This document shows positions 1-64,000 of a stretch of 64,000 nt of DNA, piece by piece. Positions within the stretch are counted from its first letter, which is position 1. Each line of letters starts with the position of its first letter. The notes under the pieces were generated by a model, which saw only the letters and a list, made by a program, of their open reading frames with translations, had not been told where the DNA came from and made no database searches. Origin of the DNA: Aliarcobacter thereius LMG 24486. Lineage in GTDB: Bacteria > Campylobacterota > Campylobacteria > Campylobacterales > Arcobacteraceae. The position numbers and the translations under genes were made by a program. The stretch spans positions 1,240,001 to 1,304,000 of the forward strand of contig NZ_CP035926.1 in NCBI RefSeq assembly GCF_004214815.1, in the 5' to 3' direction.

Positions 1-1
1 A

Positions 2-742
2 ATGTTAAAGCAAATAAAATTGGCTTTACTTTTATCTCTGTTTCTTGCAATATTTGCACAAGCAGATTTTATAAAGTTAAAACAAAACGAAATTTCAGAA
101 TTTGAAAAATTAGAGCTTTTCAAAAGAGCAAATATTAAAGTTGAGAAAGGTTTTGATACAGGAACATTTTATCTTCTTAGTATAAGTGTTCAAGGGAATA
201 AAGATGAAGTTTTTCTTACAAAAGATAAAAAATATATTATAAGTGGTTCAGTTATTGAAAGCTCAAGTGGAAAACCTCTTAAAGCTCCTGCTGATTTATC
301 TTCTTTAAAAGGTAAAGAAGTATTTACTTATGGAAATGGGAAAGAAGAGTTAATCTTATTTACAGATCCAGAATGTCCTTATTGTAAAAAATTTGAGTCA
401 TATTTTCCTCAATTAAAAGATAAAGTAAAAATCAAAGTATTTTTCTATCCTTTAGATTTTCATCCAAAAGCAAGAGAAATAAGTAAATATATTTTAAGTA
501 AAAAAACAGAAAAAGAGAAGATAGATGCTTTCTTTGAGTTTGATATAGGAAGTGATTTATCAAAAGTTGATAATGCTAAATATTCAAAAACAGAAGAAGA
601 AAGATTAAATAAACTTTTAAATGAACAAATTGACTTAGGTATAAAACTTGGTGTTCAAGGAACTCCTTCTTTATATGATAAAAATGGTCAAAATGTAATT
701 TGGATACAACTTTTAGATAAATATGGAATTAAATTAGATTAA
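2..742 (+). CDS. DsbC/DsbG-like thiol:disulfide oxidoreductase
   Basis: This is a periplasmic thioredoxin-fold protein that probably isomerises or reduces disulfides. Residues 1-21 form a signal peptide (basic start, Leu-rich core, ending near AQA-D). The redox motif CPYC is at residues 125-128 in the context TDPECPYCKKF, and a cis-Pro loop (QGTPSLY) lies near the C-terminus. The region between signal peptide and thioredoxin fold (about 22-100) matches the place of the DsbC/DsbG dimerisation domain, and 246 aa is the usual length for that group. The ATG is the second base of the window, so the promoter and any upstream operon partner are not visible. The in vivo substrate, and whether it works as isomerase or reductase, cannot be told from sequence. 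Confidence 0.8.
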   Translation: MLKQIKLALLLSLFLAIFAQADFIKLKQNEISEFEKLELFKRANIKVEKGFDTGTFYLLSISVQGNKDEVFLTKDKKYIISGSVIESSSGKPLKAPADLSSLKGKEVFTYGNGKEELILFTDPECPYCKKFESYFPQLKDKVKIKVFFYPLDFHPKAREISKYILSKKTEKEKIDAFFEFDIGSDLSKVDNAKYSKTEEERLNKLLNEQIDLGIKLGVQGTPSLYDKNGQNVIWIQLLDKYGIKLD

Positions 743-770
743 GATTTATTCTATTTTTATTTATTTTGGT

Positions 771-866
771 TAGAATTTCAGCCTTAGGTCTCAGGTTGAG
801 ATTCCACCATTAATTTTTTTAAATTTAATGAATGGACAAAATTAAACTATAATTTTGGAGATTCAT
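771..866 (+). promoter_or_regulatory. structured leader that can occlude the RBS of the downstream operon
   Basis: A -10-like TAGAAT at 771-776 follows a T-rich stretch, as in promoters of this phylum. The predicted leader has a hairpin TCTCA-GGT-TGAGA (789-801). It then has CATTAA (808-813), which can pair with TTAATG (825-830). Finally, AATGAAT (827-833) pairs with ATTCATT (861-867) and, inside it, CAAAATT (837-843) pairs with AATTTTG (851-857). The last structure holds the ribosome binding site GGAG (857-860) and the first base of the TTG start. Because 827-830 takes part in both pairings, the two folds exclude each other. Pairing is read directly; a regulatory role is inference, since AT-rich DNA folds easily by chance. 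Confidence 0.45.
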
Positions 867-2117
867 TTGAATAATCAAAATCACTGTATATCAATCTTTA
901 CAGGAAATTTACCTCCATCAAAAGCTCTCTTTTTAAGATTAGAAAATGCATTTTTAATCTGTAATACTTATGAGATAATTGAAATTGTCTCTTTCAAAGA
1001 GTTTATTGAGACAGAACTTCGTGCTTGGGCAAGATTAAAAGGACATCTTTATTTAGGTAGAGAAAAACTAAAGAATCAATACTCTTACAAAATACAAAAA
1101 ATAGTAAAAAATGACTACCTACAAAAAGCATCATGGGGAAAAAAGATGCAAGGAATAGATACTTCCAATCCAAAATTAAAAGATTTGGATTTAAGCGATG
1201 ATATTCTTGTAAAAGCTCCTGATAATAACGGTCTTTTAACAAGAGGAATAGTTACACAAGAAAATAGCCCAATTTATGATTTTGAATTATCTTATAAGGA
1301 GCAAGTTTGGTCAAATCCTATTTCTGTTTTATATGAAGAGGGTAAAAATTTACAATGGAATGCAACAACAGATATTCCTTGGAATGAAATCCCAAATCTA
1401 AATCCTATTTTAGAAAGAGCAATTTGTCAAATTATGACTTATTTAGTAGAAAATGAATTCTCTGCTTTATATATTCCAGCAAAATTTGTTAGTAAAATAA
1501 ATCCATATTATATGGAAGTTCCCCTGTTTTTATCATCTTTAATGAATGATGAAGCAAGACATATTGAAGTTTTTACAAAACGAGCAAATGCAAATGGTGG
1601 AGGTTTTCAATACTCAAGTGAAGTTACACAAAAATCTCTTTTTTCTTTATTTAAAGAAGATGATTATATAAAAAGCTCTTTTTTACTTCATGTTATGGGG
1701 GAAGGAACTTTTGTTGATTTATTAAGTTTTTTAGAAAAATATATGCCAGATGAAGCTACAAAAAAGATTATAAGACTATCAAAAAGAGATGAAATGCGTC
1801 ATGTTGCTTATGGGATTGAACATGTAAAATCTGCCATTGAACAAAACCCAAATAGAATAAATGCTCTTAAAAATACGGCTTTTAAAAGAAAAGAGTTTAT
1901 GGATGAAGTAAATGGAGAATCATCTTTACTTATTGAGTCCCTAGCTATTTTAGCAGGAGGAAGTGATGAGCCAGATGCTTATAAAAGAGGTTTTGATTTA
2001 GTTGAAGAGTTAAAACAAAAGATGAATGAAAATAGAGTAAAAAGATTGATAAATATAGGTATGGATGAAGATTTAGCAAATGATATCTCCAAAGTACACA
2101 CCCCAAATTTTATGTAA
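867..2117 (+). CDS. TusA-like / ferritin-like diiron fusion protein
   Basis: The first 70 or so residues resemble the TusA-like sulfur-carrier fold, ending in the typical ELRAWARLKGH segment. The rest is a ferritin-like four-helix region with carboxylate/His motifs of a diiron site: NEFSALY, NDEARHIEV, GEGTFVDL and RDEMRHVAYG. This suggests a diiron oxygenase or oxidase coupled to a sulfur-handling domain, with unknown substrate. I start at the TTG at 867 because GGAG (857-860) lies six bases upstream. An in-frame TTG at 855 would put that site inside the coding region. It is the first gene of a tight operon with an acyl-CoA dehydrogenase-like and a PhnD-like gene (gaps of 12 and 9 bases). 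The fusion is visible; the function is not known to me. Confidence 0.6.
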   Translation: MNNQNHCISIFTGNLPPSKALFLRLENAFLICNTYEIIEIVSFKEFIETELRAWARLKGHLYLGREKLKNQYSYKIQKIVKNDYLQKASWGKKMQGIDTSNPKLKDLDLSDDILVKAPDNNGLLTRGIVTQENSPIYDFELSYKEQVWSNPISVLYEEGKNLQWNATTDIPWNEIPNLNPILERAICQIMTYLVENEFSALYIPAKFVSKINPYYMEVPLFLSSLMNDEARHIEVFTKRANANGGGFQYSSEVTQKSLFSLFKEDDYIKSSFLLHVMGEGTFVDLLSFLEKYMPDEATKKIIRLSKRDEMRHVAYGIEHVKSAIEQNPNRINALKNTAFKRKEFMDEVNGESSLLIESLAILAGGSDEPDAYKRGFDLVEELKQKMNENRVKRLINIGMDEDLANDISKVHTPNFM

Positions 2118-2129
2118 TAGGAAAATTAG

Positions 2130-3257
2130 ATGTCAAATTTATATAATGAAATGTTAGATTTTGCAAAAAAAAATATTGCACCATTTACAGATGTTGTTGA
2201 TAGTGAAGCAAGATTCCCATTTGAAAGTTTTGAAGCTATAAAAGATAAAAAACTAACAGGACTTTTAGTTCCAAAAGAGTACGGAGGAATGGATCTTGGT
2301 TTTTATGAACATACGCAAACTGTTTTAGCATTTGCAAATTATTGTGCAACAACAGCATTGTGCTATATGATGCATAATGTTGCTACAAATTGTTTAGCAA
2401 CTCATGGAAGTGAAGAGTTAAAAAAAGAGTTTTTACCAAAAATTGCAAATGGTGAGATTATGTTGGCTTTAGCATATAGTGAAAGTGGGACAGGAACTCA
2501 TTTTTATAATCCAGAAATCAAAGTTACTAAAGATGGACAAATTTTAAGTATGAATGGAAGAAAAAGTTTTGTTACATCAGCACAATATGCAGATTATTAT
2601 TTAATTGATGCAAACTCATTTGATAGTGAAGGACTAGATAATTGGCTGGTTTCAAAAGATTTAGCAGGAATTAATTTTGAACATAATGCTTGGAATGGAT
2701 TGGGTATGAGAGGAAATGCTTCTTGTCCAATGATTTTAGAAAATGTAAAAATTGATGAAAGATTTAGAATTGGAGCAGCAGGAAGTGGATTAGATCAAAT
2801 ATTTAATACTGTTGGTCCATTTTTTATAATGGGATTAGCAGCTGTTTATAGTGGAGTTGCATTAAATGCAAGTAATTCAATAATTGATTACTCAATGAAT
2901 AGAAAATATAGTGATAATTCAGCACTTTGTGGTATTCCAACTGTTCAAAATCATATTTCAGATATTTATTCAAAAGCTGCAAGTGCAAAATACTTTACAT
3001 TAAGTGCAGCAAAAAGTGTAATTGAAGCAGACCCAATGGCACAAGCAAATGTATTAGCAGCAAGAATTCATGCTTCATCTATGGCTGTTGATGTTTGTAC
3101 AACTGCCATGAAAATTGGTGGAGGAACTGCTTACGCCAAAAGAATAAATATAGAAAGACTTCTAAGAGACTCTTTAGCTGCTGCTGTTATGGCACCAAGT
3201 ACTGATGTTCTTACAACTTGGCTTGGAAAAGCTTTAACAAATCAAGAGATAATTTAA
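2130..3257 (+). CDS. acyl-CoA dehydrogenase-family flavoprotein, probably not a dehydrogenase
   Basis: At 375 aa it has the length and three-part layout of acyl-CoA dehydrogenases: an N-terminal helical domain, a middle beta domain with the flavin segment LALAYSESGTGTH (about residues 112-124), and a C-terminal helical domain. The C-terminal region reads RLLRDSLAAAVMAPSTDVL. It lacks the Glu of the YEG-type motif that acts as catalytic base in true fatty acyl-CoA dehydrogenases. A role as flavin-dependent monooxygenase or desulfurase, as in the DszC/SfnC branch of the superfamily, is therefore possible but unproven. The gene starts 12 bases after the TusA/ferritin fusion and ends 9 bases before the PhnD-like gene. 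Confidence 0.7.
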   Translation: MSNLYNEMLDFAKKNIAPFTDVVDSEARFPFESFEAIKDKKLTGLLVPKEYGGMDLGFYEHTQTVLAFANYCATTALCYMMHNVATNCLATHGSEELKKEFLPKIANGEIMLALAYSESGTGTHFYNPEIKVTKDGQILSMNGRKSFVTSAQYADYYLIDANSFDSEGLDNWLVSKDLAGINFEHNAWNGLGMRGNASCPMILENVKIDERFRIGAAGSGLDQIFNTVGPFFIMGLAAVYSGVALNASNSIIDYSMNRKYSDNSALCGIPTVQNHISDIYSKAASAKYFTLSAAKSVIEADPMAQANVLAARIHASSMAVDVCTTAMKIGGGTAYAKRINIERLLRDSLAAAVMAPSTDVLTTWLGKALTNQEII

Positions 3258-3266
3258 GGAGAAAAA

Positions 3267-4097
3267 ATGAAAAAACCAATAGTTGTAGGATCTGTTGCAT
3301 ATGATCCAAAAATAGTAACAATATGGGATATTATTAGAGATTATTTTAATGAAAATGGTGTAAGACTTGATTATGTACTTTTTTCAAATTATGAAGCACA
3401 AATTGAGTATTTATTAAGTGGTAAAATAGATTTAGCTTGGAATACAAATGTTGCTTGGGTAAGAACTTATGAACTAAGTAATCATAAAGCACAAGCACTT
3501 TTAATGAGAGATACTGATATTGATTTCAAATCTGTATTTATTGCAAAAACAAAAAAAAATATAAAATCTATTAATGATTTAAAAGGTAAAAAGTTTGGAC
3601 TTGGAAGTGAAGATTCTGCACAAGCAGCAATTTTACCTTTGAAATATTTAGAAAATGAACTTGGTAAAGATATCAAAGATGTAGAAATTATAAGATATAA
3701 CTCCGATTTAGGAAAACATGGTGATACTGGAAGAAGTGAATTTGATGTACTAGAAGATATTAAAAATGATAAACTAGATGCTGGTGCTATTGGTATTAGT
3801 ACTTGGATTAGAATTATTGAAGAGGGACTTTTTCCAGATGGTGAAATAGAAGCTTTTTATACAAGTGAAGGTTATTGTCATTGTAATTTTACAGCACTTG
3901 ATAGTTTAGATAAGAATATCAAAAAAACTTTTATAGATATGATGCTAAAACAAGATCCAAATGATCCAATAATCAAAAAAATGATGCAAATGGAAGGTCT
4001 TAATAAGTGGGTTCTTACATCCCAAAAAGAGCTTAGAGCTTATGATATTTTAACAGAAGCTATGAAAGAGCAAGACTTAATAAAAAACAACTGGTAA
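3267..4097 (+). CDS. PhnD/SsuA-like substrate-binding protein without signal peptide
   Basis: It resembles the solute-binding proteins of phosphonate-type ABC transporters. The start VGSVAYDPKIV followed by the region IEYLLSGKIDLAWNTN and the segment LKGKKFGLGSEDS are characteristic of the PhnD-like type-2 periplasmic-binding fold. The length, 276 aa, is slightly short because there is no signal peptide or lipobox: the protein begins MKKPIVVGS and goes straight into the first strand. No permease or ATPase gene is nearby. It may therefore be a cytoplasmic ligand-binding or substrate-presenting partner of the two upstream redox proteins rather than a transporter subunit. Its RBS (GGAG) is strong, and a hairpin follows the gene at once. 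Confidence 0.65.
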   Translation: MKKPIVVGSVAYDPKIVTIWDIIRDYFNENGVRLDYVLFSNYEAQIEYLLSGKIDLAWNTNVAWVRTYELSNHKAQALLMRDTDIDFKSVFIAKTKKNIKSINDLKGKKFGLGSEDSAQAAILPLKYLENELGKDIKDVEIIRYNSDLGKHGDTGRSEFDVLEDIKNDKLDAGAIGISTWIRIIEEGLFPDGEIEAFYTSEGYCHCNFTALDSLDKNIKKTFIDMMLKQDPNDPIIKKMMQMEGLNKWVLTSQKELRAYDILTEAMKEQDLIKNNW

Positions 4098-4123
4098 AAT
4101 AGTGGGTATTAAATCCCACTATT
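4098..4123. terminator. bidirectional hairpin terminator
   Basis: AATAGTGGG (4098-4106) and CCCACTATT (4115-4123) form a nine-pair stem with an eight-base loop, exactly between the convergent PhnD-like and YeiH-like genes. The stop codon of the YeiH-like gene lies in the distal arm. A-rich and T-rich flanks fit use in both directions. Confidence 0.7.
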
Positions 4124-5147
4124 AAACAAAAAACCAAACTAGAAAATATCCCATAAAACATAAATATATAAATAGTGTAAAACTTAAGTAAAAAGGTTTT
4201 AAACCTACTTCTTTAAACTTTTTAAGATTTGTATTTAATCCTAAAGCAAACATTGCCATTGTTAATAATATCATATCAATATGATTTATTGTTTCTAATA
4301 TATCTCTATTTAAAAATTCAAATGAGTTAAATGCAACAACAAATATAAATATAATAGCAAACCAAGGAATCATGATTTTACTTTTTAGTTTACTCTTCTT
4401 TGTACTTGGAAACTTAATTAAAAAATATGATAAAAGCAACAAAAATGGAACCAAAAACATAACTCTAATCATCTTTACAATTATTGCACTATTTGTTGCT
4501 TCATCATTTACCATATTTGAAGCTGCAACAACATTTGCAACTTCATGTAAAACTGCTCCTAAATAGACTCCAATTTGATTGTTATTTAAAGGTATTAAGC
4601 CAATTTTATATAAAAAAGGCAATAAAAACATAGCAAGTGTTCCAAAAATAACCACAAAAGATACAGCTATTGCACTTTTATATGATTCATTTTTTAAAAC
4701 ACTTGATGTTGCCATAACAGCAGCTGCTCCACAAATAGAAGCTCCTGAACTACATAAAATTGATATTTCTCTATCTAGTTTTAATAGTTTAACCCCAATA
4801 ATATAACCTAAGATAAAAGTAGAAAATACAATAAACAAAGCTACAAAAACTCCACCAAAACCAACATCTGCAATATCTTGAAAACTAAGTCTAAAACCAT
4901 ATAATATAATTCCAACTCTTAGAAGTTTTTTTGCACTAAACTTTATAGCTTTATCATATTTATCAAAAAAGCTCTCTTTTAATGTATTTGCAAAAATTAT
5001 TCCTAAAAGAATACCAATAATTAATGGACTTATTCCAAAATTTGAAACTATATTTAGATTTGCAATTAAAATTGATATTATAGAAAAAATAAATATTACT
5101 AATATTCCTAATATTAATAATTTTATATCTTGATTATTTGTTTTCAT
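4122..5147 (-). CDS. YeiH/UPF0324-family putative sulfate exporter
   Basis: A 341-aa integral membrane protein with about ten hydrophobic segments and the family features GIILYGFRLSFQDI, CSSGASICGAAA and LGAVLHEVANV. Members are annotated as putative sulfate exporters; experimental support is limited. The gene is divergent from a LysR regulator, the same pairing as yeiH/yeiE in enterobacteria, where the YeiE-type regulator responds to sulfite. It has a good RBS (AAAGGAG) ahead of ATG at 5147. Its position beside a putative organosulfur operon suggests it could export sulfite or sulfate made there; this is inference. Confidence 0.75.
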   Translation of the reverse strand: MKTNNQDIKLLILGILVIFIFSIISILIANLNIVSNFGISPLIIGILLGIIFANTLKESFFDKYDKAIKFSAKKLLRVGIILYGFRLSFQDIADVGFGGVFVALFIVFSTFILGYIIGVKLLKLDREISILCSSGASICGAAAVMATSSVLKNESYKSAIAVSFVVIFGTLAMFLLPFLYKIGLIPLNNNQIGVYLGAVLHEVANVVAASNMVNDEATNSAIIVKMIRVMFLVPFLLLLSYFLIKFPSTKKSKLKSKIMIPWFAIIFIFVVAFNSFEFLNRDILETINHIDMILLTMAMFALGLNTNLKKFKEVGLKPFYLSFTLFIYLCFMGYFLVWFFV

Positions 5148-5246
5148 AATAAATCTCCTTTAATTTTAAAACTATATTCTTATTTTTTTAATTTGTAAAA
5201 TATATTATTTTTAATATAATAATAAATAATTTTAATAAGGAAAAAT

Positions 5247-6113
5247 ATGACACTAAAAGAGTTAAGTTTTTTTTATAAACTTTGTGAAAATCCACAAGTA
5301 ACACAGGTGGCAAGTGAGTTAAATATAAGTCAATCAGCTATTTCATTAGCTATAAAATCACTTGAAAATAGCCTAAATGAACAACTATTTGATAGAATTG
5401 GTAAAAAATTAATACTAAATGAAAAGGGGAAATATTTTAAAGAAAAAACTTACTCTCACTATCTAGCACTTGTTGATGCAAGAACAATTTTTCAAGAGAA
5501 TAAACTAGCTGGAAATATAAAAATAGCAGCAAGTAAAACAATATCAAACTATATTATGCCTAATATTTATTTTGATTTTTTATCAAAATATAAGGATGTA
5601 AAACTCGATATTTTAACAATAAATTCAAGCAAAATAATAGATAAAATTTTAAAAAGTGAGTTAGATATTGGACTTATTGAAGTAAATATACAAAATAGTA
5701 ATTTAGTCAAAGAGAAGTTATCAAATGATGAGCTAATAGTTGTTACAAGTGATAAAGAGTATAAAAAAGAGAGTTTTATTGATACTATTGATAAAAAATG
5801 GATTTTAAGAGAGCTTGGAAGTGGAACTAGAGAGATCTTTATAGCAAAAATTGGAGAAATTGCAAAAGAGTTAGATATTTTTATGCAACTACAAGATTTT
5901 GAAGAGATAAAAACTATTGTTTTAAACAATCCTGACACGGTAACTGCTATTTCAAAAGTAGTTGTGAAAAAAGAGTTAGAAGAGAAAAAATTGTTTGAAA
6001 TAAAATTAAAAAATTTAAAGCTACAAAGAGAGTTCTATCTAATTTATCATAAAGACAAATCAAAAAACCTACTCTTTACCACTTTTAAAAATTTTATAAA
6101 AAGTAGATTTTAA
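5247..6113 (+). CDS. LysR-family regulator, YeiE-like
   Basis: A 288-aa LysR-type regulator. The N-terminal winged helix-turn-helix covers about residues 1-60 (QVASELNISQSAISLAIKSLE is the recognition region). It is followed by the CysB-like effector-binding domain starting near GNIKIAASKTISNYIMP. Divergence from the YeiH-like exporter across a 99-base AT-rich gap strongly suggests it controls that gene, and probably itself, from the shared intergenic region. Effector identity is inferred from the known YeiE-YeiH pairing only. The start has an AAGGA site upstream. Confidence 0.75.
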   Translation: MTLKELSFFYKLCENPQVTQVASELNISQSAISLAIKSLENSLNEQLFDRIGKKLILNEKGKYFKEKTYSHYLALVDARTIFQENKLAGNIKIAASKTISNYIMPNIYFDFLSKYKDVKLDILTINSSKIIDKILKSELDIGLIEVNIQNSNLVKEKLSNDELIVVTSDKEYKKESFIDTIDKKWILRELGSGTREIFIAKIGEIAKELDIFMQLQDFEEIKTIVLNNPDTVTAISKVVVKKELEEKKLFEIKLKNLKLQREFYLIYHKDKSKNLLFTTFKNFIKSRF

Positions 6114-6128
6114 ATAATACTATTTATT

Positions 6129-6878
6129 TTATAATTTAAAAGCCTCAACTCTTAACCTTACATAATCAGCTATCCAAACATTTTCTTTTGTATAAATTTT
6201 ATTTTCTAATATTTTAGTAACATCATTATAAAAAATCTCTTTTTGCGAAATAGTTAAGTTTTTTGTAATACCATTTGCAAAAATATCTAACCATTCTTTT
6301 ATATGATTTATTTTTGTTGGTCTATTTATCAGCTCTATTGATTCTACTTTAAAACCATTTTTTTCTAATATTATTTTATATTCTTTATCACTTACAAAAT
6401 TCCAAGGATTTTCAAAAATTCCAAAATCTTTATTTTCAAAAAAAACAGTTTGCATAGCATCACACAAAGATTTTATATTTCCATATCCTCCAAATTCAGC
6501 TACAAATTTTCCATTTTTTTTCAAAACTCTATTTATCTCTTTTGCATTTTTATCTAAATCTTTTACCCAATGTAAAACTGCATTTGAAAAAACTTTATCA
6601 AAATAATTATCGCTAAAATGCAAATCTATTGCACTCATTACATAAGCTTCAATTCCATTTTCTTTAGCTTTTTTAATCATATTTTCACTTAAATCAATTC
6701 CAACTACTTTAGCTCCACTTTTCTCAATCTCTTTAGCTAAAGTTCCATCTCCACAACCTAAATCCAAAACTATTTCATTTTTATTTGAGCTTAAAATATC
6801 TACTAAAGTAATTGCTAAATTTGATACAAAACTTGCACCTTTTTTATATTTATCTGAATTCCAAATATTTGTTTCCAT
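6129..6878 (-). CDS. class I SAM-dependent methyltransferase
   Basis: The Rossmann glycine loop VLDLGCGDGTLAKE, then the acidic strand-2 end (VGIDLSENM) and the post-I motif FDKVFSNAVLHWV identify a small-molecule methyltransferase of the UbiE/Tam type. A longer in-frame start exists at 6914. I use the ATG at 6878 because it follows a clear AAGGAG site and gives the conserved start METNIWNSDKYKKGASFV. The protein is 249 aa. Substrate unknown; trans-aconitate-type methyltransferases look similar. It ends 15 bases from the convergent LysR gene, and the next gene upstream on the same strand encodes an AraC regulator. Confidence 0.75.
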   Translation of the reverse strand: METNIWNSDKYKKGASFVSNLAITLVDILSSNKNEIVLDLGCGDGTLAKEIEKSGAKVVGIDLSENMIKKAKENGIEAYVMSAIDLHFSDNYFDKVFSNAVLHWVKDLDKNAKEINRVLKKNGKFVAEFGGYGNIKSLCDAMQTVFFENKDFGIFENPWNFVSDKEYKIILEKNGFKVESIELINRPTKINHIKEWLDIFANGITKNLTISQKEIFYNDVTKILENKIYTKENVWIADYVRLRVEAFKL

Positions 6879-6939
6879 ATTTTCTCCTTTTAATTTTATA
6901 AATTTTAGCATCATTCAAAAATTTAAAGTATAAGAAAAG

Positions 6940-7791
6940 TTACATTTTATATCTGTATTCTTTTGGTGTGAACTTGTATATTCTTTTAAATTCTAAAATA
7001 AACCAAGATACACTAGAATAACCGCAAGAAGTTGCTATTTTTGTTATAGAATCATCTGTATTTTTAAGTAAAAATGATGCTTTTTCTAATCTTTTTTGAT
7101 TTATCCATAATTTAGGAGTAGTATTTAATTCATCTTTAAAATATTTTCTAATTTTAGCTGAAGTTTCTCTTGTAATATTACAAATATCTTCAAAAGTAAA
7201 TATTAAATCAAGATTTGCTTCTAAAATATATTTTATTCTATGTCTTGTTGTATTCATAATTTTATTAAAAAAGTATATTAAAGAAATTTCATCTTTTTCT
7301 AAAACCAAAAGAAACAATTCTTCAATCTTTAATTTTAATAAAGGCTTTGAAAACTCTTTTGCTAAATAATTTCCAATAAGTTTTATATTTATTTTTATTT
7401 CATCAAAACTATCATAATTAAAATTAAAAAGTTCAATTTCAGCCTTTTTATCAATTTCTATTTTATATTTTTTAACAAAATCTAATACAAACTTATCATT
7501 GAAAAATAAAATAATTGATTTGTATTTTGAATTATTATTTATTCTTTTACTTAAAAAATAGTTGTTTTGATATAAAAAACAAATATTTGAAGAATTTATA
7601 TCTATTGTTTCTTTTTTTGTAGTTATGATTTTTTGTCCAACAAGAGGAATAATCATTGTATGCATGGTATTCCTTATTGATAAAAAATTATCTCTATATT
7701 TAGTAATATAACTTAAACAATAAATATCATCTAAATTAAAAATTCTATTATCACTCTTTTCTATAAAATAATTTGGAACAATATAAGTCAT
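6940..7791 (-). CDS. AraC-family transcriptional regulator
   Basis: A 283-aa protein with a weakly conserved N-terminal sensing domain and a C-terminal double helix-turn-helix (about residues 185-283). The last part reads DDSITKIATSCGYSSVSWFILEFKR followed by FTPKEYR, the AraC/XylS signature. It sits between an EamA transporter gene, 15 bases upstream on the same strand, and the methyltransferase. It may regulate either. The upstream Shine-Dalgarno site is weak. The ligand is not predictable. Confidence 0.8.
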   Translation of the reverse strand: MTYIVPNYFIEKSDNRIFNLDDIYCLSYITKYRDNFLSIRNTMHTMIIPLVGQKIITTKKETIDINSSNICFLYQNNYFLSKRINNNSKYKSIILFFNDKFVLDFVKKYKIEIDKKAEIELFNFNYDSFDEIKINIKLIGNYLAKEFSKPLLKLKIEELFLLVLEKDEISLIYFFNKIMNTTRHRIKYILEANLDLIFTFEDICNITRETSAKIRKYFKDELNTTPKLWINQKRLEKASFLLKNTDDSITKIATSCGYSSVSWFILEFKRIYKFTPKEYRYKM

Positions 7792-7806
7792 ATTAAAGAT
7801 TTTCTA

Positions 7807-8691
7807 TCAAGTTTTTTGTCTTAATATTATAATAGTAGCAATTGTTGAAAGTATAATACCTATCAAAACTCCTAAAGAGATTGTCTGTTTTTCAAAAACA
7901 AACATTATTAAAGCAACTAAAGATGGACTAAGATAAATATATGCCATAACTTTTTTTGGTCCTAAAACAAGTGTTGCTTTTTGATATAAAAATAGTGTTA
8001 AAATCGTTGTTGCAATTACTAAATATAGCATTGAAAATAGTAAATTACCATGAACTTTTTCCCACTCATAAGGAATATCTAAAATCCACATTGTAAAACT
8101 CATCCAGATTATTCCAGCTATTAAAGTAGAATAAACAAGTACAATAATATCATCATCTTTTTTATACAAAACCTTTAAAAAGATTGAATAAAGTGCCATA
8201 GATAAAGAAGCTATTAAAAATATAATATCTCCTTGATTTAAAGAGAATTTTAATAAAAGTTCTAAATCTGCTTTAAAAACAACTATCAAAGTAGAAATTA
8301 TTCCTATTATATATATAATTAACTGCTTAAAAGGGATTTTTTCTTTGAAGAAAAAGATACATAAAATAGCTGTAATAAGTGGAACTAATGTATATATTGA
8401 GCCAGTATTTAAAACAGTTGTATATTCCAAAGCTTTAAACATTCCAATAAAATATAAAGAGTAAAAAAGACTTATAATCATTGCTTTTGGTAAGAATTTT
8501 GGTACTGCTTTTAATCTTTTTTTATTAAATATTATAAGTGGTGATAAAAAAATAAGAGCTAAAACAAATCTATATAGAGTTAAAGATATAGCATCTATTG
8601 TATTTGAGAGTTTATATGATGCAAGAAATGACCCTGCTATAAAAATTGTTGCTATTATTACATAAATATGGGCTTTTGTTGTTTGTTGCAA
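7807..8691 (-). CDS. EamA/DMT-family transporter
   Basis: A 294-aa protein of two EamA repeats with ten predicted membrane helices. The first repeat includes SLTLYRFVLALIFLSPLI and TGSIYTLVPLITAIL, and the second includes LGPKKVMAYIYLSPSLVALI. Such carriers export metabolites or drugs; specificity is unknown. Translation probably starts at the TTG complementary to 8689-8691, preceded by GAGG seven bases away. Its 5' side faces the integrative element. Before insertion of that element it would have been the divergent neighbour of the gdx gene now at 15318. Confidence 0.8.
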   Translation of the reverse strand: MQQTTKAHIYVIIATIFIAGSFLASYKLSNTIDAISLTLYRFVLALIFLSPLIIFNKKRLKAVPKFLPKAMIISLFYSLYFIGMFKALEYTTVLNTGSIYTLVPLITAILCIFFFKEKIPFKQLIIYIIGIISTLIVVFKADLELLLKFSLNQGDIIFLIASLSMALYSIFLKVLYKKDDDIIVLVYSTLIAGIIWMSFTMWILDIPYEWEKVHGNLLFSMLYLVIATTILTLFLYQKATLVLGPKKVMAYIYLSPSLVALIMFVFEKQTISLGVLIGIILSTIATIIILRQKT

Positions 8692-8858
8692 AGTTTTACC
8701 TCAATCGTTTTTATTTTGATTTTATCTAAAAACTCTTTTGAAACTAATCAAGGCAAACTGTTCTTTATAAAGATATACTTATTTACAAAATAGACAATCT
8801 TTTATCTAATTTAAAAAAAACTAAAGCCAAATTTGATAAAATTTCAATCTACAAAAGC
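8692..8858 (+). promoter_or_regulatory. flanking intergenic DNA with the probable former gdx promoter
   Basis: This 167-base stretch lies between the EamA gene and the left end of the element. Reading rightwards, TGATAAAAT at 8834-8842 is a reasonable -10 element, and the transcript would begin around 8848, just ahead of the split riboswitch hairpin at 8857. No gene follows on this strand for 1.8 kb. I infer that this was the native promoter of the guanidinium exporter gene, now cut off by the 6.4-kb insertion. Confidence 0.45.
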
Positions 8859-8872
8859 TAGGACGACCTATC
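8857..8872 (+). repeat. attL: orphan half of the guanidine-II hairpin
   Basis: The sequence reads GCTAGG-ACGA-CCTATC: the ACGA loop and inner pairs of a mini-ykkC hairpin, but the outer pair is broken on the 3' side. No second ACGR hairpin and no transporter gene follow. The intact partner is at 15255-15270 (GTTAGG-ACGA-CCTAGC). The left arm here with the right arm there gives a perfect GCTAGG/CCTAGC stem, which indicates strand exchange in the core. Confidence 0.8.
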
Positions 8873-8930
8873 CTATTAAATAAGTAGCTTAAAGCCCTAC
8901 CCTATGGGATTGTAGCAGTTTTATAGATTA

Positions 8931-8963
8931 CCTTTACCCATAAGCTTACCCATAAGCAAAATT
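8931..8963 (+). repeat. left arm-type integrase sites
   Basis: Two TTACCCATAA motifs (8934-8943 and 8946-8955) are spaced by 12 bases, about one helical turn, within a 33-base block repeated at 15117-15149 with two mismatches. Position near the end and matching pairs at both ends fit binding sites of the integrase N-terminal domain. Confidence 0.6.
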
Positions 8964-8989
8964 ATATAAATCACTTTAGAATTTATCAT

Positions 8990-9400
8990 CTAACCTTAAA
9001 CCACTTTTTACACTTTTTATATGTGAATAACTAACAAAATATTAGAAATGGTATCAAAAAGAGCCTTTTTTATATGTGAATAACTATTCAATTTTAACAA
9101 AGCCCCATTTGTAGGGATTTTAAAGTTTTGAAAAGAATAGTTTTCAATACTAAATATAATATTTTAATCTATTTCAGCATTTTTTATATTTTCTAACCTT
9201 AAACCAATAAAATATAAATTATCTCTTTGATTAAAGTTTGGTTTGTCTAAATAGACAAAGTCATCATAAATCTATAATAAGAGTTTTATAATATTATCAA
9301 GTTTTATTTTTAATCATATTATAAAATATTAATTGATTATGAAAAATTTGTATCCATTAACAAAATTGTTAATCGTTAATAAATCATAACCTTAAACAAA
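8990..9400. other. gene-free, repeat-rich origin-like region
   Basis: No credible gene lies between the left end and 9451. The stretch holds two 20-base identical direct repeats (9014-9033 and 9067-9086), each containing TGTGAATAA, the complement of a DnaA box TTATNCACA. It also has two copies of CTAACCTTAAACCA (8990-9003, 9193-9206), a palindrome TTTGTCTA/TAGACAAA (9242-9259) and another ATTAACAA/TTGTTAAT (9356-9373). The latter lie in very AT-rich DNA. Iteron-like repeats, DnaA boxes and an AT-rich zone are what a replication origin needs; a regulatory region is the alternative. Confidence 0.4.
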
Positions 9401-9450
9401 CAATTAATTAAAATAATCTCTTTTTGGTTAAATCTTAGTTTGAAGTAGTT

Positions 9451-9753
9451 TTATATTTTTCTTTTAATTCCAACTTTTTTATAAAAGCTATTAATTTCTT
9501 TTTTCGTATATTCCAACTCTTGAAGATTATCACTCATTAAAGCTTTTGATATTTTTATTGCTTCACTAAGTAGGATATTTTTTATATCTTCACTTACTGT
9601 TATTTCGTTTCTATGTATCAAGGTATTTTGTAGCAAGATTGTAGAACTGTAACTTATAAGATAGATTTCACTTAATAGTTTTGCTGTTTGTTTTGTTTGT
9701 ATCGTATCAAGTGGCTTAATGCTCTTTAGCCGTTCCAACTGTTTAAGCTTCAT
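9451..9753 (-). CDS. small element protein of unknown function (100 aa)
   Basis: I do not recognise this family. It is mainly helical and basic, with no membrane segment. Its N-terminus LKSIKPLDTIQTKQTAKLL resembles a segment in the 103-aa protein encoded at 10152-10463 (LKEIKPLDKVATNNTLQQA), so the two may be distant paralogues. It overlaps the upstream HTH gene by 11 bases and is the last gene of a minus-strand operon in the integrative element. A role in replication, copy control or interference with a helper is possible but cannot be chosen from sequence. Confidence 0.6.
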   Translation of the reverse strand: MKLKQLERLKSIKPLDTIQTKQTAKLLSEIYLISYSSTILLQNTLIHRNEITVSEDIKNILLSEAIKISKALMSDNLQELEYTKKEINSFYKKVGIKRKI

Positions 9754-10162
9754 TTAGTGTTAGTTCCAAATTTTCAACCATTCCAAACTCATTTTTATTT
9801 GTAATATAAGCTTTTGTTTTAAATCTTTTTTCTATACTCTCTATTTGTGAATAGGTATGCTGTTGCAACTGTATCAAATCTTTTAATGGAGTTTCTAACA
9901 AATCAGCTTCAAGGATTGCATTATCTATCTTATCAAGTTGTTGTAATAGAGTTTCATATCTTTTTGCAACTGTATTTGAATATTGCTTTTTAATTTCTAC
10001 CATTGCTAAAAACTGCAGCTCTTTAATATCATCTTCAAATAGTTTTGACCACTGTATCAAAGTTACTTTAGATACTTTTAGCTCTTTTGCTATTTTATCG
10101 AATGATATTCCATCACTTCTTAATAATATAAACTTTGTTTGTGTTGGGGTTTTATTTTCCAT
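9743..10162 (-). CDS. helix-turn-helix protein, terminase-small-like (139 aa)
   Basis: The N-terminal 45 residues form a helix-turn-helix of the type found in phage terminase small subunits and transposase regulators (ISFDKIAKELKVSKVTLIQWS). It is followed by a long alpha-helical region with heptad-like spacing (about residues 50-120). This layout would suit a DNA-recognition and oligomerisation role. In phage satellites a small terminase subunit redirects packaging, but nothing else here proves that. It overlaps both neighbours by 11 bases, so the three genes are translationally linked. Confidence 0.6.
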   Translation of the reverse strand: MENKTPTQTKFILLRSDGISFDKIAKELKVSKVTLIQWSKLFEDDIKELQFLAMVEIKKQYSNTVAKRYETLLQQLDKIDNAILEADLLETPLKDLIQLQQHTYSQIESIEKRFKTKAYITNKNEFGMVENLELTLNEA

Positions 10163-10463
10163 TCTTTACCTCTTCCAAAATATCATCATAATATTTATTT
10201 AGTGTAACAAATGCAATTCCAGTTGCTTTATTTACTTTGTACTTATTAGGGCTTATATCCTTGCTTAAAAGCTCTTTGATAGTTTCCCTAATTAATTGCT
10301 TAACTTTTTGTGTTTTTATCTCTCTTGCTTGTTGCAGTGTGTTATTTGTTGCAACTTTATCAAGTGGCTTGATTTCTTTTAATTCATTATAAATGGATTT
10401 ACTTCTATTTTCCATCAAATCAACCAGTTTATAAAATAAATCATCTCTTATCTCTATAATCAT
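10152..10463 (-). CDS. small element protein of unknown function (103 aa)
   Basis: No family recognised. The protein is highly charged and helical. Residues about 25-50 (NELKEIKPLDKVATNNTLQQ) match the start of the 100-aa protein at 9451-9753. The C-terminal part, with NKYKVNKATGIAFVTLNKYYDD, looks like a small DNA-binding fold and could be a helix-turn-helix. Its ATG at 10463 lies directly after the stop of a 22-residue membrane peptide gene (TAA followed by ATG), which suggests coupling. Confidence 0.55.
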   Translation of the reverse strand: MIIEIRDDLFYKLVDLMENRSKSIYNELKEIKPLDKVATNNTLQQAREIKTQKVKQLIRETIKELLSKDISPNKYKVNKATGIAFVTLNKYYDDILEEVKNGK

Positions 10464-10532
10464 TTAGTAACCTTTTGCTATTAAAAGTAAATCTATTGCA
10501 AACAAACCAATAAAAAATATAAGTAGCTCCAT
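10464..10532 (-). CDS. 22-residue single-helix membrane peptide
   Basis: A very short reading frame starts at ATG 10532 with a strong site (TAGGAG) eight bases upstream, and stops directly before the start of the 103-aa gene. The product begins MELLIFFIGLFA and is one hydrophobic helix ending in a basic KGY tail, like small phage or toxin-type membrane peptides. The good RBS and its place at the head of the operon support it. It could also be a leader peptide that only couples translation. Confidence 0.4.
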   Translation of the reverse strand: MELLIFFIGLFAIDLLLIAKGY

Positions 10533-10676
10533 CTTCTTAGCTCCTATGCTGTAATTTAGTAGTATTATACTATAAAATAGCTAAGTTATACTAATATCTT
10601 ATTTATTGTTTAATGCTCTATAAACGATTTCTAATAAATAATTATAAAATAATTATATTTATTTAAAAGGTTAATT
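10533..10676. promoter_or_regulatory. divergent promoter region within the element
   Basis: This AT-rich gap separates the minus-strand operon from the divergent gene at 10677. It contains the inverted repeat TAGTAT/ATACTA near 10558-10571 and the repeated TTATACTA, both overlapping likely -10 sequences. These are probably binding sites for an element regulator. Confidence 0.35.
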
Positions 10677-11018
10677 TTGCAAGATGAGAAGTATTATATA
10701 AATTTAATCAAAGAGCATTATTCTAACGATTATAATTTTTTAAAAAAAAAGTATAAAAAGAGTTTCAAAGAGATTTATAGTATATTAGAAAATCAAGAAA
10801 AAACTATTTTAAAGCTACAAAATATCGTTTTAGAGTATCAAGATACAAACAAAGAAGATATTTTAATATCTATTTTTGGTAAAAATAAAAACCTCTATAA
10901 AAGCTTTATTACAAATCTATTTAAGGTTGATACATCAAAGCCAGTTAATATCGTACTTTATAATTCAGCAGTTGAATTTTTAAATAAGATTGAGAATAAC
11001 CAGCACTCTGTTATATAA
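10677..11018 (+). CDS. unknown protein, only plus-strand gene of the element (113 aa)
   Basis: No family recognised. It starts at TTG 10677 with AAAAGG seven bases upstream. The product is Lys-rich and predicted helical, with a possible coiled coil around residues 25-55 (SFKEIYSILENQEKTILKLQ). It has no signal peptide or membrane segment. Transcribed divergently from the 22-aa/103-aa/139-aa/100-aa operon, it could be the regulator of the intervening region or a cargo gene, but a clear DNA-binding motif is not visible. Confidence 0.5.
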   Translation: MQDEKYYINLIKEHYSNDYNFLKKKYKKSFKEIYSILENQEKTILKLQNIVLEYQDTNKEDILISIFGKNKNLYKSFITNLFKVDTSKPVNIVLYNSAVEFLNKIENNQHSVI

Positions 11019-11319
11019 ATCTCTTTTTGACTGTTTCCTTTTATCTTCAAAGGCTCTATTTATAAGGTTTTTAGTGTTGATTTTTTAATGTGAATTATTT
11101 TATTATACAAATTGTATAAGTTATCTTATCGAACTTCTTAAGCTGTTCGGGTGTGATTTTATATAAATACAAAAACATAGTTTAAATGCCTTAGAAATGA
11201 TTTTAAAGTATATTTGATAAATGTATTGATTAAAATGAGTTTGTAGCTTTTAGGTATGTTATTGTTTGATTATGATGAGGTTATAAGAAGATATTAACTC
11301 CCTACCTCATCAATATTTA
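11019..11319. other. gene-free stretch with a palindrome and a hairpin
   Basis: No convincing gene is seen. The palindrome TTATACAA-A-TTGTATAA (11103-11119) is followed by CGAAC/GTTCG arms around a ten-base loop near 11130-11149. These could be an operator and a terminator of the plus-strand gene ending at 11018. The rest is simple AT-rich sequence. Confidence 0.4.
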
Positions 11320-11469
11320 CTATTTTAAATCTTTGATAGTTTCATAACCAAACCTTGCTATAAAATTATCATAGCTTAGTATCTTGCTTTTTCCATCTTC
11401 CATAAACTCTATAAATGCAATAGCACCATCTGTTGATTTAAGTAGTAATTTGATTTTTAAATCTTCCAT
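11320..11469 (-). CDS. small protein of 49 aa
   Basis: Short frame starting at ATG 11469, with AAAGG eight bases upstream and only ten bases after the stop of the 48-aa gene. The product starts MEDLKIKLLLKSTDGA and looks like a small compact beta-alpha fold (strands LKIKLLL and AIAFIEF). No family recognised. It belongs to the operon led by the possible Rep gene. Regular codon use and the RBS support coding. Confidence 0.5.
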   Translation of the reverse strand: MEDLKIKLLLKSTDGAIAFIEFMEDGKSKILSYDNFIARFGYETIKDLK

Positions 11470-11479
11470 CTTTTAGCCT

Positions 11480-11626
11480 TTATATTTTTATAACTAAGTT
11501 ATATTTTTTCTTAGTAATTTTGCAAGTAACTCCAACCGTTACAATAGCACCCGTTAAACTCTTATCTTTTGATAAGTACTCTTTTATTTTTGCTTTGTAT
11601 TCTTTTAATTTTGTTTTATCTTCCAT
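11480..11626 (-). CDS. small basic protein of 48 aa
   Basis: Starts at ATG 11626, four bases after the stop of the possible Rep gene. Its RBS (AAAGGG) lies in the last codons of that gene, which implies translational coupling. The product starts MEDKTKLKEYKAKIKEYL: a lysine-rich helix followed by two strands (TGAIVTVGVTCKI). The initial MED and size resemble the 49-aa neighbour. Function unknown. Confidence 0.5.
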   Translation of the reverse strand: MEDKTKLKEYKAKIKEYLSKDKSLTGAIVTVGVTCKITKKKYNLVIKI

Positions 11627-11629
11627 AAT

Positions 11630-12334
11630 TTACCCTTTGAAATGTAATTTTAATTTATCTAAATTTTGCACTAAGTAGCTACCATTAGCAAGATTAATAA
11701 TCTCTATAAACTCGCTTATAGGTAAAGCTAAACAATTAAAGTTAGGTATTGAGATAGTGGCTTCAATTCTCCATAATGTACCATTCAAGCTATTCTTTAA
11801 AGCCTTATTGTATATGCAAATTCTATCCATTGATAAAATGTTTGTATCGTTAATATAAAAGGTATTCCCTTGCTTTTTATAATCTGTTAGATAATAGAAT
11901 TGCTTTAAAGTTGCAATATCTGGAATGGATTTCATATCGAAGCAAACATCAAGATTTAAAAGGTTTCTACCTCTTTTTACTGATGATTGCATAATAGATA
12001 AAATGCTGTTTACTATTTCAACGGGTGGTGGTGCTTTGTGATGTTGATGTAAACCATAAACCACCAAAGTAGATAAATCGTAGTTTTTCTTTTTACTATT
12101 GAAGTAATAAATATTATGGTTCTCTAACTGATGGACTGTTGTAAGCTCTTTAAGTTCATATCTTCTTTTTAACTTTAAAAATAATTGATGATTAGGTCTT
12201 ATTTTGCTCCATCTTCCTAAAGAGTCAAGTTTACTTTTTTTGCTACTTTTTAAAAAATCTATTCTTATGGTATCTATTTCAAAACCAAAATCAAATTGCT
12301 TTAAATAATTTTTTAGCTCTGATAAAATGCTCAA
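11630..12334 (-). CDS. possible replication initiator (Rep) of the element (234 aa)
   Basis: I do not recognise it with certainty. The C-terminal half has the order CIYNKALK ... LWRIEATI, which resembles the Y-x-K / R-x-E motifs of rolling-circle initiators of the Rep_trans and phage RstA type. A His-rich segment (GLHQHHKAPPP) lies in the middle. A replication role fits the presence of an origin-like region and of AlpA and integrase genes in the same element. Two tiny genes follow in the same operon. The 214 bases ahead of it contain an unusual GC-rich block (12425-12446). Confidence 0.4.
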   Translation of the reverse strand: MSILSELKNYLKQFDFGFEIDTIRIDFLKSSKKSKLDSLGRWSKIRPNHQLFLKLKRRYELKELTTVHQLENHNIYYFNSKKKNYDLSTLVVYGLHQHHKAPPPVEIVNSILSIMQSSVKRGRNLLNLDVCFDMKSIPDIATLKQFYYLTDYKKQGNTFYINDTNILSMDRICIYNKALKNSLNGTLWRIEATISIPNFNCLALPISEFIEIINLANGSYLVQNLDKLKLHFKG

Positions 12335-12548
12335 ATTTTTATCCTCGTTTTTGTTAGTTTTTGTAATACTTTTTAGCTATGCATTAAGGGTTATAAAACT
12401 TAAGCTATAAAATCTATACTTAAACCAGCCCCGCCCCCGTAAGGCTTAGAGCTTAGTTTATGGTATTTATTTTCCTTTAGCTATTAGACTACCTTGATAT
12501 TTATAATATCGTGGAAATTTTACAACCTTAAATCACTAAAAAAGTAAC
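12335..12548. other. intergenic region with a GC-rich block upstream of the possible Rep gene
   Basis: No gene seen. In otherwise AT-rich DNA, 12425-12446 is almost purely G/C on both sides of a short CGTAAGG, and AGCC/GGCT arms could form a hairpin. A GC-rich structured patch beside a Rep gene is reminiscent of a rolling-circle origin, but a transcription terminator for the operon ending at 12549 is equally possible. Confidence 0.35.
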
Positions 12549-12824
12549 TTAATTTTTTCTATTTCTATTCCTATTGCAATAAGCTAAATAATCTAAATAA
12601 TCTTTAGCTTTTTTAATATTCTCTTCACTTTTTACCAAAAATCTTTTTAAGTGCTTTTGGCTATTTTGTTTATTTTGGACTGGCATTTCTACCAACTCAA
12701 TACCTCTTTTTTTAATCTTGTTAAAATATTGATTAGTGTTAGAATAATGTTTATCTGTTGCCGTTAATTGCTTACCATCTAACAAATCAATTAAGATATT
12801 CATTGTATAAGATTTGAATTGCAT
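12549..12824 (-). CDS. small basic protein of unknown function (91 aa)
   Basis: Unrecognised. The middle part (TDKHYSNTNQYFNKIKKRGIEL) resembles a winged-helix DNA-binding unit, and the C-terminus is a lysine/asparagine/arginine-rich tail. Its ATG overlaps the stop codon of the 80-aa gene by one base. It is the third gene of an operon starting with the AlpA-like gene, so an auxiliary role in excision, replication or control of the element is likely. Confidence 0.55.
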   Translation of the reverse strand: MQFKSYTMNILIDLLDGKQLTATDKHYSNTNQYFNKIKKRGIELVEMPVQNKQNSQKHLKRFLVKSEENIKKAKDYLDYLAYCNRNRNRKN

Positions 12825-13066
12825 TAAACACCGCCTTTTTTAATAAACTTTTTAAGTGCTTTTTGTTGTAAGAGATAAAGTTCTGTTTGAATAAAATTTA
12901 ATATTTCAATAAAGTTTTTATCTTTTGGATTTTCTCTATTTTCAATATTTTCTATTGTTGCAAGTAGTTCAATTTGAAACTCTTTTATCTCTTCCAATTT
13001 CTCTTTATAGTTAGTTCTTAAAGAGTCATATCTTTGTAGTAAGTGGCTAATATAAAACATTCTCAT
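12824..13066 (-). CDS. small coiled-coil protein of unknown function (80 aa)
   Basis: The whole protein is predicted helical, with heptad repeats between about residues 15 and 70 (YKEKLEEIKEFQIELLATIE). No signal peptide or membrane segment. The first codon lies one base after the stop of the AlpA-like gene and the stop overlaps the next start. The three genes are therefore surely one transcript. No family recognised. Confidence 0.55.
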   Translation of the reverse strand: MRMFYISHLLQRYDSLRTNYKEKLEEIKEFQIELLATIENIENRENPKDKNFIEILNFIQTELYLLQQKALKKFIKKGGV

Positions 13067-13067
13067 A

Positions 13068-13259
13068 TTAAGCCCCTAACAAAGCTTTTTCAACTTCTAC
13101 AACATCAAAAACAGTTACTCTATCACTTATCTTTTTTGCAGTGATTTTCCCTTGCTTAGCATAAGCCCAAACAGTACTAAGTCCTATTCCTAAATGCAGT
13201 GCTAATTGCTTAGCTCTCATATACTTAGCAGTTTTGTATTCTAAATTTTCTTTTTCCAT
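13068..13259 (-). CDS. AlpA-like helix-turn-helix / excisionase protein
   Basis: A 63-aa protein of the MerR-like AlpA/excisionase type: YMRAKQLALHLGIGLSTVWAYAKQGKI is a typical helix-turn-helix with the following wing (TAKKISDRVTVFDVVEVEKAL). Such proteins activate integrase genes or bend DNA for excision in small integrative elements and satellites. The gene heads a three-gene operon and is separated from the integrase gene by a 508-base region full of inverted repeats, its likely binding region. Confidence 0.75.
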   Translation of the reverse strand: MEKENLEYKTAKYMRAKQLALHLGIGLSTVWAYAKQGKITAKKISDRVTVFDVVEVEKALLGA

Positions 13260-13767
13260 CTTTTTACCTTTTGTAAATAAAGAGATATAAAAATCTCTAA
13301 GGGATTGAATAAAAGATTAAAATGTATCTTTGAGTAACAAAAATATAAATATTATAAAAGCATTTGTTTTATTCATTATATTTTTATTTTTCTTTTAGTA
13401 TAGTAGATTGTTTAAATGACTACTACCATTTAAAAGATTGATACAATTTCAACTTTTAAAAACAATTCTAAGATTTTCTACTTACTACCAATAAGTAGAG
13501 TTTCTTAGATTTTATCTGTATCAATTAGATACATAAATCAAATCATACTGATATAAAGCAAAACTTTATATTTAAATCCAGCATTTTGAGTAATAATTCA
13601 CTTGATAAACTATTTGTGTGAAGTCTTAGAAGATAGATAATATCGTTATTTTGTGACTGTAAAACCCATCATTTTAAACAAACCAACAAAATTCAAGGTT
13701 CACCCATTTTAGCTTTTTAGGTTTGTAAAGTTTGGTTCTAAACTCTTTAAAATGTTAAAGTTTGGTT
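13260..13767. other. gene-free control region of the element
   Basis: No gene is seen in these 508 bases between the integrase and AlpA-like genes. They contain the nested inverted repeats listed at 13411-13533. They also contain a 16-base direct repeat TAAAGTTTGGTTCTAA (13726-13741 and 13756-13771) that runs into the integrase stop region; a related TTAAAGTTTGGTT is at 9231-9243. Confidence 0.5.
13411..13533. repeat. cluster of nested inverted repeats
   Basis: TTTAAATG/CATTTAAA (13411-13418, 13427-13434) forms one stem. A three-tier structure follows: ATTGATACA/TGTATCAAT (13437-13445, 13517-13525), CTAAGA/TCTTAG (13468-13473, 13503-13508) and CTACTTA/TAAGTAG with a seven-base loop (13480s-13490s). 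TGTATC (13517-13522) can instead pair with GATACA (13528-13533). So many perfect arms in 120 bases suggest an origin, a structured RNA or multiple protein sites. Confidence 0.5.
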
Positions 13768-15018
13768 CTAATATTTTTCTAACAAACCAACTATAAAAGC
13801 ACTCCAAAAATCCATCAAAGGTTTTAAATGATTTGTATAATCTGATTTGTTAGTATATGCTTTGATTGTATCTTCTCCAGTGTGATGATCCAGTGCATAC
13901 TCTTTAACTTCAAAGCTAAATTTATTTTCAATATCTAAGGTATTTATCCAACTTCTAAAAGTACCTCTAAAACCGTGAAGTCTGATTTTTTTACCTATTT
14001 TTTCATCATTAAAACCCATCTTTATAAGTGCATTATTTAAAACTTGATAGTCAATATTTTCCCTAATATTAGTAAGCTTTGAAAATACCCATTCACTCTT
14101 TAGGAAGTATTCTTTTTGATTTTCTAATATCTTTATAACCTCATCACTCAAAGGCATTTTAAAATCTGGATAGTTACTATTTTTAGCCTTCATTTCAGCC
14201 CGTGGAATAGTTAGAATTTTATTCTCAAAATCAATATAATCCCATCTTAACTTACTTAAATTTTCAGCCCTTAAAGGAATATGTAAAACCAGCTTTAAAG
14301 CATTTCTTACTGTAAGATTTTTATCATATGAATAAATACTATTTACCAACTCTTTAAAATACTCTTCATTTGTGATTTGAGGGTGGTTTTTGGCTCTTTG
14401 TGGTTTATTCTCTAATATGTGATATTTATCTACATTCGATAAAACATTGCTTTTTAAATAGTTGTGAGATATTGCATAGCTTAAAATATTTTGTAAGTAG
14501 TTAAATAGTTTTTTTGCAGTTGATGGGGCTTCCTTGCTTTTTGCATTTAAAACCTTTTTAATATCATCTATTGTTACATCATTTATATTTTTATCAATAC
14601 CTAAAGGCAAAATAACATCTTTATAAATTCTTTGTTTTTTCCATTCAAATTGATTTAAACCGCTGTTTGATTTTTGGTTCTCTAACCATTCATTAAAAAC
14701 ATTTTGAAGATTACTATTATCTTCTATTACTTGCTTTTTATTAAGCTCTCTTAAATGATGGATAGGATTGATTTTATCATCTATTAATTTTCGATATTCA
14801 GCTCTTTTTTTTCTTGCTTCACTTAAACTTACAGATGGATAATTTTTAAAAGTAGTTTCAAATCTCTTGCTATTTAGCATAAATCTAAAAACCCATATTT
14901 TATAATTGTTTGGAGTTACTAAAAGATATAAACCATCTCCATCATTTAGATAATATTTCTTATCTTTTGGTTTATTTGCCTTTATGGTTTTATCTGTTAA
15001 AATATTAAGTTTTTTCAT
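13768..15018 (-). CDS. tyrosine recombinase, integrase of the riboswitch-targeting element
   Basis: A 416-aa P4-type integrase. The N-terminal arm-binding domain (DUF4102-like; YLNDGDGLYLLVTP ... VSLSEARKKRAEYR) is followed by a core-binding domain and the catalytic domain. The catalytic domain has Arg in HIPLRAENLSKLRW, the box HGFRGTFRSW, His in ALDHHTGEDT and the nucleophile Tyr in TIKAYTN. All catalytic residues are present, so it should be active. The gene lies close to the right end, reads inward, and its presumed arm sites are at both ends of the element. Its target appears to be a riboswitch hairpin instead of a tRNA gene. Confidence 0.92.
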   Translation of the reverse strand: MKKLNILTDKTIKANKPKDKKYYLNDGDGLYLLVTPNNYKIWVFRFMLNSKRFETTFKNYPSVSLSEARKKRAEYRKLIDDKINPIHHLRELNKKQVIEDNSNLQNVFNEWLENQKSNSGLNQFEWKKQRIYKDVILPLGIDKNINDVTIDDIKKVLNAKSKEAPSTAKKLFNYLQNILSYAISHNYLKSNVLSNVDKYHILENKPQRAKNHPQITNEEYFKELVNSIYSYDKNLTVRNALKLVLHIPLRAENLSKLRWDYIDFENKILTIPRAEMKAKNSNYPDFKMPLSDEVIKILENQKEYFLKSEWVFSKLTNIRENIDYQVLNNALIKMGFNDEKIGKKIRLHGFRGTFRSWINTLDIENKFSFEVKEYALDHHTGEDTIKAYTNKSDYTNHLKPLMDFWSAFIVGLLEKY

Positions 15019-15069
15019 AGTTCTTTAAACCTTTGTAAGTGTTATTTGATGGGGGCTTTAATGTTCTAC

Positions 15070-15149
15070 TTATGGGTATAAAATTTAAAATGCTTGATTT
15101 TTAGTGTTTTTTTATACCTTTACCCATAACTTTACCCATAAGCAAAATT
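15070..15149 (+). repeat. right arm-type integrase sites
   Basis: Contains TTACCCATAA at 15120-15129 and 15132-15141 with the same 12-base spacing as at the left end, and an inverted TTATGGGTA at 15070-15078. The 33-base block 15117-15149 repeats 8931-8963 in direct orientation. It lies in the upstream region of the integrase gene, so binding could also repress that promoter. Confidence 0.6.
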
Positions 15150-15254
15150 GTAACTTATAGTAATACATATTAGATTATGTTGCACTTAATAGCTCTTGAA
15201 ATATCGATTTTATGGGGCTTTGTAGATTATGTAAGATTGTATGAAATTATAAAA

Positions 15255-15295
15255 GTTAGGACGACCTAGCCTCTTTACTTACAGAGGACGACCTC
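15255..15295 (+). ncRNA. guanidine-II (mini-ykkC) riboswitch, regenerated at attR
   Basis: Two short hairpins with ACGA loops: P1 GTTAGG-ACGA-CCTAGC (15255-15270) and P2 GAGG-ACGA-CCTC (15284-15295), joined by a 13-base linker. Eleven bases later is the RBS AAAGGA (15306-15311) and then the gdx start at 15318. ACGR tetraloop pairs are the hallmark of this class, which binds guanidinium across both loops and usually frees the ribosome binding site. The P1 left arm comes from the integrated element (one G-U wobble pair), so the class consensus is preserved after insertion. Confidence 0.88.
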
Positions 15296-15317
15296 AAATC
15301 AATTTAAAGGATTTATT

Positions 15318-15635
15318 ATGAGTTGGGGAATACTTTTTCTAGCTGGATTGTTTGAAATACTTTGGGCAGTTGGATTAAAATATAGTGATGGTTTTACAAA
15401 ACTTATGCCAAGCATTTTTACTATTGTTACTATGATTATTAGTTTTTATCTTTTAAGTATGGCTTTAAAAGCTCTTCCTATTGGAACTGCTTATGCAATT
15501 TGGGTTGGAATTGGAACAGTTGGAACTGTAATTGCTGGAATATTTTTATTTGGTGAATCTATGAATTTACTTAGAATTATAAGTATTGTTTTTATTTTAA
15601 TAGGAATAATTGGTCTTAAATTTACTACAAATTAA
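15318..15635 (+). CDS. gdx: guanidinium exporter of the SMR family
   Basis: A 105-aa four-helix small multidrug resistance protein of the SugE/Gdx subtype. It has the membrane Glu in LAGLFEILWAVGLKYSDGFT (Glu13), the Gdx signature WAVGLKYS-GFT, and PIGTAYAIWVGIG. Gdx proteins work as antiparallel dimers exporting guanidinium in exchange for protons. A guanidine-II riboswitch directly upstream supports the assignment strongly. The last 11 bases overlap the 3' end of the convergent histidine kinase gene. The present promoter must lie within the right end of the integrative element or further upstream in it. Confidence 0.93.
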   Translation: MSWGILFLAGLFEILWAVGLKYSDGFTKLMPSIFTIVTMIISFYLLSMALKALPIGTAYAIWVGIGTVGTVIAGIFLFGESMNLLRIISIVFILIGIIGLKFTTN

Positions 15636-16767
15636 AAATATATGTAAAAGTAGAACCTTGATTCTCTTTTGATTCAAGATTTACTTTTACACCATTTTTT
15701 AGACATATATTTTTTACAATACTAAGACCTATTCCAAAACCACCTGTTATATTATCACCTCTATAATATCTTTCAAAAACAGTTGATGTATCTTTTATAC
15801 CAATTCCCTCATCTTTAAAAGCTAACTCTAGTTTATTATCTTTTTTCTCTAGTTTTACATAGATATTTGAATTGTTTTTTGAGTATTTAATAGCATTTGA
15901 TAAGTTATTATCAACTATTCTATAAAGTTCTATTTCATTGAAAAATATATCTATATTTTGCTCTATATTTTTATGAAAAACTATATTTTTACTTGTTGCT
16001 AAATCATTGAAAAACTCAACTCTTTTTTCTAAAAATGAAGATATATTCATATATCTTTTCTCTTCTTTTACTGCATTTTGTTGCATATAGTATTCTAAAT
16101 CTTCATAAATAATTGTCATATTTTTCAGTGCTGATTTCACTCTTAATATATTTTTATCATTTTTGAGTTTTAAGGAAAGCATATCAATATTTATTCTAGC
16201 AACTCCAATAGGAGTTTTAAGCTCGTGCATAGCATCTTTTAAAAACTCATCTAAATAAGTATTTAATTTTTTATATGGTTCAATACTTTGCTTTATAACA
16301 AGAAAAGATAGTACAAAAATAAATAAACTAACAATAGAAATAAGGATTAAAACATTGTAAATAACTTCACTATAATCAATATCTTTACAAACAACTAAAT
16401 AGTTTTTATCTAAAATATTATTTGATAAAACTTTTTTATAACAAAAGATATCATTATATACTTTATATTCATTTTCAAAAAAGTCTAAAGATTTATTTGT
16501 AGAGAAAATCTCATTTTTATTCTCATCAAAAATAGTTGAATAAAATATATTTGATCTAGGAAAGTAGAATATCTCTCCATTTTGTTCTGTAAAACTATCT
16601 ATTTTCAAAATAACTTGATTTGAGTAGTTTTGTAAATCTAATCTATCTTTTATATCCTGATTTTTAATACTTGCATCAATATAAAAATATATTGGAATAA
16701 AAGCTATAAAAAGTGTTATAAGTGCTTGAATTAAAATATATTTTAATTCACTTCTACTATTTTTCAA
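15625..16767 (-). CDS. membrane sensor histidine kinase of the tsdA-linked two-component system
   Basis: A 380-aa kinase with helices at about residues 10-30 and 135-158 flanking a periplasmic loop of about 100 residues. The H-box HELKTPIGVARIN has phosphoacceptor His181. N-box DNNLSNAIKYS, G1 DEGIGIKD and G2 GGFGIGLSIV follow. It begins with TTG at 16767, overlapping the end of the response regulator gene by 11 bases. Its small sensor domain may receive the signal from the separate Cache protein encoded just upstream. It is last in the operon cytochrome, Cache protein, regulator, kinase. Confidence 0.88.
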   Translation of the reverse strand: MKNSRSELKYILIQALITLFIAFIPIYFYIDASIKNQDIKDRLDLQNYSNQVILKIDSFTEQNGEIFYFPRSNIFYSTIFDENKNEIFSTNKSLDFFENEYKVYNDIFCYKKVLSNNILDKNYLVVCKDIDYSEVIYNVLILISIVSLFIFVLSFLVIKQSIEPYKKLNTYLDEFLKDAMHELKTPIGVARINIDMLSLKLKNDKNILRVKSALKNMTIIYEDLEYYMQQNAVKEEKRYMNISSFLEKRVEFFNDLATSKNIVFHKNIEQNIDIFFNEIELYRIVDNNLSNAIKYSKNNSNIYVKLEKKDNKLELAFKDEGIGIKDTSTVFERYYRGDNITGGFGIGLSIVKNICLKNGVKVNLESKENQGSTFTYIFNL

Positions 16768-17416
16768 TCTTATATCCTAAAAATCTTTTTGTAAGAATAA
16801 AATCATTACTTGTTTTTTCTCTAACTCTTTTTATGCACATTCTTATATCTGCATAAGATATCTCTTTATTTTCCCAAACATTATCATGTAAGCTTTCAAT
16901 AGATACAAAAAAACCTCTATTTTGAACCAAGAAAGAGACAAGTTCAAGCTCTTTTTGTGAAAGTTCTATTAGATTATCATTTCTATAAAGTGAAAGTTTT
17001 TTTATAGAAAATTTATAATTTAGGTTTAATTCTATTAAATCTTCTGTACTTTGAAAATGATTTTTAATCTGTTGTTCAATTCTATGTTTTAGTTCTATCA
17101 TATCAAAAGGTTTTCTTATATAATCATTGCAACCTAAAGTATATCCATGGCTTAAATCATTTATATCTGTAAGTGAAGTTAAAATTATAATTGGAGTATC
17201 AATAGAAGCTTCTCTTACATATTTTACAATAGAAAAACCATCTATTTTTGGTACTCTAATATCAAGTAAAAGTAAATCATATTTTGTATCAAAAATTGCA
17301 TTTAAAGCTTTTTCTCCATCTTCAAAATCATCTACTTCAAACTCTAACTCTTCTAAAAATTCTTTGATTGATTCTTTATATAAATAATCATCTTCAAGTA
17401 AAAGTATTTTTATCAT
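16757..17416 (-). CDS. OmpR-family response regulator
   Basis: A 219-aa regulator: receiver domain with acidic pair ED-D (residues 8-10), phosphorylation site Asp52 (LLLLDIRVP) and Lys in IRKPFD, then an OmpR/PhoB winged helix (LSQKELELVSFLVQN to the end). Its ATG overlaps the stop of the Cache gene (ATGA) and its end overlaps the kinase gene. It probably controls the dihaem cytochrome gene at the head of the operon and thus its own synthesis. Confidence 0.9.
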   Translation of the reverse strand: MIKILLLEDDYLYKESIKEFLEELEFEVDDFEDGEKALNAIFDTKYDLLLLDIRVPKIDGFSIVKYVREASIDTPIIILTSLTDINDLSHGYTLGCNDYIRKPFDMIELKHRIEQQIKNHFQSTEDLIELNLNYKFSIKKLSLYRNDNLIELSQKELELVSFLVQNRGFFVSIESLHDNVWENKEISYADIRMCIKRVREKTSNDFILTKRFLGYKIEK

Positions 17417-18348
17417 TTTATTATGATTCTCTTTTCTAAACTATTTTGAATATCACTTGTATGATTACTATCTTTTATCTCTCCATGATAGTTATAGTTT
17501 GGAAGATAAACAAAATTCTTTATGTATTTATCAAAAGATAGAAGTAAAATACCTGCACTTTTATTTCCAAAACTTCCTAAAGAGATTTTAGAATATATTT
17601 TTGAACTATTTTCTATAAAAAACTTATCACTATTTATAAGAGTTAATAATGTTTTATCATTTAATTCATCAATACTATTATAAACAACTACAAAACTATC
17701 TATTTTCTTATTATATTTATATTGTTTTGCTATCTCTAAAAACTCATTTTCTAGTAAAATAGCAGATGATATTCCTAAGTTTTTTAATCTATAAACTAAA
17801 TCTTTGAAATCTACTATTATCTCTATTGAACCTATAAATTCCATATTTCTATTATAAATTGGAGCAATTGCTTTTATATTAAATCTTTTTCCTAATTCAC
17901 TTGATACAAAAGGTTTTTGTGTATTTTTAACTTTTACAAGTCCTTCTCTAAAGCCTGATAAATCTTCTCCAAAATCTTTATCTTCCCAACTTCTAGTAAA
18001 TACTTCAAGATTTTTTGTATGTATTTGAACATCAATATCGTGTTTTGTATATGTTTTTATAATATCTAATATTTTTAAAAGCTCTTTTTTTAACTCTTTG
18101 TGCCTATTTTTATCAAGATTATCTATAATTTCCTGATTTTGAGAAAACATTAAAGCTAAAGAAAGGGCTTGGTTTTTCTGATTTTCTAACTCATCTTCAA
18201 CTATTTTCATCTGATTTGATACAAAAACATCAAGTTCTTTTTGATTTAAAATTGTATTATATTTATTTAAGAAAAAAAGCAAAATAGCTAAAAGAACAAA
18301 AAAAGATATAATTATCTTTTTATAAGAGATTATTATTGGGGGTATCAC
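17413..18348 (-). CDS. stand-alone periplasmic Cache-type sensor protein
   Basis: A 311-aa protein with one N-terminal membrane helix (about 8-27) and a long periplasmic part with double-Cache features: a helical stalk (QKELDVFVSNQMKIVEDELE), then FGEDLSGFREGLVKV and a second strand-rich part with IAPIYNRNMEFIGSIEIIVD. There is no cytoplasmic output domain. It probably senses a ligand outside the membrane and passes it to the kinase encoded two genes downstream. GTG start at 18348 with the strong site GGAGG seven bases upstream. The ligand may be a sulfur oxyanion, given the tsdA-like neighbour; that is inference. Confidence 0.7.
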   Translation of the reverse strand: MIPPIIISYKKIIISFFVLLAILLFFLNKYNTILNQKELDVFVSNQMKIVEDELENQKNQALSLALMFSQNQEIIDNLDKNRHKELKKELLKILDIIKTYTKHDIDVQIHTKNLEVFTRSWEDKDFGEDLSGFREGLVKVKNTQKPFVSSELGKRFNIKAIAPIYNRNMEFIGSIEIIVDFKDLVYRLKNLGISSAILLENEFLEIAKQYKYNKKIDSFVVVYNSIDELNDKTLLTLINSDKFFIENSSKIYSKISLGSFGNKSAGILLLSFDKYIKNFVYLPNYNYHGEIKDSNHTSDIQNSLEKRIIIK

Positions 18349-18363
18349 TTAGATACCTCCAAT

Positions 18364-19344
18364 TTATTTAATGATATTTCCATAAGGTCCGAATTTTCTT
18401 TCAATTGAGTCTTTTCCTTCAATATATGTATCAGGAGCTTTTACTCTTGGATCTGGGAAATCTTTTCCTCTATTTTTCTTTTCAGGTCTTTTATGAGTGT
18501 CTAAATTCATATAAGCAGCCACATTATAAGACTCTTCATCTGTTAAGATTGGATTCTCTTTTGTAGCTCCTAAAGGCATATTACTTCTAATAAAATCAGC
18601 AGCTTTTAAAGTTCTATACATTCCTGCACCTTTATTATAGCTATCTTCTCCCCATAATGGTGGAAAAACATAACCATTTGCTAAACCTTCATTTTTAACA
18701 CCTTCACCATTAATTCCGTGACAAGAAGCACATTGTGCATCATAAACAACTTTTCCTTTAACAGGATCAGCAGCTTGATTTTTTATCATTTTTCTATCAA
18801 TTTTATGAAGTCCTCTTCCCTCTAGCTTATTAGCTGCTCCAACAGGAACACCTTGGCTCAACCAAAACATATAAGCTTCCATAGCTTTCATCTCTTTACT
18901 TTGTATTGGTAATGGTTTACCATTCATACTTCTTTCCATACAACCATTGATTCTTTCTGCTAAAGTTCCAATAACATCCTCTCTTGGTCTATACTGTGGG
19001 AATGCTGCACTACTTCCAACAAATGGTGCTGAATAAGCTTTTGTTCCAGCATCTAAGTGACAAGTTTGACATGAGAAGTTGTTTCCTGAATATCTCATTT
19101 TTTTGTCTTTTACTTCTGGTCCAATATATTTATAAGTATGAACTATAAGCTCTTTACCATATTTAATCATATCTCCCATTTGATTATTTGGGATTGTACT
19201 TTCATCTGGAATTTTATACTCTAATTTTTCACCTTCATATTTATATCCCATACTACTTCTTTTTGCAAGCTCTTTTGGTTCGAAAGCAAAAGAGTTTGAA
19301 GCCAATAAACATGCCATAAATGTTAAAGCTAACTGTTTTTTCAT
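18364..19344 (-). CDS. tsdA: TsdA-type dihaem cytochrome c (thiosulfate dehydrogenase / tetrathionate reductase)
   Basis: A secreted 326-aa cytochrome: signal peptide 1-20 (ending NSFA), haem motifs C92-QT-CH96 and C205-AS-CH209. The segment RINGCMERSMNGKPLP carries Cys135, which corresponds to the unusual Cys haem ligand of TsdA enzymes. These enzymes interconvert thiosulfate and tetrathionate; in Campylobacter jejuni TsdA acts mainly as a tetrathionate reductase. Direction of the reaction here is not known. AGGAGG precedes the start. The next three genes encode a Cache sensor, response regulator and kinase, suggesting induction by substrate. Confidence 0.85.
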   Translation of the reverse strand: MKKQLALTFMACLLASNSFAFEPKELAKRSSMGYKYEGEKLEYKIPDESTIPNNQMGDMIKYGKELIVHTYKYIGPEVKDKKMRYSGNNFSCQTCHLDAGTKAYSAPFVGSSAAFPQYRPREDVIGTLAERINGCMERSMNGKPLPIQSKEMKAMEAYMFWLSQGVPVGAANKLEGRGLHKIDRKMIKNQAADPVKGKVVYDAQCASCHGINGEGVKNEGLANGYVFPPLWGEDSYNKGAGMYRTLKAADFIRSNMPLGATKENPILTDEESYNVAAYMNLDTHKRPEKKNRGKDFPDPRVKAPDTYIEGKDSIERKFGPYGNIIK

Positions 19345-19411
19345 AATTTTCCTCCTAAATTAATTGACAAATTGTACAATTCTAATATAACACCAAAGTA
19401 ACAATTAATTT

Positions 19412-19969
19412 TTAAAGTAATTTTATAAATCTTTCTATCTCTTCTTTTATCTCTTCTTCACTAATTCCATCTTGCAAAGCACCCATTTTTACACTATTTT
19501 TGCTTATAAAACTAATCTTTTTATCTAGTTCTATCTTATATATAAAATAGCTATTCATACTATTATCATTTAAAGCTAAAGATTTTATCCAATCCCCTTT
19601 TGAATCATTAATCAAAATAGTGTTTGAATTTCTAAACATATTTTCAAGTTCACTTTCAACAACACTTTTTTTAATTAACCAAGGAGTATTTGAAATATTT
19701 GCTATAAATACTATATTTTTATCCAAATTATTTTTAAAATCTTTAAAAATTGCCAAAGAGTCATGATTCAATACTACTAAATATATTGGTAAAGTTTTAA
19801 ATATTTCATCTTTTTTTATATTAATAGTTTTATTTACTATTTCAAAATTATTTGGTAATTTTTCAAAACTTAAAATACTATTTCCTATTTTTCTATCAGG
19901 TATTGTTAGAAATACAAGCAAAGAAAAACCTAAAATCCCTAGAAATACAACTTTTAAAAAGTTTTTCAT
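19412..19969 (-). CDS. membrane-anchored protein of unknown function (185 aa)
   Basis: One N-terminal membrane helix (about 5-23) followed by an alpha/beta region. The alternation of strands and helices (PIYLVVLNHDSLAIFKDF, NIVFIANISNTPWLIKK, SYFIYKIELDKKI) could be a thioredoxin-like fold, but there is no CxxC, so a redox activity is unlikely. Its start overlaps the stop of the upstream FAD-dependent oxidoreductase gene (ATGA), so the two are translationally coupled. I do not recognise the family. Confidence 0.6.
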   Translation of the reverse strand: MKNFLKVVFLGILGFSLLVFLTIPDRKIGNSILSFEKLPNNFEIVNKTINIKKDEIFKTLPIYLVVLNHDSLAIFKDFKNNLDKNIVFIANISNTPWLIKKSVVESELENMFRNSNTILINDSKGDWIKSLALNDNSMNSYFIYKIELDKKISFISKNSVKMGALQDGISEEEIKEEIERFIKLL

Positions 19970-21144
19970 CTATTTTTTCCTTTATTTTTTAATCTTTTTA
20001 TCCATCTTTTAAAAAGCCTATGATTTGTCAAAGAAGAGTCTATTTTTTTACCATTTATAACATATTCAAGTAAAATATCTGCAAGATATAAAGAAAGGAC
20101 AAAACCTCTTCCTCCTACACCATTTAAAGTATATAAATTTTTAATAGTTTCTAAGTTTTCATCTTTTATAAATGATCCATTTTTAATATGAGGATATTTT
20201 TCTACACTTTTTTCTATGTTAATTAGTTCTGCAATCATAGGAAAGTAATCAACACTTGAAGCTCTTGCCCCAATTTTTATATCTATAATATTAATATCTT
20301 CTAAAATTTTTATTTCACTTGCTAATTTTAAGAGTTTTTTACTATTTTTATCTATTATCTTTTTTGTTTTTTCATTGTGATTAATAAGATTAATATCTTT
20401 TAATCTTAAATCAAACGAAGTATCATTTTTATCAATCTCTTCTCTATCATGAGTTGCTCCAATAGAGATTTTAAATCTATTTTCGAACTCTTTGGAGTTT
20501 GAAATAGAGCACTCTTTATGATAATTATGAAAAGTTTGATTAGAACTTAAAATATCTATTTTTTGTCCCCAAACTGCTCTTATTTTAAAATAATCATCTT
20601 TAATCAAAGAGATATCAGCTCCTGTTGCTAAAAATAGTTTTGAGGCTTCAAATTCACTATTTAGCAACCACTTTTCATCTTCTATTTGCTCTATTTTTTT
20701 AACTTCATATGAAAATAGTTTTTCCACATCTTTGCTTAGCTCTTTACAAATTTCATATGGTTTTACACTGCTTCCAATAGGAAAAAAATAAGCATTTTCT
20801 CTAGTTTCAAAAGGAAAATCCATAAAAGGAATATAATTTTGAAATTTCTCTTCATCTTTTTTATCTTTTGGGATTCTTAATGTTCCACAAGAATCTATTA
20901 AATGTGGAAACTCTTTTTTATAAATATTTGTAGAAAACTCTAAAGCTTTTGCTACTAATGTTTTAAAACTATTATCAAGCCCTAAAAGTGGAGATAAAAA
21001 TGCTCCAGCAGCTCCACTTGCACCAAAAGCAATATCACTATTTTTATCTATTAGTAAAACACTTTTGGAATATTTACTTAAAAAATATGCTAAAGAGCAT
21101 CCAGCAATTCCAGCACCAATAATTATATAATCATATTTTTTCAT
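19966..21144 (-). CDS. FAD-dependent oxidoreductase, DAO family, MnmC C-terminal-like
   Basis: A 392-aa flavoprotein. The N-terminal dinucleotide fold IIIGAGIAGCSLAYFLSKYS and the FAD-contacting GASGAAGAFLSPLLGLDN resemble the oxidase half of MnmC, which converts the cmnm5U wobble modification to nm5U in tRNA. The C-terminal GVGGRGFVLSLYLADILLEYVI closes the FAD site. The methyltransferase half of MnmC is absent, as in stand-alone MnmC2-like proteins. Other D-amino-acid-oxidase-type roles are possible. It is followed by a coupled membrane-anchored protein gene. Confidence 0.65.
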   Translation of the reverse strand: MKKYDYIIIGAGIAGCSLAYFLSKYSKSVLLIDKNSDIAFGASGAAGAFLSPLLGLDNSFKTLVAKALEFSTNIYKKEFPHLIDSCGTLRIPKDKKDEEKFQNYIPFMDFPFETRENAYFFPIGSSVKPYEICKELSKDVEKLFSYEVKKIEQIEDEKWLLNSEFEASKLFLATGADISLIKDDYFKIRAVWGQKIDILSSNQTFHNYHKECSISNSKEFENRFKISIGATHDREEIDKNDTSFDLRLKDINLINHNEKTKKIIDKNSKKLLKLASEIKILEDINIIDIKIGARASSVDYFPMIAELINIEKSVEKYPHIKNGSFIKDENLETIKNLYTLNGVGGRGFVLSLYLADILLEYVINGKKIDSSLTNHRLFKRWIKRLKNKGKNR

Positions 21145-21185
21145 AAACTAATTATATCTTATTTTCATAAATATTTCATTTCAAA

Positions 21186-21219
21186 CTTGATTGACTTTGA
21201 CTCAAGGTTTGGATATAAT
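21186..21219 (+). promoter_or_regulatory. HAIR operator and promoter of cbpA-hspR
   Basis: CTTGATT (21186-21192), seven bases, ACTCAAG (21200-21206) is a near-perfect HspR binding site (consensus CTTGAGT-N7-ACTCAAG). The -10 TATAAT is at 21214-21219, so the operator covers the -35 region and bound HspR would block polymerase. The repressor gene is the second gene of the operon, giving autoregulation. Confidence 0.85.
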
Positions 21220-21265
21220 CCTGCTTTGAAATTATGATTATTATATATTATAGGAAATAAATAAA

Positions 21266-22120
21266 ATGGCAAAAAGTTTATATGAAACATTAGAAGTAAA
21301 TGAGAGTGCAAGTGCTGAAGAGATAAAAAAAGCTTATAGAAAACTTGCTAGAAAATATCACCCTGATGTAAATAAAGATCCAAGTGCTGAAGAGAAATTT
21401 AAAGAGATAAATGCAGCTTATGAAGTATTAAGTAATGCTGAGAAAAAACAACAATATGACCAATATGGTGATTCTATGTTTGGTGGACAAAATTTCAGTG
21501 ATTTTGCAAGAAACCAAGGAAATGGTGTAGATTTAGATGAAATTTTAAGACAAATGTTTGGTGCTGGAGCAGGAGCAGGTTTTGGACAAAGAGGATTTGG
21601 TGGATTTGGTTTTGATGAACCAGATTTAGATACACAAGCTAGTGTAGTAATTCCTTTTGATATTGCTGTATTAGGTGGGAAACAACATATTTCACTAAAC
21701 AATGACTCTTTTGATATTAAAATTCCTGAAGGAATAGAACATGGTCAAAAAATAAGAGCAAAAGGTAAAGGAAAATCTTATCAAGGAAGAAAAGGTGATT
21801 TGATTTTAAAAATAAATATTGCAGAAAGTCCTATTTATACAAGAGATAAAGATATGCTAGAGAGATATTTTGATATTCCTTTAAAAACTGCACTATTTGG
21901 TGGAAAAGTTGAAATAAAAACTCTTCACAAAGATATCACTTTAAAAGTTCCTCAAGATACAAAACAAAATCAAAAATTTAGAGTAAAAGAGCTTGGAGTT
22001 CTAAATAGAAAAACTGGTGTAAAAGGTGATTTATATTTAAAAGCAAATATTGTTTTACCAAAACTTGAAGAGCTTGATAGCAATTTTGTAGAAGAGTTGG
22101 AGAAGCATTTACCTAATTAA
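21266..22120 (+). CDS. cbpA: CbpA-type DnaJ co-chaperone
   Basis: A 284-aa J-domain protein. The J domain is at residues 1-67 with the HPD motif (YHPDVN). A Gly/Phe-rich linker (about 75-120) follows and includes repeated Gly-Ala and Gly-Phe stretches, then two C-terminal substrate-binding beta domains. There is no zinc-finger domain, which separates it from DnaJ proper. It would stimulate DnaK and bind unfolded clients. It heads an operon with hspR, under a HAIR operator, so it is induced by heat or protein stress. It is the same gene pair as cbpA-hspR in Campylobacter and Helicobacter. Confidence 0.92.
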
Positions 22121-22132
22121 AGGAGATTTATT

Positions 22133-22513
22133 ATGCAAAGCAATAGCTATATAGAACCCGTTTATCTAATCTCAGCAGTTGCTGAGATTTTAAATATTCA
22201 TCCTCAAACATTAAGACAATATGAAAGAGAAGGACTTATAAAACCTAGTAGATCAAATGGTAAAATAAGACTTTATTCTCAAAAAGATATTAATCATATT
22301 AAATATGTTTTAACATTAACTAGGGATTTAGGTGTAAATTTAGCTGGAGTTGATATTGTTTTGCAACTAAATCAAAAAATCAAAGAGCTTGAAAATGAAA
22401 TAGATAGTTTGAAAATCAAACTTCAAAGTAAGAGTAGTAATTCTGTTGTTCCAGATAATAAAGCTTTAGTAATTCAAAAATCAAGTCTAGAAGTTGTAAT
22501 TGTTAAAAAGTAA
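22133..22513 (+). CDS. hspR: heat-shock repressor HspR (MerR family)
   Basis: A 126-aa regulator with the MerR helix-turn-helix in its N-terminal half (YLISAVAEILNIHPQTLRQYEREGL), a coiled-coil dimerisation helix (about 78-100, LNQKIKELENEIDSLKIKL) and a short variable tail. HspR binds HAIR sites together with DnaK as co-repressor. Located 12 bases after cbpA. A hairpin overlapping its stop codon (22503-22531) ends the operon. Confidence 0.92.
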   Translation: MQSNSYIEPVYLISAVAEILNIHPQTLRQYEREGLIKPSRSNGKIRLYSQKDINHIKYVLTLTRDLGVNLAGVDIVLQLNQKIKELENEIDSLKIKLQSKSSNSVVPDNKALVIQKSSLEVVIVKK

Positions 22514-22531
22514 TTTAAAACTACTTTTTAA
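22503..22531 (+). terminator. terminator after hspR
   Basis: TTAAAAAGTA (22503-22512) pairs with TACTTTTTAA (22522-22531) across a nine-base loop. The stop codon lies in the stem, and the T-run of the second arm serves as the termination tract. Confidence 0.6.
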
Positions 22532-22564
22532 TATACTTCTTTATTAATTACAATTAGGAACAAA

Positions 22565-22984
22565 ATGATAGATTTAGATAATCAAACAAATTTTAAAATA
22601 GATTTAGAAAATTTAGAAAAGATTGCATCAACTCTAAGCAATAAAAATATTGAACTTTTAATTGTAGATAATAAAACAATAAAAGATATAAATCTAGAGT
22701 TTAGAAATAAAGATGAAGCAACAGATGTTTTAAGTTTTCCTATGGAGTTTAATTTTCCAAATATGCCTTTAGGTTCGATTATTATATCTATTGATTTTGT
22801 AAGAAATAAAGCAAAAGAGTTTGGACATAGTGAATTTGAAGAATTTAGTCTTCTATTTATTCATGGGTTTTTACATCTTTTAGGTTTTGATCATGAAGTT
22901 GATAATGGAGAACATAGAGAAAAAGAAGAAGAGCTTATAAGTCTGTTTAATCTTCCTTCTTCTTTGATAGTAAGAAACTCTTAA
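22565..22984 (+). CDS. ybeY: endoribonuclease YbeY
   Basis: A 139-aa metalloprotein with the zinc-binding signature HGFLHLLGFDH followed by a third ligand region near GEHREKE. YbeY acts in 16S rRNA 3'-end maturation and 70S quality control. The upstream part ATDVLSFPMEF is also typical. ATG with AGGA seven bases upstream. The gene ends 11 bases before the convergent perR-like gene, with an eight-pair hairpin (22980-22999) in between. Confidence 0.93.
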   Translation: MIDLDNQTNFKIDLENLEKIASTLSNKNIELLIVDNKTIKDINLEFRNKDEATDVLSFPMEFNFPNMPLGSIIISIDFVRNKAKEFGHSEFEEFSLLFIHGFLHLLGFDHEVDNGEHREKEEELISLFNLPSSLIVRNS

Positions 22985-22994
22985 ATAGATATAT

Positions 22995-23396
22995 TTAAGA
23001 ACATTTTGGGCAAATCCCGCTCAAAACTATATCTGTTTGTTCTACTTTAAAACTACTCATATTTCCAATTTGTTTTGCAATATCACTTGAATCAATCTCA
23101 ATATCCATAATATCTTTGCAAACTGAACAAACTAAATGTGCATGCTCATTTTTTGATAATTCATAAACAGTTTTAGAATTTGGTATCTTTACTTCACTTA
23201 AAAAAAGTTTTTCTACCATTGAATTTATATTTTTATAAATAGTTGCTAAAGAAACTGATGGAAATCTATCAAGAAGTTTTCTATATAAATCATCAATATT
23301 CATATGTCCATTTTTATATAATTCTTCAATAATAGCTATTCTTTGTGGAGTAACTTTTAAATCATAATTTTTCAATAATGTTGTTGTATCAATCAT
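22995..23396 (-). CDS. perR: Fur-family regulator, PerR-like
   Basis: A 133-aa Fur-family protein: winged helix in the first 80 residues (SLATIYKNINSM is the recognition helix), then the metal-binding dimer domain with HAHLVCSVCKD and a final CPKC. The Cys pairs form the structural zinc site. A second Fur protein with a stronger match to ferric uptake regulators is encoded at 42488, so this one is best read as the peroxide-sensing PerR, though Zur-like roles are not excluded. The upstream 178 bases have no gene and probably hold its promoter and that of the next gene. Confidence 0.75.
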   Translation of the reverse strand: MIDTTTLLKNYDLKVTPQRIAIIEELYKNGHMNIDDLYRKLLDRFPSVSLATIYKNINSMVEKLFLSEVKIPNSKTVYELSKNEHAHLVCSVCKDIMDIEIDSSDIAKQIGNMSSFKVEQTDIVLSGICPKCS

Positions 23397-23574
23397 AATT
23401 CATCCTTAATTTATTTATCTTATTGGATTGTATCGCAAAGTTTATTTATTTTTTCTTTGATATTATCAAAAAATAAAAATTCTTTTCTAATAAGAAAAAA
23501 GATAATTAAAAAACTACTTTACTTTGTTAAAAACAAATTTTAGATACTATTTGTAAATTTTTTTTGGACTTAAA

Positions 23575-25158
23575 TTGTATAAATTTCTTATAATTCTATT
23601 TTTATCACTATTTTCTTATGCAAATGAACTAAAAATTGCATCATATAATGTTGAAAACTTTTTTGATTTAAGTAATGATGGTACTGAATACAAAGAATTT
23701 ATTCCAAATAACAAATCTTTGTGGAATCAAAGAAATTTTAATATAAAACTTAAAAATATTTTACAAGTTATAAATGATATTGATGCAGATATTATTGCTT
23801 TACAAGAGATAGAAAATGAAGGATTGATGAAACTTTTAAAACAAAAGCTTCCAAAATACTCTTATTATAGTTTTGCAAAATATCCAAAAAGTGCAGTTGG
23901 TATTGGATTTTTATCAAAAATTCCTATAAAAAAATCTTCTATTATAAATGTAAAATTCCAAAAAGCTATTTATAGACCAATTTTAGAAAGTACCTTTTCT
24001 TATGAAAATATAGAGTTTAAAATATTTAATAATCATTGGCCATCAAAAAGAGCAAGTGAAAATTATAGAATAAAATATGCCCAAGCTTTACAAAATAGAT
24101 TAAAAGAGCTTCCAAATAACTATGATTACATAGTTTTAGGAGATTTAAACTCAAATTATAATGAGTTTGAAACTTTTAAAAGAGATAAAAAGTTAAATCA
24201 AAGTGCTGGATTAACTGGTATAAATCATATTTTAAATACAATAATTGATGATAAATATATTACATACTTTGATATTTTAGATAATAAATTGATTAAAAAT
24301 AAAAGAATTCATTATAATCTTTGGTTAGAACTAGATACAAAAGATAGATTCTCAACAAAATTTAGAAATCAAAACAATACTCCTGATAATATGATTTTAA
24401 GTCCATCTTTATTTAATAATAATGGTCTAAACTATATTTTAAAATCATTTAATGTTTTTAAACCAACATATTTATTTTCAAATAATCAAGTTATAAGATG
24501 GGAAATGTCAAACAATAAAGTATCTATTCATAAAGGTTCTGGTTACTCTGACCATCTTCCTATTTATGCATTTTTTAAAATAAATAAAGATCAAAATCAA
24601 GTAATAAAACAAGATGATTTAAATCATAATATAAAAGATATAAGCAAATTATATGAAAAAGAAAAACTAAATTTTCCAATAGTTTTAAATAATATTGTAG
24701 TTTTATATAAGCACGAAAACAAAGCAATAATAAAACAGAAAAACGATAGAGCAATATATATTTTTAAAGATGCCGAAGATTTAGAATTAGCATTTTCATA
24801 TGATTTACAAATTAATCAAATTTATGATTTTTATGGATTAAAAGAGATAAAAGATTTTAATATAATAAAGAAAAAAGAGAAAAACAATGATTATAAAAAA
24901 CTATTTTTAGATGCTTCAAAAAATGATATTTTTGATTTCAAATTTGAAAATGAAGTTATTAGCAATTTAGAAGGTATATATAAAAAATCTTATTTATATT
25001 TAAATAATTCAAAAAAGATAAAAATATTTACAAAAGATAAAAATATTTTACCAAAAGAAAATAGTAAAATATTTATAAATGAGGCTCAACTTGGCTCTTT
25101 TAAAGGAAATATACAGATAATACTTCACAAAAAAAGTGATTTTAAAGAGTTGAAATGA
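23575..25158 (+). CDS. secreted endonuclease/exonuclease/phosphatase-family protein
   Basis: A 527-aa protein with a short signal peptide (about 1-17, ending YANE) and an EEP (DNase I-like) domain. Motifs seen are KIASYNVENFFDLS, IALQEIENEG (catalytic Glu), NNHWPSKR, VLGDLNSNYNEF and the final SGYSDHLPIYA with the catalytic His. A C-terminal region of about 190 residues carries no motif I recognise. It probably cleaves nucleic acid or phosphodiesters in the periplasm or outside. The start is TTG with a GGA site upstream. Its stop overlaps the ATG of murJ. Confidence 0.78.
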   Translation: MYKFLIILFLSLFSYANELKIASYNVENFFDLSNDGTEYKEFIPNNKSLWNQRNFNIKLKNILQVINDIDADIIALQEIENEGLMKLLKQKLPKYSYYSFAKYPKSAVGIGFLSKIPIKKSSIINVKFQKAIYRPILESTFSYENIEFKIFNNHWPSKRASENYRIKYAQALQNRLKELPNNYDYIVLGDLNSNYNEFETFKRDKKLNQSAGLTGINHILNTIIDDKYITYFDILDNKLIKNKRIHYNLWLELDTKDRFSTKFRNQNNTPDNMILSPSLFNNNGLNYILKSFNVFKPTYLFSNNQVIRWEMSNNKVSIHKGSGYSDHLPIYAFFKINKDQNQVIKQDDLNHNIKDISKLYEKEKLNFPIVLNNIVVLYKHENKAIIKQKNDRAIYIFKDAEDLELAFSYDLQINQIYDFYGLKEIKDFNIIKKKEKNNDYKKLFLDASKNDIFDFKFENEVISNLEGIYKKSYLYLNNSKKIKIFTKDKNILPKENSKIFINEAQLGSFKGNIQIILHKKSDFKELK

Positions 25159-26462
25159 AATTATTAAAAGCAATTTTTACAAATAGTAGTGGAATTTTAT
25201 TTTCAAGAATAACAGGCTTTATAAGAGATTTAATGACTGCATCAATCCTTGGTGCAAATGTTTATTCTGATATATTTTTTATAGCTTTTAAATTTCCAAA
25301 TCTATTTAGAAGTATTTTTGCTGATGGTGCTTTTACTCAAGCTTTTATTCCTTCTTATGCTAAATCAAAATTTAAAATAAGATTTTCATCTATTGTATTT
25401 ACTCAAATCTTAGCATTTTTACTAGTTTTGTCTTTGATTGTAACTCTATTTTCTCATCTTTTTGCAAAAGCATTTGCTATTGGTTTTACAAAAGAGACAA
25501 TAGATTTAGCTGCACCTCTATTTGCAATAAACTTCTATTATTTGCCACTTATATTTATTGTTACATTTATGGGAGCTTTACTTCAATATAAAAACCATTT
25601 TGCGACAACAGCTTATTCAACAGCACTTTTAAATCTTTCAATGATAGCAAGTTTAATTATTGCACAAGGTCTAGAATCATATACAATCACTTTTTATCTA
25701 TCTTTTGGAGTTATTGTTGGTGGTTTTTTACAAGTTTTAGTTCATATTATTGCTATAAAAAGAGCAAATTTAGGGAAAATTTTTACTTTTAGAAGGCATA
25801 AAAAAAAGGAGAAAACAAAGTTCTACAAGAATTTCTTTGCAGCAACTTTAGGCTCTTCAACAATGCATATTTCGGCTTTTATTGATACTTGGTTAGCTTC
25901 ATTTTTAATTAGTGGCTCTATATCTTACTTATATTATGCAAATAGAATTTTTCAACTTCCACTTGCACTTTTTGCAATAGCAACTTCAATAGCACTATTT
26001 CCTATGATTGCTCGTGCAATAAAAAATAAAAATGAGAATCAAGCTTTAAAGCTTATGAAAAAATCATCAATTATTTTACTTTTTGTTCTTGCTTTTTCTA
26101 TGCTTGTAGGAATATTTTTAGATAAATTCATTGTGGAGTTATTATTTCAAAGAGGTGCTTTCACACAAAATGATACAGAAAATACAGCAATAATTTTAAC
26201 AATGTATTTAATTGGACTTGTTCCTTTTGGTTTAGCTAAAATTTTCTCACTTTGGCTATATGCAAAAGAGCAACAAATTTTAAGTGCAAAAATATCTGCA
26301 CAAAGTTTAGTAGCAAATATAATCTTCTCTTTAATTTTAATAAAACCATATGAAGCTGCTGGATTAGCATTTGCAAGTACACTTAGTGGATTTGTTCTAT
26401 TTTTTCTTACTCTTAGAGCTTTTGGTTTTAATAATCTAGTGAAAATGTTTAAAAAACAATAG
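25155..26462 (+). CDS. murJ: lipid II flippase MurJ
   Basis: A 435-aa MOP-superfamily membrane protein with about 13-14 helices. The N-terminal FSRITGFIRDLMTASILGA and FADGAFTQAFIPSYAKSK are MurJ signatures, and the basic residues of the central cavity are retained. It moves lipid-linked peptidoglycan precursors across the inner membrane. It is slightly shorter than the usual 500 aa, which is common in this phylum. Overlaps the preceding gene by four bases (ATGA), and 56 bases separate it from the ABC exporter gene. Confidence 0.92.
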   Translation: MKLLKAIFTNSSGILFSRITGFIRDLMTASILGANVYSDIFFIAFKFPNLFRSIFADGAFTQAFIPSYAKSKFKIRFSSIVFTQILAFLLVLSLIVTLFSHLFAKAFAIGFTKETIDLAAPLFAINFYYLPLIFIVTFMGALLQYKNHFATTAYSTALLNLSMIASLIIAQGLESYTITFYLSFGVIVGGFLQVLVHIIAIKRANLGKIFTFRRHKKKEKTKFYKNFFAATLGSSTMHISAFIDTWLASFLISGSISYLYYANRIFQLPLALFAIATSIALFPMIARAIKNKNENQALKLMKKSSIILLFVLAFSMLVGIFLDKFIVELLFQRGAFTQNDTENTAIILTMYLIGLVPFGLAKIFSLWLYAKEQQILSAKISAQSLVANIIFSLILIKPYEAAGLAFASTLSGFVLFFLTLRAFGFNNLVKMFKKQ

Positions 26463-26518
26463 TTTTAGTAAGTTTTAGTTAAAATCTATGAATTTTTTTA
26501 AAAATAAACAGGAAAAAT

Positions 26519-28228
26519 ATGAAAAACTTTTTTAAGCAGTATGCACCATTTTATAAAAACTATATTTTAGAAATAATCTTTGGAATTATTGGAATTATAC
26601 TTGTAGCAGCTGCAACTGCTGGAACAGCTTATGCAATTCAACCTTTATTGGATGATATTTTTATAAATAAAGATATAGAAATGCTCTATATTATGCCTGT
26701 AATAATTATTCTTCTTTATGTTGCAAAAGGTTTTGGTGGATATTTACAAGCATATTTTGTATCTTTTATTGGTCAAGATATTACAAGAATTGTAAGAGAT
26801 GGTTTATTTGGACATATTTTAAAACTAGATTATATATTTTTCCAAAAAATACATAGTGGAGAACTTGTAAGTAGAATAATAAATGATATAAATAGGATTC
26901 AAAGAGCTGTTTCAAACTCTTTAGCAGAATTAATAAGAGAAGCCTTAACAATATTTGCTTTGGTTGCTCTTGTAATTTATAGATCACCTGAACTAGCTTT
27001 TTACGGCTTAGTTGTTCTTCCACTTGCATTTTATCCTCTTGCACTTTTAGCAAAAAAGATGAAAAAACTATCTTTTAAATCTCAAGAGAGTAACTCTGAT
27101 ATAACTGCTAGTTTAAATGAATCTTTTAATAATATTGAAATAATCAAAGCAAATAGTAGTGAAGATTTAGAAAAGAAAAAATTTACAATGCTTAATATGA
27201 TTTTCTTCAAATACAATATGAAAGCAGTAAAAACAAATGAACTAACTTCCCCTGTGATGGAAATTTTGGGAAGTTTAGCTTTTGCTACTGTTGTATTGGT
27301 TGGAGGAATGAAAGTAATAAATGCAGAGCTTACAACAGGTGAATTTAGCTCATTTATAGCAGCACTTTTTATGCTTTATACTCCTATAAAAAGAATCTCT
27401 AAACTATATAACAGTATGCAAGATGCAATCGCTGCAAATGAGAGAATTATGGATATGTTTAAAATCAAAGCAAAAATAATTGGTGGGAAACAAGAGATTT
27501 TAAAAGATATAAAAAATATAAATTTCTCAAATGTATCACTTTTCTATGATGATTTTGAAGCACTTAAAAAAATAAACCTAGAAGCAAATAAGGGTGAAAT
27601 AGTTGCTTTAGTTGGAGATAGTGGTGGTGGAAAATCATCTTTTATTAATCTAATTCCTAGATTTTATGATACTAGCAGTGGTAAAATATCTATAAATAAT
27701 TTAGATATAAAAGAGTTTAATTTAAAAACTTTAAGAGAAAATATAAGTATTGTTACACAAAGAGTTTATATTTTTAATGACTCTATTGCTTCAAATGTAT
27801 CCTATGGACAAGAGTTAGATGAAGTTAAAGTTGTAGAATCTCTAAAAAAAGCTCATGCTTATGATTTTGTAATGAGTATGAAAAAAGGTATTCATACAAC
27901 TTTAGATGAAGCTGGAACAAACTTAAGTGGTGGTCAAAGACAAAGAATTGCTATTGCAAGAGCTCTATATAAAGATCCAAAGATATTGATTTTAGATGAA
28001 GCGACTTCTGCTTTGGATAATGCAAGTGAAGAGATTGTAAGTAAGGTTATAGAAGAAGTTAGCTCTGATAAGATTACTTTTGTAATTGCACATAGATTAA
28101 GTACTATAAAAAACGCAACAAAAATTGCAGTGTTTAAAAATGGGGAAATTATAAGTATTGGTAAATATGATGAGCTTTTAGAAAGCTGTGAAGAGTTTAA
28201 AAGACTTCACAATTCAGCAAATATTTGA
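26519..28228 (+). CDS. msbA: MsbA-like ABC exporter (fused permease and ATPase)
   Basis: A 569-aa half-transporter: six membrane helices in residues 1-300, then a nucleotide-binding domain with Walker A GDSGGGKSS, signature LSGGQRQR, Walker B ILILDEATSALD and the H-loop in VIAHRLSTI. The type is that of lipid A-core flippases, and its placement beside murJ, pyrD and dapA matches the msbA locus of Campylobacter. Function in lipid A transport is therefore likely, with a drug or peptide exporter as alternative. Confidence 0.82.
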   Translation: MKNFFKQYAPFYKNYILEIIFGIIGIILVAAATAGTAYAIQPLLDDIFINKDIEMLYIMPVIIILLYVAKGFGGYLQAYFVSFIGQDITRIVRDGLFGHILKLDYIFFQKIHSGELVSRIINDINRIQRAVSNSLAELIREALTIFALVALVIYRSPELAFYGLVVLPLAFYPLALLAKKMKKLSFKSQESNSDITASLNESFNNIEIIKANSSEDLEKKKFTMLNMIFFKYNMKAVKTNELTSPVMEILGSLAFATVVLVGGMKVINAELTTGEFSSFIAALFMLYTPIKRISKLYNSMQDAIAANERIMDMFKIKAKIIGGKQEILKDIKNINFSNVSLFYDDFEALKKINLEANKGEIVALVGDSGGGKSSFINLIPRFYDTSSGKISINNLDIKEFNLKTLRENISIVTQRVYIFNDSIASNVSYGQELDEVKVVESLKKAHAYDFVMSMKKGIHTTLDEAGTNLSGGQRQRIAIARALYKDPKILILDEATSALDNASEEIVSKVIEEVSSDKITFVIAHRLSTIKNATKIAVFKNGEIISIGKYDELLESCEEFKRLHNSANI

Positions 28229-28272
28229 TTTTTTTTGGATACTATCCATAAATTTTTTAAAAAGGAAAGATT

Positions 28273-29334
28273 TTGTTAAGCTATGAAACTTTAAAAAAAA
28301 TACTATTTAAATTTGAGCCTGAAACAGCTCATAACTTTGCCGAATTTGGATTAAAATTTTTAGGTAAATGTAAATTAGCTAGAAACTATTATGAAAAAAA
28401 GAATTTTATAGAAGATAAAGTATTAGAACAAGAACTATTTGGAAGAACTTTTAGAAATCCTATTGGTCTTGCTGCTGGATTTGATAAAAATGCCTCTATG
28501 ATAAAAGCTATGAAATCTTTAGGTTTTGGTTTTACAGAGATTGGAACAGTTACTTTAGTACCACAAAATGGTAATCCAAAGCCAAGACTTTTTAGACATC
28601 CTGATGAAAAATCTTTACAAAATGCTATGGGTTTCAATAATCTAGGTTCTCATAAAGTTTTAAAAAACTTAAAAAAAGTATATCCTTTTTATATTCCAAT
28701 AGGTGTAAATATAGGAAAAAATAAAAACACACCTGAAGAGTTTGCTATAAGTGATTATAAAAACTTAATCAAAAAACTAGAAGCTTATGCTGACTATTTA
28801 ATTATAAATATATCTAGTCCAAATACTCCAAATCTAAGAGATTTACAAAATGAAAATTTCATAAGTGAACTTTTTTCTATGGCAAAAAATCTCACTAAAA
28901 AACCAATTTTTTTAAAAATTGCTCCTGATATGGATGTAAAAGTTGCTATAAATCTTTGTGAAGTTGCTATTAAAGAAGGTGCAAGTGGAATTATTGCAAA
29001 CAATACAACAATTGACTACTCATTAGTAAAAAACCCTCAAAGCTTTGGTGGATTAAGTGGAGAGTGTTTAAAAGAAAAATCTTCACTATTCTTTGATCAA
29101 ATTGCTTCTAAGCTTTATGGGAAAACTACTCTAATAAGTGTTGGTGGTATTTCAAGTGCAGAAGATGCTTATGAAAGAATAAAAAGTGGTGCATCTTTGG
29201 TTCAATTATACTCTAGCTTGATTTTTGAAGGTCCAAGCTTAGCAAAGAATATAAATTTGGAATTAATTGAATTGTTAAAAAAAGATGGCTATTCTAATAT
29301 AACTGAAGCAATTGGTGCTAATTTTAGAAAATGA
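28273..29334 (+). CDS. pyrD: dihydroorotate dehydrogenase (quinone), class 2
   Basis: A 353-aa FMN enzyme of pyrimidine synthesis that oxidises dihydroorotate and passes electrons to the quinone pool at the inner membrane. Visible: the amphipathic N-terminal helix extension of class 2, RNPIGLAAGFDKNASM, the substrate loop NISSPNTPNLR with the class-2 Ser position, and ISVGGISSAEDAYERI. TTG start at 28273, preceded by AAAGGA. Its stop overlaps the ATG of the M16 peptidase gene. Confidence 0.94.
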   Translation: MLSYETLKKILFKFEPETAHNFAEFGLKFLGKCKLARNYYEKKNFIEDKVLEQELFGRTFRNPIGLAAGFDKNASMIKAMKSLGFGFTEIGTVTLVPQNGNPKPRLFRHPDEKSLQNAMGFNNLGSHKVLKNLKKVYPFYIPIGVNIGKNKNTPEEFAISDYKNLIKKLEAYADYLIINISSPNTPNLRDLQNENFISELFSMAKNLTKKPIFLKIAPDMDVKVAINLCEVAIKEGASGIIANNTTIDYSLVKNPQSFGGLSGECLKEKSSLFFDQIASKLYGKTTLISVGGISSAEDAYERIKSGASLVQLYSSLIFEGPSLAKNINLELIELLKKDGYSNITEAIGANFRK

Positions 29335-30644
29335 GATACATTTTAAAAGTATCTATCCTATTTATATTTTTTGGAGAAATAATGAGTGCAAATAGTTTAC
29401 CAAACTACTATACAAAAACACTAAAAAATGGTTTAGAAGTTGTAGCAATTCCTATGAATAATAACTCAAATGTAGTCTCTGTAAATATTTTTTATAAAGT
29501 TGGAAGTAGAGATGAAATTATGGGAAAAAGTGGAATAGCACATATGCTTGAACATCTTAATTTTAAATCTACAAAGAACCTAAAAGCTGGTGAATTTGAT
29601 GAGATTGTAAAAGGTTTCGGTGGAGTAAACAATGCTAGTACAAGCTTTGACTATACTCACTACTATATAAAAACTAGTTCAAGAAATAGTGATAAATCTT
29701 TAGAACTATTTGCAGAACTTATGCAAAATCTCAATTTAAAAGATGAAGAGTTTCAACCTGAACGTGATGTTGTAGCAGAAGAAAGAAGATGGAGAACTGA
29801 TAATAATCCAATGGGATATTTACAGTTTAGACTATTTAATACAGCATTTTTATACCATCCATATCACTGGACTCCAATTGGTTTTATGGATGATATAAAA
29901 AACTGGTCAATTGAAGATATAAAAGATTTTCACTCTACTTATTATCAACCAGAAAATGCAATTATTGTTGTTTCAGGTGATATAAAAAAAGAAGAAGTTT
30001 TTTCATTAAGTAAAAAACATTTTGAAAATATAAAAAATACAAAAAGTGTTCCAAAAACAATACATACAGTTGAAATGGAACAAGATGGAGAAAGAAGAGC
30101 TAATATTTATAAAAACTCTGCTGTTCAAATGTTAGCAAAAAGTTATCATATTCCTAATTTTGAGCACAAAGATCAACTTGCATTAAGTGCTTTATCTCAA
30201 CTTTTAAGTAGTGGTAAATCTTCAGTTTTACAAAAAGAACTAGTAGATAAAAAACAATTAGTAAATAGTATTTATGCCTATAATTTAGAACTAAAAGATT
30301 CTGGTGTTTTTATTTTTATGGCTGTTGCAAATGAAAATATTGATGCTTTAAAAATAGAAAAAGAGATTTTAGGTATAATTGCAAAAATTCAAGCAGGGAA
30401 AGTATCAAATAAAGATTTAGACAAAATCAAAATTAATACAAAAGCTGATTTTATTTATTCACTTGAAAGTTCAAGTGATGTAGCTTCTTTATTTGGAAAT
30501 TATTTAGTAAGAGGAAATTTAACACCTCTTTTAGATTATGAAAAAGAGTTAGAGAAGCTAACAACAGAAGATATTGTAAATGTTGCAAAAAAATATCTAA
30601 ACAGTAAAAATTCAACAACTCTTATTTTAAAACAAGAGGAATAA
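29331..30644 (+). CDS. M16-family zinc peptidase
   Basis: A 437-aa peptidase of the insulinase family. The inverted zinc motif H71-MLE-H75 (with Glu74 as base) and the downstream Glu in VAEERRWRTDN are intact. The first 20 residues are hydrophobic and look like a signal peptide or anchor, so it probably acts in the periplasm; an internal ATG at residue 18 is a possible alternative start without most of that segment. Overlaps pyrD by four bases and precedes dapA by nine, in the gene order known from Campylobacter. Confidence 0.85.
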   Translation: MRYILKVSILFIFFGEIMSANSLPNYYTKTLKNGLEVVAIPMNNNSNVVSVNIFYKVGSRDEIMGKSGIAHMLEHLNFKSTKNLKAGEFDEIVKGFGGVNNASTSFDYTHYYIKTSSRNSDKSLELFAELMQNLNLKDEEFQPERDVVAEERRWRTDNNPMGYLQFRLFNTAFLYHPYHWTPIGFMDDIKNWSIEDIKDFHSTYYQPENAIIVVSGDIKKEEVFSLSKKHFENIKNTKSVPKTIHTVEMEQDGERRANIYKNSAVQMLAKSYHIPNFEHKDQLALSALSQLLSSGKSSVLQKELVDKKQLVNSIYAYNLELKDSGVFIFMAVANENIDALKIEKEILGIIAKIQAGKVSNKDLDKIKINTKADFIYSLESSSDVASLFGNYLVRGNLTPLLDYEKELEKLTTEDIVNVAKKYLNSKNSTTLILKQEE

Positions 30645-30653
30645 AGGTAAAAA

Positions 30654-31541
30654 ATGGAAAATATTCAAGGTTCTATTACAGCACTAATAACCCCATTTAA
30701 AAATGGAAAAGTAGATTTAGAAAAGTATGAATCATTAATAAAAAGACAAATAGCAAATGGTGTAGATGCTGTTTCTCCTGTTGGAACAACTGGTGAAAGT
30801 GCTACTTTATCTCATCAAGAGCATAAAGAGTGTATTGAAGTTGCTGTTGCAACTTGTAAAAATACAAATGTAAAAGTTCTAGCTGGAGCTGGTTCAAATG
30901 CAACAAGTGAAGCTTGTGATATTGCTAAATTTGCACAAAGCGTAGGAGCTGATGCAATTTTATCTATAGCACCTTATTATAATAAACCAACTCAAGAAGG
31001 TTTATATATTCACTATAAAACAATTGCTCAAAGTATTGAAATTCCTTTTATGCTTTATAATGTTCCAGGAAGAACTGGAGTTGATTTGTTACCACAAACA
31101 GCAATTAAACTTTATGATGATGTTAAAAATATATTTGCAATAAAAGAGGCAACAGGTTCTTTAGATAGAGCAACTTCTATTATCTCTCAAAGAGAAGATT
31201 TTATGGTATTTTCAGGAGATGATTCAGTTGATTTCCCTATGCTTGCAAGTGGAGCTAAAGGTATAGTTTCTGTTACATCAAACTTAGTTCCAGATTTAAA
31301 ATCAAAAATTGTAAATAGTATTTTTGAAGGCGATTACAAAACTGCTCTAAAAATTCATAATAATCTATTTGAATTAAATCAAGCACTATTTTGCGAAAGC
31401 AATCCAATTCCAATAAAAGCAGCTATGTATTTAGCAGGTCTTTTAGATACTCTTGAATTTAGACTTCCACTTACAAGTCCAAGTAAAGAGACAATAACAA
31501 AATTAGAAAATTTATTAAAAAAGTATGAGGTAAAAAAATAA
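30654..31541 (+). CDS. dapA: 4-hydroxy-tetrahydrodipicolinate synthase
   Basis: A 295-aa TIM-barrel enzyme condensing pyruvate with aspartate semialdehyde in lysine and diaminopimelate synthesis. Present are the Thr pair GTTGES, catalytic Tyr in LYNVPGRTG and Schiff-base Lys in IKEATGSL. Its stop codon overlaps the first base of the next gene. Its location in a cluster with lipid and envelope genes fits supply of diaminopimelate for peptidoglycan. Confidence 0.95.
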
Positions 31542-32320
31542 TGAATAGCTTTATGAAGGGAAAAACTTTAGTTATTTCTGGAGGAACAAAAGGTATAGGA
31601 AAAGAGTGTGTATATAAATTTGCACAAAATGGTGTAAATGTAGCTTTTACTTATAATTCAAATGCTGATGTAGCAAATGATATTTGTAGTGATGTTGAAA
31701 AAAAATTTGGTGTAAAATGTAAAGCATATCCATTTAATATCTTAGAACCAGAAAAATATTCTGAACTTTTTGAAGAGATTGATAAAGATTTTGATAGAGT
31801 TGACTTCTTTATATCAAATGCTATGATTTATGGAAGAGCTGTTGTTGGTGGTTATGGTAAATTTATGAAATTAAAACCAAGAGGTTTAAATAATATTTAT
31901 ACTGCAACTGTAAATGCTTTCGTTTGTGGAGCACAACAAGCTGCAAAAAGAATGCAAAAAGTTGGTGGTGGTGCAATAGTATCTCTATCTTCAACAGGAA
32001 ATTTAGTTTATATTGAAAACTACTCAGGTCATGGTACAAATAAAGCTGCTGTTGAAGCAATGGTTAGATACGCAGCAACAGAACTAGGTGAATTCAATAT
32101 TAGAGTAAATGCAGTTTCAGGTGGTCCAATTGATACAGATGCACTTAAAGCATTTACAAACTATGAGGAAGTAAAACAAAAAACTACTGAGTTATCTCCA
32201 TTAAATAGAATGGGACAACCAGAAGATTTAGCACAATCATGTTATTTCCTATGTACTCAAGATGCTTCTTGGGTTACAGGGCATACATTAATTGTTGATG
32301 GTGGAACAACTTTTAGATAA
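31541..32320 (+). CDS. short-chain dehydrogenase, FabL/enoyl-ACP-reductase-like
   Basis: A 259-aa SDR protein with the cofactor motif GGTKGIGKE, active-site Ser in SLSSTGN, the Tyr-x6-type region YSGHGTNKAAVEAM (Tyr...Lys) and a C-terminal SDR end VTGHTLIVDGGTTF. The layout is near FabL-type enoyl-ACP reductases, but substrate cannot be fixed. The equivalent gene lies after dapA in Campylobacter. The start overlaps the dapA stop and its stop is followed directly by the pgsA start. Confidence 0.78.
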   Translation: MNSFMKGKTLVISGGTKGIGKECVYKFAQNGVNVAFTYNSNADVANDICSDVEKKFGVKCKAYPFNILEPEKYSELFEEIDKDFDRVDFFISNAMIYGRAVVGGYGKFMKLKPRGLNNIYTATVNAFVCGAQQAAKRMQKVGGGAIVSLSSTGNLVYIENYSGHGTNKAAVEAMVRYAATELGEFNIRVNAVSGGPIDTDALKAFTNYEEVKQKTTELSPLNRMGQPEDLAQSCYFLCTQDASWVTGHTLIVDGGTTFR

Positions 32321-32862
32321 TGAAAAAAAGTTTAAATTTACCAAACTCTTTAGCTCTATTTAGAATTGCCTTAGCACCTTTGTTGCTTTGGTTTCTAATA
32401 GATAGAGCCAATCCTCTTTTTGAAAACTGGCATCCATCTTGGTTTGACTATTTTGCTGGACTTATTTTTATCATAGCTTCTGTAACAGATTTTTTTGATG
32501 GTTTTATAGCAAGAGCTTGGAATCAAATGTCAAAACTTGGTGGAATTCTTGATCCTTTAGCTGATAAAATGCTTGTACTTTCTGGTTTCTTAGGTTTGAT
32601 GGTACTTGATAGAGCAAGTGCTTGGGCTGTTTTTTTAATACTTTCAAGAGAATTTTTTATAACAGGTCTTAGAGTTGTTGCTGTTGCTGAAAATAAGAAT
32701 GTAGCTTCAACTATGGCTGGAAAAATTAAAACAGTAGTTCAAATGTTTGCTATTGGATTTTTAATAATGAATTGGCCATATGCAACAGCTATTTTATGGC
32801 TTGCAGTTGTTTTAACTATTTATTCAGGATTTGAATATACTAGGGATTATTTTAAAGCTTAA
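32320..32862 (+). CDS. pgsA: CDP-diacylglycerol-glycerol-3-phosphate phosphatidyltransferase
   Basis: A 180-aa membrane enzyme making phosphatidylglycerol phosphate. The CDP-alcohol phosphotransferase signature D-x2-DG-x2-AR-x8-G-x3-D-x3-D is clear in DFFDGFIARAWNQMSKLGG and the following ILDPLADK. Several membrane helices flank it. The start codon overlaps the last base of the upstream SDR gene, and rseP follows after eight bases. Confidence 0.93.
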   Translation: MKKSLNLPNSLALFRIALAPLLLWFLIDRANPLFENWHPSWFDYFAGLIFIIASVTDFFDGFIARAWNQMSKLGGILDPLADKMLVLSGFLGLMVLDRASAWAVFLILSREFFITGLRVVAVAENKNVASTMAGKIKTVVQMFAIGFLIMNWPYATAILWLAVVLTIYSGFEYTRDYFKA

Positions 32863-32870
32863 GGATTTTT

Positions 32871-33929
32871 TTGGGTACTATTACTTTTTTACTTGTTTTA
32901 TCTTTTCTAGTTTTCTTTCATGAGTTGGGTCATTTTCTTGCAGCAAGATATTTTGGTGTAAAAGTTGAGACTTTTTCTATTGGATTTGGTAAACAAATAT
33001 ATGCTAAATATTGGGCTGGAACAACTTGGCAAATAGCATTAATTCCTCTTGGTGGATATGTTAAAATGAAAGGTCAAGATGATACAAAACCAATTTCAAA
33101 TGAGATAGGAAATGACTCTTATAATACAAAAAAACCTTGGCAAAGAATTATAATTTTATTTGCTGGACCTTTTGCAAATTTTTTGTTAGCATTTTTATTA
33201 TATCTTTTCATGGCAAATCTAGGTGCTACTGTATTTAGTGCAAAAGTAGGAAATATTCAAGAAAATTCACCTGCATTTCATGCTGGAATAAAAGCAAATG
33301 ATGAAATTATTAGAATAAATGACAAAAGTATAGAATCTTGGGATGATATTGGAAAAATAATCACTTCAACTCAAGGAACATTGCAGTTTTTTATAAAAAG
33401 AGATAATCAAATTATATTAAAAACAATAGCTCCTCATATTTCAGATAGTAAAAATATGTTTAATGAAGATATTAAAAAAAGAATGATAGGAATTTCTCCA
33501 AAAGGTGAAACAAAAATATTACAGTTAAGCTTCTTTGAATCAATATCTTTTGCATATGAGAAAACTATTTTTGCTTCAACAATGATTTTCCAAGGTGTTC
33601 AAAAACTAATTGCTGGAGTTATTCCTTCTAGTGAAATAGGTGGAGTTATTACAATTGGAAAAGTAATAAGTGATGCTAGTGAAAGCTCTTTTATAGCTTT
33701 ACTTGCAATTACAGCACTAATTTCTGTGAATCTTGGAGTATTAAACTTACTTCCAATTCCTGCTCTTGATGGTGGGCATATTATGTTTAATTTATATGAA
33801 ATGATCACAAGAAGAAAACCTAGTGATCAAGTTTTTATATTCTTAACAATTTTTGGTTGGGTTATTTTAGGAAGCCTTATGATTTTGGGTATTTATAATG
33901 ATATAAATAGAATTTTTATAAATAATTAA
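32871..33929 (+). CDS. rseP: site-2 protease RseP
   Basis: A 352-aa intramembrane zinc protease with HELGH at residues 17-21 in the first helix, one periplasmic PDZ domain (about 115-190, VGNIQENSPAFHAGIKAND), and the second zinc-site motif PIPALDGGHIM. It cleaves membrane-bound regulators or signal-peptide remnants. One PDZ domain, unlike the two in E. coli, is usual for shorter homologues. It starts at TTG 32871 with AAGGA five bases upstream; there is no better ATG. Confidence 0.92.
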   Translation: MGTITFLLVLSFLVFFHELGHFLAARYFGVKVETFSIGFGKQIYAKYWAGTTWQIALIPLGGYVKMKGQDDTKPISNEIGNDSYNTKKPWQRIIILFAGPFANFLLAFLLYLFMANLGATVFSAKVGNIQENSPAFHAGIKANDEIIRINDKSIESWDDIGKIITSTQGTLQFFIKRDNQIILKTIAPHISDSKNMFNEDIKKRMIGISPKGETKILQLSFFESISFAYEKTIFASTMIFQGVQKLIAGVIPSSEIGGVITIGKVISDASESSFIALLAITALISVNLGVLNLLPIPALDGGHIMFNLYEMITRRKPSDQVFIFLTIFGWVILGSLMILGIYNDINRIFINN

Positions 33930-33938
33930 AGGATTTTT

Positions 33939-34619
33939 ATGGATAAAATTATAGCAATAAAAAATCTTAATGATTTAATAACAAAAGTAGAAGCAGCTAG
34001 ATTAAGAGTTTCTGAACATCATATTGTAAAAATAATTGGTGTTTCAAAATACTCTTCAAGTGATGATATAAAAACATTATATGAAAGTGGACAAAGAGCT
34101 TTTGGAGAAAATAGAGTTCAAGATTTAAAAGAAAAAAGTGAATCTTTAGATGAATTACCAATAGAGTGGCATTTTATAGGAACTTTACAAAAAAATAAGA
34201 TAAATAATCTTATTGATTTAAATCCAACTTTAATTCACTCTTTGGACTCTTTTGAACTAGCTTTAGAATTAAATAAAAAGCTTGAAGTAAAAAATAAAAA
34301 ACTATCTTGTTTACTTCAAATAAATTCAAGTTATGAAGATAGTAAAAGTGGTGTAGATCCTAAAAATGCAATTAGCATTTATAAGAATATATTATCAAAT
34401 TGTCCAAATATAATATTAAAAGGTATTATGACAATTGGTGCAAATAGTAAAGATGAAAATGAAATCAAAAAAAGCTTTGATATTACAAAAGATATATTTG
34501 ATTCATTAAAGGAATTTGGCGCACAATATTGCTCTATGGGAATGAGTCAAGATTTTGAACTAGCAATAGCTTGTGGTTCAAATCTTATTAGAGTGGGCTC
34601 TAATTTATTTAAAAATTAA
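33939..34619 (+). CDS. pyridoxal phosphate homeostasis protein (YggS family)
   Basis: A 226-aa PLP-binding TIM barrel. The cofactor Lys lies in IIGVSKYSSSDD, followed by FGENRVQDLKEK, WHFIGTLQKNK and the C-terminal phosphate-binding GSNLIRVGSNLF. Members have no known catalytic activity and balance free PLP and amino and keto acid pools. It follows rseP after nine bases and ends the long operon. Confidence 0.9.
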   Translation: MDKIIAIKNLNDLITKVEAARLRVSEHHIVKIIGVSKYSSSDDIKTLYESGQRAFGENRVQDLKEKSESLDELPIEWHFIGTLQKNKINNLIDLNPTLIHSLDSFELALELNKKLEVKNKKLSCLLQINSSYEDSKSGVDPKNAISIYKNILSNCPNIILKGIMTIGANSKDENEIKKSFDITKDIFDSLKEFGAQYCSMGMSQDFELAIACGSNLIRVGSNLFKN

Positions 34620-34641
34620 TCTTTTTTTAAATTATTTATGC

Positions 34642-34647
34642 TAGAAT
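34642..34647 (+). promoter_or_regulatory. extended -10 promoter of the energy-taxis pair
   Basis: TG-C-TAGAAT with a T-rich stretch upstream and no clear -35 is a typical promoter of this phylum; the start codon of the receptor gene follows 43 bases later after AAGGA. Confidence 0.5.
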
Positions 34648-34689
34648 CACCGCTTATTAAAATTTATAAAAGTATTATAAGGAAAAATT

Positions 34690-36090
34690 ATGTTAGTTAA
34701 TTTACATTCAAAAAAACGTTTTCTTTTGAATTTTATTCTAGCTCAGGTTGGTTTTGCATCAATTAGTGCAATTGCAATTTTAAGTGATAACAAGATATCA
34801 GCAATAATCATTGTGAACATTATTTTTGCATTAATTGTTGCTTATACTAACTATATCTCAATGAAAAGAGTTGTTGGTGGTATAAATAGAATAAAAGAGT
34901 ATATAGAAGATTTAATGGATTTTTTATTCTTTAAAACAAACCATATAAGAAGGGCTGAATATATAAAAAATGATGATATTGGAGATATTCTAAAAGAGTT
35001 AAATGTCTATTTTGATAAATATAGTAAAATGAGAAATGATGATATGCATGTTTTAGGGGAATTAGTAATTGCTCTTGATAAAGTTTCTCAAGGTATTTAT
35101 ACTTCACAAATTCATTCAAGCACTTCAAATTTCATGGTTCATACACTAAAAAATATTGTTAATAATATGCTTGTAAAATCAAATCAAAGCATGGAAGACT
35201 TGGTTGAAATAGTTGGTCTTTATGCTGAACAAGATTATAGAAAACAGATGAAAATAAATCCTGTTTTAAAAGGTAAAATGAGACTAACAATGGAGAGAAT
35301 CAATAAATTAGGTTCTGAACTTAAAGAGAATGCAAGATCAAATATTGAAAATGGTAACTTGCTTCAAGAAAATTCTCATACTATGAATAGAAGTGTTGAG
35401 AACTTAGCTGCAAAAGCAAATTCTCAAGCTGCATCATTAGAAGAAACTGCTGCTGCACTTGAAGAGATAACTTCTATTACAAAAAACAATACACAAAATG
35501 CTGAAAAAATGGCACACTTGAGTAAAGATGTAAAAGAATCAGTTGTTTTAGGAGAAGGTTTAGCTAATAAAACTGCTCTTTCTATGGATGAAATCAATTC
35601 TAAAGTTGAAGCAATAAATGAAGCTATTGAAGTAATTGACCAAATAGCATTTCAAACAAATATCTTAAGTTTAAATGCAGCAGTTGAAGCTGCAACAGCA
35701 GGAGAAGCTGGAAAAGGATTTGCAGTTGTAGCACAAGAAGTAAGAAATCTTGCAAATAGAAGTGCCGAAGCTGCTAGAGAGATTAAAAGCTTAGTTGAGA
35801 ATGCAACATCAAAAACAAATGAAGGTAAAAAAATTTCTGATGAGATGAGAAATGGTTACAACAACCTAAATACACTAATTGGAGAAACTATTACTATTAT
35901 TCAAGATGTTAGCCAAGCATCAAGAGAACAACTTCAAGGAATAGAACAGATAAATGATGCTGTTTCTATTTTAGATAGAGTAACTCAGGAAAATTCAGTT
36001 GAAGCTAGTAATGTTTCAAATATTGCTTCTCAAACACTAAAAATGGCTCAAGTTTTAGTTGACGATGCAAGAACAAAGAAAATAGATTAA
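34690..36090 (+). CDS. cetA: CetA-like methyl-accepting protein for energy taxis
   Basis: A 466-aa receptor with two adjacent N-terminal helices (about 13-31 and 36-54), hardly any periplasmic loop, a HAMP-like region and a long signalling coiled coil. The hairpin tip FQTNILSLNAAVEAATAGEA is well conserved for binding CheW/CheA. With no ligand-binding domain of its own it must take its signal from a partner. The PAS protein encoded 15 bases downstream is that partner, as in the CetA/CetB system of Campylobacter jejuni, where the pair replaces the single protein Aer. Confidence 0.82.
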   Translation: MLVNLHSKKRFLLNFILAQVGFASISAIAILSDNKISAIIIVNIIFALIVAYTNYISMKRVVGGINRIKEYIEDLMDFLFFKTNHIRRAEYIKNDDIGDILKELNVYFDKYSKMRNDDMHVLGELVIALDKVSQGIYTSQIHSSTSNFMVHTLKNIVNNMLVKSNQSMEDLVEIVGLYAEQDYRKQMKINPVLKGKMRLTMERINKLGSELKENARSNIENGNLLQENSHTMNRSVENLAAKANSQAASLEETAAALEEITSITKNNTQNAEKMAHLSKDVKESVVLGEGLANKTALSMDEINSKVEAINEAIEVIDQIAFQTNILSLNAAVEAATAGEAGKGFAVVAQEVRNLANRSAEAAREIKSLVENATSKTNEGKKISDEMRNGYNNLNTLIGETITIIQDVSQASREQLQGIEQINDAVSILDRVTQENSVEASNVSNIASQTLKMAQVLVDDARTKKID

Positions 36091-36105
36091 GCAAAAGGAT
36101 AAGTA

Positions 36106-36501
36106 ATGTCAAAAGAGATTAAATTAGATAATTATGCTTTTTTAGTAAGTGAAACTAATGAAAAAGGTCAAATTCTTTTTGCAAATGATGATTTTTGTGA
36201 AATTTCTGGTTTTACAATTGATGAACTAATTGGAAGCCCACATAATATTGTAAGACACAAAGATATGCCAAAAGCTGCTTTTAAAAGCTTATGGGAAACT
36301 GTAAAAAAAGGTGAAATTTGGACAGGTTATGTAAAGAATGCAACAAAAAGTGGAGACTTTTATTGGGTTTTTGCAACAATATTTCCAACAATTACAAGTG
36401 ATGGAACAAAAGGTTTCCTATCTTGTAGAAGAAAAGCTAGTGATGAAGAAATAGCTACTTATACTAAAATATATAAGGATTTAAGAGCAAAAGAGATTTA
36501 A
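36106..36501 (+). CDS. cetB: CetB-like PAS protein, redox sensor for energy taxis
   Basis: A 131-aa cytoplasmic single PAS domain: ILFANDDFCEISGFTIDELIGS, then PHNIVRHKDMPKAAFKSLW and the Aer-like GDFYWVFATIFP. The sequence follows Aer PAS domains that bind FAD and read electron-transport state. It has no membrane anchor and would act through the receptor encoded directly upstream. A hairpin overlapping the stop codon ends the operon. Confidence 0.85.
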   Translation: MSKEIKLDNYAFLVSETNEKGQILFANDDFCEISGFTIDELIGSPHNIVRHKDMPKAAFKSLWETVKKGEIWTGYVKNATKSGDFYWVFATIFPTITSDGTKGFLSCRRKASDEEIATYTKIYKDLRAKEI

Positions 36502-36509
36502 TCTCTTTT
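36489..36509. terminator. terminator between cetB and the convergent gene
   Basis: AAAAGAGAT (36489-36497) and ATCTCTTTT (36501-36509) form a nine-pair stem with a three-base loop spanning the cetB stop codon; the second arm ends in a T-run. Confidence 0.6.
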
Positions 36510-36514
36510 ACTTT

Positions 36515-37144
36515 TTATTCATTATCCTGTTTACTATTTTTAATAGCCTCTATTTTAGCATCAATTAATGCTAAAGTTCTTTCTTGAGTTTTATATGAAA
36601 TTTCAGGAAGATTTCCACCAAAAAGTTTATTTGCTTCTTCAAAGCCTTGAACTATTCCATCTCTTCCTTTTTGAAGTTTTTCTAAATCATCTCCTGCAAA
36701 ACTAAAAACAAATCCAGAAACTCTATCAGAAGTTTGAGTTATTCCAAAAAAACCATCTTCACTTACTAATTTTGTCGCTTCATCTGGAGTTAAAGATAAA
36801 ATTGGTTTTCCAATATAACCAATGTCTGATAAACTCATATCATTTATTTTACCAGTTCCTTCAAGAAAATCTAAAACACTTTGCTGATCTTTTGTTATAT
36901 TATTTAAGTCAAAACTATTTTGAGCAATAGCTGAATTTTGCATCATAGATTTTGCATTCATTTCAAATAAAATAAATTGTGCATTCATTGAAATTGCTAC
37001 TTTTGAAGCTGAGTTATTAATTATCTTTTCAACAGATTCACTTGCTTTATTATTTGTTGCTTCACTTTTATTTGAATCTACTTTTAAATTAGAATTATCC
37101 TTAAAAGTATTTAAAGCTGTATTTGTATTATGATTTACTTGCAT
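36515..37144 (-). CDS. conserved-looking protein of unknown function (209 aa)
   Basis: I do not recognise a characterised family. The first 45 residues are Asn/Ser/Lys-rich and probably disordered. The rest is mixed alpha/beta with LSDIGYIGKPILSLTPDEATKLV and FFGITQTSDRVSGFVFSFAGDD. There is no signal peptide or membrane helix. It is a single gene with its own RBS (AAGGAG), convergent with cetB. A similarly organised protein with a disordered N-terminus is encoded at 50506-50880, but the sequences do not clearly match. Confidence 0.6.
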   Translation of the reverse strand: MQVNHNTNTALNTFKDNSNLKVDSNKSEATNNKASESVEKIINNSASKVAISMNAQFILFEMNAKSMMQNSAIAQNSFDLNNITKDQQSVLDFLEGTGKINDMSLSDIGYIGKPILSLTPDEATKLVSEDGFFGITQTSDRVSGFVFSFAGDDLEKLQKGRDGIVQGFEEANKLFGGNLPEISYKTQERTLALIDAKIEAIKNSKQDNE

Positions 37145-37263
37145 ATAATCTCCTTATATTTTTAATATTCTACAATTCTTAAAATTAATTTAAACTTAAT
37201 CTTTTTAAAAGCACTATTAAAGTATTTTTTATGTATATTATTCAAAATCTAAAAGGAAAAAAA

Positions 37264-38499
37264 GTGCAAGATTTCTTAAAAAAAGCAAAACAAAGTAGTA
37301 CTATTATTTCAACTCTTAAAAGTTCAATAAAAGATCATATTCTTTTACAAATGGCTGATGCTTTAGTAGAAAATACAAATCTTTTAATAGATGAAAATAA
37401 AAAAGATTTAGAAGTAGCAAAAAACTTAGATTTAAGTTCAGCTATGATTGATAGGCTTTTATTAAATGAAAAAAGAGTAATCGATATGGCAGATGCAATT
37501 AGACAAATTGCAAGTCAAAAGGATCCTGTTGGAAGAGTTCTTGATGGTTGGCTTACAAAAGATGGTTTAAATATTCAAAAAGTATCAATTCCTATTGGAG
37601 TTATTGGGATAATTTATGAAAGTAGACCAAATGTAACAAGTGATACAGCAGCACTTTGTTTTAAAAGTGGAAATGTTTGTGTTTTAAAAGGTGGGAAAGA
37701 AGCAGAGAACTCAAATAAAGCAATAGCAAATATTCTTCAAGAAGTTTTAAAAACAAACTCTTTACCAAAAGAGGCTATATCTTTACTTCCTGATAGTAGC
37801 CGTGAAGGTGTTGCTAAGCTAATTGTTGAAGATAAATATGTAGATTTAATTGTACCAAGAGGTGGAGAAGCTCTTATTAAATTTATAACTAAAAATTCTA
37901 CAATTCCTGTTGTAAAACATGATAAAGGAGTTTGTCATACATATATTGATAAAGAAGCAAATACAAAAAAAGCATTTGAAATAATTATAAATGCAAAATG
38001 CCAAAGACCTAGTGCTTGTAATGCTTTAGAAACACTTTTAATTCATAAAGAGTTAGCAGATACTTTTTTAAAACCAATTTTTGGGATTCTAAAAGATAAT
38101 GAAACAAAAGTATTTGCTTGTAATGAATCTTTAAAATATATTGATGCAAACCTTGTACAAGAAGAAGATTTTGATAAAGAGTATCTAGAAAATATTTTGA
38201 ATATAAAATTAGTTGAAAATATTGATGAAGCAATAACGCATATTCAAAAACATGGCTCAGGTCATTCAGAAGCAATTATTAGTGAAAACTATTCAAATAT
38301 AAACTATTTCTTAGATAAAATTGATGCTGCTTGTGTATATGCAAATGCTAGTACAAGATTTACAGATGGTGGAGAGTTTGGTTTAGGTGCTGAAGTTGGG
38401 ATATCTACAAATAAACTTCATTCAAGAGGTCCAATGGGAATTGAAGATTTAACAACATTTAAGTACAAAATATATGGAGATGGTCATATAAGAAAATAA
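37264..38499 (+). CDS. proA: gamma-glutamyl phosphate reductase
   Basis: A 411-aa NADPH-dependent enzyme of proline synthesis, acting after glutamate 5-kinase. The catalytic Cys lies in INAKCQRPSACNALETLL, and the family motifs GVIGIIYESRPNVTSD and GLGAEVGISTNKLHSRGP are intact. I place the start at the GTG at 37264, which follows AAAGGA at the right distance and gives the usual length. An ATG at 37231 would add 11 residues across a likely promoter. proB is not in the window. Confidence 0.93.
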   Translation: MQDFLKKAKQSSTIISTLKSSIKDHILLQMADALVENTNLLIDENKKDLEVAKNLDLSSAMIDRLLLNEKRVIDMADAIRQIASQKDPVGRVLDGWLTKDGLNIQKVSIPIGVIGIIYESRPNVTSDTAALCFKSGNVCVLKGGKEAENSNKAIANILQEVLKTNSLPKEAISLLPDSSREGVAKLIVEDKYVDLIVPRGGEALIKFITKNSTIPVVKHDKGVCHTYIDKEANTKKAFEIIINAKCQRPSACNALETLLIHKELADTFLKPIFGILKDNETKVFACNESLKYIDANLVQEEDFDKEYLENILNIKLVENIDEAITHIQKHGSGHSEAIISENYSNINYFLDKIDAACVYANASTRFTDGGEFGLGAEVGISTNKLHSRGPMGIEDLTTFKYKIYGDGHIRK

Positions 38500-38500
38500 T

Positions 38501-40384
38501 ATGAATTATTTTAAAAGTACATTAACTATATTTTCTCTAGTTCTAATAATATTTTTTTGGCAAAGTTTAGAAAAATATTTTAGTATAGATGAAAACATTA
38601 CTAAAATAGAAGAAGTCTCTTGTTTATCTTATGCTCCTTATAACAAGAATGAATCTCCTTTCTTATTTGATAAAGGTATGATTTTAAAAGAGAAAAATAT
38701 AAAGAATGATTTAATATTATTACAAAAATATACCTCTTGCATAAGAACATATTCAACTGTTGGTCAAGAATTAGTATTTAAAGTTGCAAATGATTTAAAT
38801 ATGAAAATTCATGCAGGTATTTGGATAGGAAAAGAAGAGAAACAGGCAAAAGCAGAAATTAATACTTTAAAAGAACTAAAAAATCTTTATCCAAATACTA
38901 TTAAATCTATAATTGTAGGAAATGAAGTTCTTTTAAGAAGAGATGCATCAAAAGAACAATTAATCTCTTATTTAAAAGAGGTAAAGAATATATTCCCAGA
39001 ATACAAAGTAACATATGCTGATGTTTGGGAATTTTGGTTGAAAAATAAAGAACTAAAAGATTATGTTGATTTTATTACAATTCATATTTTGCCATATTGG
39101 GAAGATGAACCAAAAAATATTAAAGATGCCATAGAACATGTTAAAGATGTAAGATTACATGTTGAAGATGAGTTAAATAGTAGTAATATCTTAATTGGTG
39201 AAACAGGTTGGCCAAGTAATGGACGAGTAAGAAAAGAAGCCTTTGCATCAAGAGTAAATCAAGCTGAATATATCAGAGGTTTTATTCAATTAGCAAACTC
39301 TTATTCTTGGGATTATAATATTATTGAAGCCATTGACCAAGCTTGGAAAAGATCAAATGAAGGTGCTGTTGGAGGTTATTGGGGAGTTTTTGATGAAGAT
39401 AGAAAAGATAAAAATGTATTTAATTCTTATGTAAGTGATTTCCCAAATTACCTAAGTTTAACTTTTTTAAATTTAATTCTATTCTTTTATATTATGTATA
39501 AATTTGTATCAAAAGAATCTTCTTTAAAAAACTATATAAAAATAACAATTTTTAATCTTATCTGCTCTATTTTAATAGTTTTTCAAATTGATCAATATTT
39601 TCATACAGTAAGAAATTTTTATGAATTTTTATGGGCATTAATACTTATTGCTTTGGCTTTATACTCTTATATTTTTATTATTTATAATAAATCTTTAGAT
39701 AATAATTATAAGACATTACCTAAAATAACTTTTTACCTATTTTTATCTATTCTATTTATAATTAGTTCAAAACTAGCATTTAATGGAAGATATGAAAACT
39801 TTGAGATTTTTGTTTTATATATTTTATTAATATCATTTATCTATAACTACTCAAATAAATTAGATAGATTAAAACTTGCTTCATTTGATAAAATAGTTTC
39901 ATTGTTTTTATTGTTTAATACTATTTTTATTTTTTACAATGAAGGTATAAAAAATATATTTAGTCAATCTATCTTTTTAATAAATTTAAGCCTTGTTGTT
40001 TTTCTATTTTTTGCTTCAAAAGTAAAATTAAAAGACTTAATAAAACCATTATTATATCTATTCTCTTTTATGTTTATTGCATTGTTATTTAAATATTTTA
40101 TACTTTATAATGAATCTCTTGGCTTCTATTGTCAAAATAATTCAAAGAATTTATTATGTAATAGTGTAGGATATATTTGGTATATGCTATATTTTAACTA
40201 TTTAGGAGTATTTTCTTTAACTCTTGCCCTACTTTACTATTTATTTTCATATAAATTTATATTAATAATTGCACTTTTTGTTACTTTAATCTCTTTAACA
40301 TTAACAAATATCTTTTTAGCATCCATTGCATTTTTAATAATAATTTATAGATTTAGTTCAAAATATAATGAACTCAGAAAGTAA
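38501..40384 (+). CDS. membrane protein with GH17-type glucan hydrolase/transglycosylase domain
   Basis: A 627-aa protein: N-terminal membrane helix (about 7-22), a GH17-like TIM barrel (about 40-320), then ten or so hydrophobic helices to the C-terminus. Catalytic acid Glu142 is in IVGNEVLLRR and nucleophile Glu234 in IGETGWPSNG. Bacterial GH17 domains anchored like this remodel beta-1,3 or cyclic beta-glucans in the periplasm. The C-terminal membrane half resembles no transporter I can name and could help move a polysaccharide or lipid-linked sugar. It follows proA by one base and overlaps ogt by 17. Confidence 0.7.
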   Translation: MNYFKSTLTIFSLVLIIFFWQSLEKYFSIDENITKIEEVSCLSYAPYNKNESPFLFDKGMILKEKNIKNDLILLQKYTSCIRTYSTVGQELVFKVANDLNMKIHAGIWIGKEEKQAKAEINTLKELKNLYPNTIKSIIVGNEVLLRRDASKEQLISYLKEVKNIFPEYKVTYADVWEFWLKNKELKDYVDFITIHILPYWEDEPKNIKDAIEHVKDVRLHVEDELNSSNILIGETGWPSNGRVRKEAFASRVNQAEYIRGFIQLANSYSWDYNIIEAIDQAWKRSNEGAVGGYWGVFDEDRKDKNVFNSYVSDFPNYLSLTFLNLILFFYIMYKFVSKESSLKNYIKITIFNLICSILIVFQIDQYFHTVRNFYEFLWALILIALALYSYIFIIYNKSLDNNYKTLPKITFYLFLSILFIISSKLAFNGRYENFEIFVLYILLISFIYNYSNKLDRLKLASFDKIVSLFLLFNTIFIFYNEGIKNIFSQSIFLINLSLVVFLFFASKVKLKDLIKPLLYLFSFMFIALLFKYFILYNESLGFYCQNNSKNLLCNSVGYIWYMLYFNYLGVFSLTLALLYYLFSYKFILIIALFVTLISLTLTNIFLASIAFLIIIYRFSSKYNELRK

Positions 40385-40889
40385 AATATTTTTTTCGTCT
40401 TTTACTATTCATAAGATTACTTTTCAAGTAATTTCTTATGATAGTGATTTAATATATCTATCTCCTTTTAGTAAAGATTTTAATAAAAGCTTAGAATTTT
40501 TTAAAAAAGAGTTAAATTCTGAATATGTAGAAAAGAATGATGAAGAATTTATTAAATTAAAAGAAGAACTAATCGAATATTTTAATAATAAAAGAGTCTC
40601 TTTTACAATAAGTTATAAAACATTTGGAACTGAATTTCAGAAAAAAGTTTGGAATATTTTGACTACTATTCCTTATGGAAAAACCATAAGTTATAAAGAA
40701 GAAGCCAGTATGTTAGGAAATGAAAAAGCTTTTAGAGCTGTTGCAAATGCAAATGGAAGAAATAGAATAAGCATCATAATTCCTTGTCACAGAGTGATAT
40801 CTCACAATGGTGAAATAGGAGGTTATACAGGTGGAATAGATATAAAAAAAGAACTTCTAAGAGTAGAAAGTATTAATCAAAAATATTAA
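40368..40889 (+). CDS. ogt: methylated-DNA-protein cysteine methyltransferase
   Basis: A 173-aa DNA repair protein that transfers methyl groups from O6-methylguanine to its own Cys in the motif IIPCHRVI. The DNA-binding helix region IPYGKTISYKEEA and ARG-type segment RAVANANGRNR are present. The N-terminal domain lacks the Ada zinc site, so this is the stand-alone Ogt form. It overlaps the end of the GH17 gene. Confidence 0.92.
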   Translation: MNSESKIFFSSFTIHKITFQVISYDSDLIYLSPFSKDFNKSLEFFKKELNSEYVEKNDEEFIKLKEELIEYFNNKRVSFTISYKTFGTEFQKKVWNILTTIPYGKTISYKEEASMLGNEKAFRAVANANGRNRISIIIPCHRVISHNGEIGGYTGGIDIKKELLRVESINQKY

Positions 40890-40979
40890 GAAAAATTACT
40901 TAATAACTTTATTAACTACTTTTAAAGATATTTTAAATAAAATATCTATTAAATTTTAATTATAAATTAGGAGAATATA

Positions 40980-41477
40980 TTGAAAATAAAATTTTTATTT
41001 ACAATTTTTTTATTGACATTTAATTTTTTCGCCCATGCAATAGACCTACAAAACTTAAGTCAAGAACAACTTGAGATGTTAAAAGAGATAAAGAAAAAAG
41101 GTAAAGAGAGTGGTCTTAGCTACTCACTTATGGCCATTGCAATTAAAGAATCAAAACTTGGTGCATATATGATAAATATTTCATCAAAAGACTTTGGTGT
41201 TTATCAAGCAAATATTACAACAGTTTTAAATAGACAAAATATAAGAAATACTTCTTGGAATAGAAATGTTTTTGCTTCTAAATTAGTTTTTGATTTTGAA
41301 TTTGCAACTCAAAATGCAATTGAAGAGCTAAACTTTTGGAAAAAAGTACATAAAAATGATTGGCATAAAGTTTGGGGAAGTTATAATGCGGGTTATAGAT
41401 ATAATTCTAAAAAAGCAAGAACTTACTCAAGAGAAATCGCTTCAATAATAAGAGAACTTAAAAAAATAAATGTCTAA
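40980..41477 (+). CDS. small secreted lytic transglycosylase-like protein
   Basis: A 165-aa protein with a signal peptide (about 1-20, ending AHA) and a short lysozyme-like SLT fold. The catalytic Glu lies in MAIAIKESKLG, followed by the DFGVYQANI and VWGSYNAGYRY motifs of Slt-type enzymes. Nothing else is attached, so it is a minimal peptidoglycan-cleaving enzyme, perhaps for insertion of envelope machines. TTG start at 40980 with GGAG six bases upstream. Confidence 0.75.
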   Translation: MKIKFLFTIFLLTFNFFAHAIDLQNLSQEQLEMLKEIKKKGKESGLSYSLMAIAIKESKLGAYMINISSKDFGVYQANITTVLNRQNIRNTSWNRNVFASKLVFDFEFATQNAIEELNFWKKVHKNDWHKVWGSYNAGYRYNSKKARTYSREIASIIRELKKINV

Positions 41478-41530
41478 ACAAATGAATTTAGTTTAAACTA
41501 AATTCATTTTCTCTCAATCCAATAATCTTT

Positions 41531-41601
41531 TTGATATCAATTATCATAATTTAATATAATTCTAAGTTACATTTCAATAATATTTGATATTAATTATCAA
41601 T
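41531..41601 (+). promoter_or_regulatory. two Fur boxes and promoter of the DUF2325-flavodoxin operon
   Basis: TTGATATCAATTATCA (41531-41546) and TTGATATTAATTATCA (41584-41599) differ by one base and resemble Fur sites of this phylum. The -10 TATAAT is at 41555-41560, so one box covers the -35 region and the other lies downstream of the start. Iron-bound Fur should repress strongly. Confidence 0.7.
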
Positions 41602-41615
41602 ACAAGGATTTATAT

Positions 41616-41936
41616 ATGAGTATTCTTATAATTGGTGGAGACCAAATATCACAAATTAGTTCTATGTTAATGGGACTTGGAGCAAAAAATATTAATCATT
41701 GGGATGCAAGAAAGAAATCTTCTGCACCAAAAAAGAAAGTTCCTTTAGATACAGACTGTATAGTAATGCTTACATCTTTTTTAAATCATAATACTATGCT
41801 TAAGTATAAAAGTGAAGCAAAAAAAAGAAATATTCCTTTTATTTGTGCAAAGAGATCAACATCTTGTGTTTATGACGAGTATGTAAAGATTATGGGTATA
41901 AAAGATTGCTCACAATGTTATGTAAATTCTAATTAA
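41616..41936 (+). CDS. DUF2325 protein
   Basis: A 106-aa protein beginning with a Rossmann-like strand-turn (ILIIGGDQISQISSML) as typical for DUF2325 proteins. It is Cys-rich in the second half (DTDCIVML, FICAKRSTSC, DCSQCYVN), which suggests metal or iron-sulfur or haem binding. Function of the family is unknown. Placed directly after two Fur boxes and 29 bases ahead of flavodoxin, it is likely an iron-starvation protein. Confidence 0.75.
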   Translation: MSILIIGGDQISQISSMLMGLGAKNINHWDARKKSSAPKKKVPLDTDCIVMLTSFLNHNTMLKYKSEAKKRNIPFICAKRSTSCVYDEYVKIMGIKDCSQCYVNSN

Positions 41937-41965
41937 TATATAAATAAAAAATAAAGGACAAATAA

Positions 41966-42463
41966 ATGGCAACAGCTATATTTTATGGAAGTAATAGCGG
42001 GAACTGTGAAGATATTGCAAAAAATATTTCAAATAAACTAGGGAAAATAGATACATTTAACCTAGCTAAAACTAAAGTAGAAAAGATGAATGAGTATGAT
42101 AAACTCATTTTAGGAGCTTCAACTTGGGGAAATGGTGAATTAAATGATGACTGGGAAGATGTTTGGAAAGATTTTAGTAAATTAGATTTTTCCCAAAAAA
42201 CTATTGCTATTTTTGGCTTAGGGGATCAAGAGAGCTATGGAGATGAATTTGCTGATGCAATAGGTATAATTTATGAACAATTAAAAGAATCGAATGCAAA
42301 TATAATAGGATTTACCTCTATTAAAGGATATTATCATGATTACTCAAGAGCTCAAGTTGAAAATGATTTTGTTGGATTAGTGATAGATGAAGACAATCAA
42401 AGTGAGTTAACAGAAGATAGAGTTAATCAGTGGATAGAACTCATTAAATCTGAAATATTATAA
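41966..42463 (+). CDS. fldA: flavodoxin
   Basis: A 165-aa FMN electron carrier: phosphate loop FYGSNSGNCEDIAKNI, then LGASTWGNGELNDDW and FGLGDQESYGDEF, the FMN-contact loops of long-chain flavodoxins. It can replace ferredoxin when iron is short, which agrees with the Fur boxes upstream. The operon ends at a ten-pair hairpin (42462-42486) shared with the convergent fur gene. Confidence 0.93.
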   Translation: MATAIFYGSNSGNCEDIAKNISNKLGKIDTFNLAKTKVEKMNEYDKLILGASTWGNGELNDDWEDVWKDFSKLDFSQKTIAIFGLGDQESYGDEFADAIGIIYEQLKESNANIIGFTSIKGYYHDYSRAQVENDFVGLVIDEDNQSELTEDRVNQWIELIKSEIL

Positions 42464-42486
42464 AGTAGTATAAATAATACTACTTT
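42462..42486. terminator. terminator between flavodoxin and fur
   Basis: AAAGTAGTAT (42462-42471) and ATACTACTTT (42477-42486) pair perfectly across five bases and are followed by further Ts. Confidence 0.7.
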
Positions 42487-42487
42487 T

Positions 42488-42934
42488 TTATTGACAAGCT
42501 TCACAAAGACCATACAATTGCATTGAATGGTCTGTTATTTTAAATTTATTAGCTTTTGCTATTTTCTCTTGTCTCTTTTCTATTTCATCATCAACAAATT
42601 CAACGATAAGTCCACAGTCTGTACAAATTAAGTGATCATGATGCGATTTTGCATTACTTTCATACTTTTTACCATCTGTTCCAAAATTTATAGATGCAAT
42701 TAATTCTACTTCCTCTAGAAAGCTCAAAGCTCTATAAACTGTTGCTATACCAACGTTTGTATTAGGATACTCTGTTTTAATTTTATTATAAATCTCTTCA
42801 GCAGTTAAATGATCATCAGCACTTAAAAGAATACTTAGAACTATCTCTCGCTGTTCAGTATATTTAAGTCCTTTTTGTTTGACAATTTTCTTTAAATCTT
42901 CAATAATTTCGTCTTGTTTTAATATTTCTTTCAT
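42488..42934 (-). CDS. fur: ferric uptake regulator Fur
   Basis: A 148-aa Fur protein: winged helix (TVYRALSFLEEVELI is the recognition part), metal-binding segment SHHDHLICTDCG, then a second Cys pair CEAC at the end for structural zinc. The HHDH cluster and neighbouring iron genes identify it as the iron sensor rather than PerR. It lies between two operons with clear Fur boxes (flavodoxin and feoAB). Confidence 0.9.
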   Translation of the reverse strand: MKEILKQDEIIEDLKKIVKQKGLKYTEQREIVLSILLSADDHLTAEEIYNKIKTEYPNTNVGIATVYRALSFLEEVELIASINFGTDGKKYESNAKSHHDHLICTDCGLIVEFVDDEIEKRQEKIAKANKFKITDHSMQLYGLCEACQ

Positions 42935-43040
42935 AAAATACCTCTATATAATTAAACTCTTTAGTATAGCTAAAGTTTAAGAAAAATTCAAATTTTTTAT
43001 TTTATTTACAAAAATTTAAGATTATTTTTTCCTACTATTG

Positions 43041-43061
43041 TTATAATAATCATTATTATAA
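43041..43061 (+). promoter_or_regulatory. Fur box of feoAB
   Basis: A perfect palindrome, TTATAATAAT-C-ATTATTATAA written as two halves around a central C, lies 12 bases ahead of the feoA start. It could serve both feoA and the divergent fur gene. Confidence 0.75.
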
Positions 43062-43072
43062 AAAGGTTCATT

Positions 43073-43261
43073 ATGTGTATAAATGATTTAGAAATTAATA
43101 AAGAGGCAAAAATAGTTGAAATAAATTGCGATGATATTTTAAGAAATAGACTTTACTCATTTGGAGTAATTAAAGATGAAAAGCTCGTTGTAACAGCAAA
43201 ATCAATAGCTAAAAAAACACTAGAAATAAAAATCAATCAATCAATCAAAAATTGCTCTTAG
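43073..43261 (+). CDS. feoA: ferrous iron transport protein A
   Basis: A 62-aa SH3-like protein of the FeoA family, shorter than the usual 75 aa but with RLYSFGVIKDEKLVV in the expected place. It is a small cytoplasmic partner needed for FeoB function. The last residues differ from typical FeoA ends, and feoB follows after 33 bases. Under the Fur box just upstream. Confidence 0.75.
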   Translation: MCINDLEINKEAKIVEINCDDILRNRLYSFGVIKDEKLVVTAKSIAKKTLEIKINQSIKNCS

Positions 43262-43294
43262 ATCATCTGAAGCTTCAAAAATAAAGGTTGAAAT

Positions 43295-45199
43295 ATGTTA
43301 GAAAAAAATATTAAAATTGCTCTAATTGGACAACCAAATGTTGGAAAGTCTATGCTTATAAACTCAATTTCTAATTCAAAATTAAGAGTTGGAAATTTTT
43401 CAGGAGTTACAGTTGAAAAAAAACTTATAGATTTTAAGTACAAAAATTTCAATATTCAAATCATTGATTTACCAGGAACATACTCTTTAAATAGTTATTC
43501 TTTAGAAGAAAAAGTAGTTAGTGATTTTTTAAAAAAAGAGAATTATGATCTTATTTTAAATGTTGTTGATAGTACAAATTTACAAAGAAATTTACTTTTA
43601 ACAAGTGAAATTCTATCTTTAAATAAAAAGCTTATTATAGCTTTAAATATGAGTGATGAAGCAAAAAGTGAAGGTATAGAAATAGATGAGAAAAAACTAT
43701 CTACTTTTTTAAAAACTCCCTGTATAAAAACAAGTGCTTTAAAAAAAGAGGGCTTAATTACTCTTTTAGATGAGATAATTTCTACTTATGAACAAGATTT
43801 AACAATAGAAAATAGTTCTTTTTCAAATAAATCTTTATCAAATAAAGATATCTTAAATCATAAATTCTCCTTTGTAAATAATGCTATAAAAACCTCATCA
43901 AAATTTAAAAATAATAAAGAAAAAACAAATACAGAAAAAATAGATTCTATATTGATGAATAAATATATTGGTCTTCCTATTTTTCTTTTTTTAATGTGGT
44001 GTTTATTTCAATTAACATTCACTATGGGTGAGATTCCTATGGAGTTTATTGAGGATTTAACAAGTGATTTGATTATACAAACTAAATCTTTTTTAGGAGA
44101 TGGTACATTAGCTAGTTTAATTGGTGATGGAATTATAGCTGGAGTTGGTGCTGTAATTTTATTTTTACCAAATATTATAATACTTTTTTTAGGAATATCT
44201 TTACTCGAGAATACAGGTTATATGAGTAGAGTATCTTTTTTACTTGATGGTATTTTACATAGATTTGGACTACATGGAAAATCTTTTATTCCCTTAGTTA
44301 GTGGTTTTGGTTGCTCTGTTCCTGCATATATGGCAGCAAGAACTTTAAAAAATGATAGAGATAGACTTTTAACTCTATTTATAATAGGTTTTATGTCTTG
44401 TGGAGCTAGATTACCTATTTATGTTCTTTTTGTAGGTGCTTTTTTTGATTCAAATAGTGCTGGGAATATACTATTTTTAATTTATATTTCAGGTGCAGTA
44501 TTAGGTTTATTTGCTGCAAAAATACTAAGAATTATTGTTTTTAAAGGAGAAGATGAACCTTTTGTTATGGAAATGCCAAAATATAGAGCTCCATCAACAA
44601 AACTAATATATCATTCTGTAAAAAACAAAGCATTTATGTATCTTAAAAAAGCTGGTACATTTATTTTAGCAGCTTCAATTTTAATATGGTTTATGAGTAA
44701 CTACCCAAAAAATCTTGAATATGAAGAAGAAATTCAAGCAAAAATTGAGCTTCTAAGTTTAGATGAAGAAAAAAGTAAATTGGAGAATTCTTTAGCTTTA
44801 TATAATCTTGAGAACTCTTATTTAGGAAAACTTGGAAAATTTAGTGAACCATTTTTTGAGCCTTTAGGTTTTGATTGGAGAATGGCTGTTGCACTTGAAA
44901 CAGGACTTGCTGCAAAAGAGATTGTTGTATCAACTTTAGCTATTTTATATGGTTTAGGTGAGGAAAATGATGAAACTTCAAATACTTTATTAGAAAATAT
45001 TAAAAATAATATACCAAAAGAGTCTGCAATAGCTTTTATTGTTTTTGTTATTATTTATATGCCTTGTTTAGCAGCATCAGTTGTATTTGCCAAAGAAGCT
45101 GGTGGAATAAAATATCTAGCTTATTTATTTATATTTACAACATCAACAGCTTGGATTATTTCATATATTGTTTACAATATTACAAAACTTATAATATAA
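43295..45199 (+). CDS. feoB: ferrous iron transporter FeoB
   Basis: A 634-aa inner-membrane iron transporter. The N-terminal G domain has G1 GQPNVGKSM (12-20), G3 DLPGTYSL and G4 ALNMSDEA. The membrane part contains the duplicated gate motifs with Cys: VSGFGCSVPAYMAARTL and GFMSCGARLPIY. It is about 70-100 residues shorter than the E. coli protein, mainly in the linker and C-terminus. It is followed by a strong bidirectional hairpin. Confidence 0.93.
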   Translation: MLEKNIKIALIGQPNVGKSMLINSISNSKLRVGNFSGVTVEKKLIDFKYKNFNIQIIDLPGTYSLNSYSLEEKVVSDFLKKENYDLILNVVDSTNLQRNLLLTSEILSLNKKLIIALNMSDEAKSEGIEIDEKKLSTFLKTPCIKTSALKKEGLITLLDEIISTYEQDLTIENSSFSNKSLSNKDILNHKFSFVNNAIKTSSKFKNNKEKTNTEKIDSILMNKYIGLPIFLFLMWCLFQLTFTMGEIPMEFIEDLTSDLIIQTKSFLGDGTLASLIGDGIIAGVGAVILFLPNIIILFLGISLLENTGYMSRVSFLLDGILHRFGLHGKSFIPLVSGFGCSVPAYMAARTLKNDRDRLLTLFIIGFMSCGARLPIYVLFVGAFFDSNSAGNILFLIYISGAVLGLFAAKILRIIVFKGEDEPFVMEMPKYRAPSTKLIYHSVKNKAFMYLKKAGTFILAASILIWFMSNYPKNLEYEEEIQAKIELLSLDEEKSKLENSLALYNLENSYLGKLGKFSEPFFEPLGFDWRMAVALETGLAAKEIVVSTLAILYGLGEENDETSNTLLENIKNNIPKESAIAFIVFVIIYMPCLAASVVFAKEAGGIKYLAYLFIFTTSTAWIISYIVYNITKLII

Positions 45200-45219
45200 G
45201 ATTAGTTTTCTAATCTTAT
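45196..45219. terminator. terminator between feoB and bpt
   Basis: ATAAGATTAG (45196-45205), loop TTTT, CTAATCTTAT (45210-45219): a ten-pair stem covering both stop codons of the convergent genes. Confidence 0.7.
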
Positions 45220-45950
45220 TTATACTCTTTCCAAATTGGTTTTTCAAGTAAGCTTGGTCTATTTTCTAAAATCTCAAAAGGAGAGTAAGACTCCTTATAT
45301 CCCATAGAAAAATGATCTTTAATCCAGTATCCAAGGTAAATATATGGGATATCTAACTCTTTTGCAACTTGAATTTGAAAAAGAATAGAAAATTTTCCAA
45401 TAGATAAATCTTCATAATCATGATCATAAAAACAATAAATAGAAGATATTGCATCTGGTAAAACATCTACAAAAGCAACTCCAATTAATTTATCCTCTTT
45501 TATATACAAAAATTCTTTTGCATATAAGCTATTTCCCTCAACATAAGATTTTATATATTCATCAATAGCAATTTTATGATATGGCCAGTTTTTCTTTTTA
45601 TTCATAAAAGAGTGGTATTTATCATAAAGTTCTAAATGTTCAAGTGTAACTTCAGGTGTTCTAATAGCTATCTTTGTATTTTTATTTTTATTTAATACTC
45701 TTTTTTCTGATTTAGAAAATTTATAGTTTTTAACATCTATTCTCATAGATACACATTTTGTACAAGATTTACACTCAGGTACAAAATGAACTTTTCCAAA
45801 TCTTCTCCAACCTCTTATTAATTTATCTCTATAATTTTCTATACTACAGCTATTTAAAAACTGATATCTCATATCAGATCTCTCATTATCAAAATATGAG
45901 CAAGAACGATTCTGCTCAAAAAATTCCATATCTTGATTTAGTATTTGCAT
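45216..45950 (-). CDS. bpt: aspartate/glutamate leucyltransferase
   Basis: A 244-aa aminoacyl-tRNA-protein transferase of the Bpt type, which adds Leu to proteins with N-terminal Asp or Glu to mark them for ClpAP. N-terminal Cys cluster (CSYFDNERSDMRYQF, ECKSCTKCVSMRIDV) and the GNAT-like C-terminal half with YLGYWIKD are typical. Its start lies two bases from the end of trpA, so the two are co-transcribed. Confidence 0.9.
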   Translation of the reverse strand: MQILNQDMEFFEQNRSCSYFDNERSDMRYQFLNSCSIENYRDKLIRGWRRFGKVHFVPECKSCTKCVSMRIDVKNYKFSKSEKRVLNKNKNTKIAIRTPEVTLEHLELYDKYHSFMNKKKNWPYHKIAIDEYIKSYVEGNSLYAKEFLYIKEDKLIGVAFVDVLPDAISSIYCFYDHDYEDLSIGKFSILFQIQVAKELDIPYIYLGYWIKDHFSMGYKESYSPFEILENRPSLLEKPIWKEYK

Positions 45951-45951
45951 A

Positions 45952-46692
45952 CTATTCGTTTATCTTTCTTTTTATCTCTTTTGCAATATTTGAGATTTTT
46001 TTTATTTTTTCACTACTACTTAAGCTATCATCTAAAAGATGTTTTACAAAAGCACTTCCTACAATAACCCCATCAAGATCTTTTGACTTTGCTTTACAAG
46101 TTTTTTCATCTACTCCAAAACCAATATATAAAGGTGTTTTTGTATATTCTCTAATATCAGAAATTGTTTTACTTAAATCTTCATCTCTTCCACTTCCAGT
46201 AATTCCAGCATAAGCAACCATATAAATAAACTTTTCTGAATTTTCTACAAGCATTTTTACTCTATCTTTTGGAGTTGTTGGAGCTACGAATGTAATATTT
46301 GAGATATTATATTTTTCAAAAGATTTATTATATTTTTGTGCCATTTCAAAAGGCATATCTGGAATAATTGTTCCACTAACACCTAAAGAACTTGATTTTT
46401 CTAAGAATTCATCAAATCCATAATGATAAAAAGGATTCATATATCCCATATATAAAGTATCTATCTCTTTTGATATTTTTTGTGTTACATAGAAAAGATT
46501 TTCAAGTTTAAAACCATTTTTAAGAGCTAATAAATTTGCTTTTTCAATAACAGGTCCATCTGCAACAGGATCACTAAATGGAACTCCTAACTCTAAACTA
46601 TCGACACCACTTTCTTTTAGACTTAATGCTAAATCAACTGTAAACTCTTTGTTTGGATATGAAGTAGTAATATATGCAACTAATTTTTTCAA
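45952..46692 (-). CDS. trpA: tryptophan synthase alpha subunit
   Basis: A 246-aa TIM barrel that cleaves indole-3-glycerol phosphate. Catalytic Glu is in SLELGVPFSDPVADGP, and Asp in TIIPDMPFE; the phosphate loop is FIYMVAYAGITGSG and later VIVGSAFV. trpB is not adjacent, so the trp genes are dispersed here. It is co-transcribed with bpt. Confidence 0.94.
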   Translation of the reverse strand: MKKLVAYITTSYPNKEFTVDLALSLKESGVDSLELGVPFSDPVADGPVIEKANLLALKNGFKLENLFYVTQKISKEIDTLYMGYMNPFYHYGFDEFLEKSSSLGVSGTIIPDMPFEMAQKYNKSFEKYNISNITFVAPTTPKDRVKMLVENSEKFIYMVAYAGITGSGRDEDLSKTISDIREYTKTPLYIGFGVDEKTCKAKSKDLDGVIVGSAFVKHLLDDSLSSSEKIKKISNIAKEIKRKINE

Positions 46693-46789
46693 CTTTTTTC
46701 CTAAAAATAAATTACTTGATTCTATCGAAAACCTAATTAAAATCTATTTTTTGATATAATTAACATCACTTTATTTTAGGATTTTTACT

Positions 46790-47599
46790 ATGAGTATAAT
46801 TAAACATGATTTTAAAAAAATAAATATTACAAAAATAAAAGAAGCAAAAAATAAATATAAATTAACAGTTATAACAGCATATGATGCTCTTTTTGCAAAC
46901 TTATTAAAAAATAGTGCCGATATGATATTGGTGGGAGATAGTCTAAATATGAGTTTTGCTGGTAAAAATGACACTTTAAGTGCAAATTTAAAACAAATGA
47001 TTTACCACACAAACGCAGTTTGTACAGGTGCAAAAGGTGCATTTGTGATTACAGATATGCCTTTTGGAACTTACTCAAACAAAAATGATGCTTTAAAAAA
47101 TTGTGTAAAAGTATATAAAGAAACTGAAGCTAGTGCTGTTAAAATTGAAGGTGGTGAAGATAAAGCTGATATTATAAAATATCTAACTTCAAACTCAATT
47201 GCAGTTATGGGTCATATTGGTTTAATGCCACAATATGTAAGAAGCGAAGGTGGTTACAAAGTTAGAGGAAAAACAAAAGAAGATGAAGAACAATTAATTA
47301 AAGATGCAATTGCTGTTGAAGAAGCTGGTGCTTTTGCTATTGTAGTTGAAGGAGTTATGAGTGATGTTGCAAAAAAAATATCAGAATCTATAAATATTCC
47401 TACTATTGGTATTGGAGCAGGAGCAGATACAGATGGTCAAGTTTTAGTTTGGTCTGATATGTTTGGATTTTTTGAAGAGTTTAAACCAAAATTTGTAAGA
47501 CACTATTTAGATGGTGCATCTTTAATAAAAAATGCTTCAGAAAGATATAGAGAAGATGTTCAAAACAAAAGTTTTCCATCAAAAGAAGAAGAGTATTAA
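46790..47599 (+). CDS. panB: 3-methyl-2-oxobutanoate hydroxymethyltransferase
   Basis: A 269-aa enzyme of pantothenate synthesis that adds a hydroxymethyl group from methylenetetrahydrofolate. Signature ITAYDALFANLL, MILVGDSLNMSFAG and the Glu-containing VKIEGG, IGIGAGADTDGQVLV are complete. It is divergent from trpA and followed three bases later by ruvB. Confidence 0.94.
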   Translation: MSIIKHDFKKINITKIKEAKNKYKLTVITAYDALFANLLKNSADMILVGDSLNMSFAGKNDTLSANLKQMIYHTNAVCTGAKGAFVITDMPFGTYSNKNDALKNCVKVYKETEASAVKIEGGEDKADIIKYLTSNSIAVMGHIGLMPQYVRSEGGYKVRGKTKEDEEQLIKDAIAVEEAGAFAIVVEGVMSDVAKKISESINIPTIGIGAGADTDGQVLVWSDMFGFFEEFKPKFVRHYLDGASLIKNASERYREDVQNKSFPSKEEEY

Positions 47600-47602
47600 T
47601 AT

Positions 47603-48643
47603 ATGCAAAGATTAGTTGAAGTTGAACAAATATCTTTCGAAGAAGATTCAAATGAACAAAGCCTTAGACCATCATCTTGGGATGATTATATTGGTCAAGA
47701 AAAAATAAAAAAAAATCTTAGAGTTTTTATTGATGCTTCAAAAAAAAGAGCTGAAGCTTTAGATCATATACTTTTTTATGGACCTCCAGGACTTGGGAAA
47801 ACAACACTTTCTTATCTTATTTCAAATGAAATGAACTCAAATATAAAAGTAACAGCTGGTCCTATGATTGAAAAAAGTGGTGATTTAGCAGCAATTTTAA
47901 CTAATCTGGAAGAGGGAGATATACTTTTTATTGATGAGATTCATAGATTATCTTCAGCTGTTGAAGAGATTTTATATCCAGCAATGGAAGATTATAGACT
48001 TGATATTATAATTGGTTCAGGTCCAGCTGCACAAACTGTAAAAATAGATCTTCCAAGATTTACTTTAATTGGAGCAACAACAAGAGCTGGAATGCTTTCA
48101 AATCCACTTAGAGAAAGATTTGGTATGCATTTTAGAATGCAATTTTATACAGATGAAGAGTTAGCAAAAATCATTCAAAAAGCTTCAATTAAACTTGGTG
48201 TTTCTTGTGAAGATAATTCTGCATTAGAGATGTCAAAAAGAAGTCGTGGAACTCCAAGAGTTGCTTTAAGACTTTTAAGGAGAGTTAGAGATTTTTCTCA
48301 AGTTGCTGGTGAAACAAAAATATCTCTTAAAACCTGTAAATATGCTCTTGATGAACTAGGAATAAATGAAAATGGCTTTGATGAGATGGATATAAATCTT
48401 CTTGAACTATTAATTTCAAATCGTGGAAAACCAATGGGTCTTTCTACTATAGCTGCAGCACTTAGTGAAGATGAAGGAACAATTGAAGATGCAATTGAGC
48501 CATATTTATTAGCAAATGGTTTTATAGAAAGAACTGCTAGAGGAAGAGTTGCTAGTGTAAAAACTTATGAAATGTTTAGATTAACACCACCTGTTCTAAA
48601 TAGTGATAAAGATGATAATTATAATCAAGGAAATCTATTTTGA
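47603..48643 (+). CDS. ruvB: Holliday junction branch migration ATPase RuvB
   Basis: A 346-aa AAA+ motor that drives branch migration with RuvA. Walker [11 protein letters not shown], Walker B FIDEIHRL, sensor 1 LIGATTRAG and the C-terminal winged helix ([13 protein letters not shown]) are present. It lies three bases after panB and its stop codon overlaps the TTG start of the following membrane gene. Confidence 0.96.
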
Positions 48644-49668
48644 AACCTATATACTTTTTAATCCTTCTTGCCTTAATTCTTTTTTATTTTTTAATAGAAC
48701 TTTTTAATCCTTTTCTAAAAGCTATCTTTGTGGCTACTTTACTTACAATTGCTACAAATTCTCTTTTTATAAAACTAAATAACAAAATAAATAATCAAGC
48801 TCTAAGTTCTTCAATCTTTACTTTAGCTATGACTTCACTGTTTTTTTTACCTATTTTGTATTGTATTTTTTCATTTGCTGGTTTTTTTAATCAAATTGAT
48901 CAAAACCTTTTAATAAAAAATTTGACAATTATAAAAGAGTCATCTTTACAATATATAAGTGAATTAAAATTTCTTGATGATTTTTTACAACAAATTGTAA
49001 AAGAGATTGATATAGGAAAAAGTGTTCAGCAATTAGTATCTTTTTCTGCATATTTAGGTAAAAACTCTGCTAAATTTATGGTGGATATGATTTTTATTTT
49101 AATATTTTATTTCTTTTTTACCCTATTTTCAAAGCAAATTGCACAATTTTTAAAAGATATTGCTCCAATAGATAGTAATGATGCAAATATTCTATTTAAA
49201 GAATCTTCAAGTGTTATGAGTGTAGTTTTCTACTCTATTTTAATAAATGCAATTTTTCAAGGTTTTTTATTTGGGATATTCTTGTCTTTTATGGGTTATA
49301 ATGGATTATTACTTGGTGTTCTTTATGGTTTTGCTTCTTTAATTCCTGTTGTTGGTGGTATTTTAATGTGGCTTCCAATATCAATTTATGAAGCTAGTAT
49401 AGGAACACTATTTAATGCAATTTTAATTGCAGTTTATACAATAGTTATAATATCAATAGTAGCAGATACTTTTATAAAACCTATGATTATAAGTTATATA
49501 AATAATAGGCTTATTCAAGCAGAGACTAAAATAAACTCTCTTTTAATATTTTTTGCAATTGTTGCAGGGCTTGGTTCATTTGGTTTTTGGGGTATGATAA
49601 TAGGTCCAGCTATGCTTAGTTTATTTATTTCTATTATGCATCTATTAAAAAAATACTCTAGTATTTAA
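48640..49668 (+). CDS. AI-2E-family membrane transporter
   Basis: A 342-aa protein with about seven to eight membrane helices in the pattern of the AI-2E family (PF01594): an N-terminal pair, a periplasmic loop, and the conserved [18 protein letters not shown] with a later [10 protein letters not shown]. Members are linked to quorum signal export or sodium/proton antiport; the substrate here is unknown. TTG start at 48640 overlaps the ruvB stop. Confidence 0.82.
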
Positions 49669-49670
49669 TT

Positions 49671-49700
49671 ATAAGTGAAAGAGTTTTACTCTCCACTTAT
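49671..49700. terminator. terminator between the AI-2E-type gene and the FTR-rhodanese gene
   Basis: Outer arms ATAAGTG (49671-49677) and CACTTAT (49694-49700) and inner GAGT/ACTC form an interrupted stem at the convergent gene ends. Confidence 0.5.
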
Positions 49701-50411
49701 TACATTATCTCCAAGATAAGACATAATTCCATGATCAAAGTTTAATACTTTAGAAAATCCCATTTTTAGCATTATTCTTTGACAATAAGCACTTCTACTT
49801 CCACTATAACAATATAAAATTATAGTTTCATCTTTTTTATCTGTGATTTGTTCTAAAGCATTATAAAAACTAGTTGTAGGAACTAAATAATCTGTTCCTT
49901 CTATTCTGGCTTCAAACCACTCCATCCATTCTCTTGTATCAACCAACAAAAACTCTATGATTTTTTGTTTTCTTGCTTTTAAAAGTGCTTCTAATTCATT
50001 TGAATTAACTTCATCTTGTAAAAGTATATTTTCACATTCTTGCTTTGAAAGAGTATCTATATCAATATTTTCTTCTTCCTCTTTTTTTAAATAGGAGATC
50101 TCTTCACTTTTTGCTTTTGTACAAAAAATACCACAATGGCACATACCATTTTTTGGAATCTCATTTTCTAAAGCTGGTTTACAGGGACAAAGTCTATTTT
50201 CTTCTTCATTTTCAACAAGCATAAAACAGGGACAATATGTTTTACCATAAATAAGTTTGTTTCTAGTAAGTCCCATCTGAATTGATCTATTTAAATCTTC
50301 ATCTGGATTAAATACTAAATTATATTTCTCTAAAACACTATTTGTAAATTTTTTTGTAAGTTCTAGTTCTTCTTTGAACTCTTCTGAATTTGTATCAATT
50401 TTTCTAATCAT
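49686..50411 (-). CDS. ferredoxin-thioredoxin reductase catalytic domain fused to rhodanese
   Basis: A 241-aa two-domain protein. Residues 1-100 match the FTR catalytic (beta) chain with the iron-sulfur and disulfide Cys pattern C60-P-C62, C75-P-C77 and C91-H-C93. Residues 145-241 are a rhodanese domain with active-site loop CYSGSRS (Cys201). FTR normally reduces thioredoxin with electrons from ferredoxin; the rhodanese part would accept or deliver sulfane sulfur. No separate FTR variable subunit or thioredoxin gene is beside it. A combined role in reducing persulfides is plausible but inferred. Confidence 0.8.
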   Translation of the reverse strand: MIRKIDTNSEEFKEELELTKKFTNSVLEKYNLVFNPDEDLNRSIQMGLTRNKLIYGKTYCPCFMLVENEEENRLCPCKPALENEIPKNGMCHCGIFCTKAKSEEISYLKKEEEENIDIDTLSKQECENILLQDEVNSNELEALLKARKQKIIEFLLVDTREWMEWFEARIEGTDYLVPTTSFYNALEQITDKKDETIILYCYSGSRSAYCQRIMLKMGFSKVLNFDHGIMSYLGDNVISGE

Positions 50412-50464
50412 AATTAACCTATATAATATTAAGATAAGTTATGATTATATTTGATTTAAAAGAA

Positions 50465-50496
50465 GATTTGGCTTAAAACAAAGCTTAAGCCAAATC
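50465..50496 (-). terminator. strong intrinsic terminator after the 124-aa gene
   Basis: GATTTGGCTTAA (50465-50476) and TTAAGCCAAATC (50485-50496) make a perfect 12-pair stem with an eight-base loop. On the minus strand it is followed by TTCTTTT, ending the gene at 50506. Confidence 0.8.
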
Positions 50497-50505
50497 ATTT
50501 AAGTT

Positions 50506-50880
50506 TTAATTTTCTATTGATTGAATTGATTCTTTATTAAAAGCCAATAGCCTTGCTTTTGTTTTCATCATTTCTTCAGTTGGATATTGATTCTCAACAT
50601 TTCCTCTTGCAACTTTTACAAAAAAGTCTCTTGAATTTAAATTGAATCCAAAGTTTGTATTTGAAATAACTACTTCAAAAGTACTCTCTTTTGTTTGTTC
50701 ATTTTTTACTTCATTTAGCTTATTTTTTTCATCAACTTGCTTGTTTTCTTGTTTCTGAATCTCTTGTAATTCTTTTTTCTCATCTGCTTTTGCTGATAAG
50801 TTACTCTCTTTTATCTGTTGCATTTGCACCGTATTGTTATCTTTAAACTGATCGATATTTGCTCTTAATCCTAGTTCCAT
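50506..50880 (-). CDS. small protein of unknown function (124 aa)
   Basis: The first 65 residues are rich in Lys, Glu, Gln and Asn and probably form a long helix or disordered segment. The C-terminal part, SNTNFGFNLNSRDFFVKVARG then ENQYPTEEMMKTKA, looks folded and is weakly reminiscent of FlaG-like flagellar proteins, but this is only a guess. No signal peptide. A single gene with a good RBS and a strong terminator, so a real gene. Confidence 0.55.
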   Translation of the reverse strand: MELGLRANIDQFKDNNTVQMQQIKESNLSAKADEKKELQEIQKQENKQVDEKNKLNEVKNEQTKESTFEVVISNTNFGFNLNSRDFFVKVARGNVENQYPTEEMMKTKARLLAFNKESIQSIEN

Positions 50881-50977
50881 AAATGCTCCTTTTCTTAATT
50901 TTGTCTTATTATACTATATTTTTATAAATATACATATATTTTGTTATAATAATTAATTATTTTTACTAGGAAATATT

Positions 50978-53329
50978 ATGAATAGCACTTTTGATTATGA
51001 AAATTTTAAACTATTTTTTATTGGTAAAGAGAAAGTAAATGATGAATTTATACCACTTGTTTATCAAAATAAAGATTTATTGACTCATGCAATAATATTA
51101 GGAATGACAGGAAGTGGTAAAACAGGACTGGGAATCACTCTTTTAGAAGAAGCTTCCATAGATGAAATTCCATCAATTATTATAGATCCCAAAGGTGATA
51201 TGACAAATTTACTTTTAAATTTTCCAAATTTAGATGCAAAAGATTTTGAGCCATGGTTAGATGAAAATGAGTTTTCAAATAATAATCTTTCCAAAGAAGA
51301 GTATGCAAAAATTTTATCTGAAACTTATAAAAAAGGTATAACAAAAGATTTCCAAGAATTGAATAGAATTCAGAAATTAAAAGATTCTTCTGATTTCACA
51401 ATCTTTACTCCTGGAAGTAATGCAGGAGTTCAAATATCAATTTTATCTTCATTTAAAGCTCCATCAAAAGAGATATTAGAAGATAATGAACTATTTATAT
51501 CAATTATAAATTCTACTGTTCATTCTATTTTATCTTTAGTTGAAAATAGTAGTGATGAAACATCAAAAGAGTCTATTTTACTTAGTTCAATATTTCAAAA
51601 TTACTTTAAAGATCAAAAAGATTTAACTCTTGAAGAACTAATAAATTTAATCGTTGCTCCACCATTTTCAAAAATTGGAGTATTTGATTTAGAAACATTC
51701 TTTTCAAAAAATGATAGATTGAAATTTGCCCTTAATCTAAATAAAATAATTGCTAGTCCTTCATTTAGCTCTTGGATAGAAGGAGAATCTCTAGATATTT
51801 CAAAACTCTTGTTAAAAGAGAATAATAAATCAAAAGTAAATATATTTTCAATTGCACACTTAAATGACAAAGAGAGAATGTTTTTCGTAACAATTTTATT
51901 AAATCAAATATTAACTTGGATGAGAAGACAAGAAGGAACAAGCTCTTTAAAAGCTCTACTTTATATGGATGAAATTTTTGGATACTTTCCTCCTCAAGCG
52001 AATCCACCCTCAAAACAACCAATGCTTACTCTTCTAAAACAAGCAAGAGGTTTTGGAGTTGGAATTATTTTATCAACACAAAATCCAGTTGATATTGATT
52101 ATAAAGGTTTAAGTAATATAGGAACTTGGTTTATTGGAAAACTACAAACTAAACAAGATATAAGTAAGGTTTTAGATGGAATGAGTACTGCAAGTGATGA
52201 ATTATTTGATAAATCTTCTTTAGAAAAAGCAATTCAGAATTTAGCAAAACGAAATTTTATTTTAAAAAATATAAATGAAAAATCACTAAAAATATTTGAA
52301 ACAAGATGGGCTTTATCTTATTTAAAAGGACCTCTGTCTAAGAATGCTATTTCATTTTTAATGAAAGATAAAAAAAGTGATTTAAATCAAAAAAAAGAAT
52401 CTTTTACAGATGAAATTAATTTGATTGATATAACAAAAGGAAAATCAAAACCAATTTTTACAAATGATTTAAAAGAATTTTTTGAATATAAATCTCAAAA
52501 TAATGCTTATTATATGCAAGCTTATTTACTTTTATCTTCAAAAATTCATTTTATAAATAGTTCAAGAAATATAGATTTACAAAAAGAGTTAAGTTATAAA
52601 ATATATTTAAATGAAAAAGATACAGAAATAAACTTTGAAGAACTAGAAGAGATAAATATAAATATTTTTGAAACAAAAGAGAAATCAAATAGCTTTTTTT
52701 ATGAAGTTCCAAGCTTTATCTTAAATCAAAAAGACTTAAAAAATATAGAGAGAAGTTTTACTGATTTTTTATATAGAAATATAAATTTAACTCTATATAA
52801 AAATGATTCCTTAAAATTATTTTCAAAACAAAATGAGAGCTTAGAAGATTTCAAATTAAGAGTTCAAGACAGATTAAATGAAAATATTGATTCTAAAATA
52901 GAAGATTTAAAAATAAAATTTGAAAAAGAGAACTCATTATTAGAAAAAAATCTATCAAAACTTGATTTAAAACTACAAAAAGAGAAACAAGAACTTATTT
53001 CAAGTTCTACAAATACTATTATTTCTATTGCAAGTTCAGTTTTAGGAGCTTTTTTTGGAAATAAAAAACTCAGTTCAAGTAAAATAAATAGTGGATCAAG
53101 AAACTCAACAAAAATTTTAAAAGATAAAAATGATTTAAATAATGTACAAAATGAGATTAATATTTTAAAAGATCAACAAATATATTTACAGAACATATTG
53201 AAAGAGAAAATAGAATTGATAAATGAAAATAATAATTTAGATAAATTCCCAATTGAAGAATATATTATAAAACCAAAAAGATCTGATATTTTTAATACAA
53301 ATATTAATATTTTATGGATTGAACAATAA
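50978..53329 (+). CDS. HerA/VirB4-like P-loop ATPase (DUF853-like)
   Basis: A 783-aa cytoplasmic ATPase. Walker A GMTGSGKT is at 42-49, IIIDPKGDMTNLL follows, and Walker B is in LLYMDEIFGYFPP. The region LKQARGFGVGIILSTQNP and the Arg/Gln motif of HerA-FtsK ATPases follow. The C-terminal third is strongly charged, with a coiled coil (about 620-690) and a short hydrophobic glycine-alanine stretch (SSVLGAFFG). Such stand-alone ATPases are thought to pump DNA or proteins; role unknown. No partner nuclease gene such as NurA is beside it. Confidence 0.75.
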   Translation: MNSTFDYENFKLFFIGKEKVNDEFIPLVYQNKDLLTHAIILGMTGSGKTGLGITLLEEASIDEIPSIIIDPKGDMTNLLLNFPNLDAKDFEPWLDENEFSNNNLSKEEYAKILSETYKKGITKDFQELNRIQKLKDSSDFTIFTPGSNAGVQISILSSFKAPSKEILEDNELFISIINSTVHSILSLVENSSDETSKESILLSSIFQNYFKDQKDLTLEELINLIVAPPFSKIGVFDLETFFSKNDRLKFALNLNKIIASPSFSSWIEGESLDISKLLLKENNKSKVNIFSIAHLNDKERMFFVTILLNQILTWMRRQEGTSSLKALLYMDEIFGYFPPQANPPSKQPMLTLLKQARGFGVGIILSTQNPVDIDYKGLSNIGTWFIGKLQTKQDISKVLDGMSTASDELFDKSSLEKAIQNLAKRNFILKNINEKSLKIFETRWALSYLKGPLSKNAISFLMKDKKSDLNQKKESFTDEINLIDITKGKSKPIFTNDLKEFFEYKSQNNAYYMQAYLLLSSKIHFINSSRNIDLQKELSYKIYLNEKDTEINFEELEEININIFETKEKSNSFFYEVPSFILNQKDLKNIERSFTDFLYRNINLTLYKNDSLKLFSKQNESLEDFKLRVQDRLNENIDSKIEDLKIKFEKENSLLEKNLSKLDLKLQKEKQELISSSTNTIISIASSVLGAFFGNKKLSSSKINSGSRNSTKILKDKNDLNNVQNEINILKDQQIYLQNILKEKIELINENNNLDKFPIEEYIIKPKRSDIFNTNINILWIEQ

Positions 53330-53406
53330 TAAAAACCTACTTAAGCTACATTTAACCTTCAATTGCTTATAATTCCACTCCTTTTTGATAAGTATTTATC
53401 AAAAAT

Positions 53407-53483
53407 GCGGGAGTAGCTCAGTTGGCTAGAGCTTCTGCCTTCCAAGCAGACTGTCGCGAGTTCGAGTCTCGTCTCCCGCTCCA
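53407..53483 (+). tRNA. tRNA-Gly (TCC)
   Basis: Seven-pair acceptor GCGGGAG/CTCCCGC, anticodon loop CTTCCAA with anticodon TCC, T-loop TTCGAGT and encoded CCA. First of five clustered tRNAs. Confidence 0.97.
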
Positions 53484-53509
53484 CTTTTTCAAGTGAAGTT
53501 CTTTATTAT

Positions 53510-53586
<77 letters not shown>

Positions 53587-53593
53587 ATTTTAT

Positions 53594-53670
53594 GTCAAGG
53601 TAGCTCAGCTGGTTAGAGCGCTGGTCTCATAAGCCGGAGGTCGAGGGTTCGAGTCCCTCTCTTGACACCA
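53594..53670 (+). tRNA. tRNA-Met (CAT), elongator type
   Basis: Acceptor GTCAAGG/TCTTGAC (one G-U), anticodon CAT, T-stem GAGGG/CCCTC and encoded CCA. First pair G-C, so not an initiator. A lysidine-modified tRNA-Ile (CAT) cannot be fully excluded by eye. Confidence 0.9.
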
Positions 53671-53682
53671 CTTTTTTTAGGT

Positions 53683-53759
53683 GCTGGTGTAGCTCAGTTG
53701 GCTAGAGCAGCTGATTTGTAATCAGCAGGTCGGGGGTTCAACTCCCTTCACCAGCTCCA
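53683..53759 (+). tRNA. tRNA-Thr (TGT)
   Basis: Acceptor GCTGGTG/CACCAGC, anticodon stem GCTGA/TCAGC with loop TTTGTAA (anticodon TGT), encoded CCA. Confidence 0.96.
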
Positions 53760-53775
53760 CTTATTTATAACCTTT

Positions 53776-53850
53776 TGGGGTATCGCCAAGCGGTAAGGCA
53801 ACGGTTTTTGGTACCGTCACTCGAAGGTTCGAATCCTTCTACCCCATCCA
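53776..53850 (+). tRNA. tRNA-Gln (TTG), probable attachment site of the right-hand island
   Basis: Acceptor TGGGGTA/TACCCCA, anticodon stem ACGGT/ACCGT with loop TTTTGGT (anticodon TTG), encoded CCA. It is the last tRNA before an integrase gene pointing away from it, the usual arrangement of a tRNA-targeted island. Confidence 0.95.
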
Positions 53851-54135
53851 ATTTTTTAAATCTTATTAAATAACTTTATATATTAATTAGCGAAGTTTGA
53901 ACTCCTCTAATTTATACTTATTTATTAAAAGAAGAAGAAACTATTGATAAAAACTCATCTTTTGTTATCAATAAAACTACAATTAACTATAACTACTTTA
54001 AAAGCCCTATTATACGGCATTACTATTTACTTTATTTTCATAAATAGATATAATTAATTTTAATTAACGATATAAATCCACACTTTTTTTATAAAAAAGT
54101 ACAAAAAGTGTGGATTGTACTCTAAAGGTCTAAAA
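53851..54135. promoter_or_regulatory. gene-free region between tRNA-Gln and the integrase, with inverted repeats
   Basis: No gene is seen. TATTGATAA/TTATCAATA arms lie at 53942-53950 and 53965-53973. A perfect 13-base inverted repeat is at 54076-54088 and 54103-54115 (ATCCACACTTTTT and its complement, 14-base spacer). The latter ends 20 bases before the integrase start and may be an operator or an attenuator. Confidence 0.5.
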
Positions 54136-55434
54136 ATGGGTGTTTATAAAGCTTTTAAAATAAAACTATCAAATGGTACAGCTTCTGGAATGTATCTATT
54201 AGCAAATGAAGATGAAATTAAATTTGATAAAGATGGAAATAGCAGATCTCCATCTGGAAGAGCTTATAAAATACAAATTGAAGTTGAAGCTGTTTATAAG
54301 AATAGAAGAAAAAGAGGTAAAAAGACATTCTCTATTCCAGCAGGTACTTCAATTGTTAAAGCTGTCCAATCTCTTCAAGGTAAGAAAAATGAAATGATAA
54401 ATACTCTTAAAGAAAAAGGTACTTTAAGAGTTGAAAAAATAATCATTTCAGATATAAAACAAACTCAAGGTAATTTCTTTGATTGTTGGTTATCTTACTA
54501 TGATACACAATTAGCTACAGATAAAATAAAAACTTCTACTTACGAAACATATAAAAATACTTTTGATACATATTTAAAGCCTTTGCATAAAATGCAAATT
54601 AAAGATATTACAATTAAAGATATACAAAATATTATAAATCATGCTTTAAGTAAAAATAAATCCCCTGCAACTATTTCTAGGATAAAGCCTACTATAAAAC
54701 CTTTATTAGAATATTACGATGTAATTTTAAATTGGAAAAAACTAATCGAACCAAAAGTTGATAATGAAAGAAAATATAAGAAATCAGCAGAAGAGACAAA
54801 AGCTATAATAAATAAACTATTAACTTATGAGCATCCAGAAATTAGAGCAATTTTTCATTTTTCATTAACAGGAAGAAGAATATCAGAAATTTTGGCTTTA
54901 AAATATGAGAATATAAATTGGGAGAACAATACATATTTAATACCTAAAGAGAGTGTAAAAACAAGAAAAGATATAGAATTTAAATTAATTCCTTCTTTAG
55001 TAGAAGCAATCAAATCAAGAGGTGAAGTAAAAAAATCTGGGTATGTGTTTTCTATAAAAAGAGAATGGGTTTGGGTAAATTTCAAAAGATGTATGGCTGA
55101 ACTTAATATATTTGATTTAAACTTACATGATTTAAGAAGTTTAGTAGCACAAACAGCACTTGACAATGGAGCAAATATATATGATGTATCTGCCCTACTT
55201 GCACACTCAAATATCGCAACTACTGAGAAAAGATATGTAGATAAAAATAAAGACCATGCTCAAAAAGCACTTGATAAGTTTACTAGTGCAACAAATCTTT
55301 TGCTAAATGAAGAAATAATTGATGTAGAAGTCGAAGATGACCATTATTTAACTATAAAAAAACTTTATCCAAATGCAACAGATGAACAGATTAAAAAAGC
55401 TATGAATATATTAGAACCTATCAAAATTCAATAA
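54136..55434 (+). CDS. tyrosine recombinase, integrase of the tRNA-Gln island
   Basis: A 432-aa integrase with an N-terminal arm-binding region, a SAM-like core-binding domain (about 115-200) and a catalytic domain. The catalytic domain has Arg in FSLTGRRISEILALKY, LHDLRSLVAQ (HxxR), His in LLAHSNIATTE and the nucleophile Tyr in EKRYVD. I use the ATG at 54136, preceded by AAAGG; a TTG at 54115 would place coding sequence inside the inverted repeat. A C-terminal extension of about 50 residues follows the Tyr. It reads away from tRNA-Gln. Confidence 0.9.
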   Translation: MGVYKAFKIKLSNGTASGMYLLANEDEIKFDKDGNSRSPSGRAYKIQIEVEAVYKNRRKRGKKTFSIPAGTSIVKAVQSLQGKKNEMINTLKEKGTLRVEKIIISDIKQTQGNFFDCWLSYYDTQLATDKIKTSTYETYKNTFDTYLKPLHKMQIKDITIKDIQNIINHALSKNKSPATISRIKPTIKPLLEYYDVILNWKKLIEPKVDNERKYKKSAEETKAIINKLLTYEHPEIRAIFHFSLTGRRISEILALKYENINWENNTYLIPKESVKTRKDIEFKLIPSLVEAIKSRGEVKKSGYVFSIKREWVWVNFKRCMAELNIFDLNLHDLRSLVAQTALDNGANIYDVSALLAHSNIATTEKRYVDKNKDHAQKALDKFTSATNLLLNEEIIDVEVEDDHYLTIKKLYPNATDEQIKKAMNILEPIKIQ

Positions 55435-55517
55435 TCTATTAATATGATACGATTAATTTTTATAATCGGCTCATTTTATGATACTATTATAATAATTATT
55501 AGGCTCAAAGGTAAAAT

Positions 55518-56660
55518 ATGAAAGAGAACATTATAAAATGGATATGGCAACATAAAGATTATCCAAATTTTAAATATAACAAATCACAATTAACTGATTT
55601 ACTTACTAAAATTGAATACAATAGAGGAATACTTGATGGTATTTCAAAACTATTTAGTAGTGATGATATCGTTAAAATGGAAATTGAAACATTAACTAAC
55701 GAAGCTATTAATACTTCTTTAATAGAGGGTGAGATTCTAAAAAGAGAAAGTGTTCATTCTTCTTTTAGAAAAAAACTAGATAAAGATTTTGATGCAAGAA
55801 ATGATAAGTATTCAACAGTTGCAACTGATAATTTAGTTGAAATCTTAATAGATTCAAATTTAAATAAAAGTGATTTAATTATAGATAGGCTACATGGTTG
55901 GCATAACTGTCTTTTTGAACATACACAATATAGCAAACTAAATAAAATTGATATTGCAAAATTTAGAAGTCATAGTGATATGGAAGTAATCTCAGGAGCA
56001 ATTGGACATGAGAAAGTTCATTATAAAGCAATTCCTGTAGAAAATATTAAAGAAGATATTAAAAACTTTTTAAAATATTGTAATGAAAGTTCTGAAAATA
56101 TCTATATAAAAGCAGCGATAGTTCATATTTGGTTTGTAATTATACATCCTTATGATGATGGAAATGGAAGAATTGCTAGAGCTATTACGGATTATGTTTT
56201 ATCTAAAAATAGTTCAAATACACAATTTAAGTTATACTCTATTTCAACTGCAATTAATAAAGATAGAAAAGCTTATTATAATATTTTAGATAAAACTACT
56301 AACTTATTTCTAAATAAAGAGTTTGATCTTACTCCTTGGCTTATTTGGCATTTAAACATATTAAACAATGCTATGAAAGAAGCCCTAAAAGACATTGAAT
56401 ATCTTATACAAAAAACAAAATTTTGGGATAAACATAGAAATAAAGCTCTAAATGAAAGACAAATAAAAGTTTTAAATAAAATACTAGATGTTGGAAATGA
56501 TAATTTTGAAGGTGGATTAAATACAAAAAAATATATATCTTTAACAAAAATCAGTAAAGCTACTGCTGTTAGGGACATAACTGCTCTTGTAGAATTTGGA
56601 TGTATAAAACAAATATTTGGTACTGCTGGTAGAAATGTTAGGTATGAGATTAATTTATAG
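55518..56660 (+). CDS. Fic-domain protein with self-inhibitory motif
   Basis: A 380-aa protein: an N-terminal DUF4172-like region (WIWQHKDYPNFKY), the inhibition motif TSLIEG (residues 66-71), the Fic core with H210-PYDDGNGRIAR, and a C-terminal winged helix (about 310-380). Fic enzymes usually transfer AMP to target hydroxyls, and the intact TxxxEG motif blocks the nucleotide site until released. Target unknown; in islands such proteins may act as toxins or regulators. No separate antitoxin is needed because inhibition is within the chain. Confidence 0.87.
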   Translation: MKENIIKWIWQHKDYPNFKYNKSQLTDLLTKIEYNRGILDGISKLFSSDDIVKMEIETLTNEAINTSLIEGEILKRESVHSSFRKKLDKDFDARNDKYSTVATDNLVEILIDSNLNKSDLIIDRLHGWHNCLFEHTQYSKLNKIDIAKFRSHSDMEVISGAIGHEKVHYKAIPVENIKEDIKNFLKYCNESSENIYIKAAIVHIWFVIIHPYDDGNGRIARAITDYVLSKNSSNTQFKLYSISTAINKDRKAYYNILDKTTNLFLNKEFDLTPWLIWHLNILNNAMKEALKDIEYLIQKTKFWDKHRNKALNERQIKVLNKILDVGNDNFEGGLNTKKYISLTKISKATAVRDITALVEFGCIKQIFGTAGRNVRYEINL

Positions 56661-56665
56661 GGATG

Positions 56666-56693
56666 GGGAGTGTTCAAGTTTTTGAACACTCCC
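56666..56693. terminator. strong hairpin between the fic gene and the convergent cassette
   Basis: GGGAGTGTTCAA (56666-56677) and TTGAACACTCCC (56682-56693) form a perfect 12-pair, GC-richer stem with loop GTTT. There is no long T-run after it, so it may act with Rho or mainly stabilise the 3' ends. Confidence 0.6.
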
Positions 56694-56723
56694 AATACTC
56701 CTGAATACTTCTAAACATTAAGC

Positions 56724-57182
56724 TTATTTATATGTATCTAATGTCTTTACTTGTTCATTTAATATTTGCTGTAAATCTTCTATAGTGTATCTCTTTTGAT
56801 ATACAAAACCTTTTATTGGTCTATTTATTCTTCCTATATTATTAATATTAAGATATGTACTTTTTATATTAGATTCTTTTAATTCTTCTATATAACTTTT
56901 AAGAAATATAATGTTCTGCTCTACTACCCATACTTTTACCCTAAAAGCTTCTTTTGAAATATCTTCTCTTTTTAATCCAATTAATTTGTGTTCTCCATCT
57001 ACAAAATTAGCAAGTAACTCAAAATCATTTATAAATTCTATCTGCTTATCTATTGGTAACATTAATATTATGAAATTAAATGACTCTTCAGTCCCATCAA
57101 AAACTGTCATTTTTTTATATACACTTCGAATAGAAAATAAAATAACAATAATAACTATAATAATTACAATAACTTTCTTCAT
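56724..57182 (-). CDS. membrane-anchored protein of unknown function (152 aa)
   Basis: One N-terminal membrane helix made almost only of Ile and Val (residues 4-18), then a periplasmic part. Residues 28-60 (FDGTEESFNFIILMLPIDKQ) recall the DGTSEES-type start of small lipoproteins grouped as DUF6694, but no lipobox Cys is present. It is third in a minus-strand operon with two other envelope-targeted proteins. No function can be given. Confidence 0.5.
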   Translation of the reverse strand: MKKVIVIIIVIIVILFSIRSVYKKMTVFDGTEESFNFIILMLPIDKQIEFINDFELLANFVDGEHKLIGLKREDISKEAFRVKVWVVEQNIIFLKSYIEELKESNIKSTYLNINNIGRINRPIKGFVYQKRYTIEDLQQILNEQVKTLDTYK

Positions 57183-57194
57183 ATTAATCCTTTA

Positions 57195-57608
57195 TTATAA
57201 ATATTGGTATAGCCAAGGAAAACTTTGACTCAATAAGTTTCCTACAACCCCATATTCAATTGACATAGCATAATATCTTATTTCTACTTTTAAGCTATCT
57301 GCTACCCAATCATCCATGAAGTTATTATACTCTTCTATTAAACATTCTTTTGTTTTACAATTATCTAAATTTTTAGCTAATAAATAAAGACTTTCTTCAT
57401 ATTTAATTAATTGCTTTTTATTATCCATATTTTCAAAAGAGAATTTTTTAGAATTCTCTTTTATAATTTTATTTATATTATTTGATATTTGTTCTTTCGA
57501 TATAGAGCTATTAATAATAGGATATTTTGGTACAGACAATATCATATATATTGGTATAGAAATAATAATTGATGTAAGAATCAATGATGTTATTAATCTA
57601 TTAATCAT
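57195..57608 (-). CDS. membrane-anchored protein of unknown function (137 aa)
   Basis: N-terminal hydrophobic helix (about 5-25), then a mainly helical extracytoplasmic part with two Cys four residues apart (NCKTKECLIEEY), which may form a disulfide. No family recognised. It lies eight bases after the 287-aa gene and 12 before the 152-aa gene; all three have the same AGGATTA-type ribosome binding site, so they appear to have been built and moved as a unit. Confidence 0.5.
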   Translation of the reverse strand: MINRLITSLILTSIIISIPIYMILSVPKYPIINSSISKEQISNNINKIIKENSKKFSFENMDNKKQLIKYEESLYLLAKNLDNCKTKECLIEEYNNFMDDWVADSLKVEIRYYAMSIEYGVVGNLLSQSFPWLYQYL

Positions 57609-57616
57609 ATCTAATC

Positions 57617-58480
57617 CTAGTTATAACAATATGCACTTGGAGCTGAATCTATTGCATATCTTGGAATATAATTTGATTTATCATCATAAAATTGTCCATA
57701 AAACGAATTATACAGTAAAAACTTATTTTTTTCTACAGATTTAATTGTAAAAACAACTGTAGCCTTTCCATCTTTCATTTTTACAACATTATCCCCTATT
57801 CCTAATTTATTTACTTCTTTTTTAGCATTTGCTAACCATTTATCACAAGACTTTTTAACTTTTGCTCTATCTTTTTTTTCTTTTTCTTCTTCTCTCTTTT
57901 GCTTTTCAATTTTTTCTTTTTGTTTGATTAATTCTGATTGTCTAGATTCATAACTAGAATAACAAGCTTTAATATATAGTTCATATCTTGGTAAAGAATA
58001 TATTATATTATTTTCAAATGAAAAAGAACCAAATTCTGACAAATAATCAATATATTCTTTACTAATATATTTTGAACTAAATTCTTTTTCTTTTTTCTTA
58101 TATATACTAGTTGTTGTATAAGAATAATATTTTGAATCAAGAATAAGTTTTTCTCGCATATCTTTAATTATTTTACCATCTTCTTGTAATTCTTCATATA
58201 GTTTCTCTCTATTTTTATATTTTTCATCTATTGTCTTTAATGAATCAGATTTTTTTAATGCATATTTATCAAAAAATCTTATTACCAATGAGAAGTATTC
58301 ATCAATTGCCAAGTAATATTGCTCTTCTGTTAACATATTTAATTGTTTTTTCCTTTCTTGTTCTTCTTTTTGTTTTTTTACATATGCAGCTTCTTCTGCA
58401 AGACTCTCAAATTTTGGCATTGGTAATTCATTTGCACTTGAAAATGCTATAAAAACTAATACTAAAAGTAATTTTTTCAT
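57617..58480 (-). CDS. secreted coiled-coil protein of unknown function (287 aa)
   Basis: Signal peptide at 1-16 (cut near SSANE), then a helical region with high Lys/Glu content, including a coiled coil around 180-215 (QKEKIEKQKREEEKEKKDRA). A beta-rich C-terminal domain follows, with GIGDNVVKMKDGKATVVFTI, and two terminal Cys. It is first gene of the three-gene envelope cassette. I do not recognise it. Periplasmic or surface location is likely. Confidence 0.55.
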   Translation of the reverse strand: MKKLLLVLVFIAFSSANELPMPKFESLAEEAAYVKKQKEEQERKKQLNMLTEEQYYLAIDEYFSLVIRFFDKYALKKSDSLKTIDEKYKNREKLYEELQEDGKIIKDMREKLILDSKYYSYTTTSIYKKKEKEFSSKYISKEYIDYLSEFGSFSFENNIIYSLPRYELYIKACYSSYESRQSELIKQKEKIEKQKREEEKEKKDRAKVKKSCDKWLANAKKEVNKLGIGDNVVKMKDGKATVVFTIKSVEKNKFLLYNSFYGQFYDDKSNYIPRYAIDSAPSAYCYN

Positions 58481-58584
58481 GTTAATCCTCTCTATTTTTA
58501 TTTTCTCTTGTTATGACAAGTTGTAAGAAAAATTCTATCTTAATAAACTTAAAACTTGCTACTACAAGTCTTAGGAGATTAAAA

Positions 58585-58836
58585 TTGAAACATATTGATG
58601 AAATAGATGATACTTATATAAACAACTATCATAAGATTATTGGAGAAAATGTAAAAAGAATAAGAAAGGAAAAAGGATTAAGCCAACTTGATTTATCCCA
58701 TAGAATTGGTCATAAATCTGTAAGTATAATATCTTGTGCAGAGATAAACCATAAAAATAATAGATTTAATATAGAACACTTGCTAAAAATAGCTTATGTA
58801 TTAGAAGTTGATGTTTGTGAGTTTTTTAGAAAATGA
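58585..58836 (+). CDS. XRE-family DNA-binding regulator (83 aa)
   Basis: A Cro/CI-type helix-turn-helix (RIRKEKGLSQLDLSHRIGHK) in a small protein ending LEVDVCEFF, as in restriction-modification controller proteins. I take the TTG at 58585 as start because TTAGGAG precedes it; an ATG at 58513 would add 24 residues with no RBS. It is divergent from the envelope cassette and may repress it. It could instead serve as a C-protein for the restriction genes nearby. Confidence 0.75.
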   Translation: MKHIDEIDDTYINNYHKIIGENVKRIRKEKGLSQLDLSHRIGHKSVSIISCAEINHKNNRFNIEHLLKIAYVLEVDVCEFFRK

Positions 58837-58934
58837 AATTATTAAAATCTTCTATATAATTAATTATTGAATATTCTTACTAAAATTGGATATTGTATAT
58901 TAATTTTCAAGTAACTTTAAAAATAAATTTAAAT

Positions 58935-59057
58935 TTACAGATGATTTATTTCCCAACGACCAGATTTAAGACTTCCAACTCTTATTAATCTATTTTGTTC
59001 TTTTAGTTTTGCTATATTTAATATTAAAACTCTAAAAGAATTATTTAAAATAATCAT
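58935..59057 (-). pseudogene. 40-residue winged-helix remnant downstream of mrr
   Basis: The frame starts at ATG 59057, ten bases beyond the mrr stop and in the same frame, with two stop codons between. The product segment IAKLKEQNRLIRVGSLKSGRWEI looks like the wing of a winged-helix domain at the C-terminus of Fic-type or AAA_4-type regulators. It is too short to be a full protein. It is either the tail of a gene lost by deletion or a tail once joined to mrr. Confidence 0.4.
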
Positions 59058-59066
59058 CTTATATTA

Positions 59067-60005
59067 TTATATAGAATTATCATCTTCCATAACATCCCAA
59101 AAATCACTATCTAATTTTTTAATCTCTATTATTTGTTCTGTTTGCATACCTAAAGAATAATCATAAATATATTTTGCTAACTGTTCTCCATCAATAAGAA
59201 CTAATGTTGTACTATTATTTAATTTATTTACATATTCAATAGCATTTTTATTGAAACTTGACGTAGTAATAAATACACCTTTATTCGATTGTGCAACAGC
59301 TAACGCTCCTACAAATTTGTTTAAATCTTCTCTTCCAATTTTATTATCTCTTTGATATCTTTTTGCTTGAATATATATTCTTCCAAAGCCTAAAACATCT
59401 TCTTTTATAATTCCATCTATTCCATTATCGTTTGTATATTGTGTAACTTCACCAGAATTTTGTATCTCACCACCATAACCCATCTTTTGTAAAAGTGTTA
59501 CTACAAGTTTTTCAAATTCTCTAGGTGTTTTACTAATTATAGTATCTAATATGTCATTATAAATTTTATTTTTTATCTTTTCAAAAGATAATTCTATAGT
59601 TTCTGAGGGTGTCATATCACTAATAGAAATATTTAAATTTTCAGTTTGTAAATTTTGATTTGGTAAATTATTTTTGTCTTGATTCCTTATTCTAATTTGT
59701 TCAGCTATATATTCATTTATTTTATCAGGATTATTCAAAATTTTATTACCATCTTCTGTAATCTCATAATATGCCCTTTTAGGTTTACTAACTAAACCAC
59801 TCATATTTAAATAGCTTAATGCCCAAGATATTCGGTCATAGAACATCTTAGCATTTCCAGATTCATACATTTGATTTAATTCTTCTTCTGTAAGATTAAA
59901 ATTTTTTGAAAGTGGAATTTCAAACTCTTTTAATTTCAATAAACCTTTTTCTTTCAAAAGTTTAAGAGCTGGTAATCTTAGTTCATCATGTGTAGGTATT
60001 GGCAT
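59067..60005 (-). CDS. mrr: Mrr-type restriction endonuclease
   Basis: A 312-aa enzyme with an N-terminal winged-helix domain (about 1-95, HDELRLPALKLLKEKG) and a C-terminal PD-(D/E)xK-type catalytic domain: FEKLVVTLLQKMGYGG, catalytic Asp197 in DNGIDGII and the Q213-A-K215 pair in IYIQAKRY. Mrr enzymes cut methylated DNA. It lies 23 bases after the type III res gene and is probably in the same transcript. Both nucleases in one operon require that host methylation does not trigger Mrr. Confidence 0.88.
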   Translation of the reverse strand: MPIPTHDELRLPALKLLKEKGLLKLKEFEIPLSKNFNLTEEELNQMYESGNAKMFYDRISWALSYLNMSGLVSKPKRAYYEITEDGNKILNNPDKINEYIAEQIRIRNQDKNNLPNQNLQTENLNISISDMTPSETIELSFEKIKNKIYNDILDTIISKTPREFEKLVVTLLQKMGYGGEIQNSGEVTQYTNDNGIDGIIKEDVLGFGRIYIQAKRYQRDNKIGREDLNKFVGALAVAQSNKGVFITTSSFNKNAIEYVNKLNNSTTLVLIDGEQLAKYIYDYSLGMQTEQIIEIKKLDSDFWDVMEDDNSI

Positions 60006-60028
60006 AAAATATATCCTTAGTGTTTTTG

Positions 60029-62953
60029 TTATAAATCATTATTCTTTAATATATCACTTATAATTTGAGACAAACCAGGACTATTTAACTTAGTTTGATA
60101 CTCTACATTTACACCCATTTCACGCAATTTTTTGAAAAATGCTTCGGCACTTTTTATCTGTAGCTTTTCTTTGTCGCTTATCTCACTAAAGGTATCATAC
60201 CCTTTGGTTTCGACTACAAAATACAACTCTTTTTTATCATCTGTTTCTATCACATACCCAAAATCTGGGTTATAATGTCTTCCATGAGCCGTAGGAATAT
60301 TCACTTTAGGAAGTTTCCCAAATACAATGATTTGCTTATGGGTAGATTCATCTATAGTAGTCTTTTCAATTTTACTATCTACTTCCATAAAATCTTCATC
60401 ATAGATTGACCTTTCTCTTACATTTTTTGATTTTATTTTGTAAGTTTCACCACCTAGACTTCCTTCTAGTATAAACTCTCCTAAATTATTTGCTCTTATC
60501 TCTTTTAAATCATACGATATTTTATTGATGATGGTTTCGTATATGGCACTTATTAGTTGTTCTTCTATTTTTTTAAGTGCTACATTCTCATTTTGAGGGA
60601 TTAACTCAAACTTCTCTTTTTGTATCCCACCTAGCACTTTAGCAATAGTTTGCATACTAAGTTTGGTATTGTTTGCCAATGCTTTAATAAACTCATAGAG
60701 TGTAAAAATAGAGTGAGTTTCAACCGTTACGGTATCGTTTTGGTTATCGTGCTTTGCTTTATCTTCAACATTTTTATCTCTTTTTATAATAATATCTTGT
60801 CCGTTTATCTCAAAGTTTGCATCTATTTTCACTATCGCTGATTTGATTAAAGTATCACTATCAATATCATATTTTACAACGGCATCATAGTTGAGATTAT
60901 CCCAAAGAGCTTTAAACTTTTTAAAGTTTTCTTGATGAATTTTAATTTTACCTTTATCTTTTTTACCACTTCTATCTTTGGCTTTGATTCTATTGGATGT
61001 TTTAAAGAAACTGTCAAAATACTCTTTTAACTTTTTACTATCACATCCCTTTACCTCTAATAACTCTAGCTCTTTTGATCTTAAGCTATACTCCTCTTTT
61101 GAAATAGAAATTTCGCTCATATCATCTTCATCAATAGTGATAAACCCCTTCTCTTCAAGTTCATCAAGTAGTTTCACAGCAGCCCTAGGAGTGGAAGCGA
61201 TATGATTTTGTGTCATGACATCTTCGTTAAAAAGTTTTGAAACTTGTCTTACACTATTTTGGCTTATCTCTTTTTGTATTGAGCTTACAAAATCACTTTC
61301 CGTTGATGGAACAACTACAAAAAGCTCATTGACAAACTCAAAATGGCTATCATCTCTAGTTATTCTTTTTCCTTCTTGATTGACTGCTAATCTCAATCCA
61401 CGACCTATTTGTTGCAATTTAGATATTTCAGAATTACTAGGAGCTAATTTACAAAGTGTCATTACATTTGGATTATCCCATCCTTCTTGTAAAGCCCATT
61501 GAGAAAATATAAATCTAAGATCACTATCAAAACTTAATAATTCTTCTTTTTTATTTAAAATTAGCTCAATGGCTTCTGCTTCATCTCCCTCTTTTTTAGA
61601 CTTTGCAAAATATCCACTGTGTACTTCTTTTACAGAATCTTTTGTTTTCAAAAGATATTTTTTATAATCTTCATCTAAATTATCTTTTTTTAAAATTTGT
61701 TCTAAATTTTTTAAATATAAAGTTTCAAAAAGCAGTGCTAACTTTCCATTAATTCCTTCATCTGTCAAATACTTATCAACTCTATCTATAAAAAACAGAC
61801 AAAGTGATTTTATATTCAGTTTAAATAATTCTTCTTCTCTTTCAAAATGATTTTTTATAGCAGTATCAACAATAACTTTTTGCATTTCATCAAGAAGCAC
61901 ACCATAGCTCTCACTCTCTCCCAAAAGTATTGAAATACCATTTGTAAATATCACTTCATTTTTAGTAATTTTCTCAACTATATAACTATTTAAATACTCT
62001 ATCCCTACTTTTTCTCCTAAGTTCTCACCATGCTTTAATTCAGTAGGTTTTGGTTTAAAATTAATATCTTTATATTCTATTTTCGCTACATAATCTTTTT
62101 GATTAGTCCCTTTTACTTCTTTAAGACCTATAGTATGATTATCTACATTTTCATTTCCAACAGTATCAACTGTTATAGCCTTTACAAGTCCACGACTAAA
62201 TGCATCTACACTATCAAGAGTATATATAAGATTTTTATATTCATCACCTTTAAAAGTAGCACCAAATCTTAATGTAAAAAGAGCATTAAACTCTTTTAGA
62301 TATTTTGCTGTTTGTTTTCCCTCAAATCTATGTGGTTCATCTATAATTATTACAGGTCTTAAATGTCCTATTGCTTGCATATAACTTCGAGAACGACCAA
62401 TAAGAGTTTGTTCTATTTTGTTTTTATTAATACTATTTGTTGCTTTGTTAAATGATTGATAAGTCGATACCAAAACAGAGATATTTTGACTACTTGCATT
62501 TATATAATTTAAAACAGTTTTTTCACTATAGTTATAAACTGATATTTGTTTACCGTACTCTTTTGTAAAAAACTCTTTTGTAATATTTATATTTTTAATA
62601 GTACCTTGTCGAATTGGATTTGAAGGCACTAAGATTATGAACTTACAAAGTCCATAATCTCTATTCAGCCTATATATTGATTCTAAAAATGTAAAAGTTT
62701 TTCCAGTACCTGTTTCCATTAAAGTATCTATAACAAGCTCATCTTTAATAGAAGTATCACCAATATTTACTTTATTTAATTCTCTAACCTTTGTAATATT
62801 ATTTACTAATGTACTTTTTGAAGCTTGTAAATCAAAGGATGGATTACTTTTCTTATTATCATTTGGTTTAAATGCTATATTTTTGAATACATCACTGATA
62901 CTATTTACTGCAAGTTCTTGATAATCAAGTCTGTCAAATTTTATTTTTAGCAT
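60029..62953 (-). CDS. res: type III restriction enzyme, Res subunit
   Basis: A 974-aa helicase-nuclease, full length for the family. Superfamily 2 motifs: Walker A TGTGKT (81-86), DEPH box in IIIDEPHRF, WALQEGWDNPNV and motif VI QQIGRGLRLA. The C-terminal nuclease site is visible as NPDFGYVIETDD and VVETKG (D...ExK). It needs a Mod subunit for target recognition and ATP-dependent cleavage. Its ATG overlaps the stop of the rhuM-like gene (TAATG), so the two are translationally coupled. Codon use is a little less AT-rich than the core genes. Confidence 0.93.
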   Translation of the reverse strand: MLKIKFDRLDYQELAVNSISDVFKNIAFKPNDNKKSNPSFDLQASKSTLVNNITKVRELNKVNIGDTSIKDELVIDTLMETGTGKTFTFLESIYRLNRDYGLCKFIILVPSNPIRQGTIKNINITKEFFTKEYGKQISVYNYSEKTVLNYINASSQNISVLVSTYQSFNKATNSINKNKIEQTLIGRSRSYMQAIGHLRPVIIIDEPHRFEGKQTAKYLKEFNALFTLRFGATFKGDEYKNLIYTLDSVDAFSRGLVKAITVDTVGNENVDNHTIGLKEVKGTNQKDYVAKIEYKDINFKPKPTELKHGENLGEKVGIEYLNSYIVEKITKNEVIFTNGISILLGESESYGVLLDEMQKVIVDTAIKNHFEREEELFKLNIKSLCLFFIDRVDKYLTDEGINGKLALLFETLYLKNLEQILKKDNLDEDYKKYLLKTKDSVKEVHSGYFAKSKKEGDEAEAIELILNKKEELLSFDSDLRFIFSQWALQEGWDNPNVMTLCKLAPSNSEISKLQQIGRGLRLAVNQEGKRITRDDSHFEFVNELFVVVPSTESDFVSSIQKEISQNSVRQVSKLFNEDVMTQNHIASTPRAAVKLLDELEEKGFITIDEDDMSEISISKEEYSLRSKELELLEVKGCDSKKLKEYFDSFFKTSNRIKAKDRSGKKDKGKIKIHQENFKKFKALWDNLNYDAVVKYDIDSDTLIKSAIVKIDANFEINGQDIIIKRDKNVEDKAKHDNQNDTVTVETHSIFTLYEFIKALANNTKLSMQTIAKVLGGIQKEKFELIPQNENVALKKIEEQLISAIYETIINKISYDLKEIRANNLGEFILEGSLGGETYKIKSKNVRERSIYDEDFMEVDSKIEKTTIDESTHKQIIVFGKLPKVNIPTAHGRHYNPDFGYVIETDDKKELYFVVETKGYDTFSEISDKEKLQIKSAEAFFKKLREMGVNVEYQTKLNSPGLSQIISDILKNNDL

Positions 62954-63987
62954 TATTTTTTCTCTTTTACCATTTTTGCAATATTCTCTAAGGCTTTTAT
63001 ATTTTCTATAAATCCTTGTTCTTCTTTTTGAGCTCTTCTTTGTGCAGAAAATATTTTATATTCATCTTTAGCTTTTTTATCTGCTTCTTTTTTTGAAACT
63101 TGTCCAAAATTTTGTAAAACATCTCTTTCATTAAACTTTAAAAATGCATCTAATTTATTTTCCCAATCATTTAAAAACACTTGTTGTTTTCTTTTAGCTT
63201 GATCTTCTGCATAATCCAACCACATTACAACTATACGATTAAGTTCTTCAATCTCTTTTTCGCTTAGATAATTTTTAGCCACTGTTACATCTGTGCTTTT
63301 TATACTATCTGTAGAAAGAGTTGTAATACCCATATTTGGTAAACTAGCATTTGCTCTTTGAGAGATAATTTCTGCTGCTGTTAATTTCGTTATAGCAAAA
63401 TGAAGTTTATTTTGAATATGCTGAAAAAATCGTGTTGTTTCACTCCATGAAGGATCATAATCACTAGCAAGTGCAAATATCTCTTTCACTCGCAAGTATA
63501 CTCTTCTCTCACTAGCCCTTATATCTCTAATTCGCTCTATCATCTCTTCAAAATAATCAGGAACCAAAGAGTTTGCTACAGGAGGATTTTTAAGCCTTTC
63601 ATCATCCATTACAAAACCTTTTATAACATACTCTTTTAGTATATTATTTGCCCATTTTCTAAATTGTACACCTGTTCTACTTCGTACTTTAAATCCAAGA
63701 GCAATTATCATATCCAGATTATAGTATTTCACATCAGTTGATTGAGTTTTTCCCTCTATCGCACCATGCTGAGTGGTTGTTCGGTAATTCCGAACAACCA
63801 CTTTTTCATCTAGTTCTTCATCTTCAAAAATAGTTTTAATATGTTTACTTATAGTTGATTTAGATTTTCCAAAAAGTAAGCAGAGTTGCTTTTGGTTTAA
63901 CCACAAAGTCTCATTTTCAAGTTTTACATCAAGTTTTGTTTTTCCATCTTCACTTGAATAGATAATAATATTTAGATTTTCTTCCAT
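62953..63987 (-). CDS. rhuM: RhuM-family protein inside the type III restriction operon
   Basis: A 344-aa member of the Virulence_RhuM family: N-terminal helix-turn-helix with LWLNQKQLCLLFGKSKSTISKHI, then KVVVRNYRTTTQHGAIEGK, YYNLDMIIALGFKVRS and FRKWANNILKEYVIKGF, followed by a charged helical C-terminus. Function is unclear; members often sit in type I or III restriction operons and may be regulators or toxins. AGAGGA precedes the ATG at 63987. The gene upstream, expected to be mod, lies outside the window. Confidence 0.85.
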   Translation of the reverse strand: MEENLNIIIYSSEDGKTKLDVKLENETLWLNQKQLCLLFGKSKSTISKHIKTIFEDEELDEKVVVRNYRTTTQHGAIEGKTQSTDVKYYNLDMIIALGFKVRSRTGVQFRKWANNILKEYVIKGFVMDDERLKNPPVANSLVPDYFEEMIERIRDIRASERRVYLRVKEIFALASDYDPSWSETTRFFQHIQNKLHFAITKLTAAEIISQRANASLPNMGITTLSTDSIKSTDVTVAKNYLSEKEIEELNRIVVMWLDYAEDQAKRKQQVFLNDWENKLDAFLKFNERDVLQNFGQVSKKEADKKAKDEYKIFSAQRRAQKEEQGFIENIKALENIAKMVKEKK

Positions 63988-64000
63988 ATCTATCCTCTAA

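Follow-up and report, generated by a model that had tools for sequence, protein, structure and literature searches.

Two described systems are among those closest to the locus analysed here. The sso1 of ICEBs1 is an intergenic region for which three stem-loops are predicted (PMC4595007), and immunity repressor RNAs are reported for Gram-negative phage-inducible chromosomal islands (PICIs; PMC10111431). Our locus lies in a 64,000-nucleotide stretch of the genome of Aliarcobacter thereius LMG 24486 (the window), where a 508-bp spacer separates the gene for a tyrosine integrase (416 aa; 13768..15018, minus strand) from that for an AlpA/excisionase-like HTH_17 protein (63 aa; 13068..13259, minus strand; HTH_17 E 1e-5, just under the curated cut-off). 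The spacer contains a cluster of inverted repeats at 13411-13533, and we compared its predicted structure, its setting and its counterparts in related elements with these systems as well as with intrinsic terminators.

Repeats and predicted folds of the integrase-alpA spacer

The preliminary description of this DNA had placed perfect inverted repeats, three of them nested, between the integrase and AlpA-like genes and had considered them more ordered than chance would produce; position, repeats and excess were all confirmed. Perfect inverted repeats of 9 pairs (13437-13445/13517-13525), 8 pairs (13411-13418/13427-13434, 13429-13436/13453-13460 and 13477-13484/13492-13499), 7 pairs (13467-13473/13503-13509) and 6 pairs (13517-13522/13528-13533) are present, together with a further one of 6 pairs (13411/13460), and inspection of the sequence of 13411-13533 finds the 9-, 7- and 8-pair repeats nested around a single loop. 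The double pairing option claimed for TGTATC at 13517 also exists as sequence, its possible partners being GATACA at 13440-13445 or at 13528-13533. Compared with 500 dinucleotide shuffles of 13411-13533 (123 bp), seven repeats of at least 6 pairs were observed (shuffle mean 3.6; matched by 25 of 500), five of at least 7 pairs (mean 1.1; matched by 1/500) and four of at least 8 pairs (mean 0.3; matched by 0/500), while the longest arm had 9 pairs (mean 7.0; matched by 43 of 500); these shuffle tests and the fold tests below make no correction for the place having been chosen beforehand out of 64 kb.

Folding of the 151 nt at 13400-13550 gave z values of -5.6 (plus strand) and -3.9 (minus strand) as RNA and of -5.1 and -4.8 as DNA, with 0 of 200 shuffles folding as well in each case. 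The dominant structure is HP2 (13464..13512), a long hairpin of two perfect stems (7 + 8 pairs) with a small internal loop and a folding energy of -16.5 kcal/mol on either strand. Its loop on the minus strand is TTGGTAG, and its stem is followed by ATTGTTTTT after base 13467 on the minus strand and by TTTTAT after base 13509 on the plus strand. When the region was split into parts (300 shuffles per part; z for plus/minus), HP2 alone reached -5.7/-5.2, the part to its left -1.9/-0.9, the part to its right -3.7/-1.8, and the region minus HP2 -2.7/-0.7 (3 and 76 of 300 shuffles folding as well). Thus, a single long hairpin accounts for most of the structural excess, and around it the plus strand shows a weaker one.

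Among the smaller structures, HP1 (13517..13533), a small palindrome of the form TGTATC-N5-GATACA, is predicted with a mean pair probability of 0.90/0.85 (plus/minus), and HA (13429..13460), an AT-rich inverted repeat TTTAAAAG/CTTTTAAA, with 0.79/0.75. H0 (13411..13434), likewise an AT-rich inverted repeat and carrying GGTAGT on the minus strand, is in competition with HA for pairing (pairing probability 0.26/0.22). The outer 9-pair inverted repeat (13437..13525) was the alternative pairing on which an RNA switch had been proposed. This proposal found no support, the competing helix having a mean pair probability of only 0.03 (plus) and 0.02 (minus) against 0.90/0.85 for HP1, with which it shares some bases. 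Forcing 13437-13445/13517-13525 to pair costs 1.4 (plus) and 2.7 (minus) kcal/mol in the model; a switch at 13411-13533 would be possible energetically, but is unsupported.

Considering the symmetry of HP2, its place and a look-alike with a T-run in another element (see below), we tentatively favour, at slightly less than even odds, the reading that HP2 acts in the manner of a bidirectional intrinsic terminator with an AT-rich stem, which lies between the alpA operon and the gene for the integrase and insulates alpA. A terminator was absent from the options of the preliminary description and fits better than those. What is observed is a hairpin equally strong on either strand, its location and, in some relatives, hairpins that occupy the corresponding slot; termination itself, the promoter positions and the identity of the ended transcript are inferred. 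On the minus strand, HP2 would halt transcripts from the integrase side ahead of alpA, and on the plus strand it would halt antisense transcripts running toward the gene for the integrase. As for the smaller palindromes, they may serve as operators by the alpA promoter or may have arisen by chance. HP1, HA and H0 are left unexplained by the terminator reading.

HP2 has the stable stem-loop of an intrinsic terminator, as its energy and z values indicate. A strict scan of 13200-13800, for a G+C-containing stem directly followed by a T-run, returned 0 sites; the stem of HP2 is AT-rich and its minus-strand T-run starts five bases past the stem. Since this strict form was looked for and not found, we say that HP2 works like a terminator and do not call it a consensus member. 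Its T-tail scores are 2.1 (minus) and 3.8 (plus), and some 250 nt separate it from the stop codon of the integrase gene (about 280 nt when measured from the HP2 centre). Of the 44 hairpins in the window that reach -11 or lower on each strand, HP2 ranks 5th by the weaker strand; when all local folds are ranked by the stronger strand, it is 15th. These 44 hairpins comprise 28 inside ORFs, 5 in a tRNA cluster and 11 in other intergenic DNA; because 28 of 44 comparable hairpins are inside ORFs, a two-strand hairpin alone is not diagnostic. By our own reading, 7 of the 11 intergenic ones outside the tRNA cluster are no more than 65 nt from a gene 3' end, and HP2 is not among these.

The integrated element, its initiator-like protein and a candidate origin

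The HP2 region is situated inside a 6.4-kb integrated element. Copies of a 12-bp flanking repeat, TAGGACGACCTA, occur on the plus strand at 8859..8870 (left) and 15257..15268 (right), the right copy within a guanidine-II riboswitch match at 15253-15295. At an empty site in the related genome G015 (L178, whose sequence was read), a single guanidine-II-like leader lies between a transporter-like gene, named by eye, and an SMR gene identified by Pfam, and the BLAST coordinates of three further loci (L179, L180 and L181) agree with this empty site. Because the flanks that only this leader separates in L178 are 6.4 kb apart in the window, with TAGGACGACCTA at both ends, the insertion site of the element seems to have been hairpin 1 of a guanidine-II riboswitch that precedes the SMR gene and is rebuilt at the element's right end.

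Doubled ACCCATAAGC-type repeats are also found near both element ends (8929-8963 and 15115-15149); they were considered as attachment repeats and rejected, as the empty site puts them inside the element, and they are possibly integrase arm sites. Of the 18 loci with related integrase genes that were scanned (L039-L048, L111-L114, L119, L120, L124 and L125), 14 have the integrase start no more than about 320 nt from a gene for tRNA or tmRNA; in three more (L044, L048 and L113) the integrase adjoins a stretch that by eye resembles SRP RNA, and in L045 the contig ends. The best relatives of the window's integrase obtained here share about 53% identity with it. Two small minus-strand genes of the element, 9743-10162 and 10152-10463, are common to some related elements, one with a weak HTH match and the other with a sub-threshold small-terminase match (E 0.0057). 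No primase profile was detected among nine element proteins scanned, and no paper on Arcobacter prophages, satellites or genomic islands was found in the open-access library searched.

Upstream of these two genes on the minus strand, the element encodes a 234-aa protein (11630..12334, minus strand) that, judged from its predicted structure (pLDDT 85.7, pTM 0.81), is likely a divergent rolling-circle initiator. The best Foldseek match of this model is the rolling-circle initiator 4cij (E 2.4e-4, prob 1.00, TM 0.42), the model shows the RepDE-type initiator fold (Rep_trans), and inovirus Rep ranks first in a viral structure library (E 5.9e-6). VIA gave Z scores of 8.9 (4cij) and 8.3 (4cwc), a modest lead over the 7.8 of the next fold, TBP; by the tool's own warning, values below 8 may represent a common arrangement. 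The protein matched no Rep profile when Pfam, PHROGs and NCBIfam were searched, and divergent members can escape such libraries. Y160 and Y175, invariant in 20 aligned proteins, are candidate catalytic tyrosines. Counting the genome of the window itself, 12 of 104 family genomes contain relatives of the protein; relatives also occur at 23 genome_contigs loci (partly the same contigs), with titles of Campylobacterota except for one labelled Mollicutes. Scans of viral contigs confirmed no relative.

Given that the element encodes a protein resembling a rolling-circle initiator, the earlier suggestion of a double-strand origin at 13411-13533, nicked by this initiator, was a sensible one. The element has three copies of the hexamer GGTAGT, each on the minus strand (HP2, H0 and a block upstream of the initiator gene), which would fit the suggestion; the 64 kb has six, both strands counted. 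However, the match was spotted after the fact, and across 31 neighbourhoods GGTAGT is found in loops of stems of at least 7 pairs only in the window's own two hairpins; as a common feature, the GGTAGT loop motif was rejected (31 neighbourhoods, 356 hairpins). Moreover, the sequence that relatives have in common next to the initiator gene is not at 13411-13533 but in the non-coding block at 12375..12545 (minus strand), and the spacer itself has no similar DNA beyond noise. We therefore regard a double-strand origin at 13411-13533 as very improbable.

An alignment of this block covers 28 of the 31 neighbourhoods (L050, L144 and L146, with partial or late-starting hits, were excluded, and L130 represents L038, which is the same stretch) and has a mean column identity of 52% with 7 invariant columns. 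The majority consensus, from which individual copies deviate, reads TTTAAGGTTnAAAAAAACACCCCTTACAATA..CAAGGTAGTCTAAG at one end and TTTAAGAATTGAnnTTCTTAATGTA at the other. The middle segment forms a hairpin in many single folds, not all, and RNAalifold on the 28 sequences returned no consensus pairs, so that a structure of the block is not established; Rfam gave no match at the gathering threshold for the window copy. The block at 12375-12545 is a better candidate origin than 13411-13533.

The spacer in related elements and other candidate roles

Hairpins between the integrase and alpA genes were scored in 17 of 19 extracted spacers (L111, of 4.4 kb, and L119, with an opposite-strand ORF, were excluded), and the single best two-strand window was kept per spacer. 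At a cut-off of -13 kcal/mol or lower, a hairpin was found on one or both strands in 7 of 17 spacers, namely that of the window and 6 of 16 relatives (L043, L044, L047, L112, L115 and L118), and on both strands in 5 of 17 (the window, L044, L112, L115 and L118); by this scoring of best windows, 10 of 17 had no hairpin of -13. The hairpin of L118 is 10 nt from alpA and not mid-spacer. In all three long spacers, i.e., those with no ORF of 50 aa and at least 390 nt of non-coding DNA, the hairpin is mid-spacer, at distances to the two genes of about 252/209, 235/236 and 166/161 nt, the alpA start of L043 having been placed by eye.

As to the sequence of the spacer, the whole 508 bp had no DNA match in phage or plasmid collections at E 1e-5 and two other short matches within its own genome, and a 151-bp query had only short matches in other family genomes, at E 1e-4 or weaker (AT-rich noise). 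Rfam at the gathering threshold identified five tRNAs and the guanidine-II riboswitch in the whole window and none at 13411-13533; at E up to 5, 13200-13800 had four matches, all far under gathering scores.

One look-alike of HP2 was found, in an element of Poseidonibacter ostreae (L043/L145) at 8837-8867 of L145, in the same slot and orientation, with an identical TTGGTAG loop, a different stem and then a T-run. The loop had been spotted by eye before being tested; TTGGTAG has 27 copies in 29 loci and forms a hairpin loop with at least 4 pairs only in the window and L043/L145. Two sequences are too few to show any covariation of HP2. A covariance model built from HP2 and its one look-alike (R1) was run with filters that lose weak matches: in 104 family genomes it retrieved only its two source sequences at E <0.16 and a match in 23 of the 104 at E up to 10, and in 348 order genomes only the window itself at E up to 0.05. 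A two-hairpin descriptor (a CTAAT loop, then a TTGGTAG-type loop) matches the window and L145/L043, with one further match at 2000 of L143 that is weak, contains wobble pairs and lies outside the slot. Homology of the first hairpin between the window and L145 is not claimed, because MAFFT aligned both hairpins otherwise.

In the fetched loci, R1 had 12 matches beyond its sources, one being the look-alike's opposite strand. Four of the 12 are directly upstream of alpA (L127 7743-7773, L131 2419-2449, L143 9344-9374 and L147 5061-5091), where by eye the ribosome-binding site, or sequence close to it, is paired in the hairpins. L112 and L118, too, have hairpins immediately upstream of alpA that by eye involve the ribosome-binding site. 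The stems differ among most of these leader hairpins, and the arrangement is not general across 37 alpA leaders.

Besides termination, it is possible, with a probability well below even, that the stem-loop array is either a single-strand origin (sso) or a small regulatory RNA gene in a cargo slot of Campylobacterota elements that carry an integrase, AlpA and a divergent rolling-circle initiator. As an sso of an element replicating by rolling circle, the array would form tandem stem-loops in the displaced single strand, where host RNA polymerase or primase would be recruited to synthesize the second strand. This is attractive because of the initiator-like protein, whose predicted fold is closest to 4cij and 4cwc (and to inovirus Rep in the viral library), and the three stem-loops into which the minus strand folds as single-stranded DNA (z -4.8), a number also predicted for ICEBs1 sso1. 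However, the minus strand without HP2 shows no excess structure (z -0.7), and most scored spacers have no comparable hairpin. We consider an sso unlikely.

With about the same low probability, the slot could hold a small non-coding RNA gene on the minus strand, consisting of a promoter, HP1, and HP2 as its own terminator. The slot carries a variable ORF of at least 97 aa in 14 of 18 other spacers (L039, L040, L041, L044, L045, L047, L048, L111, L112, L113, L116, L117, L118 and L119), whereas in the window no ORF there reaches 50 aa, and in the look-alike of L145 TGCTATAAT comes first, then a small hairpin and then the one with the TTGGTAG loop and its T-run; the immunity repressor RNAs of Gram-negative PICIs mentioned above offer a parallel. 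On the other hand, the filtered searches, which lose weak matches, yielded one look-alike in 104 family genomes and only the window in 348 order genomes, matches to Rfam families in the region all stay below the gathering scores, the window's putative -10 (TATGAT) is weak and was chosen by eye, and the first hairpin is placed otherwise by MAFFT.

The palindromes might also be an operator region bound by AlpA, as had been suggested, or by a different protein that regulates the alpA promoter. Within 205 bp there are four TGTATC/GATACA half sites, and nowhere else in the window is that 6-mer clustered so closely; this hint of AlpA sites is weak because 13 of 498 6-mer classes of similar frequency (TGTATC/GATACA included) form an equally tight cluster at some place in the window. 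In addition, the palindromes near alpA vary between the elements compared, and we judge an operator improbable.

Significance and comparison with described systems

Taken alone, the hairpin probably insulates two transcription units from each other, and a two-way transcription stop that separates two genes within a small integrated mobile element, most likely what HP2 represents, would be ordinary biology. Of greater interest is that the hairpin points to an element with an integrase, AlpA and a rolling-circle initiator-like gene, whose candidate origin is common to relatives across Campylobacterota. Were the array to be an sso, the element would offer a small system for second-strand synthesis in Campylobacterota.

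Compared with a bidirectional intrinsic terminator, HP2 is alike in being a long inverted repeat that is equally strong on both strands, in having T-rich sequence on both sides and in lying between two genes; it differs in its AT-rich stem with an internal loop, the displaced T-run of the minus strand, its failure in the strict scan and its distance from the integrase stop. With ICEBs1 sso1 (PMC4595007), the array has in common three stem-loops in non-coding DNA of an integrated element that encodes an initiator (here a likely one) of the rolling-circle type. The likeness is one of predicted structure and setting, and most of the related spacers scored are without a comparable hairpin. Like the Gram-negative PICIs (PMC10111431), the element has integrase, alpA and replication genes in this order and mostly in one direction. 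Unlike theirs, its replication gene resembles a rolling-circle initiator and not a primase.
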